A stretch of DNA of 64,000 bases from Victivallis sp. Marseille-Q1083 (GTDB taxonomy: Bacteria > Verrucomicrobiota > Lentisphaeria > Victivallales > Victivallaceae), in the NCBI RefSeq assembly GCF_903645315.1, contig NZ_CAHJXL010000001.1, forward strand, positions 558,001 to 622,000. Reading direction: 5' to 3'. The notes under the pieces are model-generated. The model was not told the DNA's origin, did no database searches, and saw only the letters and a program-made list of their open reading frames with translations. Each line of letters begins with the position of its first letter. Position 1 is the first letter of the stretch. A program made the translations under genes and the position numbers. Below are positions 1 through 64,000 of this stretch, piece by piece.

Positions 1-247
1 ATCTATTCGGGATTTCAATCGACCGCCGCCGTCCACCATCAGGAAATATTTCTTATTTTACAATATATTTTTCACAAAACATGATTAGATTTTTACTCTT
101 TCCGAACCGACCGGCCAACCAGCAAGTTCGACATATTATATTAATTAAAAATAAGTTATATAAAAACAACCGTTAAATCGACGCATTTCTCAGAGGAAAC
201 ATAATATTTTCAAAATAGAAATAATTACAATTTCTTTCCTGAAAATA
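1..247. other. AT-rich intergenic region
   Basis: This stretch before the first gene is very AT-rich and has no convincing coding frame. A 12-codon open frame on the minus strand starts at 38 and runs off the left edge. It has no ribosome binding site, so I do not call it. The right end leads directly into the promoter of the LacI-type gene. Confidence 0.5.
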
Positions 248-276
248 TTGACATTCCGTAAAAATTTTGCTATACT
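248..276 (+). promoter_or_regulatory. sigma-70 promoter of the LacI-pseudopilin-GH20 operon
   Basis: A TTGACA box at 248-253 and a TATACT box at 271-276 are separated by exactly 17 bases, which is close to the housekeeping consensus. The expected start site is about 283, giving a leader of some 20 bases before the ATG at 306. The same -10 box, usually preceded by GC, recurs before several other loci in the window. Confidence 0.8.
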
Positions 277-305
277 ATAGGAAATGATAAAAAAACGGAT
301 GATCA

Positions 306-1412
306 ATGGCAAATATTAGAAAGAAAGTGACTCAGCAGCGGATCGCCGAACTTACCGGCGTAAGCCAGGGGATCGTTTCGGCGGTGCTGCGCCAAGCGCC
401 GTTGAGCGACCGTATTCCGGGCCCCACCAAACGCCGGATTCTTCAGGTCGCCCGGCAGAACAATTACCCCATCGGGACGCCGGTGGAACGGCCGCGGGGC
501 TGCCGGAATAATATCATCGGCATTCTGCTGCGCAAGGAGAATTCGCAATTCCAGCAGGATCTGGCCACCGGTCTCAACGACGCGCTGGAAGCGCTGCATT
601 ACCGCTGCGTATTTTCCCGCATCAACCTGGACGGGGATCCCGCCGAGGCGGAGATTTTTCTCGACCGGATCATTGATTACGACCACGCCGGAATTATCTG
701 CCTCGGGCATTTTTCGGCGCGGATGCCGGATGTCGTGCCGCGCAAGCTGGAACGTTGCCCCAATGTGGTCTATCTGAATCCGCCGCGCGGCATCGGCGCC
801 GCCCCCTGCGTGCGCATCGATTACGGCGCCGGAGTAATTGAAGCGGTGCGGGCGCTGAAGGCCCGGGGACGCAAGCGCATCGCCCTGTGCCTGAACGACA
901 TCAACTGCGATGCGACCAAGGGGCGCTTCGCCGGATACTGTGCCGGCATTCTCGAAGCAGGTTACCCGATGCGCCCTGAATTATGCTGGACGGCGGAGGA
1001 TTACCAGCTGTGCGGCTGGGAAGGAGCCGACCCGGCGCCGGTGGTCGAACGGATCATGGCAACCGTGGTCAAGGATCGTCAGCCGGACGCCATCATCGCC
1101 GCCAACGATCCCTGGGCGGTCGAACTGATCCAGGCGCTGAAGCAGAACAAGTTCCGGGTGCCCGAGGATATCGCGGTGATCGGCTTCGGCGATTATGCCG
1201 GCTATTGCCAGAGCAGCACTCCCCGGCTGACCAGCATCAGCCACGGGAACGACGCCATCATCGCCGCTCTGGTCGAACTGGTCGACGGGCTGGTCACCAA
1301 CCGGCTCACCGGCAGCGAAGCCGACCTGACCGATCGTGAAGTCAAGTCATTCCTGGTCGAACGCGAGTCGATCGGGAGGTTAACAGAAGAGTCAAACGTC
1401 AACCAACCCTAA
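306..1412 (+). CDS. LacI-family transcriptional regulator
   Basis: A 368-residue DNA-binding regulator, probably sensing a sugar released by the glycosidase downstream. Residues about 8-30 form a LacI-type helix-turn-helix ([18 protein letters not shown]), slightly divergent from the usual S-x-x-TVSR recognition helix. Residues about 65-345 resemble a periplasmic-binding-protein-like sensor, starting at NNIIGILL and including [13 protein letters not shown] and IAVIGFGDY, typical of the family. It is first in a plus-strand operon with the pseudopilin at 1435 and the GH20-like enzyme at 2069, so autoregulation of the locus is likely. The ATG at 306 follows a consensus promoter closely. The effector sugar cannot be told from sequence. 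Confidence 0.88.
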
Positions 1413-1434
1413 AAAAATACAAGAAAGGATTCGG

Positions 1435-2064
1435 GTGAAACAGATGAAACAAACATTCACATTGATAGAATTGCTGGTTGTTATCGCTATCATAGCCATA
1501 CTTGCCAGCATGCTGCTGCCGGCGCTGTCCAAAGCGCGAGCCAAAGCACATCAGATTTCATGTATCAGCAAACTCAAGCAGATGGGACTTGCGACCGTCC
1601 TTTACGCCCAGGATAACGACGACCGGGTCCTTCCGGCCCTGCAGGGCGGCGATACCTCGAAGCCGTGGACAACCTTGATGGAAGATTACGCGACGCAGTG
1701 GGACTCCGGCTTCTTCAGCTGCCCCGCCGACAGCGAACCCCTCTATGGAGAATACAGTTATGCGATGAACGCCTTTATCGGACACCGGGACGGCTCTTCG
1801 CGCCGGCTCAGCAACTTTCGCAACCCGACCCAGGCCAGCTACCTCACCGACGCGGTTTACGACGGCAAAAACGATTACACCTATGCCAATGCCGAAACCA
1901 CCGAAATCGCTTACCGGCACAGCCTGAAAAGCAATACGCTTTTCTGCGACTGGCACGCGGCGTCCCAGACCAGAGAACAAATCGGCTGGGAAGATGGCTA
2001 CAGTTACTGGCTGTACGGCCGCAACGACATCTCCAACTGGGATTATGATCCGTACTGGGATTGA
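1435..2064 (+). CDS. type II secretion/type IV pilin-like pseudopilin
   Basis: A 209-residue protein with a class III prepilin leader: a short basic N-terminus (MKQMKQT), then [16 protein letters not shown], where the leader peptidase would cut before F and methylate it. The conserved E5 of the mature protein is present. The hydrophobic helix is followed by a globular domain ending in [17 protein letters not shown], a variant of the H...G...DGH signature of Lentisphaerota and Planctomycetes pseudopilins. The GTG at 1435 lies 5 bases after AAGGA and is preferred; an ATG at 1444 is possible. It sits between a LacI regulator and a GH20-like enzyme whose ATG is 5 bases after this stop. The role is unknown; it may display or help export polysaccharide-binding or secreted enzymes. 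Confidence 0.88.
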
Positions 2065-2068
2065 TAAA

Positions 2069-4903
2069 ATGAATCATGTCTTGATAGTATTCACCATCCT
2101 GGCGGCAGCTCTTTCGAGCGCCGCCGCCGAATGCCTGCCGCTTGAACTCGCCGCCCGCTTCGAAGCGCTGCCGGCCTCCGGCATCGTCGAGGCCGACGAG
2201 CTTACCCTGCCGCAGCAGCCGTGGCGCCGGCGCAATTCCGGCGGGTTGACGATCCTCCGCCGCACGCCTGAAGGCTGGAGTGCCGTACCGCAATGGAGTG
2301 AGCCCGGGACGCCGCTCTTCTTCCGGTTGAGCGAAGGAATCGCCCCTTATGGCCGGGACACTTCTTATTTTGCGGCGGATTCCGATTTTCTGCGGCAAAA
2401 CGGCGTGAAACCGGCGCCGGCACTGACGGGGACCGGCCGTGAACCGGTCTCCCTGGATCCGGCTGCCTGGTCAAGCCGGGTGATCTCTTCCGGTTCGCTG
2501 GAATTGTCATGTCCGGCGGCCGGGGTGCTGCGTATCGTCTACCGGGGCGATTCTTCCCGGAGCCGGGTATTATTGACCTCGCCCGCCCTGCCGGTCAAGG
2601 GCGGCGAGGTGCTTCGATTGCGCCTGCGCGACCGCTTCGCTGCCGCGCCGGCAATCACCGCAGCGACGCTGCCCGGCCACAATCCGGACGGAACACTGCC
2701 CTCCCCGCACGAGGTGGAGGACCAATTGACCGGGGCGATCACCAATCTGGCTTTCCGGAACGCCGCCGGGCAGGAAATATCCGGCCCCGACTGGTGGACG
2801 CTTCACCGGCTCCCCTGGTCCTACCCCAAGCTCCGGGAAACCGCAATCACGGTGCCGCAGGAGGCGAGCGAGGTGGTGTTCACCTGGCTTTTTCAGGGAG
2901 AAGGCGAACTCACCTGGGAGATTCACGAAATCACCGCGATCCGCTTGCCGGAATCGTTCATCCGGTCCGGCTATCATTTGAATATCGCCGGAAAAACGAC
3001 CTTCCCGCAGCGGGAAGTGCGTGATTCAACACCCGGAGAATTCCGGATAACGCCCGGCTGCCGAATCACGCTGAGTCCCCAGGCGGCAGCCCTGGGGCTG
3101 GAGCCGGCAGTGCTGCTGGACGGTTTGAAGACGTGGTCTCCGGAACTTGGAGAAAACGGCGCAATCCGAGTCGGTCTCTGGGAGGAGGAAACCGCGCGGC
3201 GCGAGCCGGCGGAGGAATTGCCGCCGGAAGGCTATCTCCTGACCGTCACGCCGCAGGGGGTGAACCTCCTAGGCAGAGATGCGCGGGGAATCTTCTACGG
3301 ACTCCAGGAGCTGGGGGAACGGCTGCGGCTGGGCGGCGGCGCGACTCCGTGTGCGCAGGTTTTCGATTACCCGGAGCAGGAGCTGCGCATCGTCCATCAG
3401 CTTCTGACCTGGAACCATCCGGAAGATCCGCTGGCTTATTATCGGAAATGGCTGCCCCTATTGGCCAGGCACCGCATCAACGCCTTCGCCTTCGATGTGC
3501 GGCGCGACTGGTTCGAGCTTGACCAACCGGCACGCCGGGCCTACTGGGAGCAATTGGCCGCGCTCTGCCGCCAATGGCAGATCATGCCGATCCCGATGGG
3601 GGTGAATTTCCGCAACCTGCAGCCGGTCGAGGAAGGGATACAGTGGGCCGCCGCCCGGTGGGCCGACAGCGAACCTTACGTCCTTACCGGAACCGATGAG
3701 GTAAAATTAAGGGGACATGCCGACGGCTATTATGTGCGTTCCGGCGATGACAACGGGTTCGGTTTTGCCCGGTTGCCTGACGGAACCCGGCCGACTCTGG
3801 CCCTGACCGGCGGCGACAATCCTTTCCTGGTACGCAGCGCCGACGGCAGCATTACCTATCGCCGCGGCGAAGATTACGAAATCGAAAGCGATTACCGGTT
3901 CGTGCGGGGCTCGAATGATTTTTCGCTGCCCGGCAACAGTCTGACGCTCAAATGGCCGACCGGCATACGGCGACTGGCCGACGGCCGGATTCCGGACGGA
4001 GCGACGGTTTTGGTCAGCTATAACTATCTGTATCGACAACGGGGACAGCAGAACGAACACTTCGCCACCTGCATTTCGGAATCCCATGCCATCGCCCGGG
4101 CCCAGCAGGCGCTGGCTCAGATGATCGAAGTAATCCGGCCGGAGTGGGTGCACATCAATCAGGATGAGATCGTCGGCGTCGGCCGGGACGGCCGGGACCT
4201 GAAAGCGATGCGTGAAAAGAACCAGACGCCGGGCGCACTGTTCGCCGGCCTGCTGGAAAGTTTCAAAACGGTCGCCCGGGCACATGGAGTCAATCACCCG
4301 CTGATCGCCTGGAGTGACAATTTCACGCCGACCCATGCGGGGTGGAGTCAAAATTACAACGGACCGTTTTATCTCTATGACGTGCGCGACCATATCGATC
4401 CGGCGGATTATTTGATCGACGTCTGGGGCGGGGTCGAAACCGCGGATGATCTGCTGAAAAACGGCTACTCCATCCTGGTGGCGCCGCTGGAAAACAAAGC
4501 GGCGATCGTTGAAAGCGCATTGTACCTGGCCGACCGCAAACTCCGCTACGGCGCCAAACGGGTCCGCGGCATCCAGCTTTCCTGCTGGAACGCACCGGAT
4601 GAAGCGAATTTCCTGCACTTGAAGGATTTTGCGCGCCAAGCCTGGAATCCGGGTCCCTGGGCGCAATGGCTGGACGGAGGACGCCGGCTGCGGCTCTACG
4701 ACCTCTATGCCGAACCGGCGATCCTGAAATCGGCGGGAAAGCCGATCCCGCTCCGGGAGGTTCCGGCCGAGGCGGCCTGGTGGACTTCATGGCGTGGTTC
4801 CTGGAGCCGGGAAGCCTGTTTTCCGGCTCCGCCCCGGCAAACGCTGCAGACCGAGAATGTCCAGGGCTACGGCAAAACTCTACCGGCGCCATATACCGAA
4901 TAA
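2069..4903 (+). CDS. exported GH20-like beta-N-acetylhexosaminidase
   Basis: A 944-residue protein with a signal peptide (MNHVLIVFTILAAALSSAAA). The first ~320 residues look like carbohydrate-binding beta-sandwich. A GH20b-type alpha/beta domain follows at about 330-440 (EGYLLTVTPQGVNLLG, ARGIFYGLQELGERL), then a TIM barrel. The D699-E700 pair in WVHINQDEIVG matches the catalytic Asp-Glu of substrate-assisted GH20 enzymes, where the usual motif is H-x-G-G-D-E. The insertion around 560-660 (NGFGFARLPDGTRP onward) is unusual and makes the protein much longer than ordinary hexosaminidases. The start at 2069 is chosen because it gives a clean signal peptide and follows the upstream stop by 5 bases. 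It probably removes N-acetylhexosamines from host or algal glycans outside the cytoplasm; substrate is inference. Confidence 0.82.
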   Translation: MNHVLIVFTILAAALSSAAAECLPLELAARFEALPASGIVEADELTLPQQPWRRRNSGGLTILRRTPEGWSAVPQWSEPGTPLFFRLSEGIAPYGRDTSYFAADSDFLRQNGVKPAPALTGTGREPVSLDPAAWSSRVISSGSLELSCPAAGVLRIVYRGDSSRSRVLLTSPALPVKGGEVLRLRLRDRFAAAPAITAATLPGHNPDGTLPSPHEVEDQLTGAITNLAFRNAAGQEISGPDWWTLHRLPWSYPKLRETAITVPQEASEVVFTWLFQGEGELTWEIHEITAIRLPESFIRSGYHLNIAGKTTFPQREVRDSTPGEFRITPGCRITLSPQAAALGLEPAVLLDGLKTWSPELGENGAIRVGLWEEETARREPAEELPPEGYLLTVTPQGVNLLGRDARGIFYGLQELGERLRLGGGATPCAQVFDYPEQELRIVHQLLTWNHPEDPLAYYRKWLPLLARHRINAFAFDVRRDWFELDQPARRAYWEQLAALCRQWQIMPIPMGVNFRNLQPVEEGIQWAAARWADSEPYVLTGTDEVKLRGHADGYYVRSGDDNGFGFARLPDGTRPTLALTGGDNPFLVRSADGSITYRRGEDYEIESDYRFVRGSNDFSLPGNSLTLKWPTGIRRLADGRIPDGATVLVSYNYLYRQRGQQNEHFATCISESHAIARAQQALAQMIEVIRPEWVHINQDEIVGVGRDGRDLKAMREKNQTPGALFAGLLESFKTVARAHGVNHPLIAWSDNFTPTHAGWSQNYNGPFYLYDVRDHIDPADYLIDVWGGVETADDLLKNGYSILVAPLENKAAIVESALYLADRKLRYGAKRVRGIQLSCWNAPDEANFLHLKDFARQAWNPGPWAQWLDGGRRLRLYDLYAEPAILKSAGKPIPLREVPAEAAWWTSWRGSWSREACFPAPPRQTLQTENVQGYGKTLPAPYTE

Positions 4904-4917
4904 TTATTTCAATTGAC

Positions 4918-4955
4918 GGGCCTTTGGCATGGAACGCTTTTCCAGCCAGAGGCCC
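4918..4955. terminator. inverted repeat between convergent genes
   Basis: GGGCCTTTGGC at 4918-4928 pairs with GCCAGAGGCCC at 4945-4955 with one imperfect pair. It lies between the convergent GH20-like and greA-like genes, so it could end transcripts from either side. Neither flank carries a good T-run, which lowers confidence. Confidence 0.45.
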
Positions 4956-5021
4956 CTGTCCGCCGGAAGCCGAGGCAACCGGCACAAAAAACTTTCCGGG
5001 ACGATCAGATTTTCCCGCGCG

Positions 5022-7121
5022 TTATTCCATTTCCGCCAGAACTTCTTCCGGCAGCGGTTCCACTTTGAGCAGCCGACATTCCCGGTCGCCGGGCAGATGC
5101 AATTTGCTGCCGGCATCGTGACCGTAAATGGCCTCACCCAGACGGGTTTTATAGGAAAGATAGTGTTTGTCCGGATCGCCGTCCCAGGCGCCGAGCAGAT
5201 AATATTTCTCCTCGCCGCCGTCCGGGAATTGCAGCGTCACCGTACAGCCGATGACGGCGATGTCCTCGACGGTGACATTGCGGAAATTGACGCCCTGCAC
5301 CCGCGACAGATCCCGTTCCAATTCGGTACGGCGGCGGGAGAGAAAATTGCGCCGCTCCTTGGCGGCGTCGAATTCGGAATTTTCCCGGAAGTCACCATGC
5401 GCCCGGGCCGCCTTCAGCGATTCCCGGTTTTCCGGCATGTGAATGTTGATGATGTCGTCCAATTCCTGCAGCAGCCGCTGATGGGAGCGCAACGACGTAT
5501 AGAGCATCTCGTTCTGGCTGCTTTTCTCTTCCTTCTTGTCCGCCGCCAGCATCTTCTGGCCGACGCCGCTTTCGAGGTGTTTGAGGATATCCTTGGACAG
5601 CCGGGCGAATTTGACCAGCATGCTCTGGCGTTCGCCCGGCGAGAAGAACAAAGCCCCCTGCAAGGCGCCGGTAATCACTTTGACATTGCCGTCGGCCTCA
5701 TCGACCAACTGCTGCTGAAAATCGGCTTTATCGAGCAGCTGGGTCTTCAAATCGCGCTGCGCCGCGCCCCAGGCTTTCGGCAGCTTGCCTTGGTTCAAAG
5801 CCCGGATCACGGTTTGGATATTGACCAGGCCGAGAAACGGCGCGCTGCGCTTCTTGCGATTCTTCCAGACCCACAACAGCAGATCGGAGCCGGAACCGGC
5901 CCCCGGCGTCTTGAACACTTCCTGCAGCGCCGCGTCGCTGAGCTGCTCGCACAGGACGTTCAAACTGCGCAGCGGCAGCCGCACCGCGCAACGCGCCAGA
6001 TACTCTTCCGGCAGGATGGCCAGGCCGACTTCGAACAGTTTGGTCAGCATTTTGACGTTCAGATCGCCGAAAATGGCGAATTGCTCCAGCGGCGCAGTCA
6101 ACGGATCGGCCGGCCAGAAGATGGTCTTCGCCGGCAGCGAGGACAGCACCTGGCGCAACTGTTCCTTGTCCAGCCGGTCCGCCAGCTTCACCAGCACATC
6201 GGCCAGCAAATCGACTTCACGCGTGATGATCGCCGGCCGCAAATTATCAAAAAATTGCTTGAAATGGGCCAGATCATCCGCTTCGATGGCCGGCGGCTTC
6301 GGCGCGGCGAGCTCCTGCGCCAGAATGATTCCCATTTCCTTCAGGCTGCGCCCCTCGCAGGAACGGCGCTCCGCGCTGCCGCCGGCCGCCGGCTTGGCGG
6401 ACTCATACCAGTTTTTAAACTCTTCGGAACTCATTGCCTGCGGTGTAAAAGTCGCCAGCGCCATCTTGCGGACATCCTCCGGCGAAAGCCTGGTCAGCGC
6501 CTTGGCGGCAACGATGTTGCGGTAGTCCTGGCCGCTGAAAGAGGGTTTGCGGTTGCCGTCGGCGATTTTGAGAATTTCCGGCCCCGGCAGGAACAACCGG
6601 GCATCGTTCAGCAAATTCTGCAGCGGAATCGCCGAAGTGGCCCCGGTGCCGCCGATGCTGCTGACCGCCACCGAACCGTTCAACGCGTCGATGTTGTTGA
6701 TGATGCACCAGCGCGAATTTTCCGGGATGAAAACGATCAGATTGTTTTTCAATTGCAGCAGATTGTGAAAGCGGCGGATGACGTCGCGGACCGGCACCGC
6801 CTGATCCCGCAAGCCGAGCGCCCGCAGAAACCCGCTCTTGTTCAAATACGGCGGCAGCAGCGTCTTGAGCGCCGCGCTTAACGCCCGGCGGTGCACCGCG
6901 CTGTCGGGAATATTCAGTCCGAACAACTCCAGGCAGAAGGCCGCCTGAGCCGCATCCAGATGATCTTCCCAGCTTTCCAGCAGAAAATCGACCTTTTCCA
7001 CCGTATCCGCCGCGGACAGATCACCTACCGCCCGCAAGGCCTGCAACAGATTTTCAAGCACTTTGACGGAACTGTCTTCGGCAGCCGCCACCAGGAGATC
7101 TTCAAGATTTTTTTCGTTCAT
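5022..7121 (-). CDS. greA: long-form transcription elongation factor GreA
   Basis: A 699-residue protein whose last ~160 residues are a complete GreA/GreB factor. A coiled-coil hairpin has the signature ARAHGDFRENSEFDAAKERR, matching the GreA tip with its acidic residues, and the C-terminal FKBP-like domain follows (SYKTRLGEAIYGHDAGSKLHL). GreA binds the secondary channel of RNA polymerase and stimulates cleavage of backtracked transcripts. Ordinary GreA is about 158 residues. The ~540-residue N-terminal part here is helical and repeat-like (LLVAAAEDSSVKVLENLLQA) with no domain I recognise. Chlamydial GreA is of similar length, about 715 residues, so this looks like a PVC-type architecture rather than a fusion artefact. 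It is transcribed alone. Confidence 0.87.
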   Translation of the reverse strand: MNEKNLEDLLVAAAEDSSVKVLENLLQALRAVGDLSAADTVEKVDFLLESWEDHLDAAQAAFCLELFGLNIPDSAVHRRALSAALKTLLPPYLNKSGFLRALGLRDQAVPVRDVIRRFHNLLQLKNNLIVFIPENSRWCIINNIDALNGSVAVSSIGGTGATSAIPLQNLLNDARLFLPGPEILKIADGNRKPSFSGQDYRNIVAAKALTRLSPEDVRKMALATFTPQAMSSEEFKNWYESAKPAAGGSAERRSCEGRSLKEMGIILAQELAAPKPPAIEADDLAHFKQFFDNLRPAIITREVDLLADVLVKLADRLDKEQLRQVLSSLPAKTIFWPADPLTAPLEQFAIFGDLNVKMLTKLFEVGLAILPEEYLARCAVRLPLRSLNVLCEQLSDAALQEVFKTPGAGSGSDLLLWVWKNRKKRSAPFLGLVNIQTVIRALNQGKLPKAWGAAQRDLKTQLLDKADFQQQLVDEADGNVKVITGALQGALFFSPGERQSMLVKFARLSKDILKHLESGVGQKMLAADKKEEKSSQNEMLYTSLRSHQRLLQELDDIINIHMPENRESLKAARAHGDFRENSEFDAAKERRNFLSRRRTELERDLSRVQGVNFRNVTVEDIAVIGCTVTLQFPDGGEEKYYLLGAWDGDPDKHYLSYKTRLGEAIYGHDAGSKLHLPGDRECRLLKVEPLPEEVLAEME

Positions 7122-7345
7122 GACCAGATCTTAATTTCGAATTGTATTGACAACACGCCGCTTACGCACGGCAGACAATTTTGCGGCTTCAATGTCGCGG
7201 AAGCCATTTTGCATGATCTGTTAATATATCATGAACTGTAATGATTTTCAAATAAATAAAAATCTGAAACGGCCGACGGACGAACGAAAGACGGGCCGCC
7301 ATCTGCGGCGGCAAGCGGTTCCGCCCGGGCCCGGAGGCCGCAAAA

Positions 7346-7693
7346 TCATGGCTTGACGTAAGAAAATCCGCTGGCCTGCAGCTTGACCAGTTCGACGATG
7401 CCGGTCGGCACGACTTCGCAGCCGCCGATCAAATCGTGCTCGGACAAATTGGCCTTTTTCATCGCGCGGCGGCAAAGTTTGACCACCACATTCGGCCGGG
7501 ATACCGCCTTGACCGCTTCGGCCAGGTCGGTATTGTCGCGGCGGAAGAACTTCACCGCCGGCCCGTTGACCAGCATCGCCACCTGCACGTTCTCATTGGC
7601 GATCACCGCCCGGTAATTTTTGATATAGTTCAATCCGGTCTGCAATTTATCCAGATCATCTTCATTGATATGTATCACTAAATTATAAGTCAT
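7346..7693 (-). CDS. DsrE-family protein
   Basis: A 115-residue DsrE/DsrF-like alpha/beta protein (NLVIHINEDDLDKLQTGL..., VAMLVNGPAVKFF, VPTGIVELVKLQASGFSYVKP). Family members take part in sulfur relay or bind small effectors as homo-oligomers. A cysteine in VVKLCRRAM is at the position often used for persulfide transfer, but this has not been aligned. The ATG at 7693 is chosen because a near-perfect ribosome binding site (AGGAGG) lies just upstream; longer versions reach into the intergenic region. It is monocistronic and lies downstream of the candidate RNA at 7812-8396 on the same strand. Confidence 0.75.
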   Translation of the reverse strand: MTYNLVIHINEDDLDKLQTGLNYIKNYRAVIANENVQVAMLVNGPAVKFFRRDNTDLAEAVKAVSRPNVVVKLCRRAMKKANLSEHDLIGGCEVVPTGIVELVKLQASGFSYVKP

Positions 7694-7811
7694 TTGTCCC
7701 GTCCTCCTGATGGTAAAAACTTGCATTCCGGCAACGCGAAGACCCAACTTTACAGTATAATTCAGAAAAAGACAAAATTCAAATTTCAAATCATTGTTTT
7801 TGATAAATTGC

Positions 7812-7850
7812 AAAAAAATAATCGACGGTCAGCTTTCGCTGCCGTCGATT
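7812..7850 (-). terminator. rho-independent terminator of the candidate RNA
   Basis: Read on the minus strand, AATCGACGG and CCGTCGATT (7842-7850 and 7820-7828) form a 9-bp stem. Four more pairs (CAGC/GCTG) close a TTTC loop on the plus strand, and seven U residues follow (7812-7818). This is a textbook intrinsic terminator pointing leftwards. No protein gene ends just upstream of it on that strand, which supports a non-coding transcript. Confidence 0.8.
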
Positions 7851-8396
7851 CTTCCCGCCGGCCTGCCCCTTTCGGCGACCGGCATTCCGGGACGCGTCCG
7901 CTCCGGTTCTCCTCGCTCTCCTCTTCACCGGCCAACGTCTCCCGGTATCCTTGCCCGTCCGCCGGCTCCTCTTCCGGCAAGCGGGCAATTTCCGCAGGAA
8001 AAAACGTCGTTCTCCTCCATCAACGCTTTCCCCATCGCCGGAATGCTCCGCACCGGCTCCTCTTCCGGCAGCATCGCATTCCAAACACTCGTCCGATTCC
8101 GACGCCCTGCGGCCTCCTCTTCGCGGCATCGAACGATTCATCCGGCCGGGAATCGACTGCTCCTCCATTACGCATTCCTCTTCGAGTCGCTTCCCTGCTG
8201 GACTTCACCTTATCAATGGAGCGGCTTTCGTGCCAACTTTTTATAAAGCAATTCATCCGCTTACCCGGCAAGCAGATACCGGAAATTCCTCCGACGCAGA
8301 CCGGAGGTCGGACTTTTCAACTTTATTTGAAAAGGAAATTGCCGGCTTTCCGGCAAACGATTGACCATAAAATGATTAAGAAATTTTAAACAAAAG
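7812..8396 (-). ncRNA. candidate GGA-rich structured RNA (CsrB/RsmY-like)
   Basis: About 585 bases on the minus strand, bounded by a promoter-like pair (8402-8430) and a strong terminator (7812-7850). I count about 31 GGA triplets on this strand, roughly three times what nearby coding DNA shows. The heptamer AAGAGGA occurs five times (plus positions 7919, 7967, 8058, 8115, 8176). Two copies sit as AAGAGGAG loops closed by GCCGG/CCGGC-type stems (7961-7978, 8052-8069); a third is in a larger loop closed by CCGGT/ACCGG (7903-7931). Further small hairpins occur at 8341-8354 and around 8287-8310. Many short open frames exist on both strands but none has a ribosome site, family resemblance or consistent composition. 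The layout recalls CsrB/RsmY RNAs that titrate CsrA through GGA loops. No csrA lies in the window, so the partner is unknown. Confidence 0.45.
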
Positions 8397-8401
8397 TTGA
8401 T

Positions 8402-8430
8402 ATTTTAAGTTTTATTGATCACATTAACAA
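8402..8430 (-). promoter_or_regulatory. putative promoter of the GGA-rich RNA
   Basis: On the minus strand TTGTTA (8425-8430) and TAAAAT (8402-8407) are 17 bases apart, within a very AT-rich stretch that could act as an UP element. The match is moderate, not consensus. The predicted start is near 8396. Confidence 0.45.
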
Positions 8431-8506
8431 CACAAAAAACACAAAAATAAACAAATTATGTTTATTAAAAGATTTTTTAATCACACATTCAGCCAATAAC
8501 AGTTTC

Positions 8507-8542
8507 AAAAAAAATCCCCTCCGACGCAGTGCGCCGGAAGGG
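8507..8542 (-). terminator. terminator of the NifU-like/GGGtGRT operon
   Basis: On the minus strand a stem of about 12 pairs formed by 8516-8542 is followed by eight T residues (8507-8514). It lies 22 bases past the GGGtGRT stop codon, separating that operon from the candidate RNA to its left. Confidence 0.85.
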
Positions 8543-8563
8543 CAAAAGAACAGCCGCAAACGG

Positions 8564-9565
8564 TTATTGCTGCATGGCCTGGGACACCGCCACCGCGACG
8601 GCCACCGAAGCGCCGACCATCGGATTGTTGCCCATCCCGATCAGGCCCATCATTTCCACGTGGGCCGGAACCGAAGAAGAACCGGCGAATTGCGCATCGG
8701 AGTGCATGCGGCCCATCGTATCGGTCATGCCGTAGGAAGCCGGACCGGCCGCCATGTTGTCCGGATGCAGCGTCCGGCCGGTGCCGCCGCCGGAAGCGAC
8801 GGAGAAGAATTTCTTGCCTTTTTCCCAGCACTCTTTCTTATAGGTCGCCATGACCGGATGCTGGAAACGGGTCGGATTGGTCGAGTTGCCGGTGATGGCG
8901 ACGTCGACATCTTCCTGGTGCATGATCTTGACGCCCTCGCGGACATCGTCGGCGCCGTAGCAGCGCACTTTGGCGCGTTCGCCGCTGGAGTACGGCGTTT
9001 CGGCGACGATATTCAATTTACCGGTCGCATAATCGAACTGCGTCTGGACGTAAGTGAAACCGTTGATGCGGGAGATGATCATCGCCGCGTCTTTGCCCAG
9101 CCCGTTCAGAATGACTTTCAACGGCGTCTTGCGCGCCTTGTTGGCGCTGCGGGCCAGACCGATGGCGCCTTCGGCGGCGGCAAACGATTCGTGGCCGGCA
9201 CAGAAAGCAAAGCATTGCGTCTCTTCGCGCAGCAGCATCGCCGCCAGGTTGCCGTGGCCCAGACCGACTTTACGGTCGTCGGCTACCGAACCGGGAATAC
9301 AGAAAGCCTGCAGGCCTTCGCCGAGGGTTTCGGCGACCTCGCTGGCGGCTTTCTGGCCTTTTTTGATCGCGACCGCCGCGCCGAGCGTATAGGCCCAGCA
9401 GGCGTTTTCAAAACAGATCGGCTGAACGCCCTTGACGATGGCGGCGACATCGACGCCTTTGTCCTTGCAGAGCCGGTCGGCGGCTTCGAGCGATTCGATG
9501 CCGTATTCTTTGAGCAGCGCGTTGATTTGCGCAATGCGTCTTTCATATCCTTCGAAAAGTGCCAT
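8564..9565 (-). CDS. GGGtGRT-family protein
   Basis: A 333-residue protein carrying the motif that names its family (SVASGGGTGRTLHPDN). Other conserved-looking segments are FCAGHESFAAAEGA, DVAITGNSTNPTRFQHPVM and the glycine-rich end LIGMGNNPMVGASVAVAVA. Several cysteines (ICFENAC, TQCFAFCAGHE, VRCYGA) would fit metal or cluster binding. Family members are typically found beside an iron-sulfur scaffold-like protein, as here: the NifU-like gene ends 34 bases upstream, so the two form an operon. The biochemical role is not established. A purine-rich AGGAG lies 11 bases before the ATG at 9565. Confidence 0.8.
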   Translation of the reverse strand: MALFEGYERRIAQINALLKEYGIESLEAADRLCKDKGVDVAAIVKGVQPICFENACWAYTLGAAVAIKKGQKAASEVAETLGEGLQAFCIPGSVADDRKVGLGHGNLAAMLLREETQCFAFCAGHESFAAAEGAIGLARSANKARKTPLKVILNGLGKDAAMIISRINGFTYVQTQFDYATGKLNIVAETPYSSGERAKVRCYGADDVREGVKIMHQEDVDVAITGNSTNPTRFQHPVMATYKKECWEKGKKFFSVASGGGTGRTLHPDNMAAGPASYGMTDTMGRMHSDAQFAGSSSVPAHVEMMGLIGMGNNPMVGASVAVAVAVSQAMQQ

Positions 9566-9599
9566 GATTCAGATGACTCCTAAAACTGTTAAACCAAGA

Positions 9600-10292
9600 T
9601 TACTGGTGGCGCGGGTTGATGTATTTAACCCCTTCGGCGAAACGGCCGTAAGTTCCGGTGGCTTTGGCCAGCGCTTCGCCGGCATCCATGCCCTTGTTGA
9701 TGTTCTCGAGCATCGGGCCGACCTTGACGAATTTATAACCGATCACCTGATCGTCGGCATCCAGGGCCATTTCCGTCACGTAGCCTTCGGCCATTTCCAG
9801 GTAACGCACGCCCTTGGCGCTGGTGCCGAACATCGTGCCGGTCACGCTGCGCAATCCCTTGCCGAGATCTTCCAGGCCGGCGCCGATCGGCAGGCCGCCC
9901 TCGGAAAATGCCGTCTGGGTACGGCCGTAAACAATCTGCAGAAACAGTTCACGCATCGCCACATTGATCGCGTCGCAGACCAGGTCGGTATTCAACGCTT
10001 CAAGAATCGTCTTGCCCGGCAGGATTTCCGCCGCCATCGCCGCCGAATGGGTCATCCCGGTGCAGCCGATGGTCTCGACCAGCGCTTCCTGAATGATGCC
10101 GTTCTTGACGTTGAGCGTCAGTTTGCAGGCGCCCTGCTGCGGGGCACACCAGCCGACGCCGTGGGTCAAACCGGAAATGTCTTTGATCTCTTTGGCCTTC
10201 GTCCAGGCGCCTTCCTGCGGAATCGGGGCCGGGCCGTGATTCGGTCCTTTGGCCACGCATACCATCTTGTCCACTTCAGAAGTGAATTCCAT
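9600..10292 (-). CDS. NifU/IscU-like iron-sulfur scaffold protein
   Basis: A 230-residue protein whose central part resembles the IscU/NifU N-terminal scaffold fold. It has GVGWCAPQQGACKLTLNVKNG, then VETIGCTGMTHSAAMAAEIL, then TDLVCDAINVAMREL, which gives the three spaced cysteines expected of cluster-ligating scaffolds. It is longer than IscU (about 130 residues) and has a C-terminal extension (YVTEMALDADDQVIGYKFV). A good ribosome site (AGGAG) lies just before the ATG at 10292. It is co-transcribed with the GGGtGRT protein, suggesting that the scaffold serves or builds a cluster for that partner rather than being the general Isc system. Confidence 0.75.
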   Translation of the reverse strand: MEFTSEVDKMVCVAKGPNHGPAPIPQEGAWTKAKEIKDISGLTHGVGWCAPQQGACKLTLNVKNGIIQEALVETIGCTGMTHSAAMAAEILPGKTILEALNTDLVCDAINVAMRELFLQIVYGRTQTAFSEGGLPIGAGLEDLGKGLRSVTGTMFGTSAKGVRYLEMAEGYVTEMALDADDQVIGYKFVKVGPMLENINKGMDAGEALAKATGTYGRFAEGVKYINPRHQ

Positions 10293-10409
10293 GACTGCTC
10301 CTTATTTTGTTTGATGGGCAAATTTCCAATCGGGATTTCTCTCGGAAAATAAATCTTACCAATATACCACCGCCGGCACTTTTTTCAATCGGACCCGGAT
10401 ATTAAAATA

Positions 10410-10853
10410 TCAAAATGCGCCCTTCCCGCCGGCCCCTACCTCTCCGACCCGTAAATAACCGCCGCCGGAACCGGTCTCCAATTCAAACGCCAACCGGTAC
10501 AGCCTCTTTTCCGCCGTCCGGCAGCAGCCGATCTCCGGCAGCCAGCGGCCGGCCGGAAAAATACAGCAATAATTTGCTCCCTCCGGACGCAACTCCAGGG
10601 CGCCGGAACAATCCGAAGCCTGCCGCAACCGTTCCGGCAGGGCGTCCGTTGCCAGCGCGTTCACCAGCCACCGGTGCGGCCGGTCGACGAACAGCGTCAG
10701 GATCATGCCGGAAGTTTCCAGCCATCGCCCCTTCCCGTCCGGCGTCACCAGAATCGACAGCGGCTGAAATGCCAGGGTCAACCCGTTCACCCGGCCCAGC
10801 GGACAGTCCATGAAGAGCGCTTCGGCCGGCACAATTTTCCGTAATTTTTTCAT
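10410..10853 (-). CDS. hypothetical protein after the capsid cassette
   Basis: A 147-residue protein I do not recognise. It begins MKKLRKIVPAEALFMDCPLG, has six cysteines (including one CC pair in ANYCCIF and another in IGCCRTA) and ends in a glycine-rich tail (GSGGGYLRVGEVGAGGKGAF). The ATG at 10853 lacks a clear ribosome binding site, so the start and even coding status are uncertain. It follows the capsid cassette on the same strand but is separated from it by a strong terminator (10890-10929), so it would need its own promoter or readthrough. It could be an accessory of the cassette; nothing in the sequence proves it. Confidence 0.45.
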   Translation of the reverse strand: MKKLRKIVPAEALFMDCPLGRVNGLTLAFQPLSILVTPDGKGRWLETSGMILTLFVDRPHRWLVNALATDALPERLRQASDCSGALELRPEGANYCCIFPAGRWLPEIGCCRTAEKRLYRLAFELETGSGGGYLRVGEVGAGGKGAF

Positions 10854-10889
10854 CGTTTCGTTTTCATTTGCTGTAAACCATTGCGATTC

Positions 10890-10929
10890 AAAGAAACGCC
10901 CCGCCGGACCGCAACCGGTCCGGCGGGGC
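10890..10929 (-). terminator. terminator of the capsid cassette
   Basis: A perfect 13-bp inverted repeat (GCCCCGCCGGACC at 10898-10910, complement at 10917-10929) with a 6-base loop. On the minus strand it is followed by GTTTCTTTG. It lies 32 bases after the stop of the neck-like protein and closes the three-gene capsid transcript. Confidence 0.75.
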
Positions 10930-10961
10930 AACCCGTGATGACGGCGGACAAGTTTCACTTC

Positions 10962-11333
10962 TCATCCGCGGCTCAAACGGCAGAAGTCATTCACCCGCTC
11001 CAGCAGCAGCAAAGCCCGCGGCGCAATGTGCAGCGGCCGGCTGGCGATATGCTGATAGCTCCGGCTGCCGACGCCGTCGACCTTTTCGGCGACGATCAAC
11101 TGGCCGGACGCAAGCCGGTCATAATTCTCGACCAGAAAGATCGCCTGTTCGAATACCGCCGCATACTGAAACTGTTCGGAAGCGTCGACTTCATACTGAT
11201 CCAGATAAGCGGCGACATCCTGTTCGGCCATGTTCAACGCCGCCATTTTTTTCGCCTCCGGCAGAGCCTGCCAGATTTCGTACTTCAAATGCAGTTGAAA
11301 ATATTCTTCCGCCTCACTGACGCTGAAAACCAT
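10962..11333 (-). CDS. phage neck/head-completion-like protein (DnaT-like family)
   Basis: A 123-residue protein, third in the capsid cassette. Its start, SVSEAEEYFQLHLKYEIWQ, then EAKKMAALNMAEQDVAAYLDQ, follows the pattern of short tailed-phage proteins encoded just after the capsid gene (annotated as head-tail connector or DnaT-like ssDNA-binding). In those, an S-x-x-E-A-x-x-Y-F opening is followed by an AL-x-x-A helix. An ideal ribosome binding site (AAGGAGGAAAAACG) precedes the ATG at 11333. It lies 70 bases after the capsid gene. Its presence argues that the cassette once served a tailed phage, but no portal or tail gene is present nearby. Confidence 0.6.
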   Translation of the reverse strand: MVFSVSEAEEYFQLHLKYEIWQALPEAKKMAALNMAEQDVAAYLDQYEVDASEQFQYAAVFEQAIFLVENYDRLASGQLIVAEKVDGVGSRSYQHIASRPLHIAPRALLLLERVNDFCRLSRG

Positions 11334-11403
11334 CGTTTTTCCTCCTTATCCGTCCCGAATCACCGGGCCGTTTTATCGTTTTGACACTGCTGCCCCGACG
11401 GCA

Positions 11404-12570
11404 TTACTCCGTCGCACTGCCGCCGTTCTTGATCGCCGTCAGTGCGGCGGCGCTGCCCTGCAGGCCGTGAATCCGGCAAACCCGCTGCGCCAGGTTCTTG
11501 AATTCGAAGGTCAGTTCGCCGAGCGCCATCCGTTTGATGCCGTCGAATCCTTTCGGCGTGGCATCCTCGTCGCTGATGGCGCGCCCTTTCAGGTTCGCCA
11601 GCCCGAAACCGGCCGGATCGAACACCCAGGCGTCGGTATCCGGCATGTCCGGATCGGCCATGATCGTCATGCCGCGGCCGTTGATCTCGTTGACGATCAC
11701 CGCGACATAAGCGCCGCGCCGGTCATCGGCACGAATGATCTGCAACTGGTTCTTGTACTCGTTGGACAGGACGCGCGCCTGTCCCGGCGAACAGAGAATC
11801 TGCATCGGATCGCCGCCTTCGGCCAGAATCATCTGGGCGGCGTCGTTGACCAGGAAGCTGTCCAGCCGGGCGCCGGCGGCGGCGATGTTCAAATTGCCGC
11901 TCAGGGTGCCGAAGTAATACAGACCGCCGATCTCGCCGCGTACCGCCGCCGTCGCCTCCAGCCGGCGGCCGAACAGCGCCACCCGGTTCAAATCCCGGGC
12001 CAGTTCGCCGAGCGCAAACGCCGTCTGCCGGTTCAACTGGTTGTCGACGTTGCCATAGAGGTTGACCGCCAGCGCCGAACCGGTCAGGACGATATCCTTG
12101 CGGAATATCTGCGTCGCATTCCAGTTGGTCGCCAGCGTCCGGTAGTTCTCCTCGCCGTCGCCGTTCTGGCTGCCTTCGGCCATCGGCGTGGAAACGATAT
12201 TCAACACATCGTCCGCCGCCGGCGTCGTTTTGGCCGAACCGTTGGCCGCTTCCAGCGACAAGGTGAAAGTCGTGGCCGAATTGACGGCGGCCACCCGGAA
12301 CAACGCCGAATCGTTTTTGATCACCAGCAGGGTACCGGCTTTCACTTTGGCCACATCGGCGGCGGAAGCGGTGACCACCAGCGAGGCAACCGCCGTCGCC
12401 GTCAATGCCCGGCCGGTGATCTGGTCTTCCAGCCATTCGTGCTTGCGCCGGGAAGCCGGCTCGACCGGTTTGAAATTGGAGATGAAACGCGGCTCGTCCT
12501 TGACGACGGTCGACAGGATATCGGCAAGATCGCGCTTCCTGTTTTGAAAACTGTAACTGTAGAGAGTCAT
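11404..12570 (-). CDS. major capsid protein, SU10/DUF5309-like (HK97 fold)
   Basis: A 388-residue protein resembling SU10-type phage major capsid proteins. The N-terminus has the typical opening (LADILSTVVKDEPRFISNF, then RKHEWLEDQI). An inserted beta-rich domain at about 55-130 (VKAGTLLVIKNDSALFRVAAV) is followed by the capsid core (ENYRTLATNWNATQIFRKDI, QTAFALGELARDLNRVALFG, GDPMQILCSPGQARVLSNEY) and C-terminal strands (GRGMTIMADPDMPDTDAWVFD). Length is normal for the family and there is no internal stop. The scaffold-like gene lies 43 bases upstream and the neck-like protein 70 bases downstream. No terminase, portal, protease or integrase flanks it, so this is a stand-alone shell gene and may be domesticated. 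Confidence 0.75.
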   Translation of the reverse strand: MTLYSYSFQNRKRDLADILSTVVKDEPRFISNFKPVEPASRRKHEWLEDQITGRALTATAVASLVVTASAADVAKVKAGTLLVIKNDSALFRVAAVNSATTFTLSLEAANGSAKTTPAADDVLNIVSTPMAEGSQNGDGEENYRTLATNWNATQIFRKDIVLTGSALAVNLYGNVDNQLNRQTAFALGELARDLNRVALFGRRLEATAAVRGEIGGLYYFGTLSGNLNIAAAGARLDSFLVNDAAQMILAEGGDPMQILCSPGQARVLSNEYKNQLQIIRADDRRGAYVAVIVNEINGRGMTIMADPDMPDTDAWVFDPAGFGLANLKGRAISDEDATPKGFDGIKRMALGELTFEFKNLAQRVCRIHGLQGSAAALTAIKNGGSATE

Positions 12571-12613
12571 TTTGAGGATATTCCTTTGTTTTTGATCAAC
12601 GATCGATTGACTG

Positions 12614-13144
12614 CTAACGGTATTCCGGCGCCCGGCTGATCAGCGTGACCAGATCGCCGGCCGCCGCTTCCACGCCGGTCGGCGGCGCCGGAACCGTGCC
12701 GGAACCGGCCTTCAAATCCAATTTGAACAATTTGGGCGAACGCCTGGCCAGCTCGGACATGAAGGCCGCCACCTGCGTCTCATCCTCCAGCGCCACCGAC
12801 GACTGCGCCAGCAGATAATCCAGATAAGCGGCATCGCTGAACCGGTGCTGACCGGCCAGTTGTTCCACCTGCCGCCGCCGCTGCAACGTTTCCACCTGCT
12901 GCCGGGCGGCGTCGCGCTCTTCGGCGACGGTCCGCAGTTCCCGGCGCGCCGTTTCCAACTGGCCGGTCAGCGAACGTTTTTCCAGTTCATGGGCCGGCAA
13001 GTCACGATTTTCCAGCGTTTCCAGCCGTTCGGTCAGCGCTCGCACCTGTTCGGTCAACGCCTGGTTGATCCGGCCCAATTCTTCCGGTTCCATTCCGCCG
13101 CCGGCGGCCGGAGATTCCGGCGGAGAAGGTTTGACATTACTCAT
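12614..13144 (-). CDS. capsid scaffold-like coiled-coil protein
   Basis: A 176-residue protein, first in the capsid cassette. After a Pro/Gly-rich start (MSNVKPSPPESPAAGGG) there is a long charged coiled coil at about 25-105 (LTEQVRALTERLETLEN, RRELRTVAEERDAARQQVE). A globular C-terminus follows (FSDAAYLDYLLAQSSVALED, FMSELARRSPKLFKLDLKAG). The coil plus a small C-terminal domain placed just before a capsid gene is the usual arrangement of phage scaffolding proteins. I infer the role from layout and composition, not from a recognised motif. The ATG at 13144 has AGGAAAGGA about 10 bases upstream. Transcription diverges from the histidine kinase gene. Confidence 0.6.
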   Translation of the reverse strand: MSNVKPSPPESPAAGGGMEPEELGRINQALTEQVRALTERLETLENRDLPAHELEKRSLTGQLETARRELRTVAEERDAARQQVETLQRRRQVEQLAGQHRFSDAAYLDYLLAQSSVALEDETQVAAFMSELARRSPKLFKLDLKAGSGTVPAPPTGVEAAAGDLVTLISRAPEYR

Positions 13145-13373
13145 ACTGCATACGATTCCTTTCCTGGTTGCTTGCCGCCGGTGGTTGTCGCCAGCGTTCT
13201 TCCAAGCGCAGGAGAATCCGTCAACCACAATTCATGCAATTCATTCAAATAAAATAATTTGCATAAATAAACGCCGCCAATTCCCTTTCAGGGAGCGGTG
13301 CGGTATTTTTCTTTCGGCACTTGAAAAAATCCCAAACTGTGACAAATTGTCCCAGGTTATCAATCCAGCAATC

Positions 13374-14591
13374 ATGATGAAAAAAATGGAAAATCATAAG
13401 AAAAGTTTTCTCGACCGGTTTATCGAACGGATCGACGCGATCGATTCCAACAGTCTGCAGGCCTATATTCTGCGGCTGTCGCGCGAACGCGGTTTTTTTG
13501 AAACTGTTTTCAACGCAGTTCAGGAGGGCATTCTCGTCGTCGACCGCCGGCTGCGCATCAAATATTTCAACAAAGCTGCCCGTGAAATCCTCGGCTTGCC
13601 GGACGACCTTCGCCGCATCAAGCTGTCGCAACTGCTGCGCAGCGTCGACTGGCGGCGCATTCTGCAGCTCGATGAAGAGGAGTGGACCCGGGTGGCCCGG
13701 CAGGAGGTGGAGATCGTCTATCCCCGGCAGCGCTTTCTGCAATTTTACCTGGTGCCGCATGAGACCGGCGACTTCGCCACCGTCATTCTGCGCGACGTCA
13801 CGGAATCGCGCCGCCGCACCGAAGAGGAGCTGCAGCAGGAAACCGCCCAGGCGATTTCGCTGCTGGCCGCCGGCGTCGCCCATGAGATCGGCAATCCGCT
13901 GAACAGTCTTTATCTGAATCTGCAACTGCTCAGCCGGGAATTGCGCGACGACAACAACGACGCGCTGGCAATGGTCAACGCCTGTAAAAGCGAGGTGGAG
14001 CGCCTCGACAACATCATCAATCAGTTTCTGCACGCCATCCGGCCCGGCAATCCGCAACTGCAGATCGTCGACATCCGCCAGGTGCTGCTGGAAACGCTGA
14101 CCTTCATGCACCAGGAAATCGAACTGCGCCGCATCGCTGTCAACTGTGATTTTCCGGAGACGATGCCGAACATTTCCGGCGACGGCGCCCAATTGAAACA
14201 GGCCTTTTACAACATTCTGAAAAATGCCATCCAGGCGATGCCGGAAGGCGGCGCGCTGGAAATCAAGGCGGATTACAACGACGATTTTCTGATTCTGGAA
14301 TTCATCGACAGCGGCAGGGGAATTTCCGCTTCCGAAATGAACCGGATTTTCGAACCGTTCCAATCGTTCAAGCCGGGCGGCCGCGGCATCGGCATGATGA
14401 TCATCGAACGGATTCTGCGGGAGCACGGCGCCGAGCTTTCGATCGATTCCAGCCCCGGCCAGGGGACGGCGGTGGTGGTGAAATTTCCGCGGCACGGCCG
14501 TCAGATGCGGCTGCAGCGCCGGTTGACCGGCGGTGAAACGCCGACTTTGAATGCGCTGGCGGCCGCCAAAACGGCGGAGGAGATCCAATGA
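13374..14591 (+). CDS. NtrB-like sensor histidine kinase
   Basis: A cytoplasmic-looking kinase of about 405 residues with no membrane segments. A PAS-like sensor lies at about 35-140 (FFETVFNAVQEGILVVDRRL, FATVILRDVTESRRR). The phospho-acceptor H170 is in AGVAHEIGNPLNSLYLNL. The ATPase domain shows the N box (FYNILKNAIQAMPEGG), G1 (DSGRGIS) and G2 (GGRGIGMMI). It autophosphorylates and should donate to D59 of the sigma-54 activator encoded two genes downstream. ATGs at 13374, 13377 and 13386 are all in frame and none has a strong ribosome site, so the exact start is uncertain. The stop overlaps the next start (ATGA), indicating translational coupling. Confidence 0.87.
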   Translation: MMKKMENHKKSFLDRFIERIDAIDSNSLQAYILRLSRERGFFETVFNAVQEGILVVDRRLRIKYFNKAAREILGLPDDLRRIKLSQLLRSVDWRRILQLDEEEWTRVARQEVEIVYPRQRFLQFYLVPHETGDFATVILRDVTESRRRTEEELQQETAQAISLLAAGVAHEIGNPLNSLYLNLQLLSRELRDDNNDALAMVNACKSEVERLDNIINQFLHAIRPGNPQLQIVDIRQVLLETLTFMHQEIELRRIAVNCDFPETMPNISGDGAQLKQAFYNILKNAIQAMPEGGALEIKADYNDDFLILEFIDSGRGISASEMNRIFEPFQSFKPGGRGIGMMIIERILREHGAELSIDSSPGQGTAVVVKFPRHGRQMRLQRRLTGGETPTLNALAAAKTAEEIQ

Positions 14592-15523
14592 AAGTCAGAA
14601 TCGACATCACTTCAGCCATATTCCGCAACCGGAAAACGGCGGACGCACGGGCGAATTTCACCGCCATGCAGCAAGCCGCAGCGCGTTACGGTTTTGAACT
14701 GGGCATGCAGTTGCACAACTCGGCAGACGACGCGGAAGTGAAGCTGGCCCGTTCGCTGCAGACGCCGTTGAGCTTCCATGCGCCGGTCGGCAATCCGTGG
14801 AATATCAACCTGGCGGCGGCCGACGCTTCCACCGCCTGGGAAGAACTGCAGGACAACGCCGAACGAATGCGCGACTGCCAAGCAACGATGGCGGTTTTTC
14901 ACGCCTTCATCATGACCGACAAACCGATACCGGCCTTTGGCCGGGGCAGGAGTTATATGGAGTGCATGCAGCGCGCCTTCCGGCCGGAGTTGTCGTTCGA
15001 CGGGAGCGATTGCCACTGCGGCAATTTCTTTGCACTGCCCGAATACCGTTTGCGACAGCAGCGCCTCAAAGAACGCCTGGCCGAGCTTCGGCAGCGTTAT
15101 CCCGATTTGACTTTCTGCGTCGAAAACGATTTTCCCACTTTCGGCGCCGGCAATTTGCTGGCCGACCAGCTCAATTTCCTCGAACACCCGGTCTGCCTGG
15201 ACACCAGCCACCTCTGGTGCACCGCCGGACTGTTCGAACTGGATTATCACCGTGAAATCGAAAAATTTCTGGCCGGACAACGGGTGCAAATGGTCCATCT
15301 GCACGCATCGAGTTACCCGCGCCACACGCCCAGGACACTCTGGTGGGACGGCCACCTGCCGCTGCGCACGCCCAACGAGATGGACCTGCCGCGCATCGTC
15401 GCCGCCTGCCGGCAATACCGGGTCGCCTATTTCGTCCTGGAAATCTCGGATGCCACGGTTGAAGATATCGACTATCTGGCTGAAATGTGGCAGCATGCCG
15501 CCAGCGGAAAGGATACCCGATGA
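14588..15523 (+). CDS. sugar phosphate isomerase/epimerase-like TIM-barrel protein
   Basis: A 311-residue protein resembling the xylose-isomerase-like (AP endonuclease family 2) TIM barrel. Candidate metal-site segments are LSFHAPVGNPWNI, TFCVENDFP, PVCLDTSHLWC and MVHLHASSYPRHTP, placing His, Glu and Asp residues at the strand ends where such enzymes bind divalent metal. The last segment, AYFVLEISDATVEDIDYL, supplies the usual final Glu. It overlaps the kinase stop and the response-regulator start by 4 bases each, so the three products are made in step. A metabolic enzyme or ligand-binding protein inserted inside an NtrB-NtrC pair suggests that it modifies or senses the signal, which is inference. 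Confidence 0.75.
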   Translation: MKVRIDITSAIFRNRKTADARANFTAMQQAAARYGFELGMQLHNSADDAEVKLARSLQTPLSFHAPVGNPWNINLAAADASTAWEELQDNAERMRDCQATMAVFHAFIMTDKPIPAFGRGRSYMECMQRAFRPELSFDGSDCHCGNFFALPEYRLRQQRLKERLAELRQRYPDLTFCVENDFPTFGAGNLLADQLNFLEHPVCLDTSHLWCTAGLFELDYHREIEKFLAGQRVQMVHLHASSYPRHTPRTLWWDGHLPLRTPNEMDLPRIVAACRQYRVAYFVLEISDATVEDIDYLAEMWQHAASGKDTR

Positions 15524-16875
15524 GCATCGTCAACAAACCGGAATTGCCGCGCCTTCTGCTAGCGGACGACGAACGCAACACCCGGGAGGCGCTGGCGCGC
15601 TACCTGCGCGGCCGTTTCGACGTGACGCTGGCGGAAGACGGCGTCACCGCCATTCATCTGCTGCAGCACCAGAACTTCGACCTGGTGCTGACCGATCTGC
15701 GGATGCCCGGCGCCGACGGCATGAGCGTCCTGGACGCGGCGCTGACCAAAGAGCCGGCGCCGGGCTGTATCGTCTTTTCCGCTTACGGGTCCATTGAAAA
15801 CGCGGTCGCCGCCGTCAAGCGCGGCGCGTTCGACTTCGTCACCAAGCCGGTCAACCTGGACCGGCTCGATATCGTCATCGGCCGGGCGATGGAAGCCAGG
15901 CAACTGAAAGCCGAAAACCATACTTTGCGTCAGAAATTGCAGAAAGGTTTCGATTTCAGCCGGCTGGTCGCCAACTCTCCGGCCATGCACGAAATCATCG
16001 AAACGATCAAGCAGATCGCCCCGACCCGTTCCACCGTATTGATTACCGGTGAGAGCGGCACCGGCAAAGAAGTGGTCGCCCAGGCCATTCACGCCCTCAG
16101 CGGCCGGACCGGGCCATTGGTGACGGTGCACTGCGCCGCGCTGCCGGCCAACTTGCTGGAAAGCGAATTGTTCGGTCACGAACGCGGCGCTTTCACCGGC
16201 GCCATCGAACAGAAAAAAGGCCGTTTCGAACTGGCCAACGGCGGTACGCTCTTCCTCGATGAAATCGGCGAAATCGAACCGCAGGTTCAAGTCAAGCTGC
16301 TGCGAATTCTGGAAAATCGGACTTTCGAACGGGTCGGCGGCGTGGAGGAACTGCACTGCGACGCCCGGATCATCTCCGCAACCAACCGTGATTTGACCAA
16401 AATGGTAACGGAAGGCGCTTTCCGGGAAGATCTCTTCTACCGGCTTGACGTCGTCAACCTCAAAATGCCGCCGCTGCGGGAACGCCGCGAGGATATCCCG
16501 TTGCTGGCCAAACGTTTTCTCGACGAATTCGCCAGCGATAACGGCAAATCCATCCACACCATCAGCGAAAGCGCGCTGCAAGCCCTGCAGCAATATTCCT
16601 GGCCGGGCAATATCCGGGAATTACGCAACTGTATGGAACGCATGGTTGTGCTGTCCCGGGGCGAAGAACTGGATTTGAGCAATATTCCGGCCAACATCCG
16701 TCAAAACCAAAGTGAAACGCCACTGCTGCCGGCTTCACAACTGGACCTCGGCAGCAATAAAAAAGCGCTGCTGTTCAAGGCCCTGGAAGAATGCGGCGGC
16801 GATCGGACCAAAGCGGCGGAGAAGCTGGGCATCAGCCGTCGGACATTGCACCGCTGGCTGAATGAATTACCATAA
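15520..16875 (+). CDS. NtrC-family sigma-54-dependent response regulator
   Basis: A 451-residue activator with three domains. The receiver (1-120) has phospho-acceptor D59 in [10 protein letters not shown] and acidic residues DDE near the start. The AAA+ ATPase (about 145-385) has Walker A GESGTGKE at 177 and the sigma-54 contact loop GAFTGA at 223-228, followed by FLDEIGE. The Fis-type helix-turn-helix at the end is [18 protein letters not shown]. It opens promoters for RNA polymerase with sigma-54 after phosphorylation by the kinase at 13374. The start at 15520 overlaps the upstream stop and has GGAAAGGA in front. I did not find a convincing -24/-12 site by eye in the window, so targets are probably elsewhere. 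Confidence 0.9.
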
Positions 16876-16960
16876 AAAGCAAACGCGATCCGGCGGGTAA
16901 TGCCAATTCTAAAAATAGTCCGCTGGGCACACAGCTCCAATGTGCGAAACTAATTCCAAG

Positions 16961-16983
16961 AAACGCCGGAAATTCCGGCGTTT
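16961..16983 (+). terminator. hairpin after the two-component operon
   Basis: AAACGCCGG at 16961-16969 and its complement at 16975-16983 form a 9-bp stem with a 5-base loop, 85 bases after the response-regulator stop. Only TTT follows, so it is a plausible but weak intrinsic terminator. The rest of 16876-17345 is AT-rich, contains the promoter at 17095 and shows no gene. Confidence 0.5.
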
Positions 16984-17094
16984 GCCCTCAAACCCGCACT
17001 TCCTCCGTGGAGTCTCAGAATTTCAAATGACAGAGTTTATATGACAGAACAATAGAGTTTTTATAAAAAAATGGATTTTTTTATAAAACAGGGA

Positions 17095-17123
17095 TTGACT
17101 TTTGTTCAATAATTTGCTATACT
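17095..17123 (+). promoter_or_regulatory. sigma-70 promoter of the 17.3-20.5 kb cluster
   Basis: TTGACT (17095-17100) and TATACT (17118-17123) are spaced by 17 bases, with the shared GC before the -10 box. The predicted leader is long, about 215 bases of AT-rich DNA before the ATG at 17346, so post-transcriptional control is possible. Confidence 0.75.
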
Positions 17124-17345
17124 TTAAATATATAAGATATTTTTTAGTTTCTTATAGATTATAATTTAGTTTTTTTATTTTGAAGATTATATAGTATATA
17201 ACGTGTTTTATCAGTTGGTGCATTTGTTGTTCTGTATTCTTGGGGTAGTATAAATAATAATTTTATAATATGGTATTCTTTGAGTAAGCGTTCGTTGGTA
17301 ATTTTTTTATAAAAAAACAACTTAAGCAAAAAGAAAGGGAATGCC

Positions 17346-17723
17346 ATGTTGAAAAAGAAAATATTGGTGACAGTTGCATTTTCCTGCATGTTGTTTAGTG
17401 TGAACGCGGAACAATGGCGGGCATTTGCTGAGGCAACTGGTAAGTGTAAGAATCCTCAAACAGCACGATTACAAACAAGTTATTCAGTTTATGATAGCGA
17501 TGTTGGTAACAATATAGTATTGAGGTGTCCGCCTTATTACATTGTTGCGGAAATTTTGACCGGAGATCCCCACAATGGCACAGGAAATGGTTCTCAATTC
17601 GTATCCGTATCGGTGATGTTTACGGTTTCTAAAAACGATTCAGGAGATGTGGTTATAAGTATGGGAAGTCCAAATTACTTTGACTCGGGAGCTTCCCCCA
17701 ATTGCTCTTCCCATACCGAATAA
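17346..17723 (+). CDS. hypothetical exported protein
   Basis: A 125-residue protein I do not recognise. A signal peptide (MLKKKILVTVAFSCMLFSVNA) is followed by a short globular domain with three cysteines in the mature part (GKCKNPQ, LRCPPYYIVAE, SPNCSSHTE) and a Gly/Ser/Asn-rich C-terminus. AAAGAAAGGGA lies upstream of the ATG. It is first in a cluster of exported proteins preceding an O-antigen-ligase-like gene. Base composition is clearly more AT-rich than the flanking housekeeping genes, which may indicate acquisition from elsewhere. Confidence 0.65.
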   Translation: MLKKKILVTVAFSCMLFSVNAEQWRAFAEATGKCKNPQTARLQTSYSVYDSDVGNNIVLRCPPYYIVAEILTGDPHNGTGNGSQFVSVSVMFTVSKNDSGDVVISMGSPNYFDSGASPNCSSHTE

Positions 17724-17787
17724 ATTATCTGCAGTATCTGAATCCTCCCAATGGCAGGGAGATTCGGATACTGCGCCAGGAGATAAT
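17724..17787 (+). promoter_or_regulatory. long intercistronic hairpin
   Basis: Between two genes of the cluster, ATTATCT (17724-17730) pairs with AGATAAT (17781-17787) and GCAGTATC (17731-17738) with GATACTGC (17767-17774). The stem continues inwards through GAATC/GATTC and TCCC/GGGA around an AATGGCA loop. There is no T-run, so it is unlikely to be a simple terminator. An AGGAG sits at the base of the 3' arm. It may be an RNA processing or stability element. Confidence 0.6.
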
Positions 17788-17805
17788 CTAAAATCGAGTT
17801 GACAG

Positions 17806-18264
17806 ATGAAAAAAATATTGCTGTTAATGACTGGAATAATAATATTTTCAGTTTCTTGTAGCGATTCGGAAAAGCTTGGCACTCCATTGCTGGTTTTCAG
17901 ATATGACAACAGTGAAGTCAATGTTATGCTGGTTAACGGACTGACATTAACCGGGAAAGATTTCGTCGTCACCGTCCAACGGGAAAGTACCATTGACAAT
18001 CCGGATACGCAAATAATCATTGGAGAAGCTGGTGATCAAGTTTTTACGGAGCAGTTGTCCGGTGTGTACAACTTCAATGTTCTGATCAGAGGCGAACACC
18101 GGGAAGTTAAAAATATCCTGTATTCCGGCGAGAGGGATCTGGAAATCGAACAAGGAAACAACTGGAGCCTGGCTATCATCAGAAAGCCGGAGAAGGAGCC
18201 GGCTCAAAGGACTGAACCGGGAAACGGTTCTGCGCGGAGTGGAATCGAAAAAGTAGAGAACTGA
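17806..18264 (+). CDS. hypothetical lipoprotein
   Basis: A 152-residue protein starting MKKILLLMTGIIIFSVSC, a lipoprotein-type signal with a cysteine at 18. The -3 residue is Ser rather than the usual Leu, so lipidation is probable, not certain. The mature part is a short beta-rich domain (LLVFRYDNSEVNVMLVNGLT, VQRESTIDNPDTQIIIGE) with a Glu/Arg-rich tail. No family is recognised. It follows the long hairpin and lies 40 bases before the next gene of the cluster. Confidence 0.6.
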   Translation: MKKILLLMTGIIIFSVSCSDSEKLGTPLLVFRYDNSEVNVMLVNGLTLTGKDFVVTVQRESTIDNPDTQIIIGEAGDQVFTEQLSGVYNFNVLIRGEHREVKNILYSGERDLEIEQGNNWSLAIIRKPEKEPAQRTEPGNGSARSGIEKVEN

Positions 18265-18304
18265 AAAAATCAAGAGACCTGTCGGGCCGGAGCCGGGGAA
18301 TATT

Positions 18305-19219
18305 ATGAAGAGATTAAGGTACGGAATGTTATGTTGTGTACTGCTTGTCGGTTCAGCTACGAATCGGGTAATTGCTTCGGATGAGGCCAAAGAAATATTT
18401 GAAGCCGCGTTGGAGGCCAGCCGCAGTGCGAATTTCATTGCCGAATTTGATTATATTCCAGGAACGGGAAACGACATTCCCGGCGTAAATTCCCAACGAA
18501 AAATTATCTATTACAGGTACACCGACGACGGCTTCGTATTCCGGCGGCTGGATATATCCGGAACCGGCATACAATATATTGAGAACCGGCAAGGAAAATT
18601 CGGCGTAAGCGACGTTGTGGGAAAAAAATTACGATCGATTGATTGTCTTGGACTGCCGGAATCAACTCACGCCGGGCTTTCCGAACTGGAAATGGCCAAC
18701 GCCGCCTTTTCATTAAGCAGCAGTAAATTTTACCAAAAAGCGTGTTGGGAAGTCACTGTTAAAATTCCCAGTGAGCCAAAATTATTTCAGGAAATATCCG
18801 GTTTGAGCGATGATTTATTCAGGCAGTATGGCAAAATGATGATGAAGGGTTGGGCGGTGACGCGGATTATAAAATTTGACAAGGAAACTTTGCTGATCCG
18901 CTCCAGGGAACACCGAAACTCCAGTAACAAAAAAATATTTTCATTCGAATTCACCAAACTTGATACTGCTACGCCGCTGAGCGAGAAAGATTTCGAGGTA
19001 ACCGGGGTATCCACTGCGGATGAATTGAACAATCCCAGAGATTTTATTTCCTTGGTGGAAAAAGAACGTCTCGCAATGGCCAACCGCTTTTCCATCAAAA
19101 GATGGTTTTCCAACCTCGCTCATGGAATCCGGATAAATTATGTTTCACCAGCACTGGCAGTATTGGGAATCGGGCTTTTATTGCTGGCATACCGGCTGCG
19201 TTTGCGCGGCAAAGTGTAA
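18305..19219 (+). CDS. exported protein with C-terminal membrane anchor
   Basis: A 304-residue protein with a signal peptide (MLCCVLLVGSATNRVIAS). A beta-rich exported domain resembles LolA/outer-membrane lipoprotein carrier-type folds in general pattern (AALEASRSANFIAEFDY..., KIIYYRYTDDGFVFRRLDIS, YIENRQGKFGVSDVVGKKL). A single transmembrane helix near the end (VSPALAVLGIGLLLLAYRL) is followed by basic residues. The carrier-like comparison is weak and I would not assign a function. The stop is 2 bases before the start of the O-antigen ligase-like gene, so the two are coupled and probably work in the same envelope process. Confidence 0.65.
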   Translation: MKRLRYGMLCCVLLVGSATNRVIASDEAKEIFEAALEASRSANFIAEFDYIPGTGNDIPGVNSQRKIIYYRYTDDGFVFRRLDISGTGIQYIENRQGKFGVSDVVGKKLRSIDCLGLPESTHAGLSELEMANAAFSLSSSKFYQKACWEVTVKIPSEPKLFQEISGLSDDLFRQYGKMMMKGWAVTRIIKFDKETLLIRSREHRNSSNKKIFSFEFTKLDTATPLSEKDFEVTGVSTADELNNPRDFISLVEKERLAMANRFSIKRWFSNLAHGIRINYVSPALAVLGIGLLLLAYRLRLRGKV

Positions 19220-19221
19220 TC

Positions 19222-20514
19222 ATGTTGTACCAGTACGCGGAAAATCCACGATTGCAACTTTGGTTCTCTTCTCCGAATGTGTGTGCCGTATTTCTGTCTG
19301 TAACAGCGGTATTGCTGACCGGTCTGTTCCTCCAACTGCATGAAAATAAAAAATACTTTTGGCGAGTGACGGCCTGGGGATTCGTTCCTCTGATTTTATT
19401 TCACTTCATTTGCCTGGCCGTAACCTATTCACGGGGCGGGTATGTCGCCGTCATGACCGCTTTGACTGTTGCGGCCGGGTTGGGAAAACGCCGGATCGCC
19501 TGGCTGTTTCCGGTATTATTTGTTACTGTGCTATTGCTTACCGACCACGGTCCGGCTCGCGCCGGATCGATAGGAAATCCGGCGGATCATTCGATTCGCA
19601 ACCGTTTATGGCTCTGGGATGGCGGGTGCGGCGTCATCTTTGAGCATTGGCTTGGCGGAACGGGACCGGTTCCCAACCCGGGAATTCAGTATACAACTTT
19701 TTATCAACCGCTTTCGCTGGATGAAACCTACGGCTCTTTGATCGGAGACGGCTTGACCATCGCCGCATCGTATGGCATTGTGGTTTTCTTCGTTATCGTC
19801 GTTGTCATCACGGCGCTTTTCCGGCAGGGATATCGCATCTGGAAACAGCAGAGGCAAATCTGGCTGCCATATTTGCTTGCGGCGTTGTTCGCTTACATCG
19901 TCGGTTCGCTCTTTTCCACCTGTTACCGTTTTCCGGAGATATTCTGGCTGCCGATATCGCTGGCGGCGATCCTGCTCGGGAAGATTTCAGCGGCCAAACT
20001 GCCATGGCGAAAATATGATTTTATTGTTCCGCTGCTGTTTGCGATCTTTGTCGCCGGTGGAATTATGGTCCGGGGCGCGGTAAAATTTTATTCCAGGCCT
20101 TATATGATCACTCAGGTCGATTCCGGCTGGCGGACGGTACCGCGCGGAGAAGCAAAGGGCAATATATATTTTGTCATGCCGGCTGACCGGGAAGTCATCC
20201 GCAAATATTTGCGGCCATTTTCCGAAAACGGCTGGAACGCACAGGCGGTTTGTTATTCCCCGGAACCAGCAATGGCAGCGTGTCCGACATTGTCGCCGAT
20301 TTCCGGAGAAAAATCATTGAATGTTCTGGCTGTTTCCGGAGAAAAAAGCAAACAGTGGGCTGAAGAGATTATCAGTCATTGGCATGAAAACGGCATGGAA
20401 ACGGTTCTGACAATCGCGACGGAGAACGATGAATTTCCAACTGCGGAAGAACTTTTCACAATGATTCGGCATCGGAATTGTACGACGGCGGGCAATAAAG
20501 GATCTCTATTTTGA
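19222..20514 (+). CDS. O-antigen ligase/polymerase-like membrane protein
   Basis: A 430-residue protein with about nine membrane segments in its first 310 residues. The motif AVTYSRGGYVAVMTAL matches the SRG-x-x-x-A signature of Wzy/WaaL family proteins, and a large periplasmic loop follows (NRLWLWDGGCGVIFEHWLGGTG). Such proteins polymerise or transfer undecaprenyl-linked glycans on the outer face of the inner membrane. The ~120-residue soluble C-terminus (GNIYFVMPADREVIRKYLRP, SHWHENGMETVLTIATEND) is not part of the classical family and is unexplained. The start at 19222 is chosen because it opens directly after the upstream stop. It is last in its cluster. Confidence 0.75.
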   Translation: MLYQYAENPRLQLWFSSPNVCAVFLSVTAVLLTGLFLQLHENKKYFWRVTAWGFVPLILFHFICLAVTYSRGGYVAVMTALTVAAGLGKRRIAWLFPVLFVTVLLLTDHGPARAGSIGNPADHSIRNRLWLWDGGCGVIFEHWLGGTGPVPNPGIQYTTFYQPLSLDETYGSLIGDGLTIAASYGIVVFFVIVVVITALFRQGYRIWKQQRQIWLPYLLAALFAYIVGSLFSTCYRFPEIFWLPISLAAILLGKISAAKLPWRKYDFIVPLLFAIFVAGGIMVRGAVKFYSRPYMITQVDSGWRTVPRGEAKGNIYFVMPADREVIRKYLRPFSENGWNAQAVCYSPEPAMAACPTLSPISGEKSLNVLAVSGEKSKQWAEEIISHWHENGMETVLTIATENDEFPTAEELFTMIRHRNCTTAGNKGSLF

Positions 20515-20564
20515 GGAGAACGTTTTTTCTGAACCGGAGCGTATTTACACGATTGCATCGATGG

Positions 20565-20633
20565 TCATAATGAACAGAAGTCCCCTGCGAATATGTTAAG
20601 TACCATAACGCGTGAATATTTTTTCGTTTCCAT
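20565..20633 (-). CDS. possible 22-residue peptide with strong ribosome site
   Basis: A short frame (METKKYSRVMVLNIFAGDFCSL) preceded on the minus strand by AGGAGGAGGG with ideal spacing to the ATG at 20633. It lies alone in the 1-kb region without conventional genes, antisense to the end of the preceding cluster. The ribosome site is far stronger than most in this window, but there is no clear promoter and the peptide resembles nothing I know. It may be a chance match or a truncated gene. Confidence 0.25.
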   Translation of the reverse strand: METKKYSRVMVLNIFAGDFCSL

Positions 20634-20856
20634 ATAGTCCCTCCTCCTGTGAAATGCCGTTTTTTCGGAATTTTGCGGCTCCGGCCCGGATTATTCGTCC
20701 GAAACTCTTACGCGCAACGAGTGTCCGCACCTGAATGCAAACCAACAACAAATTAGCAACTGTTGCCGGCGGCTCCAGTCGGCTGAAAACGTGAAGCTGT
20801 AGAGTCGGATAATTTTAACCGCAACTGATAATTCCGATAAAAATTTCATTCCGCCA

Positions 20857-20885
20857 TTGACTTATTAAAAAATCCATTCTATACT
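20857..20885 (+). promoter_or_regulatory. orphan sigma-70 promoter
   Basis: TTGACT (20857-20862) and TATACT (20880-20885) at a spacing of exactly 17, as in the glycan loci, yet no conventional gene follows for 670 bases on this strand. A hairpin with a T-run at 21044-21077 defines a transcript of about 185 bases. Confidence 0.65.
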
Positions 20886-20901
20886 ATGAATAGTAAATGA
20901 A

Positions 20902-21000
20902 ATGATGAGGCGATATCCCAGACCAAGTAAATTTTATTTTCTAAAAATCGAATCGGTTTCGGAAGTCCATACGGTGGGCTTTCAGGAAGGTTATCGATAG
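20902..21000 (+). CDS. possible 32-residue peptide in an orphan transcription unit
   Basis: The only sizeable frame between the orphan promoter and its terminator: MMRRYPRPSKFYFLKIESVS followed by 12 more residues. It is basic at the N-terminus and has no membrane segment. No ribosome binding site is visible before either ATG, so the unit may instead be a small regulatory RNA. Between 20634 and 20856 I see no other feature. Confidence 0.3.
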   Translation: MMRRYPRPSKFYFLKIESVSEVHTVGFQEGYR

Positions 21001-21043
21001 AAAACTTCGCAATTTTTTTGGAAAAAAACCTGACTGAAAGACT

Positions 21044-21077
21044 CGCCCGCATGTCAAAAAGATTTATGGGCGTTTTT
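21044..21077 (+). terminator. terminator of the orphan unit
   Basis: CGCCC (21044-21048) pairs with GGGCG (21068-21072) across a loop that can add two A-T pairs (CAT/ATG). It is followed directly by TTTTTCTTT. The stem is short, but the position 180 bases after a consensus promoter makes it credible. Confidence 0.5.
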
Positions 21078-21175
21078 CTTTCATATTTTTCCGAGGCAAG
21101 CGAAGTGCCTTATTGATATATGATTGAGAAGCGCTCACTTTTTTTATCCCTGTTTCGCCTATCAGTCACCTTCTT

Positions 21176-21540
21176 TTACCTATTACGAGTGTCGCAGTAG
21201 GTGTTCCCTTCTCTCTTGCTTCCGCCTCGGTAGAAGCAAAGTTTCCTTGCGGCATTCCCGTATGAAGTGAAGTTTTCTCCTCTCTCTCGGGAAAAGGCAA
21301 CGTTTCCCAACTTCATATAATTCCTCTTCCTCCTCCTGCGGGATGCCGCCCTTTTCCGTCATTACAAAACTCTCCCGCAATATTCCTCTTGCCGCTCTCC
21401 CGGACCGGAATGCCGCTTATCAGGTCCGCACCAGCGGTCAAACCACAAACCATGAAACAACGAGGCGCCTCTGAAGGTTTCCGGAATGAAAACAATTCGG
21501 ATACGATCGAAATTCCCGGCTACCGCTTCGCGATTCCGGC
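21176..21540 (-). other. purine-rich, GGA-dense region after ubiB
   Basis: The minus strand here is rich in purines, with about 18 GGA triplets in 365 bases. It carries two exact copies of the AAGAGGA heptamer (21322-21328, 21384-21390) seen five times in the RNA candidate at 7812-8396. Small hairpins such as GGGAAA...TTTCCC can form. It also contains short open frames, one of 46 residues (21176-21316, minus) with a GGAGGAGGAAGAGGA stretch before its ATG, but nothing recognisable. It lies directly downstream of ubiB on the same strand, so it may be a long 3' UTR, a related RNA or an intergenic repeat family. Confidence 0.35.
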
Positions 21541-21553
21541 AGCCGGCACCGGC

Positions 21554-23251
21554 TCACTTCGACGAACGATCCCGGTGCATCGATTTGAACACCAGGATGA
21601 AACCGAGAACCCCGGACAACAGAAAACCGGCCAGACCGATGATCGGCACGCCGTGCCAGCGCGGCGGCAGCCTCGACAGGACGATCAGCGAAGAACCGAC
21701 GATCAACGAGGCCAGCACGATGGCGAAGGACAGCCGGTTGCTGAAGGAATTCATCGCGTCGATCAGCGGATTCAGCCCGCTGTGTTCCATGCGGACCTTC
21801 AATTTGCCTTCGGAAGTCTGTTTCAACACCTCCCCGACCGTGCCGGGCAGTTCAATCGCCGCCTGCGCCATGTCATCCCAGGAATCGAGAAATTTCATCA
21901 GATAACGCCGCGGATCGAATTGCCGCAGTTTCTGCCGCCGCATGAACGGCTTGAGCAGTTCGATGATCTGCAAGTCCGGATCGAAGCTCTTTGCCAGCGA
22001 CTCGATGGTGATCACCGCTTTGATCATGATATAAAGATTGGGGCGCAACGCCAGGTGATGCGCATTCATCACGTGCATCAATTCCTCCAGCACCCGGGCC
22101 AGACTCAACTTCTCCATCGACAGATAGATATTGGCCTCGACCAGGTCGGCGACATCCCGTTCCAGTTTGATCATATCCGGCTGGCTGTTGCCGACCGTCA
22201 GGGTCAGAACCGCCCTGGCCAGCGATTCGTAATCCTGATTGAGGATGAAGCCGATCGCCCGGATGAAACAGTAGCGTTCATGCTCGGAGACCCGCCCCAT
22301 CATACCGAAATCGATGAAGCCGATCACATTGCCCGGCAGGATGAAAATATTGCCGGGATGCGGGTCGGCATGAAAAAAGCCATAGGTGAAAATCTGCTCG
22401 AAAATGGCCATCGCCCCGTTGTGGGCCAGCAGTTTGAGGTCGAACTCCCGGCGGCGGGCCTGATCCTTCATCAGGTCGGTGGCCGGAACGCCGAGCAGCC
22501 GCTCCATCGTCAGCACCCGGTGCGTCGACAGATGGTCGTAAATGACCGGCACATAAACGCCGGGCTGCTTGCTCATCTCCTGCGCGAAACGCTTGGCGTG
22601 GGCGGATTCCACCAGATAATCCAATTCCAGGCGCAGGACATGGGAAAATTCCTCGATGATCTCCTGCGGCCGCATCAGGGCGATTTCCGGACTGATCCGT
22701 TCCAGGTGTTCCGCCAGGCTGCGCATGATCGTCAGATCGATGTCGATTTTGCGGGTGATGCCGGGGCGCTGAACTTTGACCACCACCAGTTTGCCGTCCG
22801 GCAATTTAGCCCGGTGCACCTGGCCGATCGACGCCGCCGCAAACGGTTCCGGCTCGAACTCCGCAAAGAGCTGCTCTATTTCGCAGTCGAACTCTTTTTC
22901 GATGATCAACCGGACCCGCTCGTAAGCGAAACCGGGCACATTCTCCTGCAGCTTGCTCAGTTCCCGGATGTATTCCTCCGGCACCAGATCCGGACGGGTG
23001 GACAGAATTTGTCCGAGCTTGATAAAAGTCGGCCCCAGCGCTTCCAGCAGCAACCGGACCCGGACCGGACGGGTCTCGCTGCGCTGGATTTGCGCCTGTT
23101 CGCGCGGATTGTTGCGGCGGCCGAATTTCAACTGCGCCTGAAGATCGCCGAAGCCGAATCGCACCAGCGCATCCAGAATCTCCAGATAACGCTTGAAACT
23201 GGCATAACGCCGGTCGATGCCGGCAAATTTTCTGAACAACGACATAACCAT
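21554..23251 (-). CDS. ubiB: ABC1/AarF/UbiB-family protein kinase-like protein
   Basis: A 565-residue member of the atypical UbiB kinase family, which supports biosynthesis or trafficking of isoprenoid quinones. The invariant KxGQ motif is present (FIKLGQILSTRPD), as are the Ala-rich nucleotide loop (AAASIGQVHRA), the ATP-binding Lys (VVVKVQRPG), the ExD-type segment (LELDYLVESAHA) and the catalytic HADPHPGN and DFGMMG motifs. Two C-terminal membrane helices (FAIVLASLIVGSSLIVL, PIIGLAGFLLSGVLGFIL) anchor it. It is last in the nadB-pcnB-ubiB operon. The second ATG, 6 bases on, fits the ribosome site slightly better than the first. The exact quinone substrate is unknown. Confidence 0.88.
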   Translation of the reverse strand: MVMSLFRKFAGIDRRYASFKRYLEILDALVRFGFGDLQAQLKFGRRNNPREQAQIQRSETRPVRVRLLLEALGPTFIKLGQILSTRPDLVPEEYIRELSKLQENVPGFAYERVRLIIEKEFDCEIEQLFAEFEPEPFAAASIGQVHRAKLPDGKLVVVKVQRPGITRKIDIDLTIMRSLAEHLERISPEIALMRPQEIIEEFSHVLRLELDYLVESAHAKRFAQEMSKQPGVYVPVIYDHLSTHRVLTMERLLGVPATDLMKDQARRREFDLKLLAHNGAMAIFEQIFTYGFFHADPHPGNIFILPGNVIGFIDFGMMGRVSEHERYCFIRAIGFILNQDYESLARAVLTLTVGNSQPDMIKLERDVADLVEANIYLSMEKLSLARVLEELMHVMNAHHLALRPNLYIMIKAVITIESLAKSFDPDLQIIELLKPFMRRQKLRQFDPRRYLMKFLDSWDDMAQAAIELPGTVGEVLKQTSEGKLKVRMEHSGLNPLIDAMNSFSNRLSFAIVLASLIVGSSLIVLSRLPPRWHGVPIIGLAGFLLSGVLGFILVFKSMHRDRSSK

Positions 23252-23311
23252 ACTCTCCTCATTCCTTCATGCAATATAATCCGTCATGAGGTGAGATGCA
23301 ACGCCGGAATC

Positions 23312-24586
23312 TCACTCTTCCGCCGATTCCGGCTGAACGGCCGGCGCCGGCTCCGCTCCGGCCGATGCGGGCTTTTTCTTCCGGCGGCGGCGCCGGGTTT
23401 TGCCGTTCCCGGCGGTCACGCCGCTGTCGGCCATCAAGGAACGTTCCAAATCCGGCAAATGCCAGGAAACCTCATTCTGGATCAGCATCATCTCCCTGGC
23501 ATGGCCGTAACCGCGCTGCTGGGCGACCGTCTGCCATTTGCCGGACCGTAGCGCCGGCTGGGCAAGCAGAATCCGGCAGGTCGAAAAAGTCACCCGTTTG
23601 ACCAGCGCATGCGGCACGAAGGCCTGATTCAGCAGGCTGCCGATGATCGCCGGCGCTCCCGGTTTCGATTCCCACAGTTTGCCGCAACCCGCTTCGCCCA
23701 ACCGCGATTCGACAAAAGGAAGCACCAGGGTCGCCATCGCGATCGAAATACTGTTGCGATAACAGCCGCGTTCCACCCGCAGATTGCGCTCCTGCAGCAG
23801 CCGCATCGCATACTGCATCTCCACCGTATCCCACCGGGCGGCAAAAAACGGCAGAAAATATTTGAGAAAACCGTATCGGCGGAACACGGTCAGAATCCGG
23901 TCGCTGTAAGTGGAGCGCATGATCTTCTCCAGCTCCAGCGCCAAGCGCGACTGGGCGGCATGCTGAATCAGCGGCAGCGAGGCCACCAATGCCGCTTCGG
24001 TCTGTTTTTCCAGCGAAAAACCGTACTGCCCGACCAGTTTCAACGCCCGCAGCATCCGGACCGGATCTTCTTCGAACCGCAACTTCGGGTCGCCGATGGC
24101 GCGCACCACGCCATTTTCCATATCCTGAATTCCCAGGCCGGTATGATCGAGCAACTGCCGGCCGTTCGGGTCCAGAAACAGCGCGTTGACCGAAAAATCC
24201 CGGCGCCAGGCATCCTCTTCGGCCGTCCCGAACTGATTGTCGTCCAGAATCATATTTTCCGGCAGCTCTTCCCGGCGCCGCCGCAGCTTCGGCGGCAGAT
24301 GGGTACCGTCCGGCGCCTGCCGGAACGTGCTGATCTCGATGATCTCCTTGCCGCAGGACAGGTGCACCAATTTGAACCGCTTGCCGATGATCCGGGCGGA
24401 ACGGCGGCCGAACACGGCGCGCACCTCCTCCGGCGTCGCCGCGGTCGAAACATCGTAATCCTTCGGCGTCCGCCCCAGCAGCAAATCGCGGATGGCGCCG
24501 CCGACGACATAGGTTTCATAGCCGGCCGCCTGCAGCCTGGCGACGATTTCGCAAATGTGCGGAGCAACGACCAACCGATTAATCAT
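23312..24586 (-). CDS. pcnB: poly(A) polymerase/CCA-adding-type nucleotidyltransferase
   Basis: A 424-residue class II nucleotidyltransferase. The head domain has VGGAIRDLLLGRTPKDYDVST, carrying the two catalytic aspartates (DYD). The RRDFSVNALFLD and LRFEEDPVRMLRALKLVGQYGF segments recognise the nucleotide and RNA. The Arg/Lys-rich tail (GKTRRRRRKKKPAS) and the length fit poly(A) polymerase I, which tags RNA for decay, better than a CCA enzyme, though the two are hard to separate by eye. The ATG at 24586 overlaps the end of nadB by 8 bases, so translation is coupled. A longer in-frame version has no ribosome site. Confidence 0.83.
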   Translation of the reverse strand: MINRLVVAPHICEIVARLQAAGYETYVVGGAIRDLLLGRTPKDYDVSTAATPEEVRAVFGRRSARIIGKRFKLVHLSCGKEIIEISTFRQAPDGTHLPPKLRRRREELPENMILDDNQFGTAEEDAWRRDFSVNALFLDPNGRQLLDHTGLGIQDMENGVVRAIGDPKLRFEEDPVRMLRALKLVGQYGFSLEKQTEAALVASLPLIQHAAQSRLALELEKIMRSTYSDRILTVFRRYGFLKYFLPFFAARWDTVEMQYAMRLLQERNLRVERGCYRNSISIAMATLVLPFVESRLGEAGCGKLWESKPGAPAIIGSLLNQAFVPHALVKRVTFSTCRILLAQPALRSGKWQTVAQQRGYGHAREMMLIQNEVSWHLPDLERSLMADSGVTAGNGKTRRRRRKKKPASAGAEPAPAVQPESAEE

Positions 24587-26237
24587 AATAACGAAAACTC
24601 CGTTGCAGCACCGTATCCACCCCGTCCAAGTCCGGGTCGAGAAACGGATAATCGGCATTGTAATGCAGGCCGCGGCTCTCTTTGCGGCTCAGCGCCGAAT
24701 CGATGATCAGCTCCGCCACCGTCGCGATGTTGCGCAGTTCCAGCAAGTCCGGCGTGACGTAGAAGTCCCAGTAATATTTCTCGATCTCCTTGCGGATCAT
24801 CTTGATGCGCGCCTTGGCCCGTTCCAGCCGCTTGGTCGTCCGGAAAATGCCGACGTAGTCCCACATGAACCGGCGGATCTCCTCCCAGTTGTGGGCGATG
24901 ACCACCTGCTCGTCCGAATCGGTCGCGTTGCCGCAACTCCAGACCGGCACCTGCAGCGCCTGCGGTTCCCGCTTCAACGACGGCAGCGCCCGCTGAATGT
25001 GGGCGGCAACGAATTTCGAAACCACCAATCCCTCCAGCAGGCTGTTGCTCGCCAGCCGGTTGGCGCCGTGCAAACCGGTACAGGCGCATTCACCGACGGC
25101 GTACAGACCGTGAATCCCGGTATAGCCGTTGACATCGGTCTCGACGCCGCCGCAAACGAAATGGGCGGCCGGCACCACCGGAATCAGATCTTTGGACATA
25201 TTGATGCCGGATTCGAGGCATTTTTCAAAGATATTCGGAAAACGCAGCTTCAATTTCTCCTCCGGCACATGCCGGATATCGAGATAGACGCACTCTTCGC
25301 CGCGGCGCTTCATCTCGTTGTCGATCGCCCGGGCGACGACGTCGCGCGGCGCCAGGCTCTTCATCGGATGGTATTTCTGCATGAATTCGACATAACGGCC
25401 GTCGGTGTCCCGCACTTTGAGCACCGCGCCCTCGCCGCGCACCGCTTCACTGATCAGGAAAGAACGCATCTGCGGGTTGTAGAGGATAGTCGGATGGAAC
25501 TGGATGAATTCCATATTGACGATCTTCGCGCCGGCCCGATAGCCCATCGCAATGCCGCTGCCGCAGGCGACATCCGGGTTGCAGGTGTACAGATAAACCT
25601 TGCCGGCGCCGCCGCAGGCCAGCGTCGTCGTGTTGGAACGGAAGGTTTTGACCGTATTGCCCCTGACATCCAGCACATAGGCGCCGAAACAGTGATTGTC
25701 GCCCGGAATGCCGATCCGCTGCGAAACGATCAAATCGATGGCGATATGATATTCGAAAAAGGTGATGTTGGCATGCTGGCGGCAAGTCCGAATCAACGTC
25801 TCTTCCAACTCCGCGCCGGTGATGTCGCCGGCATGCAGAATCCGCCGCTTGTGGTGGCCGCCCTCGCGGCCGAGGTGATATTCGCCGGGCTCTTCGGTCA
25901 TGCCCAGTTCACCGCGGGTGGTGAAATGAATGCCGTCTTCAATCAGCTCCCGAATCGCCGCCGGCCCCGCCTCGACAATTTGGCGCACGACCGCTTCCTT
26001 GCACAGCCGCGCGCCGGCAATCAGCGTATCCTGGACATGCTCGTCGAACGTATCCTGGATATCGGTGACGCAAGCGATGCCGCCCTGCGCATATTTGGTG
26101 TTCCCCTCATCTACGGTGCGTTTGGACAAGACGGCCACCTGATACCCGGCGTTGGCCAAATGCAACGCCGCCGACAGTCCGGCCACGCCGCTGCCGATTA
26201 CCAGATGGTCAAATTCCAGACATTCCGAATTATTCAT
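24579..26237 (-). CDS. nadB: L-aspartate oxidase
   Basis: A 552-residue flavoprotein of the succinate dehydrogenase/fumarate reductase family that converts L-aspartate to iminoaspartate, the first step of de novo NAD synthesis. The FAD dinucleotide-binding motif is at the start (LVIGSGVAGLSAALHLANAG). NTKYAQGGIACV, the active-site segment HHKRRILHAGDITGAELE and the C-terminal GLHGANRLASNSLLEGLV follow in the expected order. It leads the nadB-pcnB-ubiB operon and diverges from lnt across a short AT-rich region containing a palindrome. Partners nadA and nadC are not in the window. Confidence 0.93.
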   Translation of the reverse strand: MNNSECLEFDHLVIGSGVAGLSAALHLANAGYQVAVLSKRTVDEGNTKYAQGGIACVTDIQDTFDEHVQDTLIAGARLCKEAVVRQIVEAGPAAIRELIEDGIHFTTRGELGMTEEPGEYHLGREGGHHKRRILHAGDITGAELEETLIRTCRQHANITFFEYHIAIDLIVSQRIGIPGDNHCFGAYVLDVRGNTVKTFRSNTTTLACGGAGKVYLYTCNPDVACGSGIAMGYRAGAKIVNMEFIQFHPTILYNPQMRSFLISEAVRGEGAVLKVRDTDGRYVEFMQKYHPMKSLAPRDVVARAIDNEMKRRGEECVYLDIRHVPEEKLKLRFPNIFEKCLESGINMSKDLIPVVPAAHFVCGGVETDVNGYTGIHGLYAVGECACTGLHGANRLASNSLLEGLVVSKFVAAHIQRALPSLKREPQALQVPVWSCGNATDSDEQVVIAHNWEEIRRFMWDYVGIFRTTKRLERAKARIKMIRKEIEKYYWDFYVTPDLLELRNIATVAELIIDSALSRKESRGLHYNADYPFLDPDLDGVDTVLQRSFRYYD

Positions 26238-26274
26238 TTTTAACCATTCATACTAAGTTGATTGCCATTTTTGA

Positions 26275-26291
26275 TTTTACATTGCGTAAAA
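26275..26291. promoter_or_regulatory. palindrome between nadB and lnt
   Basis: TTTTAC-ATTGC-GTAAAA is a perfect 6-bp inverted repeat with a 5-base centre, 38 bases upstream of the nadB start. The position fits an operator for a dimeric repressor of NAD synthesis, but the sequence does not match a regulator box I can name with confidence. Confidence 0.35.
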
Positions 26292-26377
26292 CAGGGTTAA
26301 ATTAACACAAAACAGTGCACAATGCAATGAATAAACTTGATTTTCCGGCCGATATTGCCGGTTTTTCCGGAGAAACA

Positions 26378-28138
26378 ATGGAAACTGACCCCGTAGTGGC
26401 AACGCCGGGAAACGCCGGCGTTCCGAATGAAAAATACCTGTTGTCCAAGCGTCGATTTTTCGGTTATCTGCTGCTGATGTTCGGTTCCGGCTGGCTGATG
26501 AGCACCGCGCTGCCGCCGTTGAACTGGCATGCCGTCGCCTTCGTCGCGCTGATCCTGCCCGGCTATCTGCTGCTCGGACGCGCCAAGCTGCCGGCGCTGG
26601 CCGGCGGCTTCTGCTACGGGCTGGGCTGGGCGTTTCCCTCGTTCTACTGGCTGCGGGAAATCAATCCGGTGCTGCCGTACCTGATGGCGCCGGTTCTCGG
26701 GCTGTATCTGGCGGTGTGGGCGCTCGGCTTCGCCGTGCTCCACCGCTGGCTGCTGATCCCGCTCGACATCCAACTGGCCGGCGCGGAAGCGGTCAGGAAA
26801 TTCGCCCGCAACCAGCCGTGGCGCGAACTCTTTTTCACCGTGGCGGTCAGCGCGCTGTACTGCATCATCGAGCATTTGCGCTCCGGGCCGCTGCCGTGGA
26901 ACTATTTGTCCGCCACCCAATGGCAAAATCTGTCGCTGATCCAGATCTGTTCGGTCACCGGCACCTATGGCGTCACCTTTCTAATCGTCTTCCTGAACAT
27001 CTCCATCGCGCTGGCTGTCCGCAACGGCCTGCGCCTGTACGGTTCCGGCCGCTATCCGCGCCCGTGGCCGTTCCTGACCGCGCTGGTGCTGCTGATGCTC
27101 GCGCTGCTTTTCGGCGTCGCGCTCGACCGCAGCCGGGCGGCCCGGGACGGCGCTACCGCCACGGTGCGGCTCGGCCTGCTCCAGGGCGACATCTCCCAGC
27201 GCCGTTCCGCCTCCGATGCCGAAGCGCAGGAAGCGCTCGACGTCTATATGGAGCTCTCCCGCAAAGTGGCGCCGTTGCGGCCGGATCTGCTGATCTGGCC
27301 GGAAACCGCCGTGCCGTTTCCGCTGATGGCCGCCCACCCGCTGTGTGAAAGCTACCGGGCGCGCGTGGCGCAACTGATTCTGGATTATCGGGTACCGATG
27401 CTGCTCGGCAGCGTCGACTATCGGCCACGGCCGGATAGCGGCGAAATCGAGGTGTACAACACGGCGCTGCTGCTGGACACCGCGCCCGAAATCGTCGACC
27501 GTTACGATAAAATCAATCCGGTGCCGTTCGGCGAATATGTCCCGTTCCGGCGCTGGCTGCCCGACTGGGCGATCCGGCTCATCGACATGAATCGCGACCT
27601 GACCGCCGGCACCGATTTTTCGCCGCTGGCTCTGCCGCAGCGGGAGGAGATCAAACTCGGCATGAGCATCTGTTACGAAGACGTTTTCCCCTATATCGCC
27701 CGCCGGGAAGCGGAACTCGGCGCCAATCTGCTGCTGGTCATCACCAATGACGCCTGGTATCCGACCAGTTCCGAACCGGAGCAGCACCTGGCCAACGCCG
27801 TGTTCCGGGCCGTCGAGACCGGGCTGCCGATGGCGCGCTGCGGCAACAATTCCGCCAGCTGCATCATTCTGCCGAACGGCAAAATCAGCGACGGCTTGTT
27901 CAGCGATGCGGCGGGCGAGGCCGATCCGGTGCGACGGGGCCGCGCCTGCGGGGTGCTCAGCGTCGAAGTGCCGCTGAATCCGCCGCCGACCTTTTACACC
28001 CGGTTCGGACCGTGGTTCATCGGCGGCTGCTATCTGCTGGCCGGTGCGGCGTTTGCGGTCTGTTTCGGCCTCTTTCTCGCCAGAAAAAAAGCTCTGCTCA
28101 AACCTTTTACCCCGGAGGAGTCCAGTTCCCATGACTGA
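26378..28138 (+). CDS. lnt: apolipoprotein N-acyltransferase
   Basis: A 586-residue inner-membrane enzyme that adds the third acyl chain to lipoproteins. Several N-terminal membrane helices are followed by a nitrilase-type periplasmic domain with the catalytic triad E309 (WPETA), K378 (YDKINPVPFGEYVP) and C432 (SICYEDVF); the spacing matches the E. coli enzyme closely. A last membrane helix ends the protein (FIGGCYLLAGAAFAVCFGLFL). I chose the ATG at 26378 because CCGGAG lies 7 bases upstream; in-frame starts at 26315 (GTG) and 26327 lack one. It opens a tight operon with the HIT, DUF89 and HAD genes. Confidence 0.9.
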   Translation: METDPVVATPGNAGVPNEKYLLSKRRFFGYLLLMFGSGWLMSTALPPLNWHAVAFVALILPGYLLLGRAKLPALAGGFCYGLGWAFPSFYWLREINPVLPYLMAPVLGLYLAVWALGFAVLHRWLLIPLDIQLAGAEAVRKFARNQPWRELFFTVAVSALYCIIEHLRSGPLPWNYLSATQWQNLSLIQICSVTGTYGVTFLIVFLNISIALAVRNGLRLYGSGRYPRPWPFLTALVLLMLALLFGVALDRSRAARDGATATVRLGLLQGDISQRRSASDAEAQEALDVYMELSRKVAPLRPDLLIWPETAVPFPLMAAHPLCESYRARVAQLILDYRVPMLLGSVDYRPRPDSGEIEVYNTALLLDTAPEIVDRYDKINPVPFGEYVPFRRWLPDWAIRLIDMNRDLTAGTDFSPLALPQREEIKLGMSICYEDVFPYIARREAELGANLLLVITNDAWYPTSSEPEQHLANAVFRAVETGLPMARCGNNSASCIILPNGKISDGLFSDAAGEADPVRRGRACGVLSVEVPLNPPPTFYTRFGPWFIGGCYLLAGAAFAVCFGLFLARKKALLKPFTPEESSSHD

Positions 28139-28631
28139 AAACCGTCCATTGTGGGCGCCGTGGCGCATCGCGTTCATCCGCGGCCCGAAGGAAAACCGTT
28201 GTTTTCTCTGCGACAACCGTCACCCCAATCCGGCATCGCCGGAAGAGGAATTGATCGTCCACCGCGGTCAGACCGCCTTCGCCATCCTGAACCGTTATCC
28301 GTACAATTCCGGCCACCTGCTGGTCGCGCCTTACCGCCATGTCGGCGATATCGCCGAACTGGAAAAAGCGGAACGTTACGAACTGATGGACCTCTGCGTC
28401 GAGGCCAAGACTGTCCTGCAGGAGCTGTTGAAACCGGAAGCGTTCAACGTCGGCTTCAACCTCGGCAAAGCGGCCGGCGCCGGCGTCGCCGACCATCTGC
28501 ATCTGCACATCGTGCCGCGCTGGAACGGCGACACCAATTTCATGCCGGTGCTGGCCGACACCCGCTGCATTCCCGAAGCGCTGACCGCGACGGCGGAGCT
28601 GGTCCGGCAGCATTGGAGCCAACGCCCATGA
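28131..28631 (+). CDS. HIT-family nucleotide hydrolase/phosphorylase
   Basis: A 166-residue histidine-triad protein. The catalytic triad is in DHLHLHIVPRWNGD, preceded by the nucleotide-binding helix FNVGFNLGKAAGAG. The N-terminal CFLCDN supplies a Cys pair often used for zinc in the Ap4A phosphorylase/hydrolase branch, and SGHLLVAPYRHV is the conserved strand. It probably cleaves a dinucleoside polyphosphate or nucleotide conjugate. The ATG at 28131 overlaps the end of lnt by 8 bases and follows GGAGGAG. Confidence 0.85.
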   Translation: MTENRPLWAPWRIAFIRGPKENRCFLCDNRHPNPASPEEELIVHRGQTAFAILNRYPYNSGHLLVAPYRHVGDIAELEKAERYELMDLCVEAKTVLQELLKPEAFNVGFNLGKAAGAGVADHLHLHIVPRWNGDTNFMPVLADTRCIPEALTATAELVRQHWSQRP

Positions 28632-29509
28632 AGCTGAAAGTCGGCTGTTTGTCCTGCGTCCTCTGCCATGCGGTCCGGCTGACGGAACACCCGTCGTTTC
28701 AGCCCCGGGAGCGGGAGCGTTATGCGGAAGCGATCCTGAAGGAAGCGGCCAAGTTGGACTGGAACGCCACGCCGCCGGAATACGCCGGACGGCTGCACAA
28801 AGCCCTGCACCGGATTTCCGGCACCGCCGATCTGTTCCGCACCGAAAAGGATCATTCGACTCAACTGGCGTTGCGCCTGCTGCCGCATTGCCGGGAGTTG
28901 ATCAACGCGCTGCCGCCGGCAGCGCAATTCGGCGCCATCGTCAAACTGGTCATCGGCGGCAACATCATCGACTACGGCGCCGACGCCAATTTTTCGCTGG
29001 ACACCGTTCAGGCGGCGATGGCCGCGGTGCCGCATATGCCGCTGGAGCAAACGGCGATCGACGAACTGGAAGCGGCGATGAGCGCGGCGCATACCGTCTT
29101 CTACCTGCTGGACAACTGCGGCGAAGCGGTTTTCGACCAACTGCTGATCGAGCGGTTCGCCGATAAAATCACCCTCGGCGTGCGCGGCGGGCCGATCCTG
29201 AACGACATCACTCCGCGCGAGCTGGCCGATTCCGGGTTGGGCGCCTATCCGTTCGTCGATACCGGCGACGCCATTCCCGGCGTCTCGCTCACCGATTCCG
29301 CTCCGGCTTTTCTGGCGGCGATGTGCGCCGCCGATCTGGTTGTCGCCAAAGGACAGGGCAACTTCGAATCACTCGGCGAATACGACCGGCCGATCTTTTA
29401 CCTGCTGCGGATCAAATGTCCGGTGATCGCCGCCGAGACGGGGGTGCCGTTCGGATCGCTCTGCCTGAAACACCGCAACCTTCCAACCGGCAGGGAAACC
29501 GCCTCATGA
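28628..29509 (+). CDS. DUF89/ARMT1-family damage-control phosphatase
   Basis: A 293-residue metal-dependent phosphatase of the DUF89 family. The N-terminal CxxC (VGCLSCVLCHAVRL) marks the prokaryotic subfamily. The active-site regions are VFYLLDNCGEAVFD, with the nucleophile-side Asp-Asn, and VVAKGQGNFESL, the family signature. Such enzymes remove phosphate from damaged or side-product metabolites. It overlaps the HIT gene upstream and the HAD phosphatase downstream by 4 bases each, so three phosphoryl-group hydrolases are made together, consistent with metabolite repair. Confidence 0.82.
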   Translation: MKLKVGCLSCVLCHAVRLTEHPSFQPRERERYAEAILKEAAKLDWNATPPEYAGRLHKALHRISGTADLFRTEKDHSTQLALRLLPHCRELINALPPAAQFGAIVKLVIGGNIIDYGADANFSLDTVQAAMAAVPHMPLEQTAIDELEAAMSAAHTVFYLLDNCGEAVFDQLLIERFADKITLGVRGGPILNDITPRELADSGLGAYPFVDTGDAIPGVSLTDSAPAFLAAMCAADLVVAKGQGNFESLGEYDRPIFYLLRIKCPVIAAETGVPFGSLCLKHRNLPTGRETAS

Positions 29510-30138
29510 TCAAAGGCATTTTATTCGACTTCGACGGGACCATCGCCGACACGCTCAGACTGTGCATCGCCGGGTTCCGGCAAGCGATCGAACCGCTGGC
29601 CGGACGGACGGTTTCCGATCAGGAAATCATTGCGACCTTCGGCCCCAGCGAAGAAGGAACGATCCGGCAGTTGGCGCCGCACGCCTGCGAGCGCGGCATC
29701 GCCGCTTATTTGAAAGCCTACCGGGAGCTGCACGGCCTGTGCCCGGCCCCGTTTCCCGGCATCGTCGAGCTGCTGCACGAGTTGCGGCTGCGGGGGATAC
29801 TGACGGCGCTGGTCACCGGCAAAGGAGCGTCCAGCTGCCGGATTTCGCTGGAATACTACGGCATTGCCGATTGTTTCGACCGCATTCAGACCGGCAGTCC
29901 CGCCGGGCCGGTCAAGCCGCAGTGCATCCGGGCGGTTCTGGCCGAATTGGCCTTGACTCCGCAGGAAGCGCTTTACGTCGGCGACTCCGCCAGCGACATT
30001 CAGGCCGCCCGGGAAGTCGGCGTCGAAACCCTGGCCGCCGCCTGGGCAACCACCGCCGACATTCAGGAATTGCAGCGCCAGCAGCCGCTGGCCTTGTTTT
30101 CGACCGTCGCCGGGCTGCGGAATTATCTGCTGGCGTAA
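29506..30138 (+). CDS. HAD-family hydrolase, phosphoglycolate phosphatase-like
   Basis: A 210-residue haloacid dehalogenase-like phosphatase with all four motifs: nucleophile DFDGTIADT, motif II ALVTGKGAS, the Lys in GPVKPQCI and the acidic motif YVGDSASDIQAA. The helical cap between motifs I and II is of the C1 type, as in phosphoglycolate phosphatase. The substrate cannot be assigned. It is last in the lnt operon and converges on the GH172-like gene 15 bases later. Confidence 0.85.
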   Translation: MIKGILFDFDGTIADTLRLCIAGFRQAIEPLAGRTVSDQEIIATFGPSEEGTIRQLAPHACERGIAAYLKAYRELHGLCPAPFPGIVELLHELRLRGILTALVTGKGASSCRISLEYYGIADCFDRIQTGSPAGPVKPQCIRAVLAELALTPQEALYVGDSASDIQAAREVGVETLAAAWATTADIQELQRQQPLALFSTVAGLRNYLLA

Positions 30139-30152
30139 AATTGCGCCGATCG

Positions 30153-32096
30153 CTAAAGCAGTGAAAACACGCGGTATTCCAGCTCGTTCCAACTCCGGCC
30201 GGCACCGCGGTCGACCGGACGGACGGTAATTTTCAGTTGCGCCTTGCCGGCCGTATAAGCGGCCGGCACGACGAATTCATCCTCCAGCAACCGGCAGAAC
30301 GGATTGCGGTCGGCAAAATACCAGAGGCGTTCCTTCACCTTCACCCCGTCCACATAAATTTCCGCCGCCTGCCGGCCGGTTCGCTGGTCGGACACCCGGC
30401 GCAGGATCACGCCGCGGTTGCCCGGCAGAACCCGGACGCAGAACTCGCTCCGCTCAAAATTTCCGAACCCCCGAAAAGTAAACGGCACATCCCAGGCATC
30501 CCCTTCGAAGGAAGAAGTGACCTCCAATGTTTCGGCGCTGTCGGCAACGCGATAGGCATGGCTGCCGTCGCCGGGCACAAAACCGTCGGTTTCGACCATA
30601 TCCGGTTCGTGTTCCCCGTAATAGAGCAATGCGCCGGAATGGGTACTGACTGTTGTATTGGCGCCGTAGCGGTCCTCGATGCCGAACCGCAGTTTGGTAT
30701 GAAAACAGTAAGCATCCGGAAAGGTCAGGCGAACCATGTTCCAGCGGTCATTGCCGGTGCCGTCGTAAGCGGTGACCGGATTCTGCTGCGGCGGCGCGAC
30801 GAATCCCCAGCCGTAACAGACATAACTTTCGGAGCCGTCGCTTTCGATCTGCGGGGTCCGGAAATCGTCGAAATAGACCCGGACATCGCCTTCGCAGAAT
30901 CCGTCGCCGGGACAGGTGACCACCGCCGCCGCCAGATGGCCGGAACCGCGGACGACGGCGATGACCGAATCGTCGCCCAGCACCTGAGTCTGCGCCGGAT
31001 AATATGCCGATGCCCTGAAATGCATCGCCTGTTCGGCCGGATAGGAGAATACCGCCGGCGGCACGATCTTCACTTCAGCCTCAAAAGCAACCGCCATCTC
31101 GGCGGTATTGACCAGATCCAGCCGGGCATATTGCCAGAACGGCATCGGGAACCGGTTGTAGAATCTGCCGTCAACCGTCGAGCCCAGCAAAGGCAGTTCG
31201 ATATCGTGATATCCCAGTTCGTTGCCGAAAAATGCCCCGAACGGCAAATCAACCGCCGGCTCCGGCTCGTTCTCCCAATAAAGCCGCACCCGCAGCGAAT
31301 GACGCATTGCCGGAGTCAGGCCGGGAATGCGGAACGCGATGGCGGCAATCGCTCCCGGCCCGGCCTGTTCGAGAATGGTCTGCCGGGCATGGCCGGGTAC
31401 TTCGCCGGCGGCCGTAACCGTTTCGCAATCTCCGTCGCGCCAGGGCCCGGCCGATCGCCGCCAGGCCTCCAGGACCGCCTCGCATTTCCCGCTACCGCGA
31501 AAGGTGGCCACCCCAGCGGCATCCGGATAGCTTTGATACATGACATGTCCCCAGCCACCGCCGCCGGCCGCTTTGTCATTGCCTTCCAGCTTGACTGAAG
31601 AAGTGATCCGGCAGGAGCGGGCAAACGCCATCGGGACAAAAGAACGGACCACCCAGATCGGTCCCCGGCCGCCGTCTTCCGGACCGACAAAAACATCGGC
31701 CAACGGCGGCACAAAAGGAAATTTTTTGCCGAATTCAGATTGCCTGATGACGAAAGCCGGTTCCTTTTCGCCGTCGAAATAAAAGCGGAACACCGGTTCC
31801 GGACTGGTCGGATAACGGTGCTGGACAAAATTATACAAACAGCCGGGACCGTCAACATCGAAAATCACCCACTCGCCGTTCTCATCCTGGTAAAGATGCC
31901 AGTCCCAGTCGGCGTTGCCGCCGCGTTTGTCGATGCTGCCCTCATAATGCGTCCGCACTCCCGGCGTCCGGCGGAACGGCAGATACCGGCAGTCGATCAG
32001 CGATTGTTCGCCCCGATAGTTTTCCGGCGCCGTTTCGGCGGCGACCGCCAGCGGCATCGCCGCCGCTGCGAATAAAAATTTACCGAACAGATTCAT
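30153..32096 (-). CDS. exported DUF2961/GH172-like glycosidase
   Basis: A 647-residue protein with a signal peptide (MNLFGKFLFAAAAMPLAVAAE). The first ~330 residues follow the DUF2961 pattern (WVIFDVDGPGCLYNFVQHRY, FRFYFDGEKEPAFVI, PMAFARSCRITSS, WGHVMYQSYPD, PFGAFFGNELGYHDIELPLLG). DUF2961 is now glycoside hydrolase family 172, which includes alpha-D-fructofuranosidase and arabinofuranosidase activities on furanose sugars. The second half (about 340-647) contains another beta-sandwich region (FCEGDVRVYFDDF, DRWNMVRLTFPDAYCFHTKL), possibly a second copy of the fold. It diverges from an AraC regulator and probably cleaves a furanosidic side chain outside the cytoplasm. Confidence 0.78.
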   Translation of the reverse strand: MNLFGKFLFAAAAMPLAVAAETAPENYRGEQSLIDCRYLPFRRTPGVRTHYEGSIDKRGGNADWDWHLYQDENGEWVIFDVDGPGCLYNFVQHRYPTSPEPVFRFYFDGEKEPAFVIRQSEFGKKFPFVPPLADVFVGPEDGGRGPIWVVRSFVPMAFARSCRITSSVKLEGNDKAAGGGGWGHVMYQSYPDAAGVATFRGSGKCEAVLEAWRRSAGPWRDGDCETVTAAGEVPGHARQTILEQAGPGAIAAIAFRIPGLTPAMRHSLRVRLYWENEPEPAVDLPFGAFFGNELGYHDIELPLLGSTVDGRFYNRFPMPFWQYARLDLVNTAEMAVAFEAEVKIVPPAVFSYPAEQAMHFRASAYYPAQTQVLGDDSVIAVVRGSGHLAAAVVTCPGDGFCEGDVRVYFDDFRTPQIESDGSESYVCYGWGFVAPPQQNPVTAYDGTGNDRWNMVRLTFPDAYCFHTKLRFGIEDRYGANTTVSTHSGALLYYGEHEPDMVETDGFVPGDGSHAYRVADSAETLEVTSSFEGDAWDVPFTFRGFGNFERSEFCVRVLPGNRGVILRRVSDQRTGRQAAEIYVDGVKVKERLWYFADRNPFCRLLEDEFVVPAAYTAGKAQLKITVRPVDRGAGRSWNELEYRVFSLL

Positions 32097-32142
32097 GGTT
32101 TCCTCCCGTCAACCGCTTTGCTTTTTGTAATTCCGTAGTAAT

Positions 32143-32148
32143 AGTATA
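32143..32148 (-). promoter_or_regulatory. -10 element of the GH172 gene, no -35 visible
   Basis: On the minus strand GCTATACT matches the -10 seen at the other loci, but no TTGAC-like box lies 16-18 bases upstream. A promoter lacking -35 next to a divergent AraC gene fits activator-dependent transcription. Confidence 0.5.
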
Positions 32149-32237
32149 GCGTAAACAACGATTTTACGGTATGGGATATCGTACTGTATTTTTGTACTTT
32201 TATACTGTTCTTATAAAAAACAGAAAGAATTCCCCCG

Positions 32238-33131
32238 ATGGAACCGATGCTGAACCTGCCGGATTTACTGCTGAAGTCACTGCACTGGGAATATGACGCC
32301 GGAGCCGCGTTCCAACCGGTCTGCCATCCGGAACTGCCCGAACGGCTTTTCCCCTTCCTGGTCATCGTCTGCCCGCTCAGCGGCAACTATTTCTGCCGCC
32401 TTTCCGACGGCCGGCGGCTGAAAATCGCCCCGGGCGAAGCGCTGCTGGTCCCCAGAGGCATTCCGCACACCGTGGCAATGCCGGAACCCGGCATCCTGCA
32501 TTTCGCCCATATTCAATTCAATCTCTTCCACGGGTGCGATCTGCTGCAATTTTTTCAGGTGCCGTTTCACGTCGGCGGAGAAGCCGCCGGGCAACTGGGG
32601 CGGCTGATCGAAACGCTGCATCGCAATCTGGCCGTCCCGGCCGCCGCCGCCGGCTGGTTCAGCCGGGCCGCCCGCGGCTGGCAGCTGGCGGCCGAACTGC
32701 TGCTGCAATTGCTGGCAATTTCGCCGCCGCAGCCGCAACTTGAGAACCGGCTGCGGGAATTGTCGGAACTGGATGGGGTGCTGCGTTATATCCAGGCCAA
32801 TCTATGCCGGGCGATCTCCCGCCGGGAACTGGCGCGCCTGGCCTCGCTGTCCGAAACCAGATTCCACTACGTATTCAAAAATGCCACCGGCCTGGCACCG
32901 ATGGCATACGTCAGACAAATCAGGATGAAACGCGCCCAGGAACTGCTGATCCGCAGCGACCGGCCGATCGGCGAGATCGCCCCGCTGGCTGGATATCCGG
33001 ATCTTTTCCACTTCTGCAAAAGCTTCAAAAAATCATTCGGAATCACGCCCAACGCCTATCGTCTCGCCTGCCGCCGGCAACTGAACGCGCTCGGCAGCCG
33101 GTCTGCTTCCGTTTTCACTTCCGAAGTATAA
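32238..33131 (+). CDS. AraC-family regulator
   Basis: A 297-residue regulator with an N-terminal cupin-type ligand domain (LKIAPGEALLVPRGIPHTVAM). Two helix-turn-helix motifs form the C-terminal AraC domain (ISRRELARLASLSETRFHYV and PIGEIAPLAGYPDLFHFCKS, then FKKSFGITPNAYR). It is divergent from the GH172-like gene and most likely activates it in response to a breakdown sugar. The ATG at 32238 lacks a strong ribosome site; an in-frame ATG three codons later is an alternative. Confidence 0.85.
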   Translation: MEPMLNLPDLLLKSLHWEYDAGAAFQPVCHPELPERLFPFLVIVCPLSGNYFCRLSDGRRLKIAPGEALLVPRGIPHTVAMPEPGILHFAHIQFNLFHGCDLLQFFQVPFHVGGEAAGQLGRLIETLHRNLAVPAAAAGWFSRAARGWQLAAELLLQLLAISPPQPQLENRLRELSELDGVLRYIQANLCRAISRRELARLASLSETRFHYVFKNATGLAPMAYVRQIRMKRAQELLIRSDRPIGEIAPLAGYPDLFHFCKSFKKSFGITPNAYRLACRRQLNALGSRSASVFTSEV

Positions 33132-33310
33132 AACGCGGTCCGCGCCGCCCGCCGGGCCAATCCGCGCCGGAGGCGGAAAGGGCCGTTCGTTCCAAGTCAT
33201 ACCCGGACCTGATTCAACCGGAAGCGGCGGCATTCCGGTACTTTCAAGAGGATTGCTTCGCCCGTTGACACCGGCGGGCGATTGCTGAAAAACCTCGCAT
33301 CTGGCGACCG

Positions 33311-34315
33311 TTACTTCGTCTCCTCCGCCACCACGGTCGCCTCCACCGTCATCGCCGGCTCTTCGGCATAATAAATGCCGACGTTGTTGCCGACCGGACG
33401 TTCCCAGCCGCCTTCCTGATGGTTCAGCACTTTGCTGGAATCGGTTTCGGCATCGTAGACCGCCAGCGTCGTCGAACCGCCGCCGTCCATATTGATCGCA
33501 TCCTCGGCGCCGAAAAATTTCATCAGCAGCGCGCCCTCTCCGGTATTGATCCCCTCGCTGTAACCCTTCTGGCGTCCGTCGACCGTCATCAGATAAAGTT
33601 TGCTCTTATCCCCGGAAAGTCCGAAAATCGTCCGGGGATGGTAACTGTCGTCGCCATACACCTCGCCATCTTTCAGGATAATGCCGAAGCCGGAAACCGC
33701 CATCTGGATGTCCGACAAATCATCGCCGGGCGCCACCAGCCGGATATCGACCGAGCGGTCCTTGTTGACGATGAAGGACGGAAACGAACCGTTGGTTTCG
33801 CAGACCACCACGCCGTCGGAAACGGCCAGTCCCATCGTGTCGGCGTAACGGTGATTGAACGGCGACTCCCACGGTGTCCACGGCGCGGCGTTGATCGCCA
33901 GCACGACCGGAATCCCATAGCCGCCCTGCTCCGGCGCCTGCCGTGCCTGGGCGATGTATTTCCGCGTCGTCTGCCGCCGGGTCCGGATGGTCTTCGACGG
34001 AAAATCCGGCATCGGCTTGCCCCAGTCCTCGTCGCGCGGCGTGGTGTGGAACCGGAAATCCGGGTTGGTCAGATCAATCTCGACGGCATTGACTTTCAAC
34101 GGCCGCGGTCCGGTGAACGTCAGTGCGGCGTGACGGATGCCGGGATAAATTTCTTCGGCGGTACTCCAATCGAAGGAGCCTTCGAACGGCGCAGCGGAAA
34201 CCGCCGCCGTCAACGCCATGCAGCCGACCGCCAGCCATACGGCGACCGGCAACCTCAAACTACCCAACCATGCTTTCAACCATTTCATTTTCTGTCTGCT
34301 TCCCATTGTTTTCAT
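33311..34315 (-). CDS. exported phosphodiester glycosidase (NAGPA-domain) family protein
   Basis: A 334-residue protein with an N-terminal signal or anchor (LPVAVWLAVGCMALTAAVSA). The NAGPA/DUF2233 domain follows (VNAVEIDLTNPDFRFHTTP, INAAPWTPW, MGLAVSDGVVV, RTIFGLSGDKSKLYLMTVDG) and ends with the hallmark INMDGGGSTTLAV. This domain occurs in the lysosomal uncovering enzyme, which removes GlcNAc from phosphodiester-linked mannose, and in bacterial exopolysaccharide proteins. The start at 34315 has GGAG 8 bases upstream; two later ATGs are in frame. It faces the AraC gene from the right and is divergent from the GH43 lipoprotein gene. Confidence 0.8.
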   Translation of the reverse strand: MKTMGSRQKMKWLKAWLGSLRLPVAVWLAVGCMALTAAVSAAPFEGSFDWSTAEEIYPGIRHAALTFTGPRPLKVNAVEIDLTNPDFRFHTTPRDEDWGKPMPDFPSKTIRTRRQTTRKYIAQARQAPEQGGYGIPVVLAINAAPWTPWESPFNHRYADTMGLAVSDGVVVCETNGSFPSFIVNKDRSVDIRLVAPGDDLSDIQMAVSGFGIILKDGEVYGDDSYHPRTIFGLSGDKSKLYLMTVDGRQKGYSEGINTGEGALLMKFFGAEDAINMDGGGSTTLAVYDAETDSSKVLNHQEGGWERPVGNNVGIYYAEEPAMTVEATVVAEETK

Positions 34316-34546
34316 TCCTGTTTCTCCGCCCCGTCCCCGGGGATCGCCGATAACAGATAACATGAATGCGCCGGGCGTTTTTTTCAAGCTGCCAATTTCC
34401 GTAACCGACGGAAAAAAGTGACAAAAAAATCATCATTGCAACCGGATTTCATCATTTCAAACGGGAAAAATTGTCTTGATGCTTCTATATTTACTCATCT
34501 GCCCCCGGCAGTGCAAAACCATTTTACCGTGAAAGGAACCGATCCG

Positions 34547-35536
34547 ATGTTAAAACCCACCGGTCCGATTTCGGCAGGCGTGCTTGCCGTCCTCGTGGCA
34601 CTGCTTGCCGGCTGCGCCTGCCCGCCCGAATCTCCACAACCGGAACCCAGAAGGAATTTATCAGCAATGTCGACTTCAACAACCGGGGAACTGCGTATCC
34701 GCGATCCCTTTCTCCTGTTCGTGCCGGATGAAAATTGTTATTATCTGTTCGGGACCAATGACGTCAAACAGCACGACCCGAAATGCAAAGTCGGCTTCGA
34801 CTGCTACCGCAGCAGCGACCTGACTCACTGGAACGGTCCGGCGCCGGCCTTCCGGCCGGATGCGGATTTCTGGGCGACGCAGGACTACTGGGCGCCGGAA
34901 GTGTATCCTTATCGCGGAAAATATTATATGTTCGCCACCTTCAAGTCTCCCGAACGCCGCCGGGGAACGCAAGTGCTGATCGCCGATTGGCCGGAAGGAC
35001 CGTACCGCCCCTGGAGCGACGGACCGGTGACGCCGGCGGACTGGGAATGTCTGGACGGCACGCTGTATCGGGCGAAAGACGGCACGCCCTGGATCGTCTT
35101 CTGCCACGAATGGCTGCAAATCACCGACGGCGCCATCTGCGCCATGCCGCTGACCGACGACCTGCGCAGCGCGGCGGGCGAACCAATTACGCTGTTCCAC
35201 GCTTCGGAGGCTCCGTGGGCCCGGGCCCAGCAAAATCAGGTTTTCGTCACCGACGGCCCGTTTCTCATCGAAGCCGACGGCAGACTTTTCATGCTCTGGT
35301 CCAGTTTCGGCGACGAAGGCTATGCGATGGGCATCGCCGAATCCGCCGACGGTTCGATCACCGGGCCGTGGCGGCAGCATGCCGAACCGCTCTATGCCGG
35401 AAATGGCGGTCACGGCATGATTTTCCGGACGGCGGACGGCTCCCGGCAGGTGGCGATTCATTCGCCGAATACACCGCCGCAGGAACGGCTGCTGATCTTT
35501 CCGCTGCCGCTCGATAAATTGACCGGTCAACCGTGA
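34547..35536 (+). CDS. GH43-like glycosidase lipoprotein
   Basis: A 329-residue lipoprotein: lipobox LLAGC within VLAVLVALLAGCACPP, then a five-bladed beta-propeller-type GH43/GH32 domain. LRIRDPFLLFVPDENCYYLF carries the catalytic Asp expected at the start of blade 1, DYWAPEVYPYRGKYYMFATF is a typical blade, and DGTLYRAKDGTPWIVFCHEW probably includes the pKa-modulating Asp and the general acid region. GGHGMIFRTADG closes the fold. Family members cleave arabinosides, xylosides or fructosides, which suits a GH172 neighbour acting on furanose sugars. The ATG at 34547 follows GAAAGGA; a longer in-frame version would destroy the lipoprotein signal. Confidence 0.8.
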   Translation: MLKPTGPISAGVLAVLVALLAGCACPPESPQPEPRRNLSAMSTSTTGELRIRDPFLLFVPDENCYYLFGTNDVKQHDPKCKVGFDCYRSSDLTHWNGPAPAFRPDADFWATQDYWAPEVYPYRGKYYMFATFKSPERRRGTQVLIADWPEGPYRPWSDGPVTPADWECLDGTLYRAKDGTPWIVFCHEWLQITDGAICAMPLTDDLRSAAGEPITLFHASEAPWARAQQNQVFVTDGPFLIEADGRLFMLWSSFGDEGYAMGIAESADGSITGPWRQHAEPLYAGNGGHGMIFRTADGSRQVAIHSPNTPPQERLLIFPLPLDKLTGQP

Positions 35537-35539
35537 CGG

Positions 35540-36463
35540 TCATTTCCGCGGCGCCGAATCGGCAGAACTGCCGCCGGACGCCGGCGGCGTTCTTTCCCTG
35601 CAATACATGCTCGGCGCAAAGCCGAAATAATGCTTGAAGGCAAAACTGAACGCATAAATGGAACTGTATCCGCAGAGCGCCGCCGCTTCGGCGACCGAAT
35701 GCCGGCGGTCACGGAGCAAACCGCAGGCGTAATTCAAACGCAGATAGCGCAGATATTCGGCCAACGGCATCCCGGCTTCCCGTTTGACCGCCCGGCGCAG
35801 CGTGCTGACCGAGGTGCCGATGGCGGCGGCCAGTTCCTCGTTGCTCAACAGATACTTCTGCTGTTGAAAGATACACTCGTGCACCCGGTCCAGCATAAAC
35901 GCCTTATGGGATTCCGGCGCCGAACCGGCCGTGACGTTCCGATACAGCGACGGCGCCTGGCCGAGCCGGACCAGAAACAATCCCAGCCGCAACCGGAATT
36001 CATCCCGCTGCAGCCGCAAGTCGGCCGGAGCCGGGCCGGAGGCGCCTGCCAACTGCAGAAACAACCGGCTCAGTTCGGCACACTGCTCCTGCAACGGCTC
36101 CGCAAATTCCCGGCAATCGTTGCGCAATCCCTCCAGTCCACAATTGTCCGGCAGCGCAAAGGTGATGATGGTCCATTGGATTGCATCGGAATGAATCCGG
36201 AATTCATGGTTCTGGAACGGAAAAACCAGCAGGGCGCTCCCGCCGCCGAATTCACATTGCCGGCCGTCGATGACGACATCCGCTTCTCCGGCATGGCTCA
36301 GCAGCAGCAGAAAACGATGATGCCGCCACATGCGGCACTCTTCCGGCGCAAAATGCTCCCGGGTCCACAACAGGATATTGTCCGGCACCGGCAGCATCGG
36401 TTCATTCAATCCGATATAACAATTTTCCGGCCAGCGGACCGGTAAGAAATAACCGCCCATCAT
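35540..36463 (-). CDS. AraC-family regulator
   Basis: A 307-residue regulator with a cupin-like N-terminal half (ADVVIDGRQCEFGGGSALLV, FPFQNHEFRIHSDAI). The AraC DNA-binding domain lies at about 205-290 (LSNEELAAAIGTSVSTLRRA, SVAEAAALCGYSSIYAFSFAF, KHYFGFAPSMYCRE). It converges with the GH43 gene, with only 3 bases between stops, and is likely to control part of this locus. The start follows AAGGGAGG; either of two adjacent ATGs may be used. Confidence 0.85.
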   Translation of the reverse strand: MMGGYFLPVRWPENCYIGLNEPMLPVPDNILLWTREHFAPEECRMWRHHRFLLLLSHAGEADVVIDGRQCEFGGGSALLVFPFQNHEFRIHSDAIQWTIITFALPDNCGLEGLRNDCREFAEPLQEQCAELSRLFLQLAGASGPAPADLRLQRDEFRLRLGLFLVRLGQAPSLYRNVTAGSAPESHKAFMLDRVHECIFQQQKYLLSNEELAAAIGTSVSTLRRAVKREAGMPLAEYLRYLRLNYACGLLRDRRHSVAEAAALCGYSSIYAFSFAFKHYFGFAPSMYCRERTPPASGGSSADSAPRK

Positions 36464-36598
36464 TTCCTCCCTTGCCGGTAAGGTCTTCGACCGCGACTGG
36501 CTGCGTCACACATTTCCGGCAAGCGCATTACTAAAAAACCGCGCCCCGGCATTCGTTACAACGACTGAAACAGCATATAAGTCAGGGCGCCCGGCGCA

Positions 36599-36922
36599 TT
36601 ATAAAGCAAGCGCAACGGCGCCGCGGGCAAAACACAAACTGACCGCCAGCCCTCCGGCGGCGCCCAGCAAACCGACCGCCAGACCGCCCAGACAAACCAG
36701 TCCGCATCCCAATCCACCCAACGACACGACGCCCAAAGCAAGACCGCCGATCGCAATCACGCCACGGCAGATTCCACCGATCGCAATCACGCCGACGGCC
36801 AGATCGCCGATCGCAATAACCCCTCTCGCTTCGCCGCGGCGTTGGTTCCGTTCCGGGCACGGAACCAACGCAATGTCATAAAAAGGCATTCCCCATACCC
36901 GCCGACTCGACGTTTTTCGCAT
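36599..36922 (-). CDS. hypothetical glycine-rich repeat membrane protein
   Basis: A 107-residue protein with a basic, soluble start (MRKTSSRRVWGMPFYDIALV) and then about seven decamer-like repeats of the form GVIAIGGLALGVVSLGGLGC. The repeats are wholly hydrophobic or glycine, giving either a compact membrane bundle or a beta-solenoid-like stack. I do not know a function. GAGGTGGATC before the ATG is a fair ribosome site. It stands alone between the AraC gene and the promoter of the next pseudopilin gene. Confidence 0.6.
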   Translation of the reverse strand: MRKTSSRRVWGMPFYDIALVPCPERNQRRGEARGVIAIGDLAVGVIAIGGICRGVIAIGGLALGVVSLGGLGCGLVCLGGLAVGLLGAAGGLAVSLCFARGAVALAL

Positions 36923-37178
36923 GATCCACCTCTCATATACGATTGTTGGCGTACCGGCCAGAGACAGGCTGAATGCCTCTTCCGGTTGATCCGGCCAAAC
37001 GCTTCCAGAGGAAGCGCCAGTTCATAACACTAATCTCGAAATACCGCTTTGTCCATCCGGCAGCAACTTTTTTCCCGGTAAAAAGCAGATATTAGCGAAA
37101 ATCATCCGCCTTGAAGCCAGCGGCGACGGAATGATCAATTATATTAAACTATTTGCTATTTTTATTATTCTTGTACTG
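36923..37178. other. gene-free upstream region
   Basis: The stretch from the repeat-protein start to the promoter at 37179 is increasingly AT-rich. It shows no coding frame, hairpin-T-run or repeat that I can support, and presumably holds regulatory DNA for the two divergent transcripts. Confidence 0.4.
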
Positions 37179-37207
37179 TTGACTTTTTTCCACTTTTGCC
37201 CTATACT
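37179..37207 (+). promoter_or_regulatory. sigma-70 promoter of the pseudopilin-pectate lyase operon
   Basis: TTGACT (37179-37184) and TATACT (37202-37207) spaced by 17 bases, the same pattern as the promoters at 248, 17095 and 20857. The leader to the ATG at 37280 is about 65 bases. Confidence 0.78.
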
Positions 37208-37279
37208 TTATGATATGAGAACCTTGGTTCATTCTCAAAATTTTGATTGCACAAAACAACTTTATCAGGAGTCATCAAA

Positions 37280-37948
37280 ATGCAGAAGCTATCCGGGAAA
37301 TTCACATTGATCGAACTGCTGGTCGTGATCGCAATTATCGCCATTCTTGCCAGCATGCTGCTGCCGGCCTTATCCAAGGCGAAGCAGAAGGCCATCAACA
37401 TCAAATGCCTGGGCAATCTCAAACAACTGGGGCTGGCCAGCATCATGTACGCCGGCGACAACAATGAATATTTTCCACAGGCCACCTGGAGTTACTACTC
37501 CAATCAATGGGATTTGTCGCGGAATACCGTGGATTACGCCGGCGGCAGCAAAGAAGTGTTCTATTGTCCGGTCTCGATGAACCATGCCTTGAACGACTGG
37601 GCCAAATCCGTCGTCGGCAGCGACCTGTCTCCGGCCAATGTATTCGATAAGACCGGTTTCATCGGCTACTACTATTTCGGCCTCAAATATGACGCCAGTC
37701 TGTTCGGTTCCCAGCGCAACCAGCCGGGTCTGCTCTCCACCGCCGACCAAACGCTCTGGGGGGAATTGAAGTGGTGGGGTCATGAACCCGACAATGTGCT
37801 GTTCACCGACTGCTTTCCGGGCAGCGGCGAAAGTACGGTTCAAATGCATAACGGCGGTCATCCGGCCCATTCCTCCGGCACCAACATCGTCTGCAGCGAC
37901 GGCAGCGGCCGGATGATTCCGGTTCTGATCAACAATCCGGCCTATTGA
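37280..37948 (+). CDS. type II secretion/type IV pilin-like pseudopilin
   Basis: A 222-residue pseudopilin: short basic leader MQKLSGK, then [16 protein letters not shown] with the conserved Glu at mature position 5 and [15 protein letters not shown] ending the helix. The C-terminal signature is [20 protein letters not shown], a form of the H...G.N...DG motif. The ATG at 37280 has CAGGAG 8 bases upstream and is preferred over an upstream non-ATG codon. It is the first gene of a two-gene operon with a pectate-lyase-fold protein, repeating the pseudopilin-plus-enzyme layout seen at 1435-4903. Confidence 0.88.
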
Positions 37949-37991
37949 TCAGTTTCCAGATTAAAAAATCATATTCAGAAATTCATTCGAC

Positions 37992-39545
37992 ATGAAATAC
38001 TTTTGCACTCTCTTCGGCATACTTGCCGGCCTTTGTCTGGCCGCCGGCGATTTTGCGGCATTCCTGGAATCTGCCAGCCCGGCAACGGTCATCGTCATCG
38101 ACCAGCCGATGGAAGTGGCCGCCGCCGTCACCATTCCAGCCGGCGTAACCGTCAATTTTCAAAATAACGGCAAACTCATTCGCCAGGCGGAAGGGGCCCT
38201 GCTCGTCCGGGGAGCGATCCAGGCGCCGCCGGGCCGGATTTTCGAAAACTTCGACGACGGACAGGTCAATTTCAGCGAATCCTCCCAGCTGGAAGTCTAT
38301 CCGCAATGGTGGGGAGCCCGCGGCGACGGCCGGCACGACGACTCCGCGGCGCTGCAGGCCGCCATCCGGTCGGGAACCAGACGCGTTGCCGTCCCGCCGG
38401 GACGCTACCTGGTCACCCGCACCCTGAACGGCACTGATTTGAACAGCCCGCCGCTGACCATTTCCGGCGCCGGCAACGGGCTGAACAGCAACTGCAAACT
38501 GCTGGCCCAGACCGGCGGCGTCCTGCTCGACGTCACCGGCTCACCGAATATCACCATCGAATCCCTGACCATCCAGGGCGACGGACCGACCGCGTCGACC
38601 ACCGGCATCCTGTTCGCCCGCAGCGAGAACAATAAATTCGTCGAATTCAGCCAGCTCCGCGACCTGACCATTCAACTGCCTCCCCTTCCGGAAGCCAACC
38701 ACGGCGTCGGCACCATCGGAATCTACCTCATCGCCACCGAATTATGGCGGGCAAACAATATCGTCGTCATCGCCGACAACGCCGTCGTCATGACCGCCAC
38801 CGACCTCTACAACATTCAATCGGCCGCTACGAAATTCTTCACGGAATACACGTCGACTTCACAGATCGCCATCGACGGCGCCTCCTCGTTGATCGGCCGC
38901 CACGGTCCGGCGCTGACGGTGGCCAACCTGGCCGGCTTGAGCGTCAATGACGTCTATTTCAACCGCTGGGACGGCGATGAAAACTCCTATCCCTTTGCAG
39001 TCAAAGTGATCGGCATGGTTCACCGTTTCAATCTGACCGGGCACCTGGAAGGCTACCGCCGACTGCTCAACGTTCAGGGCATCGTTGAAGATATGAACCT
39101 GCACTTCACGGCCTGGCGGGTGAATGCCGCCGATTTGTCCTGGATCGAGCTGAACGGCACCACCGGGAACGTCGCCGCCATCCGCAACAGCCGGATCACC
39201 GCCAAAAGTTACAATTCGGCCGATGACCGGCCGCATCCGCTGATCAGCAGCCGCGGCGACCACATCGGCGGCCTGTCCGACTGCGAAATTCAGCTCTACC
39301 GCCACCAGTCTCTCGAAGTCGACGGCGGCCGGATCACCGGCAATGTCATCAAAGCCGATTTCGCAGCTCCGAACCTGAAGCTGACGCCGTCGGAAGGGCT
39401 CCTGTCCTATCAATTGTTCGATACCCGGGGCATCACTTTCGCCGGACCGGTATTCACCACCTCAACCGCCGCCGCCTCTCCGGCCGGCAGCCAGCCGGCC
39501 GCGGCCAAAACACCGGATCTGTTTGGCGGGACGCCAAGCCAATGA
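37992..39545 (+). CDS. exported right-handed beta-helix protein, pectate lyase superfamily
   Basis: A 517-residue protein with a signal peptide (MKYFCTLFGILAGLCLAAGD). The pectate-lyase superfamily opening is clear: YPQWWGARGDGRHDDSAALQAAI, then RVAVPPGRYLVTRTL, as in phage and plant polygalacturonase-like proteins. About ten beta-helix rungs follow (ITIESLTIQGDGP, VEFSQLRDLTIQL, VAAIRNSRITAKS, HIGGLSDCEIQLYR, GGRITGNVIKA). The C-terminus is Ala/Pro/Ser-rich. Lyase, hydrolase or binding function cannot be decided. It lies 43 bases after the pseudopilin and probably shares its promoter. Confidence 0.8.
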   Translation: MKYFCTLFGILAGLCLAAGDFAAFLESASPATVIVIDQPMEVAAAVTIPAGVTVNFQNNGKLIRQAEGALLVRGAIQAPPGRIFENFDDGQVNFSESSQLEVYPQWWGARGDGRHDDSAALQAAIRSGTRRVAVPPGRYLVTRTLNGTDLNSPPLTISGAGNGLNSNCKLLAQTGGVLLDVTGSPNITIESLTIQGDGPTASTTGILFARSENNKFVEFSQLRDLTIQLPPLPEANHGVGTIGIYLIATELWRANNIVVIADNAVVMTATDLYNIQSAATKFFTEYTSTSQIAIDGASSLIGRHGPALTVANLAGLSVNDVYFNRWDGDENSYPFAVKVIGMVHRFNLTGHLEGYRRLLNVQGIVEDMNLHFTAWRVNAADLSWIELNGTTGNVAAIRNSRITAKSYNSADDRPHPLISSRGDHIGGLSDCEIQLYRHQSLEVDGGRITGNVIKADFAAPNLKLTPSEGLLSYQLFDTRGITFAGPVFTTSTAAASPAGSQPAAAKTPDLFGGTPSQ

Positions 39546-39619
39546 ACGCCATACCTGCGGGCGGCTGTTTTGGAGGTTCTCCCCCGGTTTTCCGCGACCA
39601 TGCAGCAAGCCGGAGACGG

Positions 39620-39656
39620 AAAAAATGCCCCAAAGCCTTATCCGGCTTCAGGGGCA
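39620..39656 (-). terminator. terminator of the hldE-rsmA-lipoprotein operon
   Basis: TGCCCC...AGCC (39626-39638) pairs with GGCT...GGGGCA (39643-39656). Read on the minus strand the hairpin is followed by six T residues (39620-39625). It lies 19 bases after the lipoprotein stop. Confidence 0.8.
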
Positions 39657-39674
39657 CTCCGACGCTTCTCCAAC

Positions 39675-40133
39675 TCAACGCCCGGCGGCCGATTCATTGT
39701 CGATGACGATCCGGTCGCTCCAGACCAGCGAACCATCCGCCGTTTTGATCAGATTCATCACCCAGACCAGCGAGCCGTCGGCATTTTCGAAACTGGAGAA
39801 TAACTCGTAATCCGCCGCCTTCTCCGCCCACGGCATCGCCAGCGCCGCCGTCCGGGCGACGCTCTCCAGCACTCTGAGCGCTTCCGCCTGGGCCGGATCG
39901 CTGTAAATGGTGACGCCGGCCGGCAGCGCGATTTTTTCGCCCCGCGCGGTGTTCATCAGACAATAGGTGCTCAACCCGGCGATCAACTGTTCGCGGGCGC
40001 CGCGCAGGTTTTTGGCGGCCGCCGGCGATATTTCAACAATCTGTCCGACCGGCGCCGGACCGTCCGGAATACAGGTGCAGCCGGTCAACACCAACAACGG
40101 GACGACCGGCAGTACGACTTTACACAACTTCAT
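39675..40133 (-). CDS. hypothetical lipoprotein
   Basis: A 152-residue lipoprotein with a clear lipobox (VLPVVPLLVLTGCTCIPDG). The mature domain (AAAKNLRGAREQLIAGLSTYCL, GVTIYSDPAQAEALRVLESVA, YELFSSFENADGSLVWVMNL) has an alternating alpha/beta pattern reminiscent of small envelope lipoproteins, but no family is certain. Its start overlaps the rsmA stop by 4 bases (ATGA), so it is the last gene of the hldE-rsmA operon. Confidence 0.7.
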   Translation of the reverse strand: MKLCKVVLPVVPLLVLTGCTCIPDGPAPVGQIVEISPAAAKNLRGAREQLIAGLSTYCLMNTARGEKIALPAGVTIYSDPAQAEALRVLESVARTAALAMPWAEKAADYELFSSFENADGSLVWVMNLIKTADGSLVWSDRIVIDNESAAGR

Positions 40134-40960
40134 TTTCTCACCTCGCTCAACTGCGCCGCCAACGCGGCAAACGTTTCGACCGGCAACGCCTCCGGACGCA
40201 CTTCCGGTTTCAAACCGAGCACCTGAAAAGCCGCCTTGACCTGTTCAGACGGAAAATTGCCGCACAATACTTTTTGCAATTGCTTGCGGCGCTGCGCAAA
40301 AGCGGTCCGGGCGACCGCGCCGAGCCGGCGGCGCAACGCCAGGTCCGGCAACGCCTTTTTCCGCTCGAAGCAGACCAGCGCCGAATCAACGCCCGGCGGC
40401 GGATAAAACACCCGGGGCGACACAATCCGCAACATCTTCACATCATACAGCAACTGGGTCCGGACACTCAACGCGCCGTAATTTTTCGTCCCGGCCGGCG
40501 CCGCCAGCCGCTGTCCCATCTCCTTCTGCAGCATGAATATCATCAGTTCCGGCGGCCGTTCCAAATCCAGCAGCCGGGTGATGAAAACACTGCTGATCGC
40601 ATAAGGCAGATTGGCGATCGCCCGGAATTCCCGTTCCGGCGGCAATATCCGCCGCAAATCGACCCGGCAGGCATCCCCCTCAATCAGGTGGAAATTCGGT
40701 GCCGCCAAGCCGGTCCGCAGAAACTCACAGATGCGGTGGTCGAATTCAATCGAATAAAGTTCGACCCCGGCGGCCAGCAGTTTCGCCGTCAAGGCGCCGA
40801 ATCCCGGCCCGACTTCCAGCACCACTTCGCCGGGCGGCGGCGCGGCGGTACGGACGATATAATCCAGCAGATTGCCATCCAGCAGAAAATTCTGTCCCAG
40901 CACTTTGCCCGGGTGCATGCCGCAGCGCGCCAGACAGTCCATCAACTCCTGTTTATTCAT
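40130..40960 (-). CDS. rsmA: 16S rRNA dimethyladenosine methyltransferase
   Basis: A 276-residue SAM-dependent enzyme that dimethylates the two adjacent adenines near the 3' end of 16S rRNA (helix 45). Motifs in order: GQNFLLDGNLLDYIV, the SAM-binding VVLEVGPGFGALTAKLL, YSIEFDHRICEFL, and the catalytic NLPYAISSVF (NLPY). The C-terminal helical domain carries RVFYPPPGVDSALVCFE. Length is normal. It starts 4 bases after the kinase gene stop and overlaps the lipoprotein start. Confidence 0.93.
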   Translation of the reverse strand: MNKQELMDCLARCGMHPGKVLGQNFLLDGNLLDYIVRTAAPPPGEVVLEVGPGFGALTAKLLAAGVELYSIEFDHRICEFLRTGLAAPNFHLIEGDACRVDLRRILPPEREFRAIANLPYAISSVFITRLLDLERPPELMIFMLQKEMGQRLAAPAGTKNYGALSVRTQLLYDVKMLRIVSPRVFYPPPGVDSALVCFERKKALPDLALRRRLGAVARTAFAQRRKQLQKVLCGNFPSEQVKAAFQVLGLKPEVRPEALPVETFAALAAQLSEVRK

Positions 40961-40964
40961 ACAC

Positions 40965-41996
40965 TCAACCGCCCAGCGCCGTTTCGATGCTGTCGATCAC
41001 CTCCTGCGCCGTCACCGTCACCGTCCCCAGCTTGCCGACGACGATGCCGGCCGCATGGTTGGCAATCGCCGCCGCTTCGACCGCCGCGCCGCCGGCAGCC
41101 AGCGCCAGCGTACAGGCGGCGATCACCGTGTCGCCGGCGCCGGAAACATCGTAGACTTCCCGCGCCCGGGTCGGAATCAACGCATAATCATCCCCGTCCA
41201 TGAAAAGCGCCATCCCCTGGGCCGCCAGCGAAATCAGCAGGTATTTCACCTGCCAGCAACCGCGCAGCCTGCGGGCGACGTCGCGCAATTCGACGTCTTC
41301 CGCCGGCGGCGGCAGCCGGGCCGGCAAATTCATCCCGGCCATCGCATATGCTTCATTGCGGTTCGGCTTCATGATCGTCAGGCCGTGCAGACACATCGGA
41401 TTGCGCGGATTCGGGTCCAGCGTCACCATGACGCCGTAACAATTGGCCAGGTCGACGATCTCCTGGGCCATCGCTTCGGAAAACAGCCCCTTGGCGTAAT
41501 CCTCGATGACGACCGCATCCAGCGCTTCGGTCTGCAACAACCGGCGCAGGCGTTCGACCAGCGCCCGGCGGATCGGCTCGCTCACCGGCGCCAACTCCTC
41601 GTAATCGATGCGCAACAGTTGCTGCGAGCCGGCCATCACCCGCTGCTTCTGGGTCGTCGGCCGCTCCGGGTCGACCATGACGCCGGAGGCATCGATGCCG
41701 TACTCCTGCAGCAGTTTGCCCAGTTCCCGGCCACTGTAATCGTCGCCGACCACCCCGAGCGCGAATACCGTGCCGCCCAGCGTCACCACGTTGCGCATCA
41801 CGTTGGCGGCGCCGCCCAGGCACTGGCTGCGGCGGCCGACCTGGACGACCGGGACCGGCGCTTCCGGCGAAATCCGGTCCACCTTGCCCCAGACGTAGAC
41901 ATCCAGCATCAGATCGCCGATCACGGCGACTTTCCGACCGGAAAAACGTCGAATGATCTCGATCAACTCGTTTTTTTCTTCTATTTCGATCAGCAT
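40965..41996 (-). CDS. HldE/RfaE-type sugar kinase (ADP-heptose or related pathway)
   Basis: A 343-residue PfkB-family kinase resembling the D-glycero-beta-D-manno-heptose-7-phosphate kinase domain of HldE/RfaE. The opening RKVAVIGDLMLDVYVWGKVDRISPEAP, the LGGAANVMRNVVTLGG segment and the anion hole with catalytic Asp (VYDVSGAGDTVIAA) are typical. The adenylyltransferase half of bifunctional HldE is absent, as in the split HldA arrangement. Such enzymes supply ADP-heptose for lipopolysaccharide core. The ATG at 41996 matches the usual family N-terminus; an upstream ATG at 42068 adds residues unlike it. It leads the operon with rsmA. Confidence 0.83.
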   Translation of the reverse strand: MLIEIEEKNELIEIIRRFSGRKVAVIGDLMLDVYVWGKVDRISPEAPVPVVQVGRRSQCLGGAANVMRNVVTLGGTVFALGVVGDDYSGRELGKLLQEYGIDASGVMVDPERPTTQKQRVMAGSQQLLRIDYEELAPVSEPIRRALVERLRRLLQTEALDAVVIEDYAKGLFSEAMAQEIVDLANCYGVMVTLDPNPRNPMCLHGLTIMKPNRNEAYAMAGMNLPARLPPPAEDVELRDVARRLRGCWQVKYLLISLAAQGMALFMDGDDYALIPTRAREVYDVSGAGDTVIAACTLALAAGGAAVEAAAIANHAAGIVVGKLGTVTVTAQEVIDSIETALGG

Positions 41997-42109
41997 ATTC
42001 AAGAAATCCGTTTCTTTGCTTCTTTCGTCCCATAATATACCTGACCCGGCGGAATCTACAAGTTGCATTTATTGTCAAAGCGCGCTATATTCCGGAAGAG
42101 GAGAATGTT

Positions 42110-43021
42110 ATGAAGGAAATCACCTGGGCGGGTCTGCGGCGCCGGCTGCCGGGCCTGCGAATCATCAAAACCGGCATCGCGGTGACATTGTGTCTGCTGT
42201 TCTACCGGCTAATCGGTCTGGAAATGTCCTTTTACGCACTGGTGGCAATCGTCATCTCAATGGACAAGACCATTTTTCTCTCGTTCACCGCCGGCAAAAA
42301 CCGGCTGATCGGCACGGCAATCGGCGCCGCGCTCGGCATGGGTTTCAGCCTGCTGCTGCCGGATAACGCCTGGAGCAGCGGACTCGGCATCATCCTGCTG
42401 ATCTATCTGTTGAATCAATTCAAACTGAACGCGGCCATCGTCATCGCCAGCGTCGTCTTTCTGGCCATCATGATCGCCTTCGGCAGCGCCGACCACCCGA
42501 TCAATTACAGTTTGCTGCGCCTGATGGACACCAGCGTCGGCGTCTTCATCGCCTGGCTGGTCAACATCCTGTGCGTCCCCTACAACAATCTGCCGGCAGT
42601 CAAGGAAAAATTGACCGGCATCCGCGAGCTGTTCAACGCCGCGCTGGACGATTTCACGTTACACACCCGCCAATTGAAATCGCACGAAATTTCCGACGCC
42701 ATCGCCGCCTTGGAAGAAGAACTGGAAATCTATCAGCACCAGTTCACCTGGCGCCCCAAACCGCTCTCCGCAGAAACCGTCGGACAATTGAAAACGCTGC
42801 TGGTCGAAGCTCACGCCGAACTGGTCGTCCTCAATCACCTGGAAATCCGGCAGCCGCTGACCGCCGACCGGCAGCCGCAGCGCAGTCCGCTCGGGTTTCA
42901 ACTGGAAATCCCCTCAAGCGAACCGGCGGAGCTCGCCTGGCTGAACACCCACCATCGACGCTATTTTGAAGCGCTTCACTGCGAGCTGGAGACCATTTAC
43001 CGTCACATCATGAATCTATAA
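42110..43021 (+). CDS. FUSC/aromatic acid exporter-family membrane protein
   Basis: A 303-residue protein with about six membrane segments in the first 170 residues (IIKTGIAVTLCLLFYRLIG, FYALVAIVISM, RLIGTAIGAALGMGFSLLL, LGIILLIYLLNQF, AIVIASVVFLAIMIAFG, LMDTSVGVFIAWLVNILC). An internal GTAIGAALG-type repeat is typical of ArAE/FUSC proteins. The cytoplasmic C-terminal half is helical and acidic (ISDAIAALEEELEIYQHQF). Substrate is unknown. It is monocistronic and ends convergent to the DUF177 gene. Confidence 0.78.
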   Translation: MKEITWAGLRRRLPGLRIIKTGIAVTLCLLFYRLIGLEMSFYALVAIVISMDKTIFLSFTAGKNRLIGTAIGAALGMGFSLLLPDNAWSSGLGIILLIYLLNQFKLNAAIVIASVVFLAIMIAFGSADHPINYSLLRLMDTSVGVFIAWLVNILCVPYNNLPAVKEKLTGIRELFNAALDDFTLHTRQLKSHEISDAIAALEEELEIYQHQFTWRPKPLSAETVGQLKTLLVEAHAELVVLNHLEIRQPLTADRQPQRSPLGFQLEIPSSEPAELAWLNTHHRRYFEALHCELETIYRHIMNL

Positions 43022-43030
43022 GGGAAGCAA

Positions 43031-43498
43031 TTACAGCGACAATCCGTCCAACGCACTCCACGGCGACGCTTCAGCACCGCCCTCGGGCCGGCAGCCGCAG
43101 GCAACTTCATTCAAATTGACCCCGCATTTCGGACACAAACCGTGACAATCGTCCCGGCAGAGCAGATTGATCGGCAATTCGATCAGCATTTCATTGCGGA
43201 CGTCCTCGGTGATATCCAGCTCCGCGGCGTCGCCCGGAGTCAGAAACAGACAGACATCATCATTGACGACTTCACACTCGACAGCCTCGAGGCAGCGGCC
43301 GCATTCCCCCCGCAGCCGGGTCGAAACGATGCCCGATACCAGCACGCCGCCGGTGATCAGTTTGGCCTGAAGCTCATAATGCAGCGGCGCGACCGCCTGA
43401 TAGATCGATTCCGGCCCCAAATCCAGGATCGCCGCCGGTTCTTCGCCGACCAGTTCGACGTTCTGATGTTCCAGCAGTCCGATGGAAAGCTTGATCAC
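43031..43498 (-). CDS. DUF177/YceD-family protein
   Basis: A 155-residue protein of the DUF177 family, which in many bacteria is linked to 23S rRNA and ribosome maturation. The family's Cys pattern is present (STRLRGECGRCLEAVECEV), followed by INLLCRDDCHGLCPKCGVNLNE, a four-cysteine zinc-ribbon-like segment near the C-terminus. The gene is usually followed by rpmF, but here it ends convergent to the FUSC gene with no rpmF. It overlaps coaD by 4 bases and so is co-translated with it. Confidence 0.8.
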   Translation of the reverse strand: MIKLSIGLLEHQNVELVGEEPAAILDLGPESIYQAVAPLHYELQAKLITGGVLVSGIVSTRLRGECGRCLEAVECEVVNDDVCLFLTPGDAAELDITEDVRNEMLIELPINLLCRDDCHGLCPKCGVNLNEVACGCRPEGGAEASPWSALDGLSL

Positions 43499-43983
43499 AA
43501 TTCACCTCCCGCCAATTTGGCCGCCAGCGCGTTCGCCACCACCGGCGGCAGATACTGGGTGTAATCCCCGTTCAAATACGCCACTTCCTTGACCAGCCGC
43601 GAACTGACGAAGGAGTTGTTGGCCGTCGGCATCATGAAAATCGTCTCACAACTCGGCTCCAGGCTGCGGTTCATCAACGCCATCTGCAGTTCATATTCGA
43701 AATCCGAAAAAGCGCGCAAACCGCGCAGGACCGCTTTGGCCTGATAACATTTCAGCGCTTCGACCATCAGTCCGTGCCAGGCAACCGCCTTGACATTGGG
43801 CAGATGCTGGCAGGTTTCCTCGATAATCCGAACCCGTTCCTCGATGGTGAACATCGCATTTTTCTCGTGATTGATCGCCACGACGACGATCAACTGGTCA
43901 AACAGCTTGCTCGCCCGCTCGATCAAATCCAGATGGCCGTTGGTCAATGGATCAAAAGTACCGGGATACAGAACCGTCCGCAT
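43495..43983 (-). CDS. coaD: phosphopantetheine adenylyltransferase
   Basis: A 162-residue nucleotidyltransferase catalysing the fourth step of coenzyme A synthesis: adenylation of 4'-phosphopantetheine to dephospho-CoA. The class motif TxGH-like GTFDPLTNGHLDLIERA is at the N-terminus. RGLRAFSDFEYELQMALMN and the second ATP motif NSFVSSRLVKEVAYLNGD follow as expected. Length is standard. The ribosome site GGAGGAAC lies directly upstream of the ATG at 43983. It diverges from ribF. Confidence 0.95.
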   Translation of the reverse strand: MRTVLYPGTFDPLTNGHLDLIERASKLFDQLIVVVAINHEKNAMFTIEERVRIIEETCQHLPNVKAVAWHGLMVEALKCYQAKAVLRGLRAFSDFEYELQMALMNRSLEPSCETIFMMPTANNSFVSSRLVKEVAYLNGDYTQYLPPVVANALAAKLAGGEL

Positions 43984-44210
43984 TGTTCCTCCTGAGCGAC
44001 AAGGCTCGTCGTTTTATCGTCATTTTGCCGTCATCCCCGCCGCCCGGCCAGCCGAATTTCAGCAAAAATCCGGTTCAAATCCCCGAATAACGGCCGATGA
44101 CGGTTGAAAAAATCCGTTTTTAATATACTTTGTGATAATGGTGATTGCAAAGATGTTTTCCGGCAATCCCGCATAAAAAATACCATCGGAGCAAATCATC
44201 CGGAAACTTT

Positions 44211-45197
44211 ATGACAGCAAAGCAAGTTGAAGAAATGACCGGTCAGCGCCGGGCGCTGCTGGTCGTCAATCATGTCTGTGATCTGCGGTCCGCCCATTAC
44301 CGGCGGATCGCCCTGGCAATCGGCGTTTTCGACGGCGTTCACCGCGGTCATCAGAAACTGCTGCAAACCCTGGCGGAACTGGCGGCCGCCACCGGCGCCA
44401 AACCGGTGGCGCTGACCTTTCATCCCCATCCGCGCGCCCTGCTGAAACCGCAGGAAAAACCGCTGCTGCTGCTGCCGCTGGCCAATCGCGTCGAACTGCT
44501 GCACCAATACGGCGCGCAGGCGGTGGTGGTTAAAAAATTCGACCAGGAACTGGCGACGTTGTCGCCGCAGGCATTTCTCGACGCGTTGCTGAGCATTCCG
44601 GAATTGGAGATTGCCGGCATCTGCGTCGGCAGCGCCTGGCGGTTCGGACACGGCGGCGGCGGCGACTGCCGGTTGCTGGCCGGCTACGCCGCGGAACGCC
44701 GATTCCGCCTCGAACCAGTGCCGGAGCTGGCCATTGACGGCGAAATCGTCAGTTCCAGCAACATCCGGCGCGCCGTGGCGGCCGGGCGGTTCTCGGCCGC
44801 CGCCGCAATGCTCGGCCGGCCCTTTTCGCTTTACGGCAAAGTCGAGCACGGCCACCGTCTCGCCGGCACGGCACTCGACCATCCGACCGCCAACCTGGCC
44901 GTCACCGACACCATTTTGCCGCCGGACGGGGTTTACGCCGCCCGGGTCAACCTGGAAGAAGGCTGTTTTCCGGCTGCGGTCAACATCGGAGTGGCGCCGA
45001 CCTTCCGTTATACCGCCAGCCCGCGCCGGGTGGAAGTTCATGTGCTGGATTTCCACGGCAACCTCTACGATGCGTCGCTGCAGGTGGAGCTGCTGCAATA
45101 TCTGCGGGAGGAGCGCTGCTTCATCTCGCCGGAGGAGTTGAAGAAACAGATCGGATCGGATATCAAGGCAATTCGCCGGACAATCGAAATTCGTTGA
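44211..45197 (+). CDS. ribF: bifunctional riboflavin kinase/FAD synthetase
   Basis: A 328-residue bifunctional enzyme that phosphorylates riboflavin to FMN and adenylates FMN to FAD. The N-terminal FAD synthetase domain has ALAIGVFDGVHRGHQKLL, LTFHPHPRALL and EIVSSSNIRRAVAAG. The C-terminal flavokinase domain begins at GRPFSLYGKVEHGHRLAGTA and has PTANLAV, DGVYAARV and VEVHVLDFHGNLYD. The start at 44211 gives a slightly longer N-terminus than usual (MTAKQVEEMTGQ); an ATG at 44235 is an alternative. Confidence 0.92.
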   Translation: MTAKQVEEMTGQRRALLVVNHVCDLRSAHYRRIALAIGVFDGVHRGHQKLLQTLAELAAATGAKPVALTFHPHPRALLKPQEKPLLLLPLANRVELLHQYGAQAVVVKKFDQELATLSPQAFLDALLSIPELEIAGICVGSAWRFGHGGGGDCRLLAGYAAERRFRLEPVPELAIDGEIVSSSNIRRAVAAGRFSAAAAMLGRPFSLYGKVEHGHRLAGTALDHPTANLAVTDTILPPDGVYAARVNLEEGCFPAAVNIGVAPTFRYTASPRRVEVHVLDFHGNLYDASLQVELLQYLREERCFISPEELKKQIGSDIKAIRRTIEIR

Positions 45198-45407
45198 CTT
45201 CGGGTGGAAAATCATGAAAAACCCCGAAAATTTCACTGTAAAATCAAAGGAACAGGTCTTTCCGAAGCGCGGAAATGCAGCGTCAGCCGCACGCCGCGCC
45301 GGGAACGGAAACCGCGAAGAGTCCCCGCCGCTTGGGGCGGCACGTTCGAAATTCCGGGGCCGCAGGCCGGGGAAGACCGCGTTTCAAGGAAAACTGAGGA
45401 GACCAAT

Positions 45408-46406
45408 ATGACCGAAGAAAAACAAGTGTACAGCGTCGCCGAGCTGGTCGACGCCGTCGGAGTGCCGCGGACCACGATCAACGACTGGCTGGCGCGCTAC
45501 GCCAAATACATCGATTTTGAAACCCGCGGCAAGCGCAAGGTCTATTTCCCGAGTTCGGTCGCCGTCCTGCGGGAAATCAGCGGGCTGCGCAACGCCGGCA
45601 AATCCAGCTTTGAGATCGAAGACGAACTGATGCGCAACCATCCGTTGCGTCCCGATCCGGTCGATCATCCTGACGTGCCGCCGCCGGAAGCCGGAGCCGA
45701 ATCCCAGGCGCTGGTCCGCCAGGTGCCGGCCGAAGAAATCGCCAAAATTTTCAACCACGAAATTCAAAGCCTGAGCTCCCGGCTGGAAAATTACGACCAG
45801 TTGAACAATCACTTGCGGACCGGCCTGCGGCGGATTTATCTGCCGATGATCGTCGGTTTCCTGGTGCTGTTCGCGGTCGGTTTGCTGGCCATCGTCGTCA
45901 GCATCGCCGTCATCCAGAATTACAATGCCAAACAGACGGAGGCCGGCCGGGCGGCCGGCGCGGCACTGAACGCCCGACTGGAGGCCGCCGCCGAGTCGCT
46001 CTCCTCGGCCAACCGCGGCGACACCGACCGTATCCTGGCCGCCCAGGCGGAAAAATTCGACGCGCTGATGCAGCAGTTGAGTGCCGAGCGCCTCAACTCG
46101 GCGAACAATCTGGACAAGCTGCGCGGTGAATTTCTCGAAGAGCGCAGGCAGTTCGCTGCTGAAATGGAAAAAGTACGCCAAAGTCTGCTGGCCCAGAAAC
46201 AATCGGAACTGCAGACATTGCGCGCCGATTTCGAACGCCAGCTTCAGGAGCGCGACCAGCGGTTGAAACAACTGCAGGAAAAGCTGGCCCAGACGGAGGA
46301 CGCTCTTTCGCAACTGCGCAACCGGCCGCTCGAACCGGCCGGCGAACCGGACGGACCGGCCGCTGAGGCCGCGCCTCCGGCAACCCCTGCTCCGATCGAC
46401 AATTGA
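45408..46406 (+). CDS. membrane-anchored MerR-like protein with coiled coil
   Basis: A 332-residue protein of unusual architecture. Residues about 6-65 resemble a MerR-type winged helix (VYSVAELVDAVGVPRTTIND, RKVYFPSSVAVLREISGLRNAG). A Pro-rich linker, a short helix (LSSRLENYDQLNNHLRTGL) and one transmembrane helix at about 144-168 (MIVGFLVLFAVGLLAIVVSI) follow. A long charged coiled coil (FLEERRQFAAEMEKVRQSLL, QLQERDQRLKQLQEKLAQTE) and an Ala/Pro tail end it. The DNA-binding part would face the cytoplasm and the coil the periplasm, suggesting signal transfer or chromosome tethering. GAGGAGACC precedes the ATG. The 210 bases upstream are GC-rich and in frame but lack a ribosome site. Confidence 0.72.
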   Translation: MTEEKQVYSVAELVDAVGVPRTTINDWLARYAKYIDFETRGKRKVYFPSSVAVLREISGLRNAGKSSFEIEDELMRNHPLRPDPVDHPDVPPPEAGAESQALVRQVPAEEIAKIFNHEIQSLSSRLENYDQLNNHLRTGLRRIYLPMIVGFLVLFAVGLLAIVVSIAVIQNYNAKQTEAGRAAGAALNARLEAAAESLSSANRGDTDRILAAQAEKFDALMQQLSAERLNSANNLDKLRGEFLEERRQFAAEMEKVRQSLLAQKQSELQTLRADFERQLQERDQRLKQLQEKLAQTEDALSQLRNRPLEPAGEPDGPAAEAAPPATPAPIDN

Positions 46407-46416
46407 CCCGCTTCCA

Positions 46417-46467
46417 ACCGGTGCCGGTCCGGAACAGTTGTTCGGACCGGCACCGGTGACATTTTTT
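46417..46467 (+). terminator. terminator of the MerR-like gene
   Basis: A perfect 15-bp inverted repeat (ACCGGTGCCGGTCCG at 46417-46431 and its complement at 46443-46457) with an 11-base loop, followed after four bases by TTTTTT (46462-46467). One of the strongest intrinsic terminators in the window. Confidence 0.9.
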
Positions 46468-46550
46468 CTAATTTTCCCGCCTTCCAACTGCCTTTTCGGC
46501 GAAATTTTGCTACAAATAAATATTTTCCTGAATTTTTTTAAGACAGGGGG

Positions 46551-46580
46551 TTGACAAGCCACCCCCGAATACGTTATACT
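46551..46580 (+). promoter_or_regulatory. sigma-70 promoter of the PilT-type ATPase operon
   Basis: TTGACA (46551-46556) and TATACT (46575-46580) with an 18-base spacer. It lies 83 bases after the terminator of the previous gene and 45 bases before the ATG at 46625. Confidence 0.75.
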
Positions 46581-46624
46581 TAATGGTAGCAGGGGAACTT
46601 TACCGAACAGGAAGGGATAACGCA

Positions 46625-48268
46625 ATGAATCTGGAAGTTCAGTGGTTTATCGCCGTGTTGGTCCGGAATGAGGTGATCAGTCAAGAGGAGGCGCTGGAGC
46701 TCTGGGAGGAGCTGGGCGGGGAATCGGTGCAGATCGAGGATTATGCCCAGGCGATTCTGGGCATGGCAACCGATGAACCGATGTCCGAAACCGAAATCCA
46801 GGCCATCATCGATCAGATGCAGCAATATGTCGACGAGGCGTTGGACAACGCCGAACTCGGCACAGCGCCGGAGCTGTTCGCTCCGCCTGATACCGGCGTC
46901 CCGTTCCCGCCGCCGCGCAATCCGGCCGGACCGGCAGAGCCGGTGCCGAAGGCCGAAGAAATTCCGCCGCCGGAAGAATCCGCCTCCCTCGGCGCTTTCG
47001 GAGAACGCATCACCCCGGAGGAATTGTTCGGTTCGGTGTTGCCGTCGGAACCGGCGGAAAAAGAGGAAGCCTTTCCCGAACCGGACGGCCATTTGAACTT
47101 GGACACGTTGCCGAAGCTCGATAAAATCGCCAATTTGAGCGATGAGGCGCTGCAGCAGTTGATGATGCAACTGCTGCAGGAATTGCGCTCCCAGGGCGCC
47201 AGCGACTTGCACCTGGTCGCCGGGGCGGTTCCTTTCGTTCGCCATTGCCTGAAATTGTATACCATCGGCAACCGGCCGCTGGCACCCGAGGACGCCTACC
47301 GGCTGAATACCGTGCTGTTGAACGAAGAGCAACTGGCAAAATTCCAGCGGCAGCAGGATTTGCTGACCGCCACCGACATGGGACACAGCCGGTTCCGTAC
47401 CAGTTTGTTGATGCACAAAGACGGCATCGCCGGCAGCTACCGCCTGCTGCCGGCGACCATTCATCCGCTGATCGAGCTCGGTTTCCTGCCGCCGGACATC
47501 AAAGTCATCGAAAAGCTGCTGGACTTCCCGAACGGCCTGATTCTGGTCACCGGACCCTCCGGCGGCGGCAAAACCACGACGCTGGCGTCGCTGGTCGACA
47601 TCATCAACCACAAGCGTTTCGACCATATCGTCGCCATCAAGGACCCGATCGAAATCCTTCACGAATCGGTCAATTGCAACATCACCCAGCGGGAAATCGG
47701 CCGCCATACCGCCGATTACCATACCGCGCTGCGGGCGGCACTGCGGGAAGACCCGGACATCATCGCCTGCGGCGAGCTGCACGACCTGGAGACGATCGAA
47801 AACGCCGTCACCGCGGCGGAAACCGGCCACCTGGTCATCGGCACGCTGCACACCAGCGATGCGGCCAATACGCTGAACCGGATTCTCGATGTCTTTCCGC
47901 CGCTCCAGCAACCGCAGGTCCGGGCGATGGCGGCCGGCAGTTTGCGCGGCATCATCTGCCAGCGGCTGCTGCCGGCGCTGGACGGCACCCTGACGGTCTG
48001 CTATGAAATTCTGATCAACACGATGGCGATCAGCAATCTGATCGCCGAAGGCAAGACGCACCAGTTGAAGGCGGCGATGCAGACCGGCAGCAAAAGCGGC
48101 ATGCGCTCCTTCGACCAATGCCTGATCGACAAATTCAAAGCCGGGCATATTTCATCGGAGGTGGCGTTCGACCACATGAGAGACCCGGAAGCGATCGAGA
48201 TTCTCAAGCAGGAAGTCGCCATAAGGGAAGCGAAAAAACTGATGGCCAACCGCAAGAAAACGAGGTAA
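46625..48268 (+). CDS. PilT-family ATPase with N-terminal extension and altered active site
   Basis: A 547-residue type IV pilus/type II secretion ATPase, about 200 residues longer than PilT. The N-terminal extension is acidic and Pro-rich (ESVQIEDYAQAILGMATDEP, PVPKAEEIPPPEES). The PilT N-domain begins near QLLQELRSQGASDLHLVAGA. Walker A is GPSGGGKT at 310. The Asp box reads VAIKDPIEIL: K339 replaces the acidic residue of the usual T-I-E-D-P-I-E. The Walker-B region reads ACGELHDLETI, with H386 in place of the usual Arg. The His box VIGTLHTSDAA is intact. ATP binding is likely but hydrolysis may be impaired. It lies 4 bases upstream of a normal PilT, so the two may act as a pair. Confidence 0.82.
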   Translation: MNLEVQWFIAVLVRNEVISQEEALELWEELGGESVQIEDYAQAILGMATDEPMSETEIQAIIDQMQQYVDEALDNAELGTAPELFAPPDTGVPFPPPRNPAGPAEPVPKAEEIPPPEESASLGAFGERITPEELFGSVLPSEPAEKEEAFPEPDGHLNLDTLPKLDKIANLSDEALQQLMMQLLQELRSQGASDLHLVAGAVPFVRHCLKLYTIGNRPLAPEDAYRLNTVLLNEEQLAKFQRQQDLLTATDMGHSRFRTSLLMHKDGIAGSYRLLPATIHPLIELGFLPPDIKVIEKLLDFPNGLILVTGPSGGGKTTTLASLVDIINHKRFDHIVAIKDPIEILHESVNCNITQREIGRHTADYHTALRAALREDPDIIACGELHDLETIENAVTAAETGHLVIGTLHTSDAANTLNRILDVFPPLQQPQVRAMAAGSLRGIICQRLLPALDGTLTVCYEILINTMAISNLIAEGKTHQLKAAMQTGSKSGMRSFDQCLIDKFKAGHISSEVAFDHMRDPEAIEILKQEVAIREAKKLMANRKKTR

Positions 48269-48272
48269 CGTC

Positions 48273-49331
48273 ATGCGCAATATCGATTCATATTTGCATA
48301 CCCTGCTGGAACGCAAAGGTTCCGATTTGCACTTCGCCGCCGACCAGCCGATCCGAATCCGGCTCAACGGCCGGCTCGAAGCGATCGATGAAACCAGTTA
48401 TTCGCCGGACGATGTTGAAGAAGCGATGCAGGCCATCTGTCCGCCGGATCGCTGGGAACATTTCAAACAGACCCATGACCTGGATTTCGCCTACGAAATT
48501 CCGGAGGTCGCCCGGTTCCGGACCAATTTCTTCGTCAACACCAACGGCCCCGGCGCGGTGCTGCGCCATATTCCAAGCCGGGTGACGACGCTGAAGGAGC
48601 TCGGCATGCCCAAAGTGATGACCGATCTGTGCCATATCAGAAGCGGACTGATCCTGATCACCGGGCCGACCGGCAGCGGCAAATCGACGACGCTGGCGGC
48701 GATGATCGATTATATCAACTCCAACTATTACAAGCATATCATCACCATCGAGGAGCCGATCGAGTTCGTCCATGCCAACAAGCGTTCTTTCATCGTCCAC
48801 CGGGAAGTCGGCGTCCATTCGCCGTCCTTCTCGCAGGCGCTGTTGAGCGCCATGCGTTCCGACCCGGACATCGTGCTGATCGGCGAAATGCGCGACCTGG
48901 ACACCATCCGGACCGGATTGAGCTGCGCCGGCATGGGCATGCTGGTCTTCGCCACTCTGCACACCAACAACGCGCCGAAAACCATCGACCGGATCATCGA
49001 TGCCTTTCCCGCCGACGAGCAGGCCCAGATCCGGACGATGCTGGCGGAAAGCCTGCGCGGCATCGCTTCGCAGATCCTCTGCCGCCGCAAAGCCGGCGGC
49101 CGGGTGGCGGCGCATGAAATCCTGCTGTGGAACGAAGGGTTGCCCAATTGCATCCGGGAAGGACAGATTTCCAATATCCGGACCATCATCGAATCGCACA
49201 AATCGGAAGGGATGTGCTCGATGGACGGTTCGCTGCGGGAACTGATGCTCGCCGGAGTCATTTCCGCCGAGGAGGCGTACATGAAGGCGTCCGACAAGAA
49301 ATTGTTCCAGCAGTACGTTTCTTTCATTTAG
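48273..49331 (+). CDS. pilT: twitching motility/pilus retraction ATPase PilT
   Basis: A 352-residue ATPase with all expected elements: N-domain GSDLHFAADQPIRIRLNGRL, Walker A GPTGSGKS (131-138), Asp box ITIEEPIEFVH with E160-E161, Walker-B region VLIGEMRDLDTIR, His box VFATLHTNNAPKT and the C-terminal NIRTII segment corresponding to the retraction motif. It forms a hexamer that drives pilus disassembly at the inner membrane. The gene starts 4 bases after its longer paralogue. No pilin or other pilus assembly genes are adjacent; the pseudopilins in the window are elsewhere. Confidence 0.88.
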   Translation: MRNIDSYLHTLLERKGSDLHFAADQPIRIRLNGRLEAIDETSYSPDDVEEAMQAICPPDRWEHFKQTHDLDFAYEIPEVARFRTNFFVNTNGPGAVLRHIPSRVTTLKELGMPKVMTDLCHIRSGLILITGPTGSGKSTTLAAMIDYINSNYYKHIITIEEPIEFVHANKRSFIVHREVGVHSPSFSQALLSAMRSDPDIVLIGEMRDLDTIRTGLSCAGMGMLVFATLHTNNAPKTIDRIIDAFPADEQAQIRTMLAESLRGIASQILCRRKAGGRVAAHEILLWNEGLPNCIREGQISNIRTIIESHKSEGMCSMDGSLRELMLAGVISAEEAYMKASDKKLFQQYVSFI

Positions 49332-49392
49332 TACCGTCGGATAGCACAATAAAAAAAACTGAAACACCCCCGAAGTCGGACAAGCTAATGAT

Positions 49393-49421
49393 TTGACAAA
49401 AGCGAAACTGTAAACTATAGT
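49393..49421 (+). promoter_or_regulatory. sigma-70 promoter upstream of the PLP decarboxylase
   Basis: TTGACA (49393-49398) and TATAGT (49416-49421) spaced by 17 bases. The predicted start near 49428 is only about 8 bases before the terminator hairpin at 49436. Confidence 0.7.
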
Positions 49422-49435
49422 AGAACCATTGTTTT

Positions 49436-49466
49436 CCGCCGGAGCTTTCCCGGCGGTTTCTTTTTT
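49436..49466 (+). terminator. hairpin with T-run between pilT and the decarboxylase
   Basis: CCGCCGG (49436-49442) pairs with CCGGCGG (49450-49456) and is followed by TTTCTTTTTT. It may simply end the pilT transcript. It also lies inside the leader of the transcript from the promoter at 49393, so it may act as an attenuator of the decarboxylase gene. Confidence 0.8.
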
Positions 49467-49492
49467 GTCTGATTACTTTTTGAGGGCCGCCA

Positions 49493-50680
49493 ATGAAAAC
49501 CATCTCTCTGCCGTCCCGGCCGGACACGGCGACGCTGGCGCATCTGACCGACTGCGCCAGGGCGCTGGTCGACCGCCAGTTCCACCAAATGGGCTATCCG
49601 TTCGACCAGGAGGTCAATCTGCGGGATTATTACCGCTGGCTGGCGGAAACCGGGCTGGCCGATGTCACGCTGATCAACGTCGGCGATCCGTACAAAACCG
49701 AGTGGGATATGCTCAATACCGACGAATTCGAACGCCGGGTCATCGATTTTCTGGCCGATTCGTTCGGCTTCAACGGCAGCCACTGGGGATTCGTCACCAA
49801 CGGCGGCACCGACGGCAATATGCACGGCATCTACTTCGGCCGCAAGGCGCTGGCCGCCCGTTCGCCGCTGCCGCCGATTCTCTATGTCTCGGAAGAGGCG
49901 CATTATTCGGTCAAAAAACTCGGAGATGTGCAGAATATCGAAACCAGGATTATCGCCGCGCAGCCGGCCGGACCGATGGATATCGCCGATTTCCGCCGGC
50001 AACTGGAACCGGGACGGCCGGCACTGGTCGCCATCGCCATCGGCGGCACGTTCAAGGGCGCCATCGACGATCAAGCCGGCATCGCCGCGGTACTGGCGGA
50101 AATCCGGCCGCCGGCGGTCTACCGCCACCTGGATGTCGCGTTGTTCGGCGGTTATCTGCCGTGGCTGGAGGACGCGGAAGCGCGGCGGATTCTGCAGGCC
50201 GAAGTTCAGCATTTTGATTCCCTGGCGGTTTCCGGTCACAAATTCCTGGCCATGAATGAACCGGCCGGCGCATTTCTCTGCCGGAAAGCTGTTCTCGACG
50301 ACCTGAACGCCATCGAGGTGCCCTATCTCAACGGTGCCATTCCGACCATCAGTTGTTCGCGCAGCGGCTTCGACCCGCTGAAACTTTACTGGCGGGTGAT
50401 GACCACCGGAGCCGAAGGATTCCGGGCGCAGGCCGCCCACATTCTGGCGATGACCCGGCTGCTGCAGCGGAAGCTGGCCGACCATCAGGTGCCGAACTGG
50501 GTCAATCCGTGGTCCAACACCGTCTGCTTCCGGCGGCCGGCGCCGGAAATCGTCCACCGTTACTGCATGGCCTGCAACGACTGCCGTCATTTCGGGCCGC
50601 TGGCGCATGTCGTCGTCATGCAGTATTTCACGCCGGAACTGGTCGAACAGCTGGCCGGAGATATTGCCGCGCATCAATGA
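49493..50680 (+). CDS. PLP-dependent group II decarboxylase, histidine decarboxylase-like
   Basis: A 395-residue pyridoxal-phosphate enzyme. The segment GSHWGFVTNGGTDGNMHGIYFGRKAL binds the cofactor phosphate, YVSEEAHYSVKKL is the substrate and cofactor face, and K250 in SLAVSGHKFLAM forms the Schiff base. The N-terminal MGYPFDQEVNLRDYYRWL and the overall length match PLP-dependent histidine decarboxylases, but other amino acids are possible. It would make an amine such as histamine and consume a proton. No amine antiporter is adjacent. Its stop overlaps a 36-codon frame that leads into the DUF4091 gene. Confidence 0.82.
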   Translation: MKTISLPSRPDTATLAHLTDCARALVDRQFHQMGYPFDQEVNLRDYYRWLAETGLADVTLINVGDPYKTEWDMLNTDEFERRVIDFLADSFGFNGSHWGFVTNGGTDGNMHGIYFGRKALAARSPLPPILYVSEEAHYSVKKLGDVQNIETRIIAAQPAGPMDIADFRRQLEPGRPALVAIAIGGTFKGAIDDQAGIAAVLAEIRPPAVYRHLDVALFGGYLPWLEDAEARRILQAEVQHFDSLAVSGHKFLAMNEPAGAFLCRKAVLDDLNAIEVPYLNGAIPTISCSRSGFDPLKLYWRVMTTGAEGFRAQAAHILAMTRLLQRKLADHQVPNWVNPWSNTVCFRRPAPEIVHRYCMACNDCRHFGPLAHVVVMQYFTPELVEQLAGDIAAHQ

Positions 50681-50787
50681 ACGAATCCATTCTCCGGCCG
50701 ATTGAAATTTGCATGACGCCCCAAACGGGGGTATTTTATGACAAGGAAAACCAAATTATCAGCTTTATCGAGGGACGCCGATTATGA
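50677..50787 (+). CDS. small bridging ORF, 36 residues
   Basis: A frame beginning MNESILRPIEICMTPQTGVF and ending QIISFIEGRRL. Its ATG overlaps the decarboxylase stop (ATGA) and its own stop overlaps the ATG of the DUF4091 gene (ATGA). Both junctions have the geometry of translational coupling. A small hairpin (CCCC-AAAC-GGGG) lies inside it. No family is recognised, and only a weak purine run precedes its start. It could be a real small protein, a coupling leader, or chance. Confidence 0.35.
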   Translation: MNESILRPIEICMTPQTGVFYDKENQIISFIEGRRL

Positions 50788-53084
50788 AATTTCTGTTCAA
50801 CTTCCTCTTCGTCTGCTGCCTCTGTCAATTGGCAGCGGCAGCCCCGTTCCGCCTGATGTTGCCGCTGCCGGCGGAAAAAGCGGCCGGCCAGTTCTCCCTG
50901 CCGGCCGCCGAGCTGTCGCAAAACGACTGGCAGGATTATGATTTCCTGGTCGCTACCGTCGACAATCCGGCCGACCATCCGGTCGAACTGGCCATCCGGC
51001 TGACGCTGCAAAACGGGGAACGCACGTCACTGGACCAAGAAAATTTCCTGCTCCAGCCCGGAGAAAACCAATGCCGCCTGGCGTTCAATGACACGATACG
51101 CCTGCTGCCGGTCGCCGAAGTGACGTTTTCGGTGCTCCCGCCCTCGCAGGACGCGGTGAAATTGACGGCGTTGCAACTGGAAACACTGGATTTGGAAGAA
51201 AAACGCCAGCAATTGAACCGGGAACTGGAGGAGCTGCAAATCCCGCCGGGCGGCATGCGCCTGCCGGCCGAAACCAATGAGCAGCGCAGCGAATATGCCG
51301 CGCAACTCAACGACCTGCGCCGGATTGCCGCCAATGCCGTCAATGTCGATGAACTGCTGACGGCGTTGCGCAAAGCGCGTCATTTCAATGCCGACCGGGA
51401 AGTGGCCGAACTGGGTATTATCTGCGAGCAGTACACCGTTCAGGAAGCCATCGATCTCGGGCTGGCCGGCGAACTCACCAACCGCTGGTTCGATCCGATC
51501 GACCGGATTTACCGCGACCGGCCGCTGCCGCCCCAATCCGCCACCGGCCGTTGTATCGAAGCGGCCCGGAACGAAACGGAAGCCAAGCAAGTGGCCATCT
51601 ATGCCGTCAAGGATTTGAACAATCTCACCTTCCGGCTGAGCGGCGATCTGAAAAGCATCAGCAATGACGTACTGCCGGCGACCGCAGTCAAAATTTATCC
51701 GGTCGGTTATCTCCGTTCCGACTGGACCGATTATTATGCGCCCGGTCACGGCTGGACGCCGGATCCGCTGCTCGAAGGCCTGGAAAGCTTCCAGCTGCCG
51801 CGCCAGACCTGGCAGCCGTTCTGGCTCGAAGTCACCATTCCCGCCGATCAGGCGCCGGGCATGTATTCCGGTTCGCTGCAAATCCGGGCCGATGAACTCG
51901 GTTCGGTGCAAACCGTCCCCTTCCAGGTGAAAGTCTGGAATTTCAAGCTGCCGCAGCAAAATTCGCTGCCGACCGCCGTCGGCCGCCGTTACGATACGCC
52001 GGCTTTTCTGGCGCTGGCCGGCAACGGCCAGCCGCCGACCGGGCAACTGGCCGAAGAGTGGCGGCAATACCTCACCGGCGAGCGCGATGACGGCGCGTTG
52101 AGCGACGACTGCCGGAAACTGGCGGAAATCATGAAGCGATGCGAAGCCGAGTTTCTCGCCTGCCGGCTGCCCGACAGCCGGATTTTCAATCCGGACGTCA
52201 TCGCCGAAACCGTCCTGACAGCCGGCAGTGACGACCTCTGCCTGTTTACCGTCACGGCGGAAACCGATCTCGATGTCCGGATCGCCCAATTGCGCCAGTT
52301 GGTTCCCGCTCTCGACCAGGACGACCGTTATAACCGGACCTACGTGTTTCTCGACCGTTCGGCGCCGCCGGACAGCGCGGCCAAACTGAAAGCGGCTTTC
52401 CCCAAATTGCGGCTGATGAGCCAAACCGCCGTCAACCATCCGGCGCCGCCGGAAGTGGAGCTGAGCGTCACCCCGCTGCAGGATTTTCTCCGGCTGTCTT
52501 CGCCAATCCAGGCCGAAAACACCGACTCCACCTGGTACAGCGTCGCCCGCCGGCCGCTGCCGCCGGGTGCCAACTGGCTGCTGGAAACGCCGCCGGCCGG
52601 TACCCGGCTGTTGACCGGCCTGCTCGCCGTCAAACTCAAAGCCGGCGGCTTCTTCCACCGACCGCTGCTGCAGTGGGGAAATATGGTCAATGACCAGTTC
52701 GTCCCCTGGCGTCAGCCGATCTCCGGCGGCCCGGAAATTCCGCCGGAGCAATTCGGAACCACCGAATTCAGCGCCGACGGCTTTCTGCTCTATCCGGGCG
52801 TCAACGGTCCGTTGCCGTCGATCCGCCTGAAACTGGTCCGCGACGGGCTGGAGGATTATGAATACCTGCAACTGCTGTACGCGGTGCTGCGTCAGGCCCG
52901 GGAAGGCAAAATCCGGCTGACCAAAGCCCAGATCGCCCAGTTGGAAAGTCTGGGCGCCATCAACGATTCGCTGGTCAAAGACGCCACCGATTACGATCGG
53001 ACCGGCAAACAACTGATGCAACTGCGCAGTGACATCGGCGACCTGCTCAACGAAATCGGTAGCAACCCCAAAATACAGTGGTAA
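50784..53084 (+). CDS. exported DUF4091-domain protein
   Basis: A 766-residue protein with a signal peptide (MKFLFNFLFVCCLCQLAAAA). The N-terminal third is beta-rich with a charged helical stretch (LEEKRQQLNRELEELQ). A beta-sandwich at about 255-400 (NETEAKQVAIYAVKDLNNLT, LEVTIPADQAPGMYSGSLQI, FQVKVWNFKLPQQNSLPTAV) leads into a divergent barrel. The C-terminal segment DGFLLYPGVNG, PLPSIRLKLVRDGLEDYEYLQLL is the hallmark of DUF4091, a putative glycoside hydrolase domain common in gut and marine polysaccharide degraders. GAGGGAC is a usable ribosome site. Substrate is unknown. Confidence 0.78.
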   Translation: MKFLFNFLFVCCLCQLAAAAPFRLMLPLPAEKAAGQFSLPAAELSQNDWQDYDFLVATVDNPADHPVELAIRLTLQNGERTSLDQENFLLQPGENQCRLAFNDTIRLLPVAEVTFSVLPPSQDAVKLTALQLETLDLEEKRQQLNRELEELQIPPGGMRLPAETNEQRSEYAAQLNDLRRIAANAVNVDELLTALRKARHFNADREVAELGIICEQYTVQEAIDLGLAGELTNRWFDPIDRIYRDRPLPPQSATGRCIEAARNETEAKQVAIYAVKDLNNLTFRLSGDLKSISNDVLPATAVKIYPVGYLRSDWTDYYAPGHGWTPDPLLEGLESFQLPRQTWQPFWLEVTIPADQAPGMYSGSLQIRADELGSVQTVPFQVKVWNFKLPQQNSLPTAVGRRYDTPAFLALAGNGQPPTGQLAEEWRQYLTGERDDGALSDDCRKLAEIMKRCEAEFLACRLPDSRIFNPDVIAETVLTAGSDDLCLFTVTAETDLDVRIAQLRQLVPALDQDDRYNRTYVFLDRSAPPDSAAKLKAAFPKLRLMSQTAVNHPAPPEVELSVTPLQDFLRLSSPIQAENTDSTWYSVARRPLPPGANWLLETPPAGTRLLTGLLAVKLKAGGFFHRPLLQWGNMVNDQFVPWRQPISGGPEIPPEQFGTTEFSADGFLLYPGVNGPLPSIRLKLVRDGLEDYEYLQLLYAVLRQAREGKIRLTKAQIAQLESLGAINDSLVKDATDYDRTGKQLMQLRSDIGDLLNEIGSNPKIQW

Positions 53085-53111
53085 TTTCACTTCTGGGTCG
53101 CATCGTCTTAT

Positions 53112-53951
53112 TCAGCACGCGTTTCCATGGGGACAACACGCTTTTTCATGCCGGAATTGGCTGGGCGATACCCCAACGTGTTGCCGGAACAACTTGGAAA
53201 AATGGAACTGGTCCGGATATCCGACCTTGCGCGCCACTTCACTCACCGGCAGATCGGTACGCTGCAAATACCGTTTGGCCAGCTCCAGGCGCCGTACAAT
53301 CAGATATTGAATCGGCGACATGCCGAAATGAGCGCGAAAACATCGGCTGAAATAATTCGGCGCCTGATGAATCACGGCAGCAATACGCGGAAGCGACAGT
53401 TCCGGATTCATGAGATTCGCCTCAATGAAAGCACGGGCTTCCAGCAAAGGCGACGGCACCCGCACCCCGCCTCCGTCGCCTTTGTTCTGAATGCGCCGCA
53501 ATTCGAGAAAAAGGCCGCGCAGCCATAATCGGATAATGTCATCGTCGCTCTCCCGGTATGCCGTACACTCCTCGTAAAGGTTCCAGAAATAGCGCAGCGC
53601 GGTATCTTCATACAAGAAACGATACGGGGTATTCACCTGGATACCGCCGGCGGCAATCTCCCGGGCTACCTCTTCCTCCTGTGCAAAGATCCAGGAACCG
53701 CGCCACATTGAACGAGTCAACCCATGATAATAGACCTCATGCGCATTATCCCACAAAATGCAGCAATATGCCGGAATCTCGCTGACATTCCCATCCACCC
53801 ATAACCGAACCGGCTCCTGATTGAAAATCAGATAATATTTTACATCGGCGAAAAGATGCGGCACCACCCGTTCCCGGTTGCCGTGGCTCCCGTGAATGAC
53901 AATACTGGTGATAACGCTCCGGCTGAAGTCCAATTTCATGGAATTCATCAT
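53112..53951 (-). CDS. AraC-family regulator
   Basis: A 279-residue regulator. The N-terminal cupin-like region (HLFADVKYYLIFNQEPVRLW) would bind a sugar or oligosaccharide. The C-terminal AraC domain has LSLPRIAAVIHQAPNYFSRC, LPVSEVARKVGYPDQFHFSK and FRQHVGVSPSQFRHE. It diverges from the glycosidase operon at 54135 and faces the DUF4091 gene, so it probably controls the 54-61 kb locus. AAAGGCGG lies before the paired ATGs. Confidence 0.86.
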   Translation of the reverse strand: MMNSMKLDFSRSVITSIVIHGSHGNRERVVPHLFADVKYYLIFNQEPVRLWVDGNVSEIPAYCCILWDNAHEVYYHGLTRSMWRGSWIFAQEEEVAREIAAGGIQVNTPYRFLYEDTALRYFWNLYEECTAYRESDDDIIRLWLRGLFLELRRIQNKGDGGGVRVPSPLLEARAFIEANLMNPELSLPRIAAVIHQAPNYFSRCFRAHFGMSPIQYLIVRRLELAKRYLQRTDLPVSEVARKVGYPDQFHFSKLFRQHVGVSPSQFRHEKACCPHGNAC

Positions 53952-54083
53952 TTACCGCCTTTCTTTCCTCATTCGTTTGCAACGATAACACGATATATTT
54001 CCCGTGTCAAGAAAATATGATCGCCAACGGGCCTGTTTTTTATAGAAAGTAAGAAAAGTACATGATAATTCCCAGAAAATCCA

Positions 54084-54112
54084 TTGCCTTTTTGTTGGGT
54101 TTTCGCTATACT
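54084..54112 (+). promoter_or_regulatory. promoter of the GH78/GH95 operon
   Basis: TTGCCT (54084-54089) and TATACT (54107-54112) with a 17-base spacer and the GC before the -10 seen at the other loci. The -35 is weaker than in the LacI locus, which would suit activation by the divergent AraC regulator. Confidence 0.7.
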
Positions 54113-54134
54113 AAAATAAAAAGAAGGAAATCAT

Positions 54135-56423
54135 ATGAATAAAAAGATTCTCATTTGTCTATTATCTATCCTGTTGAGTGTGTGCTGTATCGCCACTCCT
54201 GCGCCGACTGCGGCCATTCTCCTCAACGACACGCCCGGCGCCATGGATACCGAGGCGGACTTGCTGAACGGCTTGGGACGGATTGACAAATACCGCATAA
54301 GCGAACTGGAACGCTTGAACCGTCAGTTGAACGAATATGACATCGTGATTTTCACCAGTTGTGCCAATTACTCGGCCGATCGCAGTTTCGACGAATGCGG
54401 CGATGTCTGGCGTGATTATGTCGCCAACGGCGGAACGATATTGGTGATGGATGCCAATTACGCGTCCACCACCGATCGGATTGCGGCGCCGTTTGAGGAT
54501 TCGCCGCGCTCTTTTGTTTGGGCGCCATGTCAGATCTCCAGCGAAAGTTACAGCGACGGCCGCATTGCCGAAGGCAGTGAAATCCGGTTGGGAGAACCCA
54601 TGTCATTGGAAAAATATTTTCTCAAGATGAGAGCGTGGCAACACTTTCCGGACGCTCCCGACGGCTGGGAGCCGCTGATCGTCTGCAAACATGGTCAGCC
54701 GTTGATGCTGGAACGCCGGTATGGGCAGGGCAGCCTGATCATCACCACTTATTACGGACTCTATTCCATCGTCGGCAAAGAATTTATCCGGGATCTGGTC
54801 GGGAATGTGCTCTTTCACCGCAGGTGGGAACGTGAAAAACTGGAAATGACCGCCAATCGGCTGTCTTTTGAGGCAGATGGCGTTCACTGGCAGGGAATGC
54901 TTCACGCCGGCGCGGCCGATACGCCGAAACTCACGGCGCGGCTGCTGGACGAGTCCGGAGCGGAACTTGGACGGAATGAACTGAAGTTCAATGCAGACGG
55001 CGAGGCGGAATACCGGATTGAAGTTCCTGATCCAGACCGGGCGGTAACCACCGTGATCGAATCGGAATCGGCCGGTTTTCCGGTTTACTCGCGGTTGTGG
55101 CCGGCGCCGGATCGCCGGGTGCACTGGCACCTGCCGGCCCGTTTGCAGCCCGGGCAACTGAGCCGGGTGCGTATCCAGTTGAATAATTTGCCGGACCGCG
55201 CCTGTGACGATGCCGCCGTCCTGATATCCGGTATTGCGTTTCCGGCCACCGTGGGAGAGGACGGGTTGCTGCGCTGTAATCTCAGCGGGCTTGAGCCCGG
55301 CGACCATCAGGCGGCGATTTGGCTGGACGGCAAAGAAACCGAGCCGCAAACCTTTACGGTCACTGCACCGGAAATGTATTTAAACATCGATGAAAACGGC
55401 TGGCTTTCCCGTAACGGTGAAGCGTTTTTCCCGATCGGCTTATATCATGTATCCCGCGCTTCCGGCGTGACGGCGGAAAACCGGATGAAATGCCTGGATT
55501 TTGCCGCCGAGAACGGCTACAATCTAATCTTGATGGCTACCATCGGCGACGAGGAGGATGACCGGTTCATGGCGGAAGCCGCCCGCCGCGGCATCGCCAT
55601 TTACTGCGATGTAAGATCACTGGATATCATCAAGGCCAAGCGCGGCGACTGGTCCGCGGTCGTCAGTTGGGTACATGAACTGGATGAACCGGAACATTGG
55701 GGGTACAGCCGGGAAAATGTCCTTCAACGCGCCCGGAATATCTATCGGCTCGATCCCCAGGGCGTGCTCTTTTCCTCCATGGAAACGGCCTCAACCATTG
55801 TATCCTATTCCGGGGTGACGGATATGATGGCGACCCACGGCTACCCGATTCCGTTCAATCCGCTCCGGCTGGTTTATGACAAAATGGCTCTTCTGACTGC
55901 AATGGCGGAAAAATACATGTTCGTTCCGATCGGCACCATCCAATCTTTCGGCTATCCGCGGCCGGAAGACGCCGCCGGCGGCTATCCCGGGCTGCCCACA
56001 CCGCAACAGATCCGCAATATGGTCTGGCAGGCGCTTTTGGCGAATGTGCACGGCATTCAATTTTATACCTATGCCGATGGCGCATTTCTGCTTGACGACT
56101 ATCCGGAATTGTACGAATGCATGCGGCATATTCCGGAGGAAATACAACTTGCGGCGCCGTTTTTGCGCCACGGGGAATTCACCCGCCTGGAAACCGGCGA
56201 TCGGGAAATCGAAGGCGGTATCTGGCAGTTGAACGACCGGAAATTGATTGCGGTTGTCAATCTCTCCGATATATCCCGCAGTTTGAACTTGAATTTCGAA
56301 ACGGCAAACGCCGTTCCTCTTTTCGGCAGCCGGGCAGTTACAGCGGACGCCGCCATCACGCTGGCGCCTCACGAAGTGATCATCTGGAGCCGCAACCATC
56401 CGTCCGAACCGGAAAGACCATGA
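54135..56423 (+). CDS. exported glycosidase-like protein (GATase-like domain plus TIM barrel)
   Basis: A 762-residue protein with a signal peptide (MNKKILICLLSILLSVCCIA). Residues about 25-225 look like a class I glutamine-amidotransferase-like fold used as an accessory domain in beta-galactosidases (YDIVIFTSCANYSADRSFD, YVANGGTILVMDANYA, YGQGSLIITTYYGLYSI). A beta-sandwich follows. A clan-A-type barrel starts near NGWLSRNGEAFFPIGLYHVS (about 425), with VSWVHELDEPEHWGYS as a candidate acid-bearing strand. No family number can be assigned safely. It leads an operon with GH78 and GH95 enzymes and is the only one of the three with an export signal. Confidence 0.68.
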   Translation: MNKKILICLLSILLSVCCIATPAPTAAILLNDTPGAMDTEADLLNGLGRIDKYRISELERLNRQLNEYDIVIFTSCANYSADRSFDECGDVWRDYVANGGTILVMDANYASTTDRIAAPFEDSPRSFVWAPCQISSESYSDGRIAEGSEIRLGEPMSLEKYFLKMRAWQHFPDAPDGWEPLIVCKHGQPLMLERRYGQGSLIITTYYGLYSIVGKEFIRDLVGNVLFHRRWEREKLEMTANRLSFEADGVHWQGMLHAGAADTPKLTARLLDESGAELGRNELKFNADGEAEYRIEVPDPDRAVTTVIESESAGFPVYSRLWPAPDRRVHWHLPARLQPGQLSRVRIQLNNLPDRACDDAAVLISGIAFPATVGEDGLLRCNLSGLEPGDHQAAIWLDGKETEPQTFTVTAPEMYLNIDENGWLSRNGEAFFPIGLYHVSRASGVTAENRMKCLDFAAENGYNLILMATIGDEEDDRFMAEAARRGIAIYCDVRSLDIIKAKRGDWSAVVSWVHELDEPEHWGYSRENVLQRARNIYRLDPQGVLFSSMETASTIVSYSGVTDMMATHGYPIPFNPLRLVYDKMALLTAMAEKYMFVPIGTIQSFGYPRPEDAAGGYPGLPTPQQIRNMVWQALLANVHGIQFYTYADGAFLLDDYPELYECMRHIPEEIQLAAPFLRHGEFTRLETGDREIEGGIWQLNDRKLIAVVNLSDISRSLNLNFETANAVPLFGSRAVTADAAITLAPHEVIIWSRNHPSEPERP

Positions 56424-58666
56424 CGACCATGACCCGCAACTCTTTCAAACGTGAAATTCCGGTATTCCCAGCCAAAGCCCGTTGGATCTGGCTGCCGGAG
56501 CAGGAGTTTCCCAACGCTCAGGCAACGCCGGTATCATATTATACCGATCATCACGGTTTCGCCTTCGGCAGCGCCGTATTCCGGCAGAAGGTCACGCTGC
56601 CGGAGCGGCTGGACGACTGTCGGCTGCTGGTCACCGGAGACAGCAAATACCGGCTCTTTGTCAATGGCGAAATCGTCTGCGACGGCCCGCCGGAAATCGG
56701 CGGCGACTGGAACAATCAGGAAGTGCCCGACTGGTTCTTTTATGAAAGTTACAAGGTCGCGGCTCCTTTCCGGAGCGGCGTCAACGAAGTGGTTGCGGAA
56801 GTGATGCTGCAGGGCGATTCCCAGTGTGATTACTCCACCGGACACGGCGGTTTCCGGCTGGCATTGCTTGAGGGCGACCGCCTTCTCCTGGGAACCGATG
56901 AAAATTGGGAATGCCGCTTTGATACCGGCCGCCGCCCGGAGCGGATTTACTTTCCCGAGCGTGAACCGGTGACGTGGACCCGGGCGCAATGCCTGGCGGC
57001 AGCCGTCTCGCAACGCTGGAAACTGCGGTACTATCCGTTGCCGCCGCTGGCGGTACAGGAAGTGTTCCCGGATCAACTGAACATCCGGTTCGGCGGCGAA
57101 CGCATCAGCGGAACCGAAGATTTCCTCGGCCGGCGCGGACCTCTGGTGCTTCGACACGGCTCGCCGGTCACTTTCGCGTTGCATTTTCCGACCGAAGTGG
57201 CCGGATGTGCGGAATTTGAAATGGAAAGCGCCCCGGGGGCGCGGTTGACCGTCCGCTATCAGGAGGTCGAGGGATTTCCGCATGAATACGATGAATACTG
57301 TACCAACGGCGGACGCGTCAAATTCCGCTTTCACAGTGTGGAAGCCGTCCTCTGGCTGGAAGTCTCGGTGGTGTTTGCCAGCTTCGGTTACGAGGGGTAC
57401 GACGACGTGCGGCTCTACAAGCTCAGCATGATGTCGCAGGGATTTCCGCTTGGAGAAGCCGCTCCATTCCACAGTGCCGATTCGAGCTTCTCCGCCATTC
57501 GGAAGTGTTGTGAAAATACCCTGCGCATGTGCATGCAGCGTCTGCACTGGGATTCGCCGGTTCACAAAGAAGGGCTCGGCTGTCTGGCCGATTACCGGAT
57601 TAACGCCTTGCAGAGCTATTATCTCTTTGGCGAATCCCGGCTGATGCGGCTTGACCTGATCCGAATTGCGTTATTGTTGTGCCAGAAACAGCATCTGCTG
57701 TTCCATACCACCTACAATGCTTTGTTTCCGGTGATGATCTGCGAATATATTCTCTACTCGGGGGATCATACAATTCTGGAGGAACCGGAGATTCCGCAGG
57801 CGGTCGCTCTTGTATTTGCCGGGCTGCACCAGCTGGAGGACGGTGACGGGATGCTGACCCGGGCGGACAATTATATGTTTCTGGACTGGCGCGCCATCGG
57901 GGATTGCAATTATCACCATCCCGACCGGAGCAACGGCGCGGCGAGTCTGACGGCATTTTTTGCACTGGGGCTGCAGGCCGGCGTTCGATTGGCCGAATGG
58001 CAGGGCACTCAGGACCGTGCCGAACAACTTCGCCGGGCATACAACCGGATACAAGAGAATTTTCATCGGCATTATTTTGACGCCGGGCGCCGGCGTTACC
58101 GGAACGGTCCGGATACCGACAACGCGATTCCGCAGACCGGAATCCTTGCCATTCTGGCCGGGCTGGCACCGCAGGAGATTGCGGCGGAGATTATCGACGA
58201 CCTGTGCGACAAGACGCTCCAGCGTCAGGTTCAGCCGTATTTCTGCCATTATCTGTTTGACGCGCTCGCCGCAGTTGACGCCTATGACCGGCGCGGTTCC
58301 GAGGTCTTGCATTTGTGGGATGAACTGGTCGCGGAACACCCGGAAAGTCTGAAAGAATGCTGGGATTGCGGCGACTACTCGCATAGTTGGAGCGGTACTC
58401 CGGCGATCCAATTCGGCAAGCGGATTCTAGGAGTGATTCCCGAAGCTCCCGGTTTTGCCGCGTGCCGGATTGCGCCGAAGCCGTGCGGCCTGCCGCACGC
58501 CGCCGGCAGCGTGCCGACGCCGCATGGCGAAATCGGGATCGAATGGACCCGGACGGCCGAATGTTTTCAGATTCGAATCCAGCACCCGAGGGCAGTTAAA
58601 ATTCACTTTTGCCCGCCGGATGGTTATCCCCTTGAAAACTGTATCCTGAAAGAAAAAAGCGATTGA
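56420..58666 (+). CDS. GH78-like alpha-L-rhamnosidase
   Basis: A 748-residue enzyme without a signal peptide, so probably cytoplasmic. The N-terminal carbohydrate-binding sandwich (AKARWIWLPEQEFPN, FRQKVTLPERLDDCRLLVTG, YRLFVNGEIVCDGP) is typical of GH78 and GH106 rhamnosidases. The (alpha/alpha)6 barrel starts near CCENTLRMCMQRLHWDSPVH (KEGLGCLADYRI), with candidate acid and base residues there and in MFLDWRAIGDCNY. SLKECWDCGDYSHSWSGTPA and the closing sandwich (GSVPTPHGEIGIEW) match the C-terminal pattern of family 78. Its ATG overlaps the previous stop by 4 bases. It would release rhamnose from imported oligosaccharides. Confidence 0.78.
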   Translation: MTTMTRNSFKREIPVFPAKARWIWLPEQEFPNAQATPVSYYTDHHGFAFGSAVFRQKVTLPERLDDCRLLVTGDSKYRLFVNGEIVCDGPPEIGGDWNNQEVPDWFFYESYKVAAPFRSGVNEVVAEVMLQGDSQCDYSTGHGGFRLALLEGDRLLLGTDENWECRFDTGRRPERIYFPEREPVTWTRAQCLAAAVSQRWKLRYYPLPPLAVQEVFPDQLNIRFGGERISGTEDFLGRRGPLVLRHGSPVTFALHFPTEVAGCAEFEMESAPGARLTVRYQEVEGFPHEYDEYCTNGGRVKFRFHSVEAVLWLEVSVVFASFGYEGYDDVRLYKLSMMSQGFPLGEAAPFHSADSSFSAIRKCCENTLRMCMQRLHWDSPVHKEGLGCLADYRINALQSYYLFGESRLMRLDLIRIALLLCQKQHLLFHTTYNALFPVMICEYILYSGDHTILEEPEIPQAVALVFAGLHQLEDGDGMLTRADNYMFLDWRAIGDCNYHHPDRSNGAASLTAFFALGLQAGVRLAEWQGTQDRAEQLRRAYNRIQENFHRHYFDAGRRRYRNGPDTDNAIPQTGILAILAGLAPQEIAAEIIDDLCDKTLQRQVQPYFCHYLFDALAAVDAYDRRGSEVLHLWDELVAEHPESLKECWDCGDYSHSWSGTPAIQFGKRILGVIPEAPGFAACRIAPKPCGLPHAAGSVPTPHGEIGIEWTRTAECFQIRIQHPRAVKIHFCPPDGYPLENCILKEKSD

Positions 58667-58668
58667 AC

Positions 58669-60858
58669 ATGAATGTGAAAAAGTGGAAAATAACCGCACC
58701 GATTACGCGCTGGGACGAAGCCGTCCCGGTGGGGAACGGCCTGATTGGCGGCCTGTTGTGGGGTGACGGACGGAAAATGAAACTGTCGTTGGACCGCTGC
58801 GACTTATGGGATGAGCGCACCAATGGCGTCTATGAGCATCCGGACTGGTCATATCGGGCGTTGCAGGAAATTGTTGCCACCGGGGATGAAGCGCGGCTGG
58901 CCTTGCAGGATGAATTGTATGAACGCATTACGGCCACCAAATTGCCGGTCGGGCGTATTGAAATCGATTTTTCGGTACCGGAAGCGCTGCAAACGTTCGA
59001 ATTGGATATGGAGCATGCCATCGCCTGGGGCGCCGATGCGACGGGAGCCCGCCGCATCGAATGTTTCGCCGCCGCCGATCAGAGCGGCATTTATTTAAAG
59101 CTCGCCGCGCCGCAGGCGGCAACGCTGCGCATCGTGCCGCCGGATTATGATTCGACCAAGACGCTGGACGATCAGCAATTTGTAAAAAGTCCGGCTGGAC
59201 TGGGCTATCCGGCCGGACAGTTGAAAACAACCGGGCGATTGATGTATTATGTGCAGCAATGTGGTGACGGCGGTTTGCATTATGTGATTCTGGTCAGGAA
59301 AATTGCCGGAGACGTCTGGTTTATTTCGGTGGAACGGGTTGATTCCGCCTCCGAGCCGGCGGCATTGATCACCCGTTTTAATGACGATGGTTTTACGGCA
59401 GCCGACTGGGAGAGCGCCTTGTCGCTTCATACGCAATGGTGGCGCAACTTCTGGAATCATTCGGGAATTTCTTTGGACGACGATCCGGAAATGGAGCGAT
59501 TTTATCATTTGAATCGCTATCTCTTCGGTTCGGTTTCCCGGCAAAATACGCCGCCCGCTTCATTACAGGGGTTGTGGACCGCCGATGAAGGGACGCTGCC
59601 GCCGTGGAGGGGAGATTATCATCATGATTTGAATACGCAGTTGACTTATTGCGGTTATCTGACCTGCGGGGATTTTTCCTGCGGCGAAAGTTTCTTCAAC
59701 CATTTGAGCAGTCAGTTGGAAATTCACCGTGAATTTACCCGGAGGTATTATGACTCCCCCGGCATCGGCCTGGCGGGAACCTGCACGCTGGGCGGCCAGG
59801 CGTTGGGCGGCTGGCCCCAGTACAGCATGTCGCCGACCAACAGCGCATGGCTGGCCATCATGTTTGTGCAGCATGTCCGGTATGCGGGTGACGAGGAATT
59901 TCTGCGTCACAAGGCGTGGCCGTTTGCGCATGGGGTCGGCGAGTTCATCGAGCACCTGCTGTACGAGGACGACAACGGCAGGTATCGCCTGCCGTTGTCA
60001 ACCTCTCCGGAGATTCATGACAATCGCCTGGAGGCCTTTCTGGGCGGTTTCTCGAATTACGATCTGGCCTTGATCCGCAAATTGTTCCTGGAATTGATCT
60101 ACCTGGCGGAACAACTGGACGATCAGGCGGAAAAAAATCGCTGGCAAGCCCATCTTGCCAAACTGCCGGATTTCGCTGTTGATCCGGAAAAAGGACTCAT
60201 GCTTTGTCCCAATGAAAATTTGATGGAATCACATCGGCATCACTCGCACTTGCTGGCGATCTGGCCATTGCGATTGTTGAACATGACCGATGATGGGGAA
60301 GTAATCACGGCATCATTGCGGCATCTGGACCGTTTGGGCAGCGGTTATTGGGTGGGGTTCAGCTATCCCTGGGCCGCGGCAATGGCTGCGTACTGCGGCC
60401 GGGGAGAGCGGGCCCTGAAATTTCTGCAGCATTTCTGTGACGGCTTTCTCAGCCGCAACGGTTTCCATCTCAATGGCGACTTCAAGGATTTGGGCTACAG
60501 TTGGGTGAAATATCGTCCATTTACGTTGGAAACAAATTTTTTAGCGCAGCAGGTGATACAGGAAATGCTGTTGCAGACCCATGCTGGAACCATTCGGATC
60601 TTTCCGGCGGTTCCAAATAGCTGGCGAACCGTGTCGTTTGTCAACTGGCGCGGCGAGGGCGGAGTGAAAATAAGCGCTTCGCTGGCCGACCATCGGATTA
60701 CGGCAGTGCGGATTGCGGCGACCAAGCCGGTTTCGCTGCAAATTGTCAATCCGTGCCGGAATATTGAACTGTTGTCTTGTTCGCATCCCCATTGTGATCC
60801 ATCTCAAAATATCTGGTCGGTACACCTGAAGGAAGGAGAAGAATTTATGTGTGTATGA
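58669..60858 (+). CDS. GH95-like alpha-L-fucosidase/galactosidase
   Basis: A 729-residue enzyme without a signal peptide. The N-terminal sandwich domain opens [20 protein letters not shown], equivalent to the W-x-E-A-x-P-x-G-N-G start of GH95. The (alpha/alpha)6 barrel contains [58 protein letters not shown] and [19 protein letters not shown], matching the conserved sequence blocks of the family, including the HRHxSHL motif. GH95 enzymes invert alpha-1,2-fucosides or related L-galactosides. The start at 58669 follows the GH78 stop by 2 bases. Together the two enzymes suggest a rhamnose- and fucose-containing substrate. Confidence 0.83.
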
Positions 60859-60916
60859 TCAGGCTAATAATTTTCCTGTCAGTAAAAAATCAATTAACCC
60901 ATCGGGAGTAAAAAAA

Positions 60917-61642
60917 ATGAAAAAAAAGAATTTTACACTCATTGAACTTCTGGTCGTGATTGCGATCATCGCCATTCTTGCTTCAATGCTGTTGCCGGCA
61001 TTAGGCAAAGCCAAAGCGGCGGCCCAGGGTGCCAAATGTACCGGCAATCACAAACAATTCGCTCTCGCTTTTGCGATGTACGCCAATGACAACGACGATT
61101 CTGTGTTGCATGCATTCTGGGATGTGGACAACAAAGATTGCTGGTACAGCCAGGTGTGGCCTTATATCCAAAGTATCGAAGTTTATGATTGCCCATCGTC
61201 TTCTCTGGATGTAAACACCTATAACAATAACAACATCCATGTGGTCGCAACCGATCCTCACAAGGAGTGGCATTTTCCACATGCAATCGGTTACAATGTA
61301 AAACTCGGCGGGAATTCAGAGGGCGGTCATTGGACCTCTCCGAAAGCGATTACGAAAACAACTGCCATGAATGCTCCCGCTCCGTTATTTGCCGATGTCT
61401 GGAACTTTCAGAACCTGTTGGCTCACACGATGACCCAGGACAATTTGGCCAAAGCCGTCCGCGACAACGACGCGCTGGGTCTGTTCGACTGGCGTCACCG
61501 CGGCCGCGGCAATATCGCGTTCTCCGATGGACACGTGGAAATGATGTCCGGCAAACAGGTCTGGAGTACGGTCGAAAGCATGGACGCTCCCAGCAGAGGC
61601 TATGCCTGGGATAACGCCAATTACTGGATGAGCGGACAGTAA
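60917..61642 (+). CDS. type II secretion/type IV pilin-like pseudopilin
   Basis: A 241-residue pseudopilin with the shortest leader of the three: MKKKN, then [16 protein letters not shown] with Glu at mature position 5, and [20 protein letters not shown]. The C-terminal signature is the clearest in the window: [21 protein letters not shown] (H...G.....F.DGHV). The ATG at 60917 has GGGAG 8 bases upstream. It is the last gene of the GH78/GH95 operon, 58 bases after the GH95 stop, and is followed by a bidirectional terminator. Confidence 0.9.
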
Positions 61643-61807
61643 GAACAACAATTCCCTGTCTGTCTATCGGCGCTTTTCCCCAGGAAAAAACATTTGGGAA
61701 ACGGACGGGAGCCGGCAACGAACGGTCCCTGTTATCAACCGGACCGGGTTGACGATACCATGCGATCCCGGCGACCGATACAGTCGGCAACCCTCCGGCT
61801 CAACCTG

Positions 61808-61850
61808 AAAACCAGCACGGGGCGATATGAACGCCCTGTACTGGTTTTTT
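61808..61850. terminator. bidirectional terminator
   Basis: AAAACCAG (61808-61815) with ACGGGGCG pairs, with two mismatches, to CGCCCTGT...CTGGTTTT. The stem is flanked by A-run and T-run on both strands, so it can stop the pseudopilin transcript on the plus strand and the C45 transcript on the minus strand. Between 61643 and 61807 I see no gene. Confidence 0.82.
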
Positions 61851-61877
61851 CGACCAAACGGCTTACGCCGCAAGCGA

Positions 61878-63032
61878 TTATTCGGGATTCCCGGCAGGAA
61901 GCTGCCGGTACCATTCCACCAGTTCAGCCAGGTTGATCCGGCTGTAAGGTTCGTCACAGGCCAGCGACGACGGCCCGGCGTCCGCCCAACTCAAATCCAG
62001 CGTTTCCGGTTCGAAGATCGCATTCTGCAAATTCGATTTCATCGCCACCGGCCGTTTGATCATTTCGATCAATGCCGGCGTATCGATTTTGCCGTAATTC
62101 GCTTTGATCCGGTCACGCAAATGGCCGAACCGCTCGCCGCCGGACAGGTAAACGACGTCTTCGAACGCTTCCGGCAGCAGCGGGTGCGCTTCACCCGGCC
62201 TCAGGATCTGCGGTTCTTCTCCGGCTTTGGCCGCCACGCCGGCCAGATCGCCGGTACGGTCCGAAAGGACGTAGTAATATTCACAGGTATGCGGCACTTC
62301 CTTCATCAACTTCAATGCCTCCTCGACCGTGCCGCACTCCTCCATGATCCGGCGCATCAGGAAATTCATCGGCAGCCCGTCCCAGTCGCCCTCGCCGCGG
62401 CCGCCGAGTTCACCGATCGCCAGACCCGACGCGTTCATCGCCGTCACCGTGCCGATGAAACCGGCGTAACCGACATTGCACCAGGCCCGTCTGCCTTCCG
62501 GCAGGCAGACGGTCAACACCGCAAAATCCTGCAAACCGATGTCCCGCATATAATCCAGCACCCGCGCCTGCCGCACTCGGCCGCCGGCCGACGCTTTGCC
62601 GCGCACCGCGATGCCGCTGCAGTGAAACATCTCCGGAAAAAGATTGATCTGACGGCCCGCTTCCGGCCGTATCCCGGCCGCCCGGCTCATCGCATCACAT
62701 TCCGTCATGAAACGTTCCGGCAGAAACGGCGCCGTCCGGCTTTCCACTTCAGCAATCCGGTCGAAAAACCAGTCGTCTTTGAAATAAAGATAACCGGCCG
62801 CCGTCAGCAGAATCCGTTGATACATGCCGTGAATTTCCGGCGCCAGCAAGCTGCCCTGCGCCTCGCCCATCTCCGCCGGCGAGCCGGCCACGAACAACAC
62901 CCGTTTCCCACCCGGCAATTCCCCGAGCAGTCCGTGGTCCGCCCGCCGCAATATCTTCAAATCCGGCGCGCCGAACGCCGTCAACACCGCCGCCAGCAGC
63001 CAGCCGGCCAACCAATATTTTATCCGTTTCAT
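61878..63032 (-). CDS. exported C45-family autoproteolytic acyltransferase/hydrolase
   Basis: A 384-residue protein with a signal peptide (KYWLAGWLLAAVLTAFGA). The C45 (acyl-CoA:6-aminopenicillanate acyltransferase-like) N-terminal nucleophile pattern is visible: FPEMFHCSGIAVRG with a candidate nucleophilic Cys, RVLDYMRDIGLQDFAVLTV, GFIGTVTAMNASGLAIGELGG, GLPMNFLMRRIMEECGTVEEAL and the late LACDEPYSRINLAELV. Family members cleave amide bonds such as acyl side chains. In bona fide C45 enzymes the Cys becomes the N-terminus after self-cleavage; whether that happens here is unknown. The ATG at 63032 follows GGAAGGTGA. It lies 4 bases after the hydrolase gene on the same strand. Confidence 0.75.
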   Translation of the reverse strand: MKRIKYWLAGWLLAAVLTAFGAPDLKILRRADHGLLGELPGGKRVLFVAGSPAEMGEAQGSLLAPEIHGMYQRILLTAAGYLYFKDDWFFDRIAEVESRTAPFLPERFMTECDAMSRAAGIRPEAGRQINLFPEMFHCSGIAVRGKASAGGRVRQARVLDYMRDIGLQDFAVLTVCLPEGRRAWCNVGYAGFIGTVTAMNASGLAIGELGGRGEGDWDGLPMNFLMRRIMEECGTVEEALKLMKEVPHTCEYYYVLSDRTGDLAGVAAKAGEEPQILRPGEAHPLLPEAFEDVVYLSGGERFGHLRDRIKANYGKIDTPALIEMIKRPVAMKSNLQNAIFEPETLDLSWADAGPSSLACDEPYSRINLAELVEWYRQLPAGNPE

Positions 63033-63036
63033 TTTT

Positions 63037-64000
63037 TCACCTTCCCTGCCGGATGGCAAAATTCAACACTGCCGCCATCGCCCCGGCCAACTGCCGGGCA
63101 TCCACCGCCCATACCGCCGCATCGGCCGGCGGTGCGAAATCGGCGGCAACCGCCGCCGCATCGGTCGCCCATTCCACGATGTCCGCCTCCAACTGCCATT
63201 TGCCGCCGTCGACCGTCAACCGCCGCGGCGTCCGGCCGTCGGCGGCCAATTGCAGCAACGCCTGCCCGTTCCGGACCGCGATGCGAAGGGTCGGCGAACC
63301 GGCCTCTTCTTCCAGCCAACTCAGTTGAACCTGTTTGTCCAGCAAACCGCTGGAACCGCTCAAGGCGGCCAGACCGAGCGCCCCGGCCGCCAACTGCCGA
63401 TATTGCCGCCAGCGCGGGTCAAGCGCCGTGCTGAGCATCGGCTCCGCCGCCAAATTCAGCGTGCCGGCGTACACCTTGCCGGACGCCGAACATATCCACG
63501 GATAATCGCCGTAGCCGCACCGTAATTCATTCACTTTCAACGGCAAATCCTCGCCGCTTAAGGCCAGTTGAAATTGTTCCCCGCTGCCACGCGTCAATGA
63601 CAGCCTCCCGGTCACCGGCGGCGCGTCGCCGGAACGGCAGACGAAGTCGGCCGTCAATTTCAGGCAGCGCCCGGCGTCCGGCTGCCAGCGGCACATCGCC
63701 GCCAGCTCCTCCAACACCCGGCCGATGGCGGTACCCTCCTGCCGTTCCGGACCGCCCTGACGGTGGCGGGGCACCGTTTCATCGCGAAAAAACGTCACCA
63801 GCGAATCCAGCATGTCCGGCAGCGCGGCGATCGCCGTATAATGGCCGAGTCCCGGCAGAAATTCGATATCTTCCTCCGTCAAGCCCATCGAGGCCGCCAG
63901 CGCCAGTGTGGATTCTTTCGGAATCACCTCATCGGCTTCGGCATTGAGCAGCCAAACCATTCCCTTTGCCGCCTTGCCGCGCAAATTCGCCCCGTAAGTC
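63037..64000 (-). CDS. C-terminal part of an alpha/beta hydrolase-family protein (5' end outside the window)
   Basis: At least 320 residues, open at the right edge; no start is visible. The first ~75 residues end an alpha/beta-hydrolase domain: KGMVWLLNAEADEVIPKEST carries the catalytic-acid region, and EFLPGLGHYTAIAALPDMLD the catalytic His. A long beta-rich C-terminal domain follows (LTADFVCRSGDAPPVTGRLS, LQLAADGRTPRRLTVDGGKW, AVLNFAIRQGR), unlike ordinary hydrolases. It is in one operon with the C45 gene, suggesting joint action on an exported acylated substrate. Confidence 0.7.
   Translation of the reverse strand, partial: TYGANLRGKAAKGMVWLLNAEADEVIPKESTLALAASMGLTEEDIEFLPGLGHYTAIAALPDMLDSLVTFFRDETVPRHRQGGPERQEGTAIGRVLEELAAMCRWQPDAGRCLKLTADFVCRSGDAPPVTGRLSLTRGSGEQFQLALSGEDLPLKVNELRCGYGDYPWICSASGKVYAGTLNLAAEPMLSTALDPRWRQYRQLAAGALGLAALSGSSGLLDKQVQLSWLEEEAGSPTLRIAVRNGQALLQLAADGRTPRRLTVDGGKWQLEADIVEWATDAAAVAADFAPPADAAVWAVDARQLAGAMAAVLNFAIRQGR

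What the first reader, a model, noticed from the sequence alone, without database searches (positions are those of the whole stretch)
7812..8430. A ~585-base minus-strand RNA packed with GGA hairpin loops
Seen: a strong intrinsic terminator (7812-7850), a promoter-like pair (8402-8430), about 31 GGA triplets, five exact copies of AAGAGGA spaced 48-91 bases apart, and stem-loops presenting AAGAGGAG in the loop (7961-7978, 8052-8069, 7903-7931). Neighbouring genes end at their own signals (8507-8542), so the block is a separate unit. Known: CsrB/RsmY-type RNAs use arrays of GGA loops to sequester CsrA/RsmA, and the loops resemble Shine-Dalgarno sequences. Inference: this is a protein- or ribosome-titrating RNA in a phylum where I know of no such RNA. 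No csrA is in the window, so the ligand may be new.
Basis: partly seen in the sequence, partly recalled or inferred. Interest (0 to 1): 0.82.

Follow-up and report, generated by a model that had tools for sequence, protein, structure and literature searches.

The report
Multi-copy GAGGAG hairpin-array RNAs
A bacterial genome in which the usual RNA-regulating proteins CsrA and Hfq were not found carries several long RNA-like loci that hold out many copies of one short tag, GAGGAG, perhaps to capture another RNA-binding protein.

Summary
The observation largely holds. Window 8398-7812 (minus) has a promoter-like pair, a strong terminator, 31 GGA, five AAGAGGA and seven GAGGAG. Four of seven GAGGAG sit in predicted hairpin loops (60 shuffles: mean 0.07, maximum 1); with GAGGAG fixed and flanks shuffled, the sites are still more open than chance. 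No Rfam family or Pfam domain fits.

The locus is not alone. Locus B shares an exact 17-base word of the promoter region, found only twice in the genome, and has three AAGAGGAG. Locus C is a striking array of six GAGGAG hairpins (fold z -8.7) before a GntR-type regulator gene. D is weaker. One of 77 other family genomes shows a similar array. No orthologues were found.

Small RRM proteins are present (three here; 72 of 78 genomes), and a Bacteroides RRM protein is reported to prefer GUAGGAUA. Best reading: a CsrB-like titrating or scaffold RNA for an RRM protein. Transcription and binding are untested, and locus B does not present its motifs in the predicted fold.

The parts
8392..8408 (-). 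17-base word TTAAAATATCAACTTTT (holds the -10-like TAAAAT); exact second copy in front of locus B; lies in a 38-base block 89% alike
   Evidence: (2 exact copies in the genome, next best 2 mismatches)
8402..8430 (-). promoter-like pair TTGTTA-17-TAAAAT
   Evidence: 9 of 12
7812..8398 (-). predicted RNA A, about 585 nt
   Evidence: no Rfam match (3, 12), no Pfam in seven ORFs (87)
8160..8165 (-). GAGGAG site 1 (in AUGGAGGAG), mean unpaired probability 0.76
8114..8119 (-). GAGGAG site 2 (in GAAGAGGAG), mean unpaired probability 0.71
8052..8069 (-). hairpin GCCGG-AAGAGGAG-CCGGU, loop 8064-8057
   Evidence: unpaired 1.0
7997..8033 (-). hairpin of 13 pairs, loop AUGGAGGAGAA at 8020-8010
   Evidence: unpaired 0.99
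7961..7978 (-). hairpin GCCGG-AAGAGGAG-CCGGC, loop 7973-7966; an outer stem continues
   Evidence: unpaired 1.0; best hit of hairpin model R1, which was built partly from it
7909..7923 (-). GAGGAG sites 6 and 7, mostly paired in the fold
   Evidence: 0.16, 0.30
7812..7850 (-). intrinsic terminator, 13 pairs with one bulge, then AUUUUUUU
8564..9565 (-). GGGtGRT protein gene upstream, terminator-like site 8542-8516 behind it
7346..7693 (-). DsrE-like gene downstream of the terminator

Best explanation
Locus A and its relatives B, C and D make structured non-coding RNAs or leaders that hold many GAGGAG motifs open. They act as multi-site ligands for a GGA-recognising RNA-binding protein, most likely one of the three small RRM_1 proteins of this genome. 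When transcribed they would take that protein away from mRNA start regions that carry similar SD-like sequence, as CsrB-type RNAs do for CsrA, or gather it into a particle. Shown by computation: repeated loci, promoter and terminator signals, openness of GAGGAG beyond the shuffles in A, C, D and the G033 array, no CsrA or Hfq match here, RRM proteins present. Inferred: transcription, protein binding, titration, the RRM as ligand.
For: A: GAGGAG in predicted loops 4 of 7 against a mean of 0.07 and a maximum of 1 in 60 shuffles; C: 5 of 6 against 0.03, maximum 1. With the hexamers fixed and the other letters shuffled, mean openness is A 0.70 against 0.49 (maximum 0.66, n=20), C 0.92 against 0.51 (maximum 0.66, n=25), D 0.86 against 0.53 (maximum 0.65, n=25), G033 array 0.79 against 0.64 (maximum 0.72, n=12). 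Strong local GAGGAG loops: A 4 of 7, C 5 of 6, other sites in the fetched loci of this genome 15 of 147 (that background is not a random sample and holds D). C: fold z -8.66, six hairpins with unlike stems, an 18-base closing stem. All six places of AAGAGGAGN{25,55}AAGAGGAG in this genome fall in A, B and C; the reversed control has none. A and B share an exact 17-mer. CsrA 0 of 78 in the family; Hfq no match here; RRM_1 in 72 of 78, three here. A reported preference of Bacteroides RbpB for GUAGGAUA (passage of PMC12119571, citing Adams 2021, which is not held).
Against: B: 0 of 3 GAGGAG in loops, openness 0.30 against 0.34 in shuffles; no sigma-70-type pair was listed at its shared word, and its terminator-like site is one where shuffles give 1.8. 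D: 1 of 8 in hairpin loops, as in shuffles. G033: 3 of 19 in loops, as in shuffles. No orthologue by blastn for A in 60 relatives (best E 0.001) or for C in 77 (7 short matches, best E 0.001), so there is no orthologue covariation. Arrays seen in 2 of 78 family genomes (list cut), although RRM proteins are in 72. RbpB is reported to bind mainly single-stranded regions with low micromolar affinity and to work with FopS sRNAs of a different design (passages). No RNA-seq and no binding data.
Confidence: 0.4

Rival explanations
1. Ribosome decoy: the open GAGGAG motifs pair with the anti-SD end of 16S rRNA and hold or delay 30S subunits, or make the C leader a ribosome stand-by site.
For: Computed duplexes of the loops with a recalled anti-SD tail are -7.4 to -9.3 kcal/mol, against -11.6 for AAGGAGGU and -4.3 for a control octamer. 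The genome does use SD sequences: GGAG stands 5-16 bases before 13.6% of 44 first ATGs and 3.3% of 271 internal ATGs. Array C lies directly before a GntR gene.
Against: The loops are not the best anti-SD complement. A closed eight-base loop strains such pairing (inference). The genome's own 16S tail was not read.
Confidence: 0.2
2. Divergent CsrA: a CsrA-like protein too diverged for the Pfam model is the ligand, and the RNAs are ordinary CsrB-type sponges.
For: CsrB-like architecture: long RNA, many GGA, terminator. CsrA occurs in other families of the class (16 of 197 genomes).
Against: 0 of 78 family genomes reach the cut-off; of two sub-threshold matches here, the better (E 0.24) is a short stretch in a 583-residue frame. 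ANGGA, the core of the CsrA site (recalled), is 4 of 31 GGA in A and 1 of 13 in C.
Confidence: 0.1
3. RNA-RNA action: the GAGGAG loops are seeds that pair with CUCCUC stretches in mRNAs or C-rich sRNAs (a sponge for anti-SD sRNAs).
For: A fixed loop word on unlike stems suits kissing contacts.
Against: No Hfq match in this genome; no partner RNA was searched for.
Confidence: 0.12
4. No function in common: a GC-rich genome rich in palindromes gives separate GGA-rich loci, and C is the only true structured leader.
For: Fold z of A in 300-base pieces lies within the range of other pieces of the window; B fails both tests; no orthologues; 10 of 12 single-hairpin rows printed lie under an open frame of 290 codons or more.
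Against: The exact word shared by A and B; all six AAGAGGAG pairs of the genome lie in A, B and C; the openness controls for A, C, D and G033.
Confidence: 0.18

Closest known systems
CsrB/CsrC, RsmY/RsmZ (sponges of CsrA/RsmA)
   Same: Stand-alone RNA with promoter and terminator signals, many GGA, several in hairpin loops, more than one such locus per genome
   Different: CsrA not found in the genome or over the cut-off in the family; loops are mostly NNGAGGAG, not ANGGAN; no Rfam match; one array stands before a regulator gene
RbpB and FopS/GibS sRNAs of Bacteroides (RRM-1 protein with a paralogous sRNA family)
   Same: RRM-1 proteins where Hfq and CsrA are missing; related RNAs in several copies; the reported RbpB motif GUAGGAUA holds AGGA (passages)
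   Different: FopS are about 65-70 nt with a single-stranded 5' stretch and a terminator (passages); A is predicted at about 585 nt with repeated structured sites
Rli31 and SpoVG of Listeria
   Same: An sRNA whose apical loop binds an RNA-binding protein, likened by its authors to Csr (passages)
   Different: One C-rich loop; SpoVG was not searched for here
Acido-Lenti-1 RNA motif (RF01687)
   Same: A candidate non-coding RNA listed for Acidobacteria and Lentisphaerae (table seen in a passage of PMC2864571)
   Different: No Rfam match in the window at gathering score

Membership tests
CsrB/RsmZ-type sponge RNA | Host encodes CsrA/RsmA | tested here: not met
   PF02599: none over the cut-off in this genome or in 78 family genomes; 3 of 14 control genomes rang over the cut-off
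CsrB/RsmZ-type sponge RNA | Several GGA in hairpin loops | tested here: met
   A: 6 of 31 GGA and 4 of 7 GAGGAG in loops against shuffle means of 1.83 and 0.07
CsrB/RsmZ-type sponge RNA | ANGGAN loop consensus (recalled) | tested here: not met
   ANGGA is 4 of 31 GGA in A, 1 of 17 in B, 1 of 13 in C; one A loop, AUGGAGGAGAA, does hold ANGGA
CsrB/RsmZ-type sponge RNA | Match to a described Rfam family | tested here: not met
   No match at gathering score in the window; nine hits below it at a relaxed threshold, none of a CsrB-type family
CsrB/RsmZ-type sponge RNA | Binds and titrates its protein | not testable with these tools
   Needs EMSA or CLIP
RRM-1 (RbpB-like) regulon RNA | Genome encodes small RRM_1 proteins | tested here: met
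   Three here, 72 of 78 genomes in the family; PDB 7jly, named as RbpPg1 in PMC12119571, matches one at E 2.7e-26
RRM-1 (RbpB-like) regulon RNA | RNA carries the protein's preferred motif in open sites | tested here: inconclusive
   AGGA fully unpaired: 4 of 10 in A, 1 of 4 in B, 5 of 7 in C; the specificity of these RRM proteins is unknown
FopS sRNA family | Short (65-70 nt) with a single-stranded 5' stretch | tested here: not met
   Predicted 587 nt, highly structured; no Rfam match

The most novel reading that the evidence does not exclude
A Csr-like post-transcriptional circuit built from different parts: in a bacterial family where CsrA is not found, RRM proteins with arginine- and glycine-rich tails are controlled by related RNAs, stand-alone and leader-type, that display arrays of GAGGAG.
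Probability: 0.27. Interest if true: 0.85.

Novelty: new variant of a known kind. Interest (0 to 1): 0.6.

Why it matters
How bacteria without Hfq and CsrA do RNA-level control is open. Non-coding loci with repeated open GGA sites, in a genome with RRM proteins, give a directly testable RNA-protein pair, and would be an independent origin of the Csr trick of titrating a translational regulator with an RNA decoy. In the rows listed by nine literature searches I saw no description of such an RNA in this group; several lists were cut, and the library holds only open-licence papers.

Tried and rejected
CsrA as ligand: searched twice, none over the cut-off. A coding origin: seven ORFs of the region, no Pfam hit at E 0.1; the open frames that run through C (340 codons, minus strand) and through the G033 array were not tested, but the repeat periods of the latter include 43 and 79, which are no multiples of three. 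A known RNA: Rfam twice, none at gathering score. A plasmid-borne relative: 13 short matches, none covering more than 6% of the query. Synteny of the GGGtGRT gene: 80 loci kept of at least 581; the DsrE neighbour was found in none of the 80 at E 0.001 (flanks of up to 3 kb), no cluster of the motif was seen in them, and the sequence behind the gene was read in two, L033 and L048.

GAGGAGN{28,58}GAGGAG in this genome gave 47 places, of which A has 6, C 5, D 5 and B 1. For this and for the triple-GAGGAG pattern (68 of 148 genomes) the tool's control is empty of meaning, because the hexamer reads the same backwards; many places look coding. AAGAGGAGN{25,55}AAGAGGAG matched 49 of 197 genomes, and the reversed control matches in many of them too; I followed 18 places and only G033:C5 gave an array. 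A hairpin model R1 in 78 genomes matched 75 at E 10; hits cluster only in G000 and G033 among the rows listed (the list was cut). I read 28 of the 30 loci kept; many look coding by eye, for example one conserved protein end in several g16 genomes. One search tested 25 loci and printed 12 rows: ten lie under open frames of 290 to 663 codons, two (one place) under 107. Three loci (L292, L297, L305) look like 5' leaders by eye and were not followed. R1 was built from ten hairpins chosen because they fold, four of them from the G033 array, so its pair counts (covariation 0.616 against 0.263 in shuffles) lean towards the structure.

SD survey: a first version with poor start choice was replaced by first-ATG against internal-ATG counts. 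Both array genomes have three RRM matches, and 8 of 78 genomes have three or more; two cases, and large genomes tend to have more, so I draw nothing from it.

Full report
What is there. Window 8398-7812, minus strand, lies between a GGGtGRT protein gene with a terminator-like site behind it (8542-8516) and a DsrE-like gene. It has a promoter-like pair at 8430-8402 and, at 7850-7812, a 13-pair stem with one bulge followed by AUUUUUUU. The counts in the finding are right: 31 GGA, five AAGAGGA, and there are seven GAGGAG. No Rfam family matches at gathering score and seven ORFs of the region have no Pfam domain.

Is it more than chance? The mean number of GGA in 587-base stretches of the window is 11.4 (sd 4.6). 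Four of seven GAGGAG are in hairpin loops of the minimum-energy fold; 60 dinucleotide shuffles give a mean of 0.07 and a maximum of 1. With GAGGAG kept in place and the other letters shuffled, openness is 0.70 against 0.49, with no shuffle of 20 as high. Fold energy alone is less telling: z is -5.06 (minus) and -4.72 (plus) at full length, and 300-base pieces of this locus (-3.98, -1.65, -2.07) lie within the range of 76 other pieces of the window.

It is one of several. A blastn of the locus in its own genome found a second copy of its promoter region (38 bases, 89%), with an exact 17-mer present only twice in 4.8 Mb. Behind it (locus B, G000:C1:2436199-2435605, minus) lie three AAGAGGAG and a terminator-like stem with a T run (one such site found, 1.8 expected from shuffles). 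Its z is -4.72 over 655 nt with 20 shuffles and -3.8 over 595 nt. B does not present its motifs in the predicted fold (0 of 3 in loops, openness 0.30 against 0.34), which counts against a simple reading.

A search for the loop word led to locus C (G000:C1:674015-674367, plus): promoter-like TTGACT-17-TATACT (read by eye), six GAGGAG on hairpins with unlike stems, an 18-base closing stem (94% complementary) and a short T run, ending just before a GntR/FCD regulator gene. Its z is -8.66, 5 of 6 motifs are in loops, and openness is 0.92 against 0.51. Locus D (G000:C1:2536199-2535869, minus) has eight GAGGAG, open 0.86 against 0.53 but only 1 in a hairpin loop, and a terminator-like end; its upstream part overlaps the end of a 123-codon open frame. 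All six places of AAGAGGAGN{25,55}AAGAGGAG in the genome lie in A, B and C; the reversed control has none.

Elsewhere. In 78 family genomes the hairpin model R1 gave clustered hits only in this genome and in G033 (the printed list was cut at about E 0.19). The G033 array has 19 GAGGAG in 521 bases. It lies between an Rrf2 regulator gene and a gene that I read by eye as a hybrid-cluster protein, and holds tandem repeats, so part of its regularity is duplication. Its openness is 0.79 against 0.64, but only 3 of 19 are in hairpin loops, no more than in shuffles, and open frames run through it. No orthologue of A was found by blastn in 60 relatives (best E 0.001), nor of C in 77 (7 with short matches, best E 0.001). 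So the support is within-genome repetition, not conservation.

The ligand. CsrA (PF02599) has no match at E 0.001 in this genome (99.7% complete), and is over the cut-off in 0 of 78 family genomes against 16 of 197 in the class. Hfq has no match here; it was not sought in relatives. RRM_1 matches are in 72 of 78 family genomes. This one has three proteins of 97 to 114 residues; two have glycine- and arginine-rich tails, the third a short tail. One matches 7jly at E 2.7e-26, the structure that PMC12119571 names as its Porphyromonas RRM protein (passages). That paper's discussion reports from Adams 2021 that Bacteroides RbpB prefers GUAGGAUA; I did not see Adams 2021 itself. In the RbpB paper PMC11697453 (passages) the protein binds a family of paralogous sRNAs. 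This makes an RRM protein the most economical ligand, but the link is inference from a shared AGGA and from the missing CsrA and Hfq; other RNA-binding proteins were not searched for.

How it would work. When A, B or C is transcribed, each RNA offers several GAGGAG sites. A protein that binds such sites near start codons would be drawn off, and its mRNA targets relieved; in C and the G033 array the sites stand before genes and could also act in cis. SD-like words are used as start signals in this genome, though weakly (GGAG before 13.6% of 44 first ATGs, 3.3% of 271 internal ones), so a GGA-binding protein could compete with ribosomes. All of this paragraph but the counts is inference.

Verdict. 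A non-random, multi-copy set of GAGGAG-displaying loci, strongest in C, good in A, weaker in D, and failing the structure test in B. In design it works like a CsrB-type RNA, but I do not file it in that family, because CsrA was not found in its host and its loops differ.

Noticed in passing
L114 1238-1585 (G000:C1:674015-674362, plus): Array of six GAGGAG hairpins in front of a GntR/FCD regulator gene, fold z -8.66; a stronger case than the finding itself.
   Followed up: yes
L247 2150-1650 minus (G033:C5): GAGGAG array with tandem duplications between an Rrf2 regulator gene and a gene read by eye as a hybrid-cluster protein.
   Followed up: partly
L211 1700-1370 minus (G000:C1:2536199-2535869): GGA-rich stretch with eight open GAGGAG and a terminator-like end, beside a short open frame that looks GntR-like by eye.
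   Followed up: partly
L343 2028-2153 and L344 5-95 (G032 contig ends): Head-to-tail TGAGGAG heptamer repeats at contig ends in a relative with six RRM matches; nature unknown.
   Followed up: no
L292, L297, L305: Single hairpins with AAGAGGAG or UUGAGGAG loops shortly before possible start codons in other family genomes, seen by eye.
   Followed up: no
L337, L338, L339: Three small RRM_1 proteins in a genome without a CsrA or Hfq match.
   Followed up: partly
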